In this document: piece by piece, positions 1 through 20,823 of the stretch
Layout: each line of letters starts with the position of its first letter
Numbering within the stretch: the first letter of the stretch is position 1
Source of the DNA: a virus
DNA: 20,823 nucleotides
Reading direction: 5' to 3' (one strand)
Virus record (IMG/VR): IMGVR_UViG_3300030012_004782
Location: 1 to 20,823 of that record
Translations under genes and position numbers: made by a program
The notes under the pieces: generated by a model
The model's input: only the letters and a program-made list of their open reading frames with translations
What the model was told of the DNA's origin: nothing
The model's database searches: none

Positions 1-3000
1 AACGCAATTGCTGCAACAGGCGACAACTCAACCGCATACGGACTTTTTCTTTGCGACGAAGGCGACGTAGGAGCATTAAATTTTGTAACACTCAAAGCAG
101 GTACTGGGTTTGATGCCAATCTTATAGGTGAGTCTGGAGCTCCACAAACTAAATTAAGATTTATCAAAGGTAATCCCGGATCCGGAACCCTGCATTCAGC
201 CGCTGCTGATGGTAGTGGACTTAAATTTGAGATTGTATTTGACGAATCTGTTGATATTACAGCTGATGCCACAAGAAATGCAACCGGTGGAACGAGTGCA
301 GATACCGCACTTATCACTGTTGGCTGCAATGCAACTGGTGGCACTATTACTCAAGTTATGGCTCAAATCGAAAAAGGAATAAATTTGGCCATCGCTAGCG
401 GTGACATTTCTAACATCTCTGTCGACAATGAAGGTACTACGCTTAAAATTTATAATACAAGCACTAGTGCTAGCGAAGCACTTGTGATTGCAGATGCTGG
501 GACTTCTCAGCACATTGGCGGTGAGGGACTTGAAGCTGATGGAACTGGAAATGTTGATTCAGATTTGAACATTACCAACACATCTACCGTACTAGCTCTT
601 CACAGTTCCGGCGTGGGAACAAACGGGTCTTTAGCCGCAGTATTCTACTGTGTGACTGGAGCTCTTGCTCTGTCTGGAACGATCGCTGATGGTCATCAGC
701 CGGCACAAGTAGAAGCCGGGGCTTTAATTGAATCAGTTGGTGCAAACAGAGAATTTAAGTTAGCGGTACATAATGCTGCTGGAACTGTTACTGAGGAAAT
801 ACAATTTAATTTCTCTAGAAATAATCCAAGATACATAAGAAACCAATTTAACACAAACCCTCAACTTACGAATACAACAACAGTTGCTACCGATGATCTA
901 AAGACTTATTGGCTTGGAGAATCTTTCTTAACTCACTTAGACGCAAACGTTGCCTCAACAGCAGATGCTGGTAAGACATATGCAATTCTTTTGCCTTTGG
1001 GTACCGGAACAACAGCAGCAAAGAACTGGGGATATCACAGATATGCTGCTCGTGAAGCTAAGTCTGGCTGGGTATTTTCTCAGAAAGCTACAAATTCACA
1101 GAAGTTGTTTAGATTTAAGTCTTTACATGTTGGTGAAGACATCCAAAGAAATTACTTGATTGCAATCGAGCAAATTACCGCACCACAAAACCCTGCTGTT
1201 AATGGCTACGGAAGTTTCACTGTTTGCATTAAAGACATTGCAGGAAATACGGTTGAAAGATACACTGGGTGTAATTTAAACCCTTCATCTCCAGACTATG
1301 TTGCTGCAAGAATTGGAGATCAATATCAAGTATGGAATGACACCGACAAGCGTTATAGAACTTATGGTGATTTCCAAAACCAATCTAATATCATCTATAT
1401 CGAAATGAATGAGAATATTGCGAATGGTGGCGGACAAGGATTTTTGCCTGCTGGTTTTTATGGTCCTGTTAGACCAAAGGGATTTGCACTTCTTACCGGA
1501 GATGGGGAAGCTAAAACCTTAGATCTTGCCTCAGACTTTACAGGCTCTGTAGTGAATGCAGCCAATTCATCTGCTTTATTCAAGGGTCAAGATGATGAAG
1601 CCACAGCGTTTGCTGATTTAGGTAACGTTACAACAGCCAAATTTGTATTCCCTAAAATGAAAATGAGAGACTTAGGTTCTGATGGTGGAGCTGCTGATCA
1701 AGCTAGAGTTTATTGGGGTATTCGTCCAAAAATTTCTGTACAATCAAATCAGCACGATCCAGATTTTGTGGACTACACTCGTGCTTTGGGAATGGGTCTC
1801 GGAGAAGAAGGAACTCACACACCGGGAACTGATTTCGAATATTCATTCACATTCTGCTTAGATGATGTATCGGGCTCTACTGCCACAGGAGAGTGGTCAT
1901 GGACAGAAGGCAACTATGCTCTCGATGTATCACCCTCTTACTCAAAAGCAAACGGCTTTAACGCACTGCTAGATGCAAATGTAAGACAATTCGTCATGCC
2001 TATGTGGGGTGGTTCCGAAGGATTGGACATTACAGAAATGGAGCCTTTAAGAAACGAACTAATTACCTCTGCGGTGTTGGACGAGAAGAATAGCTACGTA
2101 GATTACTCAATCTCTAAAGCTCTTGATTCAATTACGGACTCTGAAGTTGTTCCTGCTAATCTATTGACAGTACCGGGAATATTCCAACCTTCAATCACTA
2201 ACAAAGTAATCAATATTGCAGAGAGAAGAAAAGATGTTCTTTCAATCATTGATCTCGAAGGAGATTATCGCCCAAGAGTTGAATTAAATGACACTGCTGA
2301 AAATAGACTTGGGTCAGTAACTGATGCAATTTCAAATCTTAAAACAAGAAATCTTAATTCCTCTTATGCTTGTGCATTCTACCCGGCAATTCAAGTATCT
2401 GATAACCTTAACGGTGGTCAACTTGTATGGCTTCCAGCCTCCGTAGGTGCCCTAGGAGCGTTTGCAAAATCACAGGCACAGTCTGACGTATGGTTTGCAC
2501 CAGCAGGCTTTAACAGAGGAGGGTTGGGCTCCCTAGGTGGGTCTCGTGGTCCTCGAGTTCTTCAAGCAAGACAAAGACTTGACTCGAAAGAAAGAGATTT
2601 GTTGTACGAACAAAATATCAATCCAATTGCAACATTCCCAGCGGAAGGTGTTGTTATCTTTGGACAAAAGACTCTACAAGCAGACATGTCTGCATTGGAT
2701 AGAATTAACGTACGTCGCTTGCTGTTGTTCTTGAAGCACGAAGTATCACAAATTTCCAAGACTTTATTGTTCGATCAAAACCTTGACTCAACTTGGGCAA
2801 GATTTAAGTCTCAAGTAGACCCAGTTCTTTCCGCTACTCAAGCAAGATTCGGTCTTTCAAGTTATAAATTAATTTTGGACGAAACAACAACAACTGCTGA
2901 CTTGGTAGACAGAAATATTATGTATGCAAAGATTTTTGTCAAACCAGCAAGAGCCATTGAATTTATTGTTGTTGACTTTGTCATTACAAGAACAGGTGCG

Positions 3001-3012
3001 GATTTTGTTTAA
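1..3012 (+). CDS. Tail sheath protein, gp18-like (5' end outside window)
   Basis: Contractile tail sheath subunit, which polymerises around the tail tube and shortens to drive it into the host. The frame is open from base 1, so at least 1003 residues are present and the start is missing. The C-terminal third shows the conserved sheath core: a stretch with INVRRLLLFLKHEVSQ, then a TWARFKSQVDPVL-like segment, ending in the FVKPARAIEFIVVDFV strand typical of T4 gp18 C-termini. Further upstream, NPSSPDYVAARIGD (about 1285-1326) and NNPRYIRNQFNTNP (823-864) match the phrases that recur in gp18-type sheaths. The first 200 or so residues are Gly/Thr/Ala/Asp-rich beta-type sequence that looks like an added surface domain; T4 gp18 has only 659 residues. 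It is followed closely by the tube genes, the standard order. An internal ATG at 358 is not the start, because coding continues upstream without a break. Confidence 0.93.
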   Translation, partial: NAIAATGDNSTAYGLFLCDEGDVGALNFVTLKAGTGFDANLIGESGAPQTKLRFIKGNPGSGTLHSAAADGSGLKFEIVFDESVDITADATRNATGGTSADTALITVGCNATGGTITQVMAQIEKGINLAIASGDISNISVDNEGTTLKIYNTSTSASEALVIADAGTSQHIGGEGLEADGTGNVDSDLNITNTSTVLALHSSGVGTNGSLAAVFYCVTGALALSGTIADGHQPAQVEAGALIESVGANREFKLAVHNAAGTVTEEIQFNFSRNNPRYIRNQFNTNPQLTNTTTVATDDLKTYWLGESFLTHLDANVASTADAGKTYAILLPLGTGTTAAKNWGYHRYAAREAKSGWVFSQKATNSQKLFRFKSLHVGEDIQRNYLIAIEQITAPQNPAVNGYGSFTVCIKDIAGNTVERYTGCNLNPSSPDYVAARIGDQYQVWNDTDKRYRTYGDFQNQSNIIYIEMNENIANGGGQGFLPAGFYGPVRPKGFALLTGDGEAKTLDLASDFTGSVVNAANSSALFKGQDDEATAFADLGNVTTAKFVFPKMKMRDLGSDGGAADQARVYWGIRPKISVQSNQHDPDFVDYTRALGMGLGEEGTHTPGTDFEYSFTFCLDDVSGSTATGEWSWTEGNYALDVSPSYSKANGFNALLDANVRQFVMPMWGGSEGLDITEMEPLRNELITSAVLDEKNSYVDYSISKALDSITDSEVVPANLLTVPGIFQPSITNKVINIAERRKDVLSIIDLEGDYRPRVELNDTAENRLGSVTDAISNLKTRNLNSSYACAFYPAIQVSDNLNGGQLVWLPASVGALGAFAKSQAQSDVWFAPAGFNRGGLGSLGGSRGPRVLQARQRLDSKERDLLYEQNINPIATFPAEGVVIFGQKTLQADMSALDRINVRRLLLFLKHEVSQISKTLLFDQNLDSTWARFKSQVDPVLSATQARFGLSSYKLILDETTTTADLVDRNIMYAKIFVKPARAIEFIVVDFVITRTGADFV

Positions 3013-3048
3013 TCCACTAATTAATAAGAATACAGGAGTTATTTAATT

Positions 3049-3639
3049 ATGTCATCATTTTGGAGCACAAGTGCCGCAGCAGCGACTAAAGACCCTAAAA
3101 GAAATTTTAGATTTAAAGTAACCTTTACAGGTCTTTCAACAGAATCCGTATGGTTTGCAAAAAAAGTTGGTAAACCAAATTTTACTATTACAGAGTCTAC
3201 ACACGAATTCTTTAATCACAAGTTTTATTATCCTGGTAGAGTTGAGTGGCAGCCTGTCACTTTGACTCTTGTTGATCCAGTTGATGAGACTGTAAATACA
3301 GCTGCTCAAATGGCGGCATTGGCTGAAGCTGCCGGCTATGTTATTCCGAAAGGACCAGGCGAAAATTTAGTATCAATGACGAAGGGTAAGGCTGTTTCTT
3401 CTATTGGTACAGTAGAAATTGTTCAACTAGATGGCGATGGAAAGGCTTTAGAAACTTGGAAACTTCACAATCCATTTATTAAGTCATTTAAGTGGGGAGA
3501 TTTGGATTATACCAGCGACGACATTACAGAAATGGAACTTGAACTCAGATATGACTGGGCCGAGTTGGAAACAAAAGCACAAAGTGCTAATCTTAATGAC
3601 ATGGGTCAAAAGAAAGAATTCTTCAAAACTACCGAATAG
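3049..3639 (+). CDS. Tail tube protein, gp19-like (copy 1)
   Basis: Tail tube subunit that forms the inner channel beneath the sheath. The 196-residue product shows the gp19-type pattern: RNFRFKVTFTGL near the N-terminus, VGKPNFTI, the NHKFYYPGRVEWQPVTLTLVD segment, SSIGTVEIVQLDGDGKALE and the closing WKLHNPFIKSFKWGDLDY-type strand. Length is close to T4 gp19 (163 residues). Its start has an AGGAG Shine-Dalgarno site about ten bases upstream. It sits directly after the sheath gene and before a second, clearly related tube gene; it may be the major tube protein because it is closest to the sheath and has the more regular sequence (inference). Function is assigned from family resemblance and position. 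Confidence 0.9.
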   Translation: MSSFWSTSAAAATKDPKRNFRFKVTFTGLSTESVWFAKKVGKPNFTITESTHEFFNHKFYYPGRVEWQPVTLTLVDPVDETVNTAAQMAALAEAAGYVIPKGPGENLVSMTKGKAVSSIGTVEIVQLDGDGKALETWKLHNPFIKSFKWGDLDYTSDDITEMELELRYDWAELETKAQSANLNDMGQKKEFFKTTE

Positions 3640-3657
3640 TCAATAATAGGATATTAA

Positions 3658-4203
3658 ATGTGGTGGAATTTAAAAGAAACAGAACCAAAAAGAAAGTATA
3701 GATTTGTTGTTGCAATAAACAACACAGGCTATTACACCGTAAAATCTGTTTCAAAGCCAAAGCTCACATTTGACAATAAAGAATACAAAATGATCAACCA
3801 CTTTTACAAGTATCCTGGGCTTGGGAAGTGGGAAGACATTGATATCACTTTTGTCGACAATATTAAAAGTGAAACTTCCGGTTTGTTTACAAAGCTTGTA
3901 AATGCATCGGGTTTCGCGAATCCTAACGGAAAGCAAATAAGTGGCAGTGCAGGAGGAAGCACAGCTTCTAAAACAGCTTCAAACACTTCTATAGGTGAAA
4001 TCAAAATAACTCAAGTAAATGGTGCCGGCAAAGAAATTGAAGTATGGACTTTACACGATGCAATTTTGAAAGATGTGTCTTGGGGTGATACCTTAGCATA
4101 TAGTGACGACGAATTAGTAGAATACAAACTAACTATACAATATGACTACGCAACTATTGGGGAAAACGGAATTACTTCAATGGCCCCCCCGAGTAGTAAA
4201 TAA
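3658..4203 (+). CDS. Tail tube protein paralogue, gp19-like (copy 2)
   Basis: The 181-residue product is a diverged tandem copy of the preceding tube protein. Matching blocks appear in the same order: KYRFVVAINNTG, VSKPKLTFDNKEYKMINHFY, YPGLGKWEDIDITFVD, TSIGEIKITQVNGAGKEIE and WTLHDAILKDVSWGD, with a shared Tyr-Ser-Asp-Asp turn near the end. A short Ser/Ala/Gly-rich insert lies around residues 98-112. In T4, gp54 is a tube-fold protein that starts tube growth on the baseplate, and some myoviruses carry two tube proteins. This copy could therefore be a minor tube protein, a tube initiator or a terminator; the sequence does not decide. An 18-base gap with an AGGA-type ribosome site separates it from copy 1. 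Confidence 0.85.
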   Translation: MWWNLKETEPKRKYRFVVAINNTGYYTVKSVSKPKLTFDNKEYKMINHFYKYPGLGKWEDIDITFVDNIKSETSGLFTKLVNASGFANPNGKQISGSAGGSTASKTASNTSIGEIKITQVNGAGKEIEVWTLHDAILKDVSWGDTLAYSDDELVEYKLTIQYDYATIGENGITSMAPPSSK

Positions 4204-4217
4204 AAAACGGAGATTAA

Positions 4218-5048
4218 ATGAAACGTAACAACGAAGAGAGACTTCTTGGTGGACACAAACCCACACCAAGCGAAGATGTCCCTCAAATGCAAAACCCAAT
4301 GGACTTTGTTGCTCCAACGGAATGGGTTTCTTTGCCTTCTTTAGGAAGATACCCCGAAGAACACCCACTGAAAGACAAGGACTCGATCGAGATCCGATAC
4401 ATGACAGCAAAAGATGAAGATATTTTGACAAACAGAGATCTTCTCAAAAAAGGTCTAGCGATCGACAGACTTATCTCGAACCTTATTAAGGATAAATCAA
4501 TAAATCCCGAACATCTTTACGTTGGTGATAGAAACGCAATCATGATTTATGCAAGAACCTCAGCCTACGGTGCGGAATACAAAACGAAAGTAAACTGTCC
4601 GAATTGCGGAGAGCAAAACAAGTGTGAATTTGACTTAACTCAACACGAAGTGTTCCATGGAAACGATTTCGATAAAGATTCAATCAAGATAACAGATAAA
4701 TCTACTTTTGAAGTAACACTTCCTCTTTCAAAAATCAAAGCTGCTATTCGACCTTTAATGGGCTTTGATGAACTCGACATGATCAAGAAATCAAAAGGTA
4801 AAATGCTAAATGATCTGGTTACACAGCAAATGAAAAGATTTGTTGTTGCCTTTAATGGATACGAAGATCAAAAAACAATCGATTATGTTGTTGATAACAT
4901 GGTTGCCACTGATTCTAGATACCTTAGAGACTGCTTTATGCTAATCTCTCCTGATGTGAAAGTCAAAAACAACTTTGAATGTCGTTATTGTGGACACGAA
5001 GAGGAGGTTAATGTTCCATTTGGAGCTGACTTTTTTTGGCCTGAGTGA
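4218..5048 (+). CDS. gp26-like baseplate/tail assembly protein with two CxxC pairs
   Basis: The 276-residue product resembles the T4 gp26 baseplate protein family (T4_baseplate type) found in many myoviruses just before the tape measure gene. The recognisable core is LPSLGRYPEEHPLKDKDSIE, followed by a YMTAKDEDILTNRDLLKKG motif with an acidic Asp-Glu-Asp centre. Two Cys pairs, CPNC at about residues 131-134 and CRYC at about 253-256, sit far apart in sequence and could form one zinc-ribbon site. By position it corresponds to the assembly chaperones that many tailed phages encode upstream of the tape measure gene; whether it is a hub structural part, a chaperone or both is open. The gene ends with the codons GAC TTT TTT TGG CCT GAG TGA, and a run of seven T lies where a ribosome could slip into the next frame. 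GGAG at 4210-4213 is the ribosome site. Confidence 0.75.
   Translation: MKRNNEERLLGGHKPTPSEDVPQMQNPMDFVAPTEWVSLPSLGRYPEEHPLKDKDSIEIRYMTAKDEDILTNRDLLKKGLAIDRLISNLIKDKSINPEHLYVGDRNAIMIYARTSAYGAEYKTKVNCPNCGEQNKCEFDLTQHEVFHGNDFDKDSIKITDKSTFEVTLPLSKIKAAIRPLMGFDELDMIKKSKGKMLNDLVTQQMKRFVVAFNGYEDQKTIDYVVDNMVATDSRYLRDCFMLISPDVKVKNNFECRYCGHEEEVNVPFGADFFWPE
5031..5037 (+). other. Possible programmed frameshift site (T7 run)
   Basis: Seven consecutive T lie four codons before the stop of the gp26-like gene. In the zero frame they read TTT TTT T. A +1 (or -2) slip here joins the upstream protein after residue 273 to the open frame that ends at 5217, giving a fusion of about 332 residues. This mirrors the G/GT tail assembly chaperone arrangement just before a tape measure gene. 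Against it, the downstream frame has possible starts of its own at 5011 and 5056. Confidence 0.35.
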
Positions 5049-5055
5049 GGAATAT

Positions 5056-5217
5056 ATGGAAGGAGTCTATGAGACTTTCTTTACCCTAAAACATTACGGT
5101 GGTTGGTCTTTATATGAATTGTACAATTTACCTGTGGGGCTTAGAACTTGGTGGCTAGAGCGTACAATCAAAGAATACGAAAAGGAAGCCAAAGAAGCTG
5201 AGAAGGCAAGAAGATGA
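5056..5217 (+). CDS. Small gp51-like tail assembly partner (or frameshift extension)
   Basis: An open frame overlapping and following the gp26-like gene encodes YETFFTLKHYGGWSLYEL, then LPVGLRTWWLER and a strongly charged Lys/Glu C-terminal helix. This layout resembles short T4 gp51-type and tape-measure-chaperone C-terminal pieces (weak family recognition). From the ATG at 5056 it has 53 residues, with a TGAGG Shine-Dalgarno site that overlaps the upstream stop codon, suggesting translational coupling. Alternatives are the ATG at 5011 (68 residues), preceded by a strong GAGGAGG at 5001-5007 but with only three bases between, or production as a C-terminal extension of the upstream protein by slippage on the T run at 5031. 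An intrinsic terminator begins two bases after its stop. Confidence 0.65.
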   Translation: MEGVYETFFTLKHYGGWSLYELYNLPVGLRTWWLERTIKEYEKEAKEAEKARR

Positions 5218-5218
5218 T

Positions 5219-5248
5219 GTCCACACTCTGTGGGCATTATTTTTTTTT
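5219..5248 (+). terminator. Intrinsic terminator upstream of tape measure gene
   Basis: A seven-base-pair stem (GTCCACA at 5219-5225 with TGTGGGC at 5229-5235, one G-T pair), a three-base loop and a run of nine T at 5240-5248 after ATTA make a convincing Rho-independent terminator. It lies between the assembly protein genes and the tape measure gene, inside what otherwise looks like one late operon. I see no promoter between it and 5283, so it probably attenuates rather than ends transcription. Confidence 0.75.
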
Positions 5249-5266
5249 AACTAATTACTGTTATTA

Positions 5267-5285
5267 GTGGGAGGACCACAAATTG
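5267..5285 (+). promoter_or_regulatory. Ribosome site in a small hairpin loop, with TTG start
   Basis: The tape measure gene has the Shine-Dalgarno run GGGAGGA (5269-5275). Its core lies in the five-base loop of a four-pair hairpin (GTGG 5267-5270 with CCAC 5276-5279). The first codon in frame after it is TTG at 5283; no in-frame ATG occurs until about 40 codons later. Stem strength is modest, so any masking effect is inference. Confidence 0.45.
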
Positions 5286-7940
5286 ACAGAAGATGAAAAG
5301 AAAAAAGCTGAGGCCGCGTCCAGACTAGAAGAGAGGCAGAGCATCAATGATGCGATAAGAGAAGGCAAAGAATTACAAGAAAGTATAAATAATTCTATGG
5401 CCGAAAGAAATGCCTTGATGGGCGAGTATGCCAAAAATGTAGCCGCTGCTTTAAAGCAAGAAATTGCTGAACAAGAAAGGTTGTTGCAAATAGCTCAGCA
5501 GACTAACAAATCTAGCGAAGAAAGAAGAAAAGATATGCTAGAGGCTCTGGGGTTGCAAGCCGAATTCAATCAAGCTCTTAATGATGCATTAGCGGCACAG
5601 AGAGAAGGAAACGAACTACAAGATGATCAGAAAAAACAAATTGAAGCTTTTCATGAAAAGTTGAAACAAACAACCGGAATACTTTCAACAAAATACACCG
5701 CCGCAATCGCCGCAGCAGCAATGAATTTTGACGGATCTGCAGAGGGAGCAAGAGACTTAGCCGAAGCAGTAGAGGCAGCCAGTCAAGCAGGAAATAATCT
5801 TCAAGAAGCTCAAAATGAAGTGTCCAAAGTTGCAGGTCAGGTGGCAGGTAAATTTGGTCTTGTTTCAGACGTCAGTGGCACACTGGTTGGGCAAGTATCT
5901 TCAGTAGCTTTTTCTTTAACAAAAGCGTACGATGCAGCAGGTGGCAAAGGTTTAGCTGGTGCAATGGGGTCTTTTTTACTAGAGTCTTTCTCTGCTGAAA
6001 AAATATTGGCCTCAATGGTTCAAGAAGCGATGAAGCTTGCCGTCGAACTCGATAAAGCTGGTAAAGCTTTCGGAGCGGCTACCGGGTTTGCATTTGGTGG
6101 TGCTCAAGCACGAATACAAGGCATATCAAAAGACTTAGTTAGATCCGGTGTTACAATGGAAAACGTTGGGACATCTATAAAAAGCCTCGCAGACAACTTT
6201 GCTGGTTTTGACCCTGGAAACATCAACAAGGATATGGTAACAACTTCAGCTTTGTTGGCAAAAATTGGTGTCGGAGCAGAGCTATCTGCTAAATCTATGG
6301 ACTTCATGGTTACCGTAATGGGAAAAACTGAAGAGCAATCCGCCGCTTTAACAAAACAGCTGGCTCTAACCGGTAGACAAATTGGAGTAGCTGCTACAGC
6401 AATGATATCAAATTTTAACAATGCGGCAAAAAAACTTGTCGAATTTGGTCCTCAAATGGTTTCTGTTTTCAAAGAACTTTCAGTTCAATCAAAGATAACC
6501 GGATTATCCATGGATAATCTCATAGGTATTGCTGAGAAATTTGACACATTTCAAGGAGCATCGGACCAGGTTTCTCAATTGAATGCAGTTCTTGGTACTC
6601 AAATGTCAGCCATGGACATGCTCAACATGTCGCACGACCAAAGAATACAAACTATAAGAAATGAGGTTAAAGCTTCTGTTGGAAACTTTGATTCTTTGGA
6701 TAGGTATACGAAAAAATATATAATGCAAGCAATGGGCGTAAAAGATGTCGAAGAAGCACAAAGAATGCTTAATATGACAAGCGATAAAACCAGTGCAAAA
6801 CAACAAGAGATGATGCAAAATCAAGAAGATTTGAAGGCAATCACAGAAGAACTAGTTCCAATGTATGACAAGCTTAAACTAGCATTCGCTGAACTTGTTA
6901 GAGAGATGGACCCTCTTATACAATTCTTTATTGAATTTATTGATACTATGGCAAAACTTGCACAAGACGGCTGGCTGAAATGGATAGCTGGTACTATTGG
7001 GGCGATTACCCTCGGACTTGTCCTATTTGGAGCCGCGATGGGATTTGCAGGGGCTCAAACAAAACTTTTGCAAATTGGCTTGATTCTTATTATAGGAGCA
7101 CTAAAGTACCTAGCAGAAGGTAAACTTGGGACGTTTGCTATAATATCTTTAGGAGTTGTTCTTCTCGGACTTGCCTTTCATTACCTAGGGAAAAGACTAG
7201 ATAAAGTTACTGAAAAGTTTGATTTCTTAAAACTATTATTTGGATCTAAAATCAATCCACTCTTTATTCAGTCCTTTGCCTTTATGTCTATCGGTGTTTT
7301 AGCACTTGCCTTGGCATTTAAGATTATGGGAATTCAAGGGACAACAGCGGCATATGCATTGGGTGCTGTATTCGCTGGTATGGGACTTGTAATATTTGCT
7401 CTCTCGTTTCTTGTTGACTCCATAACAAACCTCTTAAGTTCATTGACCGAAAGTGTCGATGTTTTACCTTTGGTGGCCATGGGTATTCTTGGTATTGCTT
7501 ACTCTGTTGGTGCTCTAGGAATGGCTGTTCTTTTGTCGACATCTGCTATAATATTTTTAATGGCATCAATGACAACTCTCGGAGGTGTGTTTGCGGGAAT
7601 AGGCATGTTTATGGGGATTAGTGCCCTTGAAGGAGTCGGATCAAGCATGGACAGAATTGGCAGCGGAATGGACAAGTTTGCCAACGGTCTTTCAAAAGTA
7701 AAAGAAGCAGCCATTGGAATGAAAGGGATAACCGATAAAGCATTTATGGCTTTTACAACAGATGGATCAAAAACTAGTGCAATAATCTCATCAACAGATA
7801 TTGTCAAGAATATGGTTTTAGGAAAAATGACAGTTGATGTTAAGATTCCGGAGATTGAAATACCTCAGGTCACCGTTAACATATATATGGACGGATCGCT
7901 GATCAGTAATTCACTTTACGAAACAATATTAGAAAACTAG
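5283..7940 (+). CDS. Tail tape measure protein
   Basis: The 885-residue product sets tail length and sits inside the tube. The first 130 or so residues are charged, Gln/Glu/Lys-rich and predicted coiled coil. The middle is Ala/Gly/Met-rich helix. A hydrophobic region from about residue 565 to 780 holds several membrane-type segments (for example IAGTIGAITLGLVLFGAAMG and IISLGVVLLGLAFHYLG), as in many tape measure proteins that help DNA cross the inner membrane. The C-terminus is a short beta-type piece with alternating Ile/Val (IPEIEIPQVTVNIYMDGS). At the usual 0.15 nm per residue this would give a tail of very roughly 130 nm (rule of thumb). The start is TTG at 5283, chosen from the well-placed GGAGG ribosome site. 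It follows the gp26-like assembly genes, the standard position. Confidence 0.88.
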   Translation: MTEDEKKKAEAASRLEERQSINDAIREGKELQESINNSMAERNALMGEYAKNVAAALKQEIAEQERLLQIAQQTNKSSEERRKDMLEALGLQAEFNQALNDALAAQREGNELQDDQKKQIEAFHEKLKQTTGILSTKYTAAIAAAAMNFDGSAEGARDLAEAVEAASQAGNNLQEAQNEVSKVAGQVAGKFGLVSDVSGTLVGQVSSVAFSLTKAYDAAGGKGLAGAMGSFLLESFSAEKILASMVQEAMKLAVELDKAGKAFGAATGFAFGGAQARIQGISKDLVRSGVTMENVGTSIKSLADNFAGFDPGNINKDMVTTSALLAKIGVGAELSAKSMDFMVTVMGKTEEQSAALTKQLALTGRQIGVAATAMISNFNNAAKKLVEFGPQMVSVFKELSVQSKITGLSMDNLIGIAEKFDTFQGASDQVSQLNAVLGTQMSAMDMLNMSHDQRIQTIRNEVKASVGNFDSLDRYTKKYIMQAMGVKDVEEAQRMLNMTSDKTSAKQQEMMQNQEDLKAITEELVPMYDKLKLAFAELVREMDPLIQFFIEFIDTMAKLAQDGWLKWIAGTIGAITLGLVLFGAAMGFAGAQTKLLQIGLILIIGALKYLAEGKLGTFAIISLGVVLLGLAFHYLGKRLDKVTEKFDFLKLLFGSKINPLFIQSFAFMSIGVLALALAFKIMGIQGTTAAYALGAVFAGMGLVIFALSFLVDSITNLLSSLTESVDVLPLVAMGILGIAYSVGALGMAVLLSTSAIIFLMASMTTLGGVFAGIGMFMGISALEGVGSSMDRIGSGMDKFANGLSKVKEAAIGMKGITDKAFMAFTTDGSKTSAIISSTDIVKNMVLGKMTVDVKIPEIEIPQVTVNIYMDGSLISNSLYETILEN

Positions 7941-7950
7941 GAGAAAAAAC

Positions 7951-10044
7951 ATGTCAGGATTTCCTCCTTTTACCATTGATACAAACAAGATTAAGCAATT
8001 AAATACCAAAACAAAACATCCAATAACTATTGCATCGCTCACAAGTCATAGAGTTCTCAGATTGGACCCTTTTATTGAAAGCTTTAACTTCAAGGTTTCA
8101 AAAAAAACTGAATTTGAAAAATTTGATGCTGTTAATTCAGAAGGTGGTGTCATTGAGGGCCCATCTGAACTGAGCATATCTATTACCATGAATATACCTG
8201 CTCAATATTCATCGCAAGCCAAAAATAATGTGATGAAAATTGCTGAACTTCAAACCATGATTCATCCGGATATAGGTGAAAAGAATAACACTGCGGTTAT
8301 GTTGGTTCATATGAAAAATTTAATTGCTAGGGCACCTTCAAATATTTCAAGTATTACTTTTGCTAATTGTTATAAATATGGACTTCCGTGTATAATATCG
8401 TCAATTGAATACACACCTGAATTTGACGCTGGATTTTTTGAGGAAAAATATCCAAAAAATATAAAACTATCACTTCAACTAAAAATTATAAATCAAAAAC
8501 TTAGCTTGACTCAAGATGGCATCAAAGATGAGCACGATTTTAGATTTGCACAATCTTTTTTGGTCAACGGAATGTACCAAGAACTAGACAATAAAGGATT
8601 TCCTTTTGGATATTTTCAATTTAACGATGATGAAGTATATGCAGGTGCCGGCAATGACCTAAGTCAGATGGGTTTTTATTCCGGAAAAGATATGTCTACG
8701 TTGGACCATTCATCCAAAACATATATAATGTTCTCTAACGATATTGTCGATCAAGAACTTCCGGAAGATTATGTGGATGTGAATAAAGATGTTTTAGAAC
8801 AGTTAAAACTAATTGAAGAAGGGTTACCAGACCCAAAGCCACAAGGCTTTGTTGGCCATAAAAGGTTCGCTAGAAGACAAGCAGCCAGTGAGAATACAAA
8901 GATTGCTAGATGGGTCGCTTTTGAACCTTTTATAAAAGACTTAAACAGATCGGTTGAAGTTGAGCACAAAGAAAAAGTAATTGGCGATGGAGCTTTTAGT
9001 TCAGGCTACGAAAGCACGGTTCCAAAATATATCAAATACTCTTTAGATTTCGATGTGATAGCAAAAGATATTAAATCTGCAAAGATTAATCTAGCCAAAC
9101 TTAACACCTTGTTAAGACTAGCCAATGCACCTACTAAAGAAAAATTTACACCAGATGCTTTGGTAGTAGAGCCTCAAAGAAAAAGTGGTTACTCAAAACC
9201 AATGAAGGTTTTAATTCCGGGATTTTTACAAGTTGGAGACCCCGGGGTTAAACCGGCTAGTATAAGCCTAAAAAAAAGAAAACAGCTTTTGCCTTATTGT
9301 GTTGATTTACACGTTTACTCTATTGATTTTGATATTGATGATGATATTGGTTTTTTTGAAACTGATGATGTTTTACTTCCAAAAGCATATAATGTGAAAA
9401 TTGAATTGTACTCAGCGAATACAGGAATTTCAAATGTTGCTTATAAAGACCCTTCAGCACAAAACGTCGTTAACTCAGCAGGACCTGAGCCAGCCAGCGT
9501 TCCGCCCGCTGAAGATGATGCCGAGGGCAGCAGTTCCACACCCTTGCCCGATGGAAAAACAATCCCTAATGCACCGACAGTTCAACTTCATAGATTAGCA
9601 GATCCCCCAGGGACAACAGCAGTTCACATATACTCTACCAGCGAAAATGGACCCGGAATTATTCAAGCTGTTGTTGACCCAGCAACGGGTAGGTATGTTT
9701 ATGCTCAGAATCTAGGTCCAGATAATCCAATAAACATAGCTATTATAGAAGCCATAAATTATACACCATCAGATTTTGTTGGCCCTTCTCCACCTTCACC
9801 GACTACACTAACTCCTAACGAACAAACACAAACGATTGTGTTAGAAAGTCTAGGTCCAAAACCACCGAAACTCAAAGATGGTGATGAACCAGCCCCGACA
9901 AATGTAGTTAATAATAGTGGCGATGAAGCTCCACCTGGGCCTGTTAAAGATGCAAACACCGGTGGTACTGAAGCACACGATCCACAATACGTTCAAGAAG
10001 GTAAATCACTGTATGATAACTTCGATGATGAATTTTTAAGATAG
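7951..10044 (+). CDS. Baseplate structural protein with internal domain duplication
   Basis: The 697-residue product is not matched to a named family but its place between the tape measure and gp53-like genes points to the baseplate or tube-baseplate junction. It seems to hold two related domains: residues about 37-181 and 324-489. Both open with PFI, continue with a beta-rich section ending in a Lys/Ala/Leu helix (NNVMKIAELQTMIHP against KINLAKLNTLLRLANAP), and end with a paired block, LPCIISSIEYTPEFDAGFFE against LPYCVDLHVYSIDFDIDDDI followed by GFFE. The last 200 residues are Pro/Asp/Glu/Ser-rich and probably largely disordered. A GGAG ribosome site lies six bases before the ATG. A gp48/gp54-type tube-junction role is possible but unproven. 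Confidence 0.6.
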   Translation: MSGFPPFTIDTNKIKQLNTKTKHPITIASLTSHRVLRLDPFIESFNFKVSKKTEFEKFDAVNSEGGVIEGPSELSISITMNIPAQYSSQAKNNVMKIAELQTMIHPDIGEKNNTAVMLVHMKNLIARAPSNISSITFANCYKYGLPCIISSIEYTPEFDAGFFEEKYPKNIKLSLQLKIINQKLSLTQDGIKDEHDFRFAQSFLVNGMYQELDNKGFPFGYFQFNDDEVYAGAGNDLSQMGFYSGKDMSTLDHSSKTYIMFSNDIVDQELPEDYVDVNKDVLEQLKLIEEGLPDPKPQGFVGHKRFARRQAASENTKIARWVAFEPFIKDLNRSVEVEHKEKVIGDGAFSSGYESTVPKYIKYSLDFDVIAKDIKSAKINLAKLNTLLRLANAPTKEKFTPDALVVEPQRKSGYSKPMKVLIPGFLQVGDPGVKPASISLKKRKQLLPYCVDLHVYSIDFDIDDDIGFFETDDVLLPKAYNVKIELYSANTGISNVAYKDPSAQNVVNSAGPEPASVPPAEDDAEGSSSTPLPDGKTIPNAPTVQLHRLADPPGTTAVHIYSTSENGPGIIQAVVDPATGRYVYAQNLGPDNPINIAIIEAINYTPSDFVGPSPPSPTTLTPNEQTQTIVLESLGPKPPKLKDGDEPAPTNVVNNSGDEAPPGPVKDANTGGTEAHDPQYVQEGKSLYDNFDDEFLR

Positions 10045-10055
10045 GAGAATAAAAA

Positions 10056-10403
10056 ATGCCAAAATATTTAACACAAAGAATAGCTAAAATAGATTCCGAT
10101 ATTTACTTTGATTTTTTTGAAGAAAAAGGAGTGAAATATATAAAAATTAATAGACCTCCAGAATTACAAAGCACACTTGACATAAGCGTTCCAATAAGAA
10201 AAATTCATGTTTGGTCTTATGGTGACAAGCTTCACAGACTAGCAACAAAATATTATGGAGACATGTCAAAGTATTGGATCATAGGTTTAATCAATCAAAA
10301 ACCGACAGACGCACATTACAAAATCGGAGAAGAAGTTGTAATACCGGGTGACATATCTAGAATTGAAAATGCAGTAGGAGATGTAAATGGCCTTCGATAT
10401 TAA
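10056..10403 (+). CDS. Baseplate wedge protein, gp53-like (LysM-type domain)
   Basis: The 115-residue product contains a LysM-like section at residues about 52-97: VWSYGDKLHRLATKYYGDMS, then YWIIGLINQKP and a closing IGEEVVIP. This is the signature of T4 gp53-type wedge proteins and of LysM proteins that sit in contractile baseplates, where the domain joins other baseplate parts rather than binding cell wall. T4 gp53 is longer (196 residues). An AGGAG ribosome site lies at 10043-10048, overlapping the stop of the gene before. Its own 3' end overlaps the next gene by 17 bases, implying coupled translation with the large hub candidate. Confidence 0.72.
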   Translation: MPKYLTQRIAKIDSDIYFDFFEEKGVKYIKINRPPELQSTLDISVPIRKIHVWSYGDKLHRLATKYYGDMSKYWIIGLINQKPTDAHYKIGEEVVIPGDISRIENAVGDVNGLRY

Positions 10404-13400
10404 TGTATACAATAAGCTTAGTACTGATGTACAAAAAGTTCAATATCTTGCTGCACATAAAGGAGTCGGAAATGATACAAACACTCAACTAAGCAGAGAT
10501 AGTGTTGTTCTTCCGCTTTTAAAAAACGTGGATGTTGGCACTGACGTAACAGCCGGAACGTTCATCCTAGCAGTTCAAAAAAACGTATCCCCTCTGGAAG
10601 ATTATTTAGAGGAATTAAGTTTTGCCATACAAAAAACTGCCGACACCAATACGTTAACTTCTGGTGAAGTTTCCAATGAAAACCAAACGTTCACTCAACT
10701 TATTAGAGATGAAATAACAAATGGAAATAAAGATATTATTCTTGCTCTTGCACAAATTAATCTTTTTATACAAACTCAAAATGAAAATAACTATACATTT
10801 AATTCTGCGGCCGCTCAAAAACTTATAAAAGATGGAACATTTGGTACTGGTACAACCAACTTAGGGACAGATCTACAAGGCCTTGTACTGACTGCCTTGT
10901 CTGATAAATTAAGCACTAGTGCTGACCCCGTTACAGATGATGCATCATCAATCTTAAACAATATTGAAGCAACAGAAGCTGCTGGTGGCTCTGTTCAAAG
11001 TCAAATATCTGCAAACACGGCAAATACTGAAGCAAACAACACTCCTTCGGAAGAAGAAGTGGAGAAATTTAAGCAGTGTGTATTAATGCTAGACTTTCTT
11101 AATAGAGCTTCCAGTTTTGTTTATGATCCGAAAAATCCGGATAGCACAGTGTGGGGCACAGATTTATCCCCCTACAACAAAAACACTCACAATGGCAGAA
11201 TATTGCCTCTTTGGTGCAAAAAACCTGAGATGTTTTTAAACACATGCCACTTCAATCCAAGGTTCAAAGATTATTTTGGAAGAAGTTCTATTTCCGATGC
11301 CGAAGAAGAGGAGTATGAGGTTTCTTTGTTTTATGTTGAATCTATAACTGATGATGAAGGAAGGATTACTGGGACAACAGAAGTTGAGCTAGACATAAAA
11401 GACACAGATTGCACCCTACAAACAGTAACAATTGACTACAAAGGAACAACTCCAGCTACAGCTAGAAAAGATGTTGCTATAAAAATGTCATGGAAAATAA
11501 ATAACTTTAATAAACTTAAAAAAGATATTTCAAAATCAAAAACTGGTTTTAAATTTTATGAATTAATAACAGTTCCTTATGGAGTAGCTAAAGGATCGAC
11601 CGTTGGTGGTTCATCAATCAGATCTCAATATAGCCCAGACTATTCTAGACTGAGATTAAAAATTAAATCTAAATCTAATCTTAAAAAATACATAGAACTC
11701 GGTGGTGGAAGGATAAAAATTTTAAAAGATTCAAATGGTAAATCAACAGGAAAGCCGGATTATAAAGCCGATGATTTTGACACAATTTCTGATGATTATT
11801 ACATTGATCTAGCAATTACAAATCATACTATGGATAGATCAAATGATACTTCCCACAACGTGACTGTCAACATAGACTATAGAGGCTACTTTGAAAACAT
11901 GTTAAGCATGCCGTTCATGGATGCATTAGCAACAAGAAAGAATATAAAAGATAGATTTGAAAGAGACAGAGAGCTAATTAAAATCTCTAAAGATTGCGAC
12001 CCAAAAACATTTAGAGAAATAGTTCGCCTCAACAGAATAGGCGATAGTGCAGAAGCAACTTTCTCTAATTTTACTAGTAAATTACAATTAATGGGTAATA
12101 TTTTTTTTAATTATACTCCTAATTCTTCGGTACTTTTTGATTTTTTAAATGGCGGAATTACAACCATGCAAACAAGTACAAATTTTATCAGTAATATTTC
12201 GACAGCAGGAGGTACATCCGTTGACAACACCGGTGTTGAAATCGATGAAAATAACTCACAAACAGTAACGGGATTAAAACCCGGAATATTTTGTCGACTC
12301 GGAGATATTATGGAAGCAGCTCTAGATCAGATGTACGAAACGAACTCGGGTGACTTTATTGATGAGTTCAAGCATTTAAATTTAAAATTTGTTTTTGCAC
12401 CAGTAACAATCATTAATCCATTTGACACAAGCAGAATGTTAACATTTAATCCTTTAGAAATGCCGATTGATTTTCAGTTTTTTACTAGATGGTATAATGC
12501 AACTGTTGTTAACAAAAAACTCTCCTATTATCCAGTTTTAACTTTCATTAGAGATCTTACGGAAAGAGTAATAAACGGAGTTCTATTTGAAGCATGCCTT
12601 GGAGCTCGCTTACCGGATGAACGCCCTCCTATGTTAAGGTCGGGTTTCTTCTACTGCAACAAGACAAGTCCTCAGTTGCACGAACATGAAAGAAACGGGT
12701 ATTATATTGATCTAGACAACTATATCGATAGCTCTGGTGCAACAGAAAAAGTGTTTCAATACTCTCAAAAGAATGGATCCAATGGACTTACAGAAAAAAA
12801 AGTCACAAACTATTGTGTAATTTATTCTCAAAGTTCTAATTTTTTTCAAATGAAAAGTGGTATACCAATGAAAGCCAGTAAATATGTACCAACATTCAGA
12901 TCAGGACTAAAGTATCCAGATGGATTTATTAAAGACCTTACTTTTACTCAAAAAGCACAAAATACCGGGTTAAGAGAAGCTAAGTTTTTTAATTCAAATA
13001 ATGGCCTGCAAGTACTATCAAATGTCTATGACTTTACATTTACATTTAAAAATAGAAAACCAAACAACATGTTGTTTCCTGGGCAGATAATAAGTTTTGA
13101 ATTGTTTGATTTTGACAAGGGTGATTTAAATCCTCATATTTTAAATACTTTGGCAAATATTTTGTCAATGGGAGGCTACTACATGATTAAAAGCGTTACT
13201 CATTCTTTTGATGTTCCTCTGAGTAAATTTACTATCAAATATGAAACTTTGTGGCAAGGAAACGATATATCAATTAAGTTTAGATCACCGGTCCCGGGAG
13301 AAAAATCAATTGAAGAAAACGAAGCATGTCTAAACGTTTACGAGAAAGCATTGCAAAGGGCAAGAAAATCAGATCCTCTGGAACGAGATACTATACAGGG

Positions 13401-13761
13401 CGTTACAGAAAATGCGGTGTCTGGTGCAAAACCTATAGATGCTGAAGAAGCAAAAAGAATTAAAAGACAAATTGTTGCCAACGAATATGACTTAGGCGAC
13501 CCAGCAGAAAGAAAAGGATTTGAAGGTCGCCTAAGTGCATACCTTCAAAGCAGTGGTTTTGCATACAAAACTGTCGGAGACACACTTGAGTTTTCTGGTG
13601 AAACAGGTCAAAACGTCCACATCAATCTCGACACACCTGCATCTGGTCAAAACAAAATAGCAGAAGTTACCTTGACTTATAGTGGTGTTTCTGGATGGGG
13701 TGCTAGTGGAGATGGTAGTTATCTGCTAAACTTAGAAACTGGTTTATTGACAAAGAAATAG
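10387..13761 (+). CDS. Large baseplate protein, hub candidate
   Basis: The 1124-residue product is the second largest here. Its start, ATG at 10387, has AGGAG at 10376-10380 and overlaps the gp53-like gene. I do not recognise the whole protein. The N-terminal 225 residues are helical and Asn/Thr/Ser-rich, with low-complexity stretches. The middle is beta-rich. Towards the C-terminus a stretch reading NNMLFPGQIISFELFDFD, then ILSMGGYYMIKSVTHSFDVP and TIKYETLWQGN recalls the closing strands of gp27/gpD-type hub domains, where a barrel strand is followed by G-Y-Y-x-I-x-x-V-x-H. That makes a baseplate hub plausible, but T4 gp27 is only 391 residues, so other wedge or spike-linked roles are possible. 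There is no visible peptidase or lysozyme motif. Confidence 0.5.
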   Translation: MAFDINVYNKLSTDVQKVQYLAAHKGVGNDTNTQLSRDSVVLPLLKNVDVGTDVTAGTFILAVQKNVSPLEDYLEELSFAIQKTADTNTLTSGEVSNENQTFTQLIRDEITNGNKDIILALAQINLFIQTQNENNYTFNSAAAQKLIKDGTFGTGTTNLGTDLQGLVLTALSDKLSTSADPVTDDASSILNNIEATEAAGGSVQSQISANTANTEANNTPSEEEVEKFKQCVLMLDFLNRASSFVYDPKNPDSTVWGTDLSPYNKNTHNGRILPLWCKKPEMFLNTCHFNPRFKDYFGRSSISDAEEEEYEVSLFYVESITDDEGRITGTTEVELDIKDTDCTLQTVTIDYKGTTPATARKDVAIKMSWKINNFNKLKKDISKSKTGFKFYELITVPYGVAKGSTVGGSSIRSQYSPDYSRLRLKIKSKSNLKKYIELGGGRIKILKDSNGKSTGKPDYKADDFDTISDDYYIDLAITNHTMDRSNDTSHNVTVNIDYRGYFENMLSMPFMDALATRKNIKDRFERDRELIKISKDCDPKTFREIVRLNRIGDSAEATFSNFTSKLQLMGNIFFNYTPNSSVLFDFLNGGITTMQTSTNFISNISTAGGTSVDNTGVEIDENNSQTVTGLKPGIFCRLGDIMEAALDQMYETNSGDFIDEFKHLNLKFVFAPVTIINPFDTSRMLTFNPLEMPIDFQFFTRWYNATVVNKKLSYYPVLTFIRDLTERVINGVLFEACLGARLPDERPPMLRSGFFYCNKTSPQLHEHERNGYYIDLDNYIDSSGATEKVFQYSQKNGSNGLTEKKVTNYCVIYSQSSNFFQMKSGIPMKASKYVPTFRSGLKYPDGFIKDLTFTQKAQNTGLREAKFFNSNNGLQVLSNVYDFTFTFKNRKPNNMLFPGQIISFELFDFDKGDLNPHILNTLANILSMGGYYMIKSVTHSFDVPLSKFTIKYETLWQGNDISIKFRSPVPGEKSIEENEACLNVYEKALQRARKSDPLERDTIQGVTENAVSGAKPIDAEEAKRIKRQIVANEYDLGDPAERKGFEGRLSAYLQSSGFAYKTVGDTLEFSGETGQNVHINLDTPASGQNKIAEVTLTYSGVSGWGASGDGSYLLNLETGLLTKK

Positions 13762-13770
13762 GAGATAATT

Positions 13771-15000
13771 ATGGGAGGTAGATTTTTAAATAGAAGAACA
13801 AATCAAGCCAACAAAGCATGGGTCTTTAAAAAAGAATGGAAAGCCCTTGCCTATGATGGCATTGAAAACCCAGCTGCAAAGACGGTTGTCGATTTTGAGT
13901 TCATCGAAAGAAGACACTATGGAAAGATTGATCACAACAACAACTCTGTTATTCCTAATGAGAATTTTATCGTTCCATATAGAGATGGCTTCATGTTCGA
14001 CTTTGTAGCAGATTCTTTGTCAGCTATGCAGTTGAATATTGCTGCAGCAATTCAAAAAAATCTGTTGCCGAATGATAATGTGTTTGGTAAAATGCAAATT
14101 CTTGATTCATATAAAAGTCCTAAGTTAAGATATGGAGAGTATCTTGCGAATACTCTCCAATTTTACAACAAAACATACATTCCAAACAACGTTGGTATAA
14201 CCAGTATAGCATCATACAAAGACTATGTCAAGCATTTTTTAAACTTTTTTTATAAAAAACCTATTAGAGAGCCATTGACGTTATCAAAATTTTTAACTAG
14301 TAACAAAGCAAGTCCGTTGGACACGGGACTATGTTTTAAATATTATGACATTGAAATTCATGAAGATAGAAGAAAGTATGATGAATTAATTTCTCATCCT
14401 TGCTTTGATCATTTCCAAAACATTTGTCTCAACACTGGTTTTAGTATTGTTCACAATGCTCCAAATATGTTAATGTACAACATTAGTTCTCCTGCTAATA
14501 GAAACATTAAAAATTCTTATGGTTTATATAATTTAGACTTTATATTTAATAATAGATTTACAAATACATTTAATATAGATATTTCTTTATTGTTTAATAA
14601 TATTAATATATATTATAATAAATATGCCGCAGAAAACTCACTTTCGAAATCTGTAGAAGTGAAATGTGGCAAAATCGTAAATAGTTTTCAGACGCGTGAA
14701 ACAGTACCAAACAACTTCAACCCCTATAGTGATCAAGAATTGATTTCAATGTATGTCGACATCAGAAACTATGAAGAAGAGGCGAGTTTTTCGAAAAACA
14801 AGTTACGCAACATAAAAAGAAAAGCAAATTATTTTCTTAAATCAGTTGACAAACCTAAAGCAATGAGTTATATTAATAATATATTCCGTGATCAAGTTTG
14901 GAATAGATCAAATGGCTTTCATGACAAGAAAAAAGCCTTTTTAAATAAGCCCACCAACAATGGGCTTCACGATGGACACGATCACGATCATGGTTACTAG
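13771..15000 (+). CDS. Uncharacterised structural-module protein with His-rich tail
   Basis: The 409-residue product is not recognised. It is the last gene of the structural run, nine bases after the hub candidate and with a GGAG ribosome site at 13762-13765, so a virion or tail assembly role is likely from context only. The sequence is rich in Asn, Tyr, Phe and Lys, with a basic, helical stretch near residues 340-365. The end is striking: His at positions 400, 403, 405 and 407 alternate with Asp and Gly (HDGHDHDHGY), a pattern able to bind divalent metal. No membrane segment or catalytic motif is visible. A strong promoter for the next module lies inside its 3' part. Confidence 0.6.
   Translation: MGGRFLNRRTNQANKAWVFKKEWKALAYDGIENPAAKTVVDFEFIERRHYGKIDHNNNSVIPNENFIVPYRDGFMFDFVADSLSAMQLNIAAAIQKNLLPNDNVFGKMQILDSYKSPKLRYGEYLANTLQFYNKTYIPNNVGITSIASYKDYVKHFLNFFYKKPIREPLTLSKFLTSNKASPLDTGLCFKYYDIEIHEDRRKYDELISHPCFDHFQNICLNTGFSIVHNAPNMLMYNISSPANRNIKNSYGLYNLDFIFNNRFTNTFNIDISLLFNNINIYYNKYAAENSLSKSVEVKCGKIVNSFQTRETVPNNFNPYSDQELISMYVDIRNYEEEASFSKNKLRNIKRKANYFLKSVDKPKAMSYINNIFRDQVWNRSNGFHDKKKAFLNKPTNNGLHDGHDHDHGY
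14846..14874 (+). promoter_or_regulatory. Sigma70-type promoter inside 3' end of structural gene
   Basis: TTGACA at 14846-14851, a 17-base spacer and TATATT at 14869-14874 match the other promoters of this window in both boxes and spacing. It lies 135 bases before the polymerase start and well inside the coding region of the 409-residue protein. It would start the replication module without read-through from the tail genes. Unlike the other copies, it lacks the TG just before the -10 box. Confidence 0.65.
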
Positions 15001-15008
15001 GAGGACAA

Positions 15009-16196
15009 ATGCTATTTCAATTAATGGACAACAAAACCGACTGTGCTGGGACTTATCTCAGCGGTCAATTCGTTTGGGACAAAATACCAGACGGAATATC
15101 AAAAACGTGGTCATACTCTGATCACTTGTATGGCAGAGACATCGAATATGCTAATTTACTGGTGGCTGGTAAGTCGATAGACGCCGTTTGCCCTGAGCAC
15201 CTAAGGGAGCGATGGGATTTCGTTAAAAACCTCATGAGAGCCCATTTCAAAGCTTTCTCGGCATCGAAAATTAACCTTGACGACGTTTGTTTCTACGACG
15301 TTGTGCCGAGAAAACAACTTCAACATTATTTTGAAGCACGCAATGACATCACACAGTGGGTATTTGATTCCATAGAGCGGCCTGATAACTATAATTTTTT
15401 AAAACGGATACAGGCAGCCACACGAGAACTCAAACAATATCCCGTTAATTTGAATTCTTTTGCAATTTATTGCTGTGCAGCAGATGATTTGAAAGCCAAA
15501 CAACTTTATGATCAATTTGGAGAGAGCACACCTTATGTTGACTATGATATCTTCGGAACGGTTACAGGGCGAATGACAACAAAGAAAAACTCATTCCCAA
15601 TCTTGAACCTCAAGACGGAACTCAAGAAACACGTAAGACCAAACAATGATGTGTTTCTAGAACTTGACTTCAATGCTGCTGAAGTCCGAACAATGCTTGC
15701 ACTGCAAGGCCACAAACAACCTGAGGAGGATATACATGAGTGGAATATCAAAAACGTTTTTAAAAAAGAACTTAGCCGAGACAAAGCTAAAACAAAATTA
15801 TTTGCTTGGCTCTATAACCCCGACTCCCAAACAATACAATCAGATTTCTACGATCGGGACAACCTTAGAGAAAAATATTATGATGGAGAAAAGGTTCAAA
15901 CCCCTTTCGGTAGATCGATCCCTGCTCCCTTTCGCAAGGCACTCAACTACCTACTGCAATCAAGCTCCTCGGACAACACCATGGACAGGTTTTGCGAAAT
16001 TTCTAATTTTCTTAGGGCAACAAGATCCCATGTTGCTTTCGTTGTTCATGATAGCGTTGTCATCGACTTACACAAAGATGATCGAAGACTGATTCCTGAG
16101 TTGGTTAATATGTTTGGTGATACTAGGCTTGGAAAGTTTAAAGTAAACTGTTCTCTTGGAAAAAACTTGGGATCAATGAAAGAGTTTAGGTGGTGA
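15009..16196 (+). CDS. Compact family A DNA polymerase (polymerase domain only)
   Basis: The 395-residue product is a DNA-dependent DNA polymerase of the Pol I family. Motif A reads LELDFNAAEVR, with catalytic Asp220 and Glu225 in the place of E. coli Asp705 and Glu710. The O-helix (motif B) has Arg257, Lys261, Phe265 and Tyr269, with the exact +4/+8/+12 spacing of E. coli Arg754, Lys758, Phe762 and Tyr766. Motif C is VHDS with Asp348; the Glu usual after it is Ser349. The TGR motif (T186-R188) and a TPFGRSIP/RKALNYLLQ section are also present. The N-terminal 150 residues show no 3'-5' exonuclease motifs, and the A-B and B-C distances are shorter than in E. coli (37 against 49, 91 against 128). 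A GGAGG site precedes the ATG by a few bases. The exonuclease may be encoded elsewhere. Confidence 0.9.
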   Translation: MLFQLMDNKTDCAGTYLSGQFVWDKIPDGISKTWSYSDHLYGRDIEYANLLVAGKSIDAVCPEHLRERWDFVKNLMRAHFKAFSASKINLDDVCFYDVVPRKQLQHYFEARNDITQWVFDSIERPDNYNFLKRIQAATRELKQYPVNLNSFAIYCCAADDLKAKQLYDQFGESTPYVDYDIFGTVTGRMTTKKNSFPILNLKTELKKHVRPNNDVFLELDFNAAEVRTMLALQGHKQPEEDIHEWNIKNVFKKELSRDKAKTKLFAWLYNPDSQTIQSDFYDRDNLREKYYDGEKVQTPFGRSIPAPFRKALNYLLQSSSSDNTMDRFCEISNFLRATRSHVAFVVHDSVVIDLHKDDRRLIPELVNMFGDTRLGKFKVNCSLGKNLGSMKEFRW

Positions 16197-16384
16197 GTAA
16201 ATTTTCGGTAGGCGATCTTGTTCAAGTTGTTGATTCGGCAACTACTGGATTTGTTCACGGAGAAATTGGACTTGTAACAAGCATTGAAAGAATGAGATCA
16301 AGTCATTATATTTATTGGGTTTTATTTGGAAAAGAAAATAAAGATGTCCCAATGTGGGATGTTGAGTTGAAAAAAATATCATGA
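16190..16384 (+). CDS. Small SH3-like protein, tandem paralogue 1
   Basis: The 64-residue product begins FSVGDLVQVVD and continues with a GEIGLVTSIE turn, a YIYWVLFG strand and a VPMWDVEL end, the layout of a small SH3/KOW-like beta barrel (inference from pattern, no family named). The first start is GTG at 16190; the GTG at 16193 would give the classic GTGA overlap with the polymerase stop and is equally likely. The ribosome site is weak (AGAG at 16181-16184), so translation is probably coupled to the polymerase gene. The two genes that follow are related. Function unknown. Confidence 0.7.
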   Translation: MVSKFSVGDLVQVVDSATTGFVHGEIGLVTSIERMRSSHYIYWVLFGKENKDVPMWDVELKKIS

Positions 16385-16611
16385 TTGAAGTTGGAGATCT
16401 CGTCGTTGTAATTTACCCCTACATGGATTGGGATTGGCAGAGATACAAGATAGGCGACATTGGAATCCTTATGGAGATTAGAGACTATTCCAGTTATACT
16501 GTAGCAAAAGTGAGACTATTTAGAACTGACATAATCGAAAGCATACCCTTGGATTATATTGCTTTACTAGGAGATAAAAATGGAAGTGGGGGACCTGGTA
16601 ATATTGATTAG
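16381..16611 (+). CDS. Small SH3-like protein, tandem paralogue 2
   Basis: The 76-residue product shares the pattern of its neighbours: IEVGDLVVVI at the start, IGDIGILMEI in the middle, then VAKVRLF and a final IPLDYIALLG. Its ATG overlaps the stop of paralogue 1 as ATGA, so translation is coupled. The last dozen residues (Gly/Asn/Asp-rich) run beyond the shared domain because the reading frame continues over the start of paralogue 3. Function unknown; the repeated small-barrel design suggests a binding partner or inhibitor rather than an enzyme (inference). Confidence 0.7.
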   Translation: MIEVGDLVVVIYPYMDWDWQRYKIGDIGILMEIRDYSSYTVAKVRLFRTDIIESIPLDYIALLGDKNGSGGPGNID

Positions 16612-16786
16612 ATCACCTTTTCATGAAAAAAATATTTTTGGATATTGCAATGGAGACATGGGTTTAATTAAAGAAGTGATTCAGCACGAAAATGTTTTTG
16701 AGACATGCCTTGTAATATTATTTAAAGATTTTAAAGAGTATCATATCCCAAGTACTTATATGGAAACAATGGAGAAAAAATGTTAA
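16580..16786 (+). CDS. Small SH3-like protein, tandem paralogue 3
   Basis: The 68-residue product begins MEVGDLVILI, has the matching NGDMGLIKEV turn, a CLVILFKDF strand and an IPSTYMETM end, so it is the third member of the set. A GGAGA ribosome site at 16569-16573 lies inside the end of paralogue 2, and the genes overlap by 32 bases. Its stop overlaps the start of the FtsZ-like gene by seven bases. Function unknown. Confidence 0.7.
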   Translation: MEVGDLVILIRSPFHEKNIFGYCNGDMGLIKEVIQHENVFETCLVILFKDFKEYHIPSTYMETMEKKC

Positions 16787-17583
16787 TGGTTGGTCTCGGC
16801 AATGCCGGTAAAAATATTGTAAAATTGTTCAAACCTCACACAAAGAATTATAAAATTATTATCCTTGACGAAGATGATGGTGTACCCAAGCAAGACTCTG
16901 TTGAAAAATATGATGAACACCCAATCAAATTTAAGCAGAAAGGGCTCAAATCTCACTCTGAAGCGATGCTATTTGTTTGTGGTAGTGGTAAGATAGCCGG
17001 TGCGTCTTTACGTGTTCTAGAGGCACTGAGGGAGTACAAAACAACCATTGTATATATCGTGCCTGATCTTGAATTTGCATCTGATCGAGAGCGAAAAAGA
17101 CATCGGGTTCACTTTGGGGTACTACAGGAGTATACCCGCTCAGGTATGATTGACAAGATGGTTATTTTAGACAACAAAACTTTATTTACACATGCTGGTG
17201 CAGGTACCACGTTAAAATATTATGATAAAGTAAATTATTTTATTTATTCTACATTCCAGAATTTGTTATACTGCCAAAATGTTAAGCCTGATTTTGGAAG
17301 ACTGCATCAAAAAAAAGATATCTCTAGAATATCGACAATAGGCATGGGCAAACTAGAGGGAGAAGAAAAATTACTCTTTCCACTTGACAGCATTACCGAA
17401 TCGTGCTATAATATTAATATAGATGAGGAGGATCTTGATAATGATGAAGGCATTATACCAAAATGTCAACAGCTTGTTCGAGACAATAAAGAAAAAAATA
17501 GAGATACTTCGTTTGCGATCTGGAAATCAGATGATGGAAATTATTATTACTCTCTACACTCTACTCATTTTATTCAAGATTAA
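16780..17583 (+). CDS. Divergent FtsZ/tubulin-like protein
   Basis: The 267-residue product matches the order of FtsZ/tubulin landmarks although each is worn. Near the N-terminus GLGNAGKN (residues 5-12) stands for the FtsZ GVGGGGGN loop. FVCGSGKIAGASL (65-77) aligns with the G-box AGMGGGTGTGAA. IVYIVPDLEF and the section to ILDNKTL (about 90-135) follow the FtsZ T5/T6 order. CQNVKPDFGRLH (165-176) then ISTIGMG aligns with the catalytic T7 loop NVDFADVRTV and its following GTG. The G-box has Lys/Ile in place of Gly-Gly, and the second T7 Asp is Arg, so GTP hydrolysis may be lost. At 267 residues it is shorter than bacterial FtsZ and phage PhuZ. Assignment rests on visual alignment. The start is ATG 16780 after GGAGA; MLM could also begin at the second Met. 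Confidence 0.6.
   Translation: MLMVGLGNAGKNIVKLFKPHTKNYKIIILDEDDGVPKQDSVEKYDEHPIKFKQKGLKSHSEAMLFVCGSGKIAGASLRVLEALREYKTTIVYIVPDLEFASDRERKRHRVHFGVLQEYTRSGMIDKMVILDNKTLFTHAGAGTTLKYYDKVNYFIYSTFQNLLYCQNVKPDFGRLHQKKDISRISTIGMGKLEGEEKLLFPLDSITESCYNINIDEEDLDNDEGIIPKCQQLVRDNKEKNRDTSFAIWKSDDGNYYYSLHSTHFIQD
17384..17412 (+). promoter_or_regulatory. Consensus sigma70-type promoter inside the FtsZ-like gene
   Basis: TTGACA (17384-17389), a 17-base spacer and TATAAT (17407-17412) are a perfect match to both consensus boxes, and TG precedes the -10 box by one base (extended -10). It lies inside coding sequence, about 30 bases upstream of a hidden 52-codon ORF and 185 bases upstream of the 72-residue gene. 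Confidence 0.8.
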
Positions 17584-17599
17584 TCTGGAGGAACAATGA
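17441..17599 (+). CDS. Hidden 52-residue ORF overlapping the FtsZ-like gene
   Basis: An open frame in the +1 frame of the FtsZ-like gene starts at ATG 17441 with AGGAGG at 17426-17431 (nine-base gap) and follows the perfect promoter at 17384-17412. It encodes a basic helix (FETIKKKIEILRLRSG) then a hydrophobic section (MMEIIITLYTLLILF), suggesting a small membrane-anchored peptide. Its stop codon overlaps the start of the next gene as ATGA, the typical coupling of neighbours. A second ATG at 17444 is possible. The case for a real gene is the combination of promoter, ribosome site and stop/start overlap; the AGGAGG also encodes Glu-Glu in the FtsZ-like frame, so chance cannot be dismissed. Confidence 0.5.
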   Translation: MMKALYQNVNSLFETIKKKIEILRLRSGNQMMEIIITLYTLLILFKINLEEQ

Positions 17600-17814
17600 T
17601 GGATTTAGACACTCTCAGGACTCTCAAGAGGAACAAAAAGGAGCTTCTTAAGGCAGAAGAAAGAATCCTTGAAGCTGTATCGGTTGATTACATGAATGGA
17701 TTTTTAACTGACCCAATAGTATCTGAAAAGATATTTGAAATATCAGACTTGATTGTCAAGGTCTCTATAAAAATTAAAGAATGTCGAGAACATTTGAAAA
17801 AAAATAAAAAATAA
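17596..17814 (+). CDS. Small charged coiled-coil protein
   Basis: The 72-residue product is nearly all helix: alternating Lys/Glu and Leu/Ile, for example RTLKRNKKELLKAEERILEA then a second helix from SEKIFEISDLIVKVSIKIKE. A short non-helical stretch around residues 32-40 would allow a hairpin of two helices. The start is ATGATG at 17596 with a GGAGG ribosome site at 17587-17591. Its stop lies one base before the next promoter. It could partner the FtsZ-like protein encoded before it, but nothing in the sequence proves that. Confidence 0.7.
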   Translation: MMDLDTLRTLKRNKKELLKAEERILEAVSVDYMNGFLTDPIVSEKIFEISDLIVKVSIKIKECREHLKKNKK

Positions 17815-17815
17815 C

Positions 17816-17844
17816 TTGACAACCTTCACTTAGTGTGTTACATT
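17816..17844 (+). promoter_or_regulatory. Sigma70-type promoter of the nuclease gene
   Basis: TTGACA (17816-17821), a 17-base spacer and TACATT (17839-17844), with TG one base before the -10 box. A/T-rich tracts lie directly upstream, in the usual UP-element position. The start of the nuclease gene is 20 bases on, after AAGGAGG. Confidence 0.75.
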
Positions 17845-17863
17845 ATTAGTACAAGGAGGCCAA

Positions 17864-18625
17864 ATGAACAAATATTCTCACTCTGAACTTTTAGAAATCA
17901 ATTCTTTTAATCGATTAAAGAGAAATGAAAATAAAATGTTTTCATGGCATCACGAGGGCGGTTCTGATTCAACTGTCTCAGACATTCGTGTGACGTGCAA
18001 CAATACTAATGCTTCATTTTATTTAGAAGTCAAAAATGCTCACTCAAGCCAATCGGCACAGTTTACAGCAATCCCTGATTTTAAAAATAAAAAATTTATT
18101 CACACTGGCGTGATAAAAACAAAAGCATCTGCTAAAATTATAGACCACATGAATAAAAATTTTCAAAAGTATTCAAAGGTTTCAACTGAAGGTATTGAAA
18201 TTGATGGGATTGACATTCTACTCAGACAGCACTTTATTGAGCATTACAAAATGAAAAAAGTTAAATTTATTGTCTTTACGAACGGCGTCAAAGACAAACT
18301 AGTTGACCTACACACTGCTTCTTGGAGAGTAAGGTCTGCGAAATACAGAATTATTGGCAATGGCTCAAGCAGTGTCTCGATTAAACATAGAGAGGCAGCA
18401 AAAAAAGTCCTAAAAGAAAACGGTCACAAAGGAGACACAAAATTGATACATGATGGCAACAAAGACAGGTTATATATAAAATCAGATGTTCCAATTTGTG
18501 GTACGCGTTTGTTTTCCGGAGATCTCCAATTTTATATTTCAGACAAAAATATAGTTGACGATTCATGGTACGAAATAAGACAACTATCTTCAAGCCAGTC
18601 TCCCACAGTTATTCTAACTTTATAA
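17864..18625 (+). CDS. PD-(D/E)XK-type nuclease-like protein
   Basis: The 253-residue product has the core of a restriction-endonuclease-like nuclease near the N-terminus: Asp40 in VSDIRVTC, then Glu55 and Lys57 in FYLEVKNAHSSQSAQF, with Gln63 and Gln66 as in several families of this fold. This matches D-x(14)-E-x-K, so metal-dependent cleavage of DNA is the likely activity. The region from about residue 80 is basic and unrecognised. The ATG follows AAGGAGG (17853-17859) closely. No methyltransferase is in the window, so if it cuts DNA it must be limited by modified phage DNA, by timing or by structure-selective cleavage. A Holliday-junction or host-genome-degrading nuclease are alternatives. 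Confidence 0.6.
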   Translation: MNKYSHSELLEINSFNRLKRNENKMFSWHHEGGSDSTVSDIRVTCNNTNASFYLEVKNAHSSQSAQFTAIPDFKNKKFIHTGVIKTKASAKIIDHMNKNFQKYSKVSTEGIEIDGIDILLRQHFIEHYKMKKVKFIVFTNGVKDKLVDLHTASWRVRSAKYRIIGNGSSSVSIKHREAAKKVLKENGHKGDTKLIHDGNKDRLYIKSDVPICGTRLFSGDLQFYISDKNIVDDSWYEIRQLSSSQSPTVILTL

Positions 18626-18643
18626 AAAAATTTATAAAATTAC

Positions 18644-18672
18644 TTGACAAACCCTTTTCAATGTGTTATAAT
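18644..18672 (+). promoter_or_regulatory. Consensus sigma70-type promoter of the micropeptide gene
   Basis: TTGACA (18644-18649), a 17-base spacer and TATAAT (18667-18672) match both boxes fully; TGT stands directly before the -10 box. An all-A/T palindromic stretch (18619-18638), a possible UP element, lies just upstream. Confidence 0.85.
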
Positions 18673-18700
18673 ACTAGTATAAAGAAAAAGGAAGGACATC

Positions 18701-18778
18701 ATGGAATTAGTTCTCGGAACTGTAATTTTTATATTTGCTTTTACCTGGTTTTGGTATTGGCTTCATGAAAAAATTTAA
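18701..18778 (+). CDS. 25-residue membrane micropeptide
   Basis: A short open frame follows the consensus promoter at 18644-18672 and has a GGAAGG ribosome site at 18690-18695, five bases before the ATG. The peptide is MELVLGTVIFIFAFTWFWYW then LHEKI: a single membrane helix rich in Phe and Trp with a short charged end. A dedicated promoter and good ribosome site make it a likely real gene despite its size. Possible roles include a membrane-acting toxin, a holin-like or superinfection-exclusion peptide, or a regulator of a host membrane protein; none is shown by the sequence. Confidence 0.65.
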   Translation: MELVLGTVIFIFAFTWFWYWLHEKI

Positions 18779-18786
18779 AAAAATAC

Positions 18787-18815
18787 TTGACAAGGTATCA
18801 AAACTATGTTATATT
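18787..18815 (+). promoter_or_regulatory. Sigma70-type promoter of the 85-residue protein gene
   Basis: TTGACA (18787-18792), a 17-base spacer and TATATT (18810-18815), with TG one base before the -10 box and an A-rich run upstream. It is followed by a complete AAGGAGGT ribosome site at 18837-18844. Confidence 0.82.
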
Positions 18816-18847
18816 AACTATACTCAATTTAACCATAAGGAGGTATT

Positions 18848-19105
18848 ATGAGTAACACAATCAATACAACAGTATACACTGGAACATTTAAGAAGTCTAA
18901 TGGACAAACTCGTACAATGAACTTCATTCGCCCGTCTGAAGCACCTTCTGGAACTTTCCCAAGTTCTTTGAAAGAGCGAAGCTTGCGTCCTGGATTTGAA
19001 ACCGTATGGGACATTGATGCTGGTGGCTATCGAACGTTTAACAGCAATACTCAAGTGGGATCTTTGTCCAGTACAACCCGCATGATAACTGTTGACAAAT
19101 TCTAA
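18848..19105 (+). CDS. Small WYL_2/Sm-like barrel protein
   Basis: The 85-residue product has the pattern of small phage proteins of the WYL_2 (Sm-like SH3 barrel, formerly DUF2693) type: FKKSNGQTRTMNFIRP near the start, and ETVWDIDAGGYRTFNSNT towards the end, matching the R-x-M, then V-W/F-D, then W/Y-R-x-F scheme. Such proteins are common in T4-like phages and their role is unknown. Start and ribosome site (AAGGAGGT, a full match to the anti-Shine-Dalgarno) are strong, and its Arg codons are all CGN, unlike the structural genes, which suggests high expression. The tRNA gene follows 44 bases later. Confidence 0.6.
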   Translation: MSNTINTTVYTGTFKKSNGQTRTMNFIRPSEAPSGTFPSSLKERSLRPGFETVWDIDAGGYRTFNSNTQVGSLSSTTRMITVDKF

Positions 19106-19149
19106 TATTGTTTCTGTAAAGGTTTGCGGCTACCTTAAAAGGCCGCTTT

Positions 19150-19223
19150 GCACTTGTAGCTCAGCTGGATAGAGCATCCGCCTTCTAAGCGGACGGTCAT
19201 AGGTTCGAATCCTATCAAGTGTA
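19150..19223 (+). tRNA. tRNA-Arg (anticodon UCU)
   Basis: A complete cloverleaf folds by hand: acceptor stem 19150-19156 with 19216-19222 (first pair G-U), D stem 19159-19162 with 19172-19175, anticodon stem 19177-19181 with 19189-19193, anticodon TCT at 19184-19186, and T stem 19199-19203 with 19211-19215 around TTCGAAT. The discriminator base is A19223 and CCA is not encoded. The anticodon reads AGA, the favourite Arg codon of the tail genes. Confidence 0.93.
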
Positions 19224-19298
19224 CTTTTTTGTAAAATCCAAAAATGCTAAAAATTTTTTTTGATCAATTTTTGAGATTTTTAACACTTTGGAGGACAA

Positions 19299-19883
19299 AT
19301 GAAAAAAGATAGATATACAGAAGGCAAAGTGACCCTCAGAGAGCATCTAGACACAATTGATCAGAACGGAACCGTTAGCGTTCACGCCAAGAGATCATTG
19401 GTAAGAAGATTAAAACAAAAATTCAAAGATATGGGATACATACGTCTCTCTAAGAACCAGTTTCTTATTGAAGATTATATTGACATGATCTTTGAAACTC
19501 AAGATTATCGTTGCACTCACTGGATTGAAACAAAAGACGGTCAGCTTAACGGCGTCTGGAACAGACCTGGCTCGGGCTACTCTTTGTGGAAAAGAGAGGA
19601 TGTGGTTTATGAATTAGATCATGTCTTCCCAGTGAATGCTGGAGGAAAAGATGGTTTTGAAAACTTTCAGTTTTTGTCTGCTAACGCTAATGCTTTTGTA
19701 AAATGCTCACTAACCTATGATGACCTTCTTAAGAGAGTTGATTTGTCTTTAAAACTAAAGAACAGGATCAAAAGAGTTTTAAGAAGACGAAAGAAACTTT
19801 TCAAATCCGAACGCTGGACCGCTTGGATACAAAAAGTTGAGGCGATGGAAGCCCAAATAAAAAAAATTGAAGAAACTGCTTGA
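19299..19883 (+). CDS. HNH endonuclease
   Basis: The 194-residue product carries an HNH motif: LDHVFPVNAGG at about residues 106-116 (Asp107-His108), Asn122 in FENFQFLSANAN and Asn129/Asn131, with Lys135 after. This metal-dependent nuclease fold makes single- or double-strand breaks; many phages hold free-standing copies that act as homing enzymes or in packaging. The N-terminal 65 residues (basic, helical) may bind DNA, and the C-terminus is a long Lys/Arg-rich helix. No second Cys pair for a structural zinc is visible. GGAGG precedes the ATG. Its stop codon forms part of the TTGACA box of the next promoter. No interrupted gene or intron is visible here. Confidence 0.8.
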   Translation: MKKDRYTEGKVTLREHLDTIDQNGTVSVHAKRSLVRRLKQKFKDMGYIRLSKNQFLIEDYIDMIFETQDYRCTHWIETKDGQLNGVWNRPGSGYSLWKREDVVYELDHVFPVNAGGKDGFENFQFLSANANAFVKCSLTYDDLLKRVDLSLKLKNRIKRVLRRRKKLFKSERWTAWIQKVEAMEAQIKKIEETA

Positions 19884-19908
19884 CATACCCTGTTAAGTAT
19901 GTTATAAT
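19880..19908 (+). promoter_or_regulatory. Consensus sigma70-type promoter of the gp32-like gene
   Basis: TTGACA (19880-19885), a 17-base spacer and TATAAT (19903-19908), both boxes perfect, with TG one base before the -10 box. The HNH gene stop (19881-19883) lies within the -35 box. Confidence 0.88.
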
Positions 19909-19986
19909 AAGTATGGAAGTATGGTTGAAACCCTGCTTACCTTAGTGATAAAACACAAAAAAATAAAATAACCTTAGGAGTAAATT
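19909..19986 (+). promoter_or_regulatory. Leader of the gp32-like mRNA (possible operator)
   Basis: The 78-base stretch before the gp32-like ATG has a direct repeat, ACCTTAG, at 19939-19945 and 19971-19977, with a purine-rich, mostly unstructured A/T tract between. The second copy runs into the ribosome site (TTAGGAG). T4 gp32 represses its own translation by binding an unstructured A/U-rich leader; this leader would suit that, but this is inference. Confidence 0.3.
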
Positions 19987-20760
19987 ATGGCTATTAATAT
20001 AGAAGCAATGCGTGCTAAACTTAACGCATCTAAAAACGGTGGAAAACCATCGTCAAGTAAGAGTACCATGTGGAGACCCAAAGCTGGTGATCAACACATT
20101 CGTATTCTTCCAACTGCGGACGGAGACCCGTTCCGTGAATTTCATTTTCACTATAATGTTGGAAAAAACCCTGGAATTTATTGTTCCAAACGTAATGATG
20201 GTGGCGAATGTCCTATCTGCGACTTTGCGTCAAAACTTTGGCGAGATGGAGTCGAGAACGATGATCAAAACCTCAAAAACGAAGCAAAGAAATTGTTCGC
20301 TCGAAAGCGTTACTACTCACCCGTTCTAGTTCGTGGAATGGAAGGTGAGGGTGTAAAAATCTGGGCTTATGGTAAGACTGCTTATGAGACCCTTTTGGGC
20401 TATGTATTGGATCCTGACTATGGAGACATTACTGATGCTCAAACCGGTACTGACATTAAGTTGACTTACACAATCCCAGGCACCCCTGGCTCCTTCCCTA
20501 AAACTGGACTCCAACCTCGCCGTCGTCCGTCTGTCCTCTGTGACGATGCGATCGCTGACTGTCAAGATTTGCTAGATTCGGTACCTGATATTGACAACCT
20601 CTTTGAGGTAAAGTCCGTTGAAGATGTACAGGCTCTGCTGGATGGTTATCTGTCCTCCGACTCTTCGGCAGAGTCCTCTTCAAGAGAGACTCAGAAGTAT
20701 CAAAAGAAAACAGGTGATGATGTAGATAAGGCTTTCGCAGCGTTCATGTCTGAAGAATAG
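19987..20760 (+). CDS. gp32-like single-stranded DNA-binding protein
   Basis: The 257-residue product coats single-stranded DNA in replication and recombination. It aligns with T4 gp32 from IEAMRAKLNASKNGG through HIRILPTADG to the zinc site: His55, Cys66, Cys75 and Cys78 have nearly the spacing of T4 His64, Cys77, Cys87 and Cys90 (10, 8 and 2 bases apart against 12, 9 and 2 residues). The C-terminal tail is acidic and Ser-rich (SSDSSAES, then DDVDKAFAAFMSEE), the part that binds other replication proteins. It is shorter than T4 gp32 (301), and the LAST cooperativity motif (KRKST) is not at the N-terminus. TTAGGAG lies just before the ATG. Most Arg codons are CGN. It has its own consensus promoter. 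Confidence 0.88.
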   Translation: MAINIEAMRAKLNASKNGGKPSSSKSTMWRPKAGDQHIRILPTADGDPFREFHFHYNVGKNPGIYCSKRNDGGECPICDFASKLWRDGVENDDQNLKNEAKKLFARKRYYSPVLVRGMEGEGVKIWAYGKTAYETLLGYVLDPDYGDITDAQTGTDIKLTYTIPGTPGSFPKTGLQPRRRPSVLCDDAIADCQDLLDSVPDIDNLFEVKSVEDVQALLDGYLSSDSSAESSSRETQKYQKKTGDDVDKAFAAFMSEE

Positions 20761-20823
20761 TTATAGGTCCTCCTGTGTTGTAGGGTTTGGTCGTTTGTCC
20801 CTAGGTTAAAAAAACGGCCTCTT
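20761..20823 (+). other. Intergenic end of window, possible cut-off terminator
   Basis: The 63 bases after the gp32-like stop contain an imperfect hairpin (TAGGG/CCCTA with a 13-base loop) and end with a run of seven A followed by CGGCCTCTT. That is the left arm pattern of a bidirectional intrinsic terminator, but the other half lies outside the window. Confidence 0.25.

Follow-up and report, generated by a model that had tools for sequence, protein, structure and literature searches.

The question raised by this locus is whether a gp26-like tail gene, which ends close behind a run of seven T and is overlapped by a second open frame, gives one product or two and, if two, how the ribosome reaches the second frame. 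The window, by which we mean the whole analysed stretch of 20,823 nucleotides, carries in order a tail sheath gene (phrog_23, E 2.9e-53), two gp19-like tube genes, the gp26-like gene, an ORF in its +1 frame and a long ORF. The gp26-like gene (4218-5048, plus strand, 276 aa) was assigned from Pfam, PHROG, hhalign and AlphaFold2 results as the short form of a putative tail assembly chaperone, and its placement, after sheath and tube and before the tape-measure position, is that of G/GT-type chaperones. The tape-measure position is occupied by the long ORF (5283-7940, plus strand, 885 aa), which was identified by position and composition only and has no PHROG match. The tube genes stand in tandem at 3049-3639 and 3658-4203 and both match phrog_4542 (E 3e-30 and 5.2e-26, respectively). 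Between the +1-frame ORF and the long ORF, at about 5220-5250, there is a terminator-like CCACA-CTC-TGTGG followed by a T run at 5240-5248; a terminator scan made no call at this stretch. Beside structural genes, 15009-16196 encodes a DNA polymerase A-like protein of a short 395 aa, and its Pfam match, just below the cut-off, covers only the C-terminal part of the model.

The putative slip site and its conservation

The gp26-like gene ends with GAC TTT TTT TGG CCT GAG TGA, in which the seven T occupy positions 5031-5037 and the 0-frame stop TGA (5046-5048, plus strand), the end of the short form, lies three codons past the two Phe codons. The putative slip site, UUU-U, consists of the UUU of F272, the UUU of F273 and the U of UGG (5031-5037, plus strand) and was delimited by codon conservation. 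The +1 frame is open up to 5217, and a +1 slip at either Phe codon, F272 or F273 (sister sites use either), would add 59 residues, GLSEEYMEG...KARR, encoded with their stop TGA at 5038-5217 (plus strand) and forming a putative TAC-C or gp51 C-terminal-like domain. The initial annotation had pointed to the T run four codons ahead of the stop and to the 59-residue extension, and its coordinates and counts are correct. The T7 run alone is no proof, because eight such runs are observed in this AT-rich window against 5.8 expected; the proof lies in conservation across relatives. The chance of a random open frame of 55 codons is about 2%.

Relatives were taken from IMG/VR scans and from named phages, giving about 340 loci, 322 of them with a recognisable site, and were clustered at 80% amino-acid identity into 158 clusters. 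Among the 322 loci the codons from F272 to P275 read TTT TTT TGG CCT in 248, TTT CTT TGG CCT in 39, TTC TTT TGG CCT in 19, TTT CTA TGG CCT in four and CTT TTT TGG CCT in three, with a few single variants. All but two loci have an open +1 frame downstream of the site, and the extension is found in this frame at about 320 loci. On the level of clusters, F273 is TTT in 144/144 and F272 in 147/156, compared with 75% TTT among Phe codons elsewhere in the gp26-like gene; codon entropy is 0.32 bits at F272 and 0.00 bits at F273 versus 0.8-2.4 elsewhere in the gene. P275 is CCT in 154 of 155 clusters, a constraint which can be attributed to the need of the +1 frame for Leu (CTN), and the single CCA belongs to locus L339, where the arrangement is lost. 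UUU followed by U or C is present in all 156 clusters that use the +1 frame, and the two clusters without UUU-Y do not use it. The extension is kept from the first codon past the slip (G in 150/154 clusters, L in 154/154), and these +1 codons, GGC CTN, are under selection. A 0-frame stop is situated three to six codons past the two Phe codons in 158/158 clusters and no in-frame fusion of the gp26-like gene with the extension was found among them, therefore both products seem to be retained. A second overlapping ORF that is conserved without a conserved start is a feature of G/GT-type chaperones, and it is present here.

The same layout was observed independently in the named phages Mel-JY01 and RM378 (both TTT TTT TGG), Flavobacterium immuto (TTT CTT TGG) and Streptomyces BRock (TTT C), and the sites of SP-15 (TTT TTT CAC) and GXN1 (TTC TTT CGT) fit a +1 shift at UUU-C. 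A programmed frameshift is almost certainly encoded at this site. Conservation of slip site, +1 extension and nearby 0-frame stop in ~320 loci lends strong support to the initial proposal of such a shift in the chaperone pair ahead of the tape measure, and the comparison of the T run in relatives, which it had recommended, found T7/UUU-Y and CCT invariant or nearly so across the 158 clusters.

Probable direction of the shift and alternative explanations

The site is best read as one at which tRNA-Phe makes a programmed +1 shift, from UUU onto UUU or UUC, and the +1 direction is very highly probable. Each of the sister sites preserves a UUU with U or C behind it, a context in which tRNA-Phe can pair anew after a forward step of one base. 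A canonical -1 site (X_XXY_YYZ) does not describe the arrangement, as the extension lies in the +1 frame and the preceding base is rarely T: the base before TTT TTT is C in 98 clusters, G in 29, A in 7 and T in 1, compared with T183:C129 at comparable pyrimidine wobbles elsewhere. A stop also lies two codons into the -1 frame in 139/158 clusters. The avoidance of U before the T run, together with these early stops, shows signs of selection against -1 shifts.

The initial annotation had allowed a +1 or a -2 slip, and only the first part stands, since the sister sites permit +1 alone. A slip of the ribosome by -2 on the T run, of the phage Mu type, would reach the same frame and give FFFGL with an extra Phe. 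It is permitted by the T7 of the window, and the near-invariant wobble of F272 (147/156 TTT), which a +1 slip at F273 would not require, counts for it. It is nevertheless improbable, as such a slip is impossible at TTC TTT TGG (19 loci), TTT CTT TGG (39) and TTT CTA TGG (4), where the layout is unchanged, and as the SP-15 and GXN1 sites, which fit +1 at UUU-C, speak against it. Because the TTC TTT TGG and TTT CTA TGG sisters can support neither of them, both a -2 slip and slippage of the polymerase are excluded as the mechanism shared by these loci.

The overlapping frame could also be translated from its own start, through reinitiation or coupling, which had been put forward as an equal option. 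Both of the ATG codons noted for this purpose are present in the +1 frame of the window, at 5011 with AGGAGG ahead and at 5056 with GAGG ahead, and in two relatives, L334 and L339, the extension domain is a separate ATG gene. These starts are, however, not conserved: among the junctions read, the ATG at 5011 is confined to the window and its closest copy, an ATG with a Shine-Dalgarno-like motif is found in the +1 frame of only 9/154 clusters, 16/154 have no ATG, GTG or TTG start in that frame, and in 33/154 a +1-frame stop lies at most 15 nt upstream of the slip. Separate translation also leaves the TTT constraint unexplained, and the selection on GGC CTN directly past the slip argues against a separate start. 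As an explanation for the window it is therefore not an equal option but a quite improbable one.

The two relatives just mentioned are informative in another way. L334 (TTC TTG TAT CCT) and L339 (TTC CTT TGG CCA) both lack UUU-Y and their +1 frame is closed, the extension domain being in the -1 frame with its own ATG just past the stop. Relatives lacking the T run had been suggested as the place where the frameshift could fail, if they kept both frames; these two do not use the +1 frame, and the frameshift reading stands. On the gp26 tree they are nested in the +1 clade (100/100), therefore the arrangement was lost in them. Three changes are needed to account for the +1, -1 and separate states on this tree, the deep part of which is unsure due to long branches.

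Transcriptional slippage, in which RNA polymerase drops one U in T7 and produces an mRNA with an in-frame fusion, would be favored by the homopolymer run at the junction, but relatives with a broken run (TTTCTATGG, TTCTTTTGG and TTTCTTTGG) retain the +1 layout, and the model predicts neither the upstream hairpin nor that the base ahead of the run is selected, which makes it highly improbable. A sequencing or assembly error masking one fused gene has a next to negligible probability, for although homopolymers are error-prone, it is already refuted by the frame relation, which is identical in isolate genomes and in about 320 loci assembled independently, some of these sites being without a homopolymer.

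The likely upstream hairpin and other RNA signals

Four bases ahead of the T run, at 5013-5026 (plus strand), the sequence GTTCC-ATTT-GGAGC can form a hairpin, which we presume to be a stimulator of +1 and an attenuator of -1 shifting. It was recognised by stability tests, because covariation in a fixed register is not significant (36/500 shuffles were as high); RNAalifold keeps only two of its C-G pairs, and other registers are used. The 24 nt that precede the site were compared with synonymous recodings in 70 representatives (60% identity) and proved more stable (mean z -1.48, t -7.0), while the test gave 0 to -0.4 for stretches elsewhere in the gene. Composition shuffles point in the same direction (t -6.5), and with controls of gene-specific codon usage the mean z is -1.29. 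A stability of -4 kcal/mol is reached in 98/158 clusters versus 27% in controls, and in most of these the stem ends 0-4 nt ahead of the site; about 38% of the clusters have a weak hairpin or none. The hairpin itself is likely, and we hold its role in the frameshift to be fairly probable. Huang, Cho, Chang 2018 (PMC6321510) report that +1 shifting by 70S ribosomes is enhanced, and -1 shifting lowered, by a hairpin that abuts the E site. In the phages the hairpin is present in two Streptomyces +1 phages; among four -1 phages checked, RAS14, XacN1 and PA5oct lack it.

Across 77 clusters no strong signal of a downstream RNA stimulator was found (mean z -0.4 to -0.7). A modest excess of stability is seen 36-60 nt past the first slip codon, corresponding to 5067-5091 in the window (mean z -0.8, t -3.6). 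An internal Shine-Dalgarno sequence was rejected as a universal stimulator, a matching 4-mer at -14 to -2 being present in only 55/158 clusters, 44 of which also have the hairpin.

Identity of the short and proposed long forms

The short form matches Pfam T4_baseplate (PF12322, E 2.4e-18) and the baseplate hub family phrog_150 (E 1.5e-21), aligns with T4 gp26 (hhalign E 5.6e-6) and carries two CxxC zinc-ribbon pairs. Over its whole length the fusion is collinear with the gp51 family of T4 (hhalign E 1.7e-4, probability 49%), and the extension by itself, too short for significance, gives a weak match to gp51 (E 0.058). Matches to phrog_634 were obtained for 2/39 members (best E 0.0071). A phrog_634 search of five larger relative contigs found no separate gp51 gene and matched the +1 extension in one. 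The short form and the extension were modelled apart with AlphaFold2, with pLDDT of 87 for the former and 93.7 for the latter, which is a helical hairpin. Among the PDB matches listed by Foldseek the HK97 chaperone 2ob9_B had the top probability, which was only 0.35 (E 1.4, TMt 0.46), and when viral structures were searched with the fold of the extension nothing fell below E 0.1.

Proposed mechanism

Taken as a whole, the best explanation is with high probability that the chaperone of a T4-related contractile phage would be made in a short and a long form by a +1 shift. The site, the frames, their conservation and the stability of the hairpin are read directly from sequence; the occurrence and the frequency of slippage and the chaperone function are what we infer. 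The majority of ribosomes would terminate at 5046 and release the 276-aa short form. In a minority, tRNA-Phe paired to UUU within 5031-5036 would move one base forward onto the overlapping UUU, and these ribosomes would read GGC CUG AGU and terminate at 5215-5217, giving a long form of 332 aa with a helical C-terminal domain. The +1 slip would leave a junction peptide ending in ...ADFFGLSEEYMEGVYETFFTLK. The hairpin at 5013-5026 would refold behind the ribosome, probably favoring +1 and blocking -1, which is also opposed by the C preceding the T run and by the early stop in the -1 frame. The two forms would then act as gp26 (short) and gp51 (long) do in T4: they would coat the tape measure, recruit tube subunits and leave.

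Comparison with known systems

Short and long tail chaperones produced through a frameshift are of an already known kind. Lambda G/GT and P2 E/E+E' are alike in having the gene just before the tape measure and in making a short form and a low-level frameshifted long form, but they shift -1 at a heptamer, whereas here the shift would be +1 at UUU-Y with an upstream hairpin, and no sequence relation was seen between them and the gp26/gp51 family of this locus. T4 gp26 resembles the short form and T4 gp51 is collinear with the +1 fusion, yet in T4 these are two genes on opposite strands while here there is one gene and a frameshift. In E. coli prfB (RF2) the P-site tRNA likewise moves forward one base with a stimulating duplex by the E site; RF2 combines CUU with an internal Shine-Dalgarno and an A-site UGA, and the site described here combines UUU-Y with a sense codon and a hairpin. 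The upstream hairpin of Huang et al. 2018 (PMC6321510) is a designed reporter, and the phage case may be its natural use; if true, bacteria would provide a natural instance of an upstream hairpin that stimulates +1 shifting.

A 2016 review (PMC5009743) states that the G-T shift is widely conserved in long-tailed phages "except T4". T4 relatives appear to have a G-T type frameshift after all, in the +1 direction, which suggests that the two genes of T4 and one gene with a frameshift are alternative routes to the same protein pair. According to a passage in PMC10885494, which cites Vladimirov, Gautam and Davidson 2022, some T4-like phages have separate short and long genes, and a passage in PMC12846349, citing the same work, mentions polyT -1 sites in other phages. 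Listeria phage PSA, which had been named as a +1 precedent for tail chaperones, does use +1 shifting, but in its capsid and major tail (tsh) genes (PMC5009743). No published +1 site in this chaperone was found in the literature covered; Vladimirov et al. 2022, with possible +1 members, lay outside it. We find it rather plausible that a large group of T4-related phages uses a distinct +1 signal of two parts, UUU-Y with a 5' hairpin adjacent to the E site, and safeguards against -1, and that the chaperone gene has switched between +1, -1 and two-gene states.

In the -1 polyT type of Vandenendeviridae/Andersonviridae, exemplified by phage Adele (PMC12846349), a T-rich site in the same place is followed by an extension in an overlapping frame, and the direction of the shift is opposite. 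The type also comprises RAS14 (L344, 1630-1650), XacN1 (L346, 1645-1665), PA5oct (L347, 1690-1700) and LR756511 (L084, 2195-2205), in which a T-rich heptamer of the gp26-like gene precedes an extension lying in the -1 frame, and its sites are of the U UUU UUY type; the annotated records of these four mark no frameshift. In every examined annotated record with the +1 layout the extension is either a separate hypothetical gene or unannotated. In Rhodothermus phage RM378 (L345, 1540-1800), where TTT TTT TGG is followed by a +1 extension, Rm378p029 and Rm378p030 are annotated as separate hypothetical proteins.

Follow-up and report, generated by a model that had tools for sequence, protein, structure and literature searches.

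A predicted tubulin/FtsZ-fold protein encoded among the replication genes of a family of uncultured phages

Introduction

The virus record IMGVR_UViG_3300030012_004782 comprises 20,823 bases, which were analyzed in full (the window), and one of its genes raises the question of whether a short phage protein that carries only altered versions of the FtsZ motifs belongs to the tubulin superfamily and, if so, what it does for the phage. The initial annotation of this gene described a degenerate, shortened tubulin-fold protein, perhaps binding nucleotide but not hydrolyzing it, or else a poison subunit acting on host FtsZ. Profile comparison and structure prediction with a fold search were recommended, and a fold unlike that of tubulin, or a strong match to the profile of some other Rossmann family, was named as the outcome that would speak against a tubulin. 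Tubulins of large phages are on record: the available text on huge phages mentions PhuZ (PMC7162821), and that of a jumbo-phage survey describes two distinct FtsZ/tubulin representatives (PMC7824862). A search of titles and abstract beginnings, covering few subscription journals, found no paper on a phage family of the kind analyzed here.

Results

An intact gene that profile searches do not classify

The annotated reading frame of 267 residues, on the plus strand and starting with ATG, was confirmed (Table 1). It is intact and evolves under purifying selection (dN/dS of about 0.06–0.10 for five pairs); the reverse strand of 16780–17583 contains numerous stops in the frame that was read. The gene is located between those for a DNA polymerase and a single-stranded DNA-binding protein. 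The polymerase scored 33.6 bits against DNA_pol_A, slightly below the cut-off of 34.3. PHROG matches to a tail sheath, two tail tube proteins and a baseplate hub in the left part of the window indicate that it probably comes from a contractile-tailed phage; the two tail tube genes lie side by side at 3049–4203, and both match phrog_4542.

Table 1 Coordinates of the gene, its elements and the flanking replication genes in the window.
Feature	Position	Strand	Basis
Short family-A DNA polymerase gene, 395 aa	15009..16196	+	phrog_17 E 2.5e-18; DNA_pol_A E 2.8e-8
Predicted tubulin/FtsZ-fold protein gene, 267 aa	16780..17583	+	ATG start; ORF list, predicted fold, relatives
T1-like loop GLGNAGKN, residues 5–12	16792..16815	+	motif position; conserved glycines
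Residues 32–60, place of the FtsZ T2-H2-T3-H3 stretch	16873..16959	+	spacing; secondary structure
G-box (T4) equivalent GSGKIAG, residues 68–74	16981..17001	+	motif position; conserved glycines
Asn132, aligned with E. coli FtsZ Asn165	17173..17175	+	hhalign
Asn152 in the H7 helix, aligned with FtsZ Asn186 (adjoins Asp187)	17233..17235	+	hhalign
T7 loop equivalent, residues 168–182, catalytic acids not conserved	17281..17325	+	manual alignment
C-terminal domain, residues 183–267	17326..17580	+	DSSP; VIA alignments end at 264–267 (rows listed)
Single-stranded DNA-binding protein gene	19987..20760	+	phrog_1192 E 2.2e-28

For the window protein, no match in Pfam, PHROGs or the PDB sequences exceeded the threshold. 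Among its relatives, matches in Pfam, PHROGs, NCBIfam and the PDB sequences were below threshold and scattered over many families, with the exception of TrkA_N in one member, L297 (for members scanned as a group, E-values were inspected and not every score was compared with its cut-off). PF00091 matched 8 of 45 members at E up to 1 (best E = 0.0058), the scores seen (10.4–16.5 bits) falling short of the 33-bit cut-off, and TIGR00065 (ftsZ) matched 6 of 45 (best E = 0.0018). Profile comparison to FtsZ likewise gave no significant match: aligned by hhalign to a set of 35 FtsZ sequences, the family scored 19.0 with 141 members and 19.8 with 45 members, within the range of the controls (mean 14.7, s.d. 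2.4 and maximum 21.1 for 60 column shuffles of the 141 members; 21.1 for the reversed family). Alignment of the family to PhuZ of phage 201phi2-1 was not significant either.

All three annotated motifs, GLGNAGKN, CGSGKIAGAS (residues 67–76, nt 16978–17007) and NVKPDFGRLH (residues 167–176, nt 17278–17307), are present. By themselves they do not exceed chance, and sequence alone is no proof of homology to FtsZ; it is the predicted fold that raises the observation above chance.

Two other families recurred in these scans. TrkA_N was matched at E up to 1 by 30 of 45 members, and at least one of the 45, of which about 18 were viewed individually, passed its Pfam cut-off: L297 reached 25.7 bits against 23.8, in two stretches, the best of them 38 residues long. 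Of 26 members, 15 had a DEAD-box match (best E = 0.00015); since the predicted fold is not that of a helicase, we ascribe this to local similarity around GSGK and rejected helicase identity.

Predicted structures match the tubulin/FtsZ fold

For the window protein, one of five models was good (pLDDT 82.9, pTM 0.84), the other four lying at 58–65. Because of these four poor models, the relative L325, which shares 29% identity with the window protein, was predicted as well on a wider alignment, with pLDDT 91.6 and pTM 0.90 for the best model and 88.5–91.6 across the five. Both models match the two-domain tubulin/FtsZ fold, with its core helix H7, from end to end. The best matches of the window protein were to CetZ 3zid (E = 2.0e-10) and FtsZ 1fsz (E = 3.2e-10) in Foldseek and to CetZ 3zid in VIA (Z 21.2 over 243 residues, rmsd 3.6, 17% identity); L325 matched S. 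aureus FtsZ in Foldseek (E = 1.1e-12) and again CetZ 3zid in VIA (Z 24.6 over 254 residues, rmsd 2.9, 18% identity). The best 50 rows in each of the four Foldseek and VIA tables were FtsZ, CetZ, TubZ or tubulin entries, some of them complexes. Among predicted viral structures (BFVD), five reached E = 0.001, and four of these are named FtsZ, cell division protein, tubulin or PhuZ, including PhuZ of phage Noxifer (E = 2.9e-4).

On these predicted models, the protein almost certainly has the tubulin/FtsZ fold. The annotation as a shortened tubulin-fold protein is upheld by full-length fold matches of two models, and the non-tubulin fold that would have spoken against it was not seen. The second adverse outcome, a match to another Rossmann family, was narrowly encountered in the TrkA_N score of L297; none of the best 50 rows of each fold search was a TrkA_N or other dinucleotide-binding Rossmann chain. 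We did not follow the TrkA_N match, because it spans a generic beta-alpha-beta start, whereas the 50 PDB rows listed for each model are all FtsZ, CetZ, TubZ or tubulin entries whose alignments run from one end to the other.

The C-terminal end differs from those of well-known relatives. FtsZ carries a C-terminal linker and peptide beyond its second domain, whereas the window protein terminates 5 residues past the last strand (DSSP). PhuZ has a long C-terminal helix and tail; DSSP shows no long C-terminal helix in the models of either the window protein or L325.

A conserved nucleotide pocket with an altered T7 loop

The FtsZ hhalign, used here for residue mapping and not as proof of homology, lays G-box on G-box, Asn132 on Asn165 and Asn152 on Asn186; the region around the two FtsZ asparagines contacts guanine. 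The element names given to residues 32–60 are those of FtsZ. In E. coli FtsZ, the motifs lie at positions 17 (GVGG), 105 (GGGTGTG), 163 (IPND), 184 (AAND) and 207 (NVDFAD). Of the roughly FtsZ-like spacing originally noted, the G-box-to-T7 distance is almost preserved (102 residues in E. coli FtsZ, 99 in the window protein), whereas the T1-to-G-box distance is 25 residues shorter (63 compared to 88).

Residue counts were made over 141 distinct members of 251–298 aa, some of which are without the first residues. The T1-like glycines G5 and G7 are each present in 137 of 141 (the rest being 4 gaps) and G10 in 139 (2 gaps); the G-box glycines G68, G70 and G74 are present in 141, 137 and 140, respectively. 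Position 132 is N in 139 members and D in 2, and position 152 is N in all 141. For eight pocket residues, picked by us on the basis of the FtsZ motifs, mean column entropy was 0.13, compared to 1.69 across all columns.

Relative to the GGGTGSG/GGGTGTG signature, GSGKIAG keeps glycines 1, 3 and 7, and the other positions are changed. Position 71 is K in 90 of 141 members and T in 11. The G-box of L325 reads CGAGTISGG, and its GAGTISG is nearer to GGGTGSG than is GSGKIAG.

In the T7 region, the family departs from the NxDxxD/E signature. Under an alignment that was set by our judgement and could shift, position 171, aligned with FtsZ D209, is acidic in 55 of 141 members, and position 174, aligned with D212, is acidic in none (0/141; commonly N, K, S, R, T, A or Q); D209 and D212 are the catalytic acids of FtsZ. 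The changes noted earlier in the G-box and in the second catalytic Asp thus hold for the window protein and, for the Asp, throughout the alignment. A [DE]xx[DE] pattern somewhere within residues 166–182 occurs in 39 of 141 members, so that these may have a displaced acid pair. Conservation of T7 is unremarkable: 73% of 15-column alignment windows show lower entropy in the whole family, 76% in clade A and 49% in clade B (an approximate split, by locus number), compared to 32% in FtsZ. In this alignment, conservation is concentrated on the nucleotide side.

A large family with a constant gene order

Relatives of the window protein were found in IMG/VR at 25 loci (63–88% identity), a profile search extended these to 47 loci, and one relative is 32% identical to the query L072. 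A wider profile gave 90 confirmed stretches (best 80 listed), and a profile of distant members confirmed at least 552 coding stretches in one IMG/VR scan; the contigs of the 80 matches listed, of these at least 552, are all shorter than 200 kb, as are those listed for the wider profile. Eight contigs of 120–194 kb carry one copy of the gene each. Searches elsewhere gave no relatives: tblastn of the window protein against 50,697 phage records had no match, likewise for L074, L325 and L352; 134 stretches in prokaryote genome contigs matched two short peptide patterns, none of which was confirmed; and a family profile (A5), which detected the gene in each of 8 family contigs (8 of 8), had no match in any of five named phage records. 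PF00091 had no match in 20 distinct family contigs, which may be partial, hence no other tubulin-family gene was seen there.

Thus, the protein belongs to a large, unnamed family in uncultured phages that standard searches miss. The label "degenerate", in the sense of decaying, does not fit a family of at least 552 stretches under purifying selection, and we therefore dropped the decay reading, including that of a decaying PhuZ.

Gene context was compared at 140 loci with distinct proteins, with neighbors identified by phmmer (E 1e-6; window, L072 and L074 proteins as queries) and counted by midpoint and strand. Every one of the 104 loci whose upstream flank exceeds 2.5 kb has the polymerase gene (polA) upstream of the tubulin-fold gene on the same strand, and every one of the 74 whose downstream flank exceeds 4.5 kb has ssb and recA downstream on that strand; the genes are all in place at 56 of 56 loci where both flanks are long enough. 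This fixed place among replication genes holds down to approximately 30% identity. In phage immuto, a distant relative, the polA–ssb interval contains two short genes, and in the 484-kb record LR756508 it contains other ORFs, one of them acidic and of 358 aa; profile A5 had no match in either genome. By these profile and neighbor matches, the gene is constant in the phages of this family and is not recognizable in immuto or LR756508. For the T4-type clamp (PF02916), nothing scored above the cut-off in 12 records, and no control genome passed either, which leaves this negative result without weight.

Discussion

These observations suggest a small tubulin/FtsZ-fold protein that would bind a nucleotide, most likely GTP, hold it without tubulin-type hydrolysis and act within the phage DNA replication machinery alongside the polymerase and the single-stranded DNA-binding protein. 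Its role would be static: it could form a stable polymer with GTP bound, or dock on the replication proteins as a monomer or oligomer. Nucleotide binding without hydrolysis, as the initial annotation supposed, is probable, given a nearly invariant pocket, an altered G-box and a position 174 that is never acidic: a conserved pocket that lacks the second catalytic acid suggests a protein that holds its nucleotide. A role in replication is fairly likely, although gene neighborhood does not prove function, and the explanation as a whole, a nucleotide-holding, hydrolysis-dead tubulin-fold protein of phage replication, we consider only just likely. That the ligand is GTP, that hydrolysis does not occur and that the role is static, we infer; given the changes in the G-box and the 25 residues fewer between T1 and G-box, the ligand could be a different one, or there could be none. 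A static polymer is plausible because the catalytically inactive PhuZ D190A, according to the available text of its report, needs GTP and forms stable, non-dynamic filaments, with a critical concentration approximately tenfold lower (PMC4244570). The T7 loop of the phage family is not specially conserved, which weakens the case for a classical protofilament and makes a non-polymer role equally worth considering.

The same combination of a nearly invariant pocket with an unremarkable T7 loop, in a gene near polA and ssb, is compatible with a monomer that senses nucleotide, forms no polymer and regulates either the short polymerase (395 aa, with only polymerase matches reported in it) or the nucleotide supply. 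We consider this unlikely, in that the best-known proteins with this fold form polymers.

Still less probable is a poison subunit, an FtsZ mimic that would halt cell division by capping host FtsZ or by assembling together with it. Its fold is FtsZ-like in the Foldseek searches of both models, capping of a protofilament is conceivable for a subunit with a dead T7 loop, and, with no other tubulin-family gene detected by PF00091 in the 20 family contigs (possibly partial), a canonical partner would be the host's. However, the G-box and T7 loop, which meet in FtsZ filaments, have both diverged from FtsZ, and even relatives at about 30% identity have the gene at its fixed place among those for replication. 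This constant place favors a replication function over the poison, which is accordingly the less likely of the two.

A PhuZ- or TubZ-like filament, whose dynamic polymerization moves or centers phage DNA, is improbable: Noxifer PhuZ is among the BFVD matches at E up to 0.001 and TubZ among the best PDB matches of both models, but PhuZ dynamics require hydrolysis, as the available text of that report has it (PMC4244570), position 174 is acidic in 0 of 141 members, and neither model has the long C-terminal helix.

Among known systems, the archaeal tubulin-like CetZ (PDB 3zid, 4b45) is the top structural match of both phage models; its solved chains are listed at 334–360 aa, compared to the 251–298 aa of the phage members, which differ from it in the altered G-box and the T7 acids that are not conserved. 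FtsZ shares the fold over the full length (2r6r: Z 19.1 for the window protein, 22.3 for L325) and the two aligned asparagines, but not significant sequence similarity or the length of the T1-to-G-box stretch. PhuZ is also a phage-encoded tubulin fold, yet hhalign does not connect it to the family, and profile A5 finds nothing in 201phi2-1. The partition tubulin TubZ matches at Z 19.3 for the window protein (2xka, 4ei7) and 22.7 for L325 (4ei7), and again the T7 acids are not conserved in the phage family. FtsZl1 and FtsZl2 are divergent tubulin-superfamily families detected by distant comparison and reported from bacteria and archaea; in the available main text, where the word "phage" is absent, the T6–H7 counterparts of FtsZl1 were not confidently identifiable, and FtsZl1 has a coiled coil and FtsZl2 a C-terminal region of about 300 aa (PMC2875224).

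The family eludes the standard model, PF00091 finding nothing in 20 of its contigs. If the replication explanation is true, a naturally T7-dead tubulin would reveal what the fold is capable of without hydrolysis and would link it to DNA replication. More tentatively, the protein could have become a core, hydrolysis-free replication component in which GTP, once bound, is a sensor or structural cofactor, serving as a permanent organizing polymer or as a non-filament partner of the polymerase and the single-stranded DNA-binding protein. In that case, a large group of phages would employ the tubulin fold for a task beyond the dynamic cytoskeleton.

Other genes at the locus

Searches of the polymerase at 15009–16196 gave polymerase matches only, with no exonuclease domain reported, and a short polA also precedes the tubulin-fold gene in L072 (395 aa) and L330 (405 aa). 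Between polA and the tubulin-fold gene of the window, at 16190–16786, three small overlapping ORFs each have a GDLV stretch near the start and are possibly tandem duplicates; two of them have weak Pfam matches, to NifZ and SH3_13. Directly upstream of ssb, at 19299–19883, there is a weak HNH endonuclease match (phrog_6050, E = 0.00033). In L072, genes for DUF3310, MT-A70 and calcineurin-like phosphoesterase proteins (7548–9802) separate the tubulin-fold gene from ssb, and the replication region of L330 includes a pyrimidine dimer DNA glycosylase at 14101–14571 (Pyr_excise, E = 2.8e-9).
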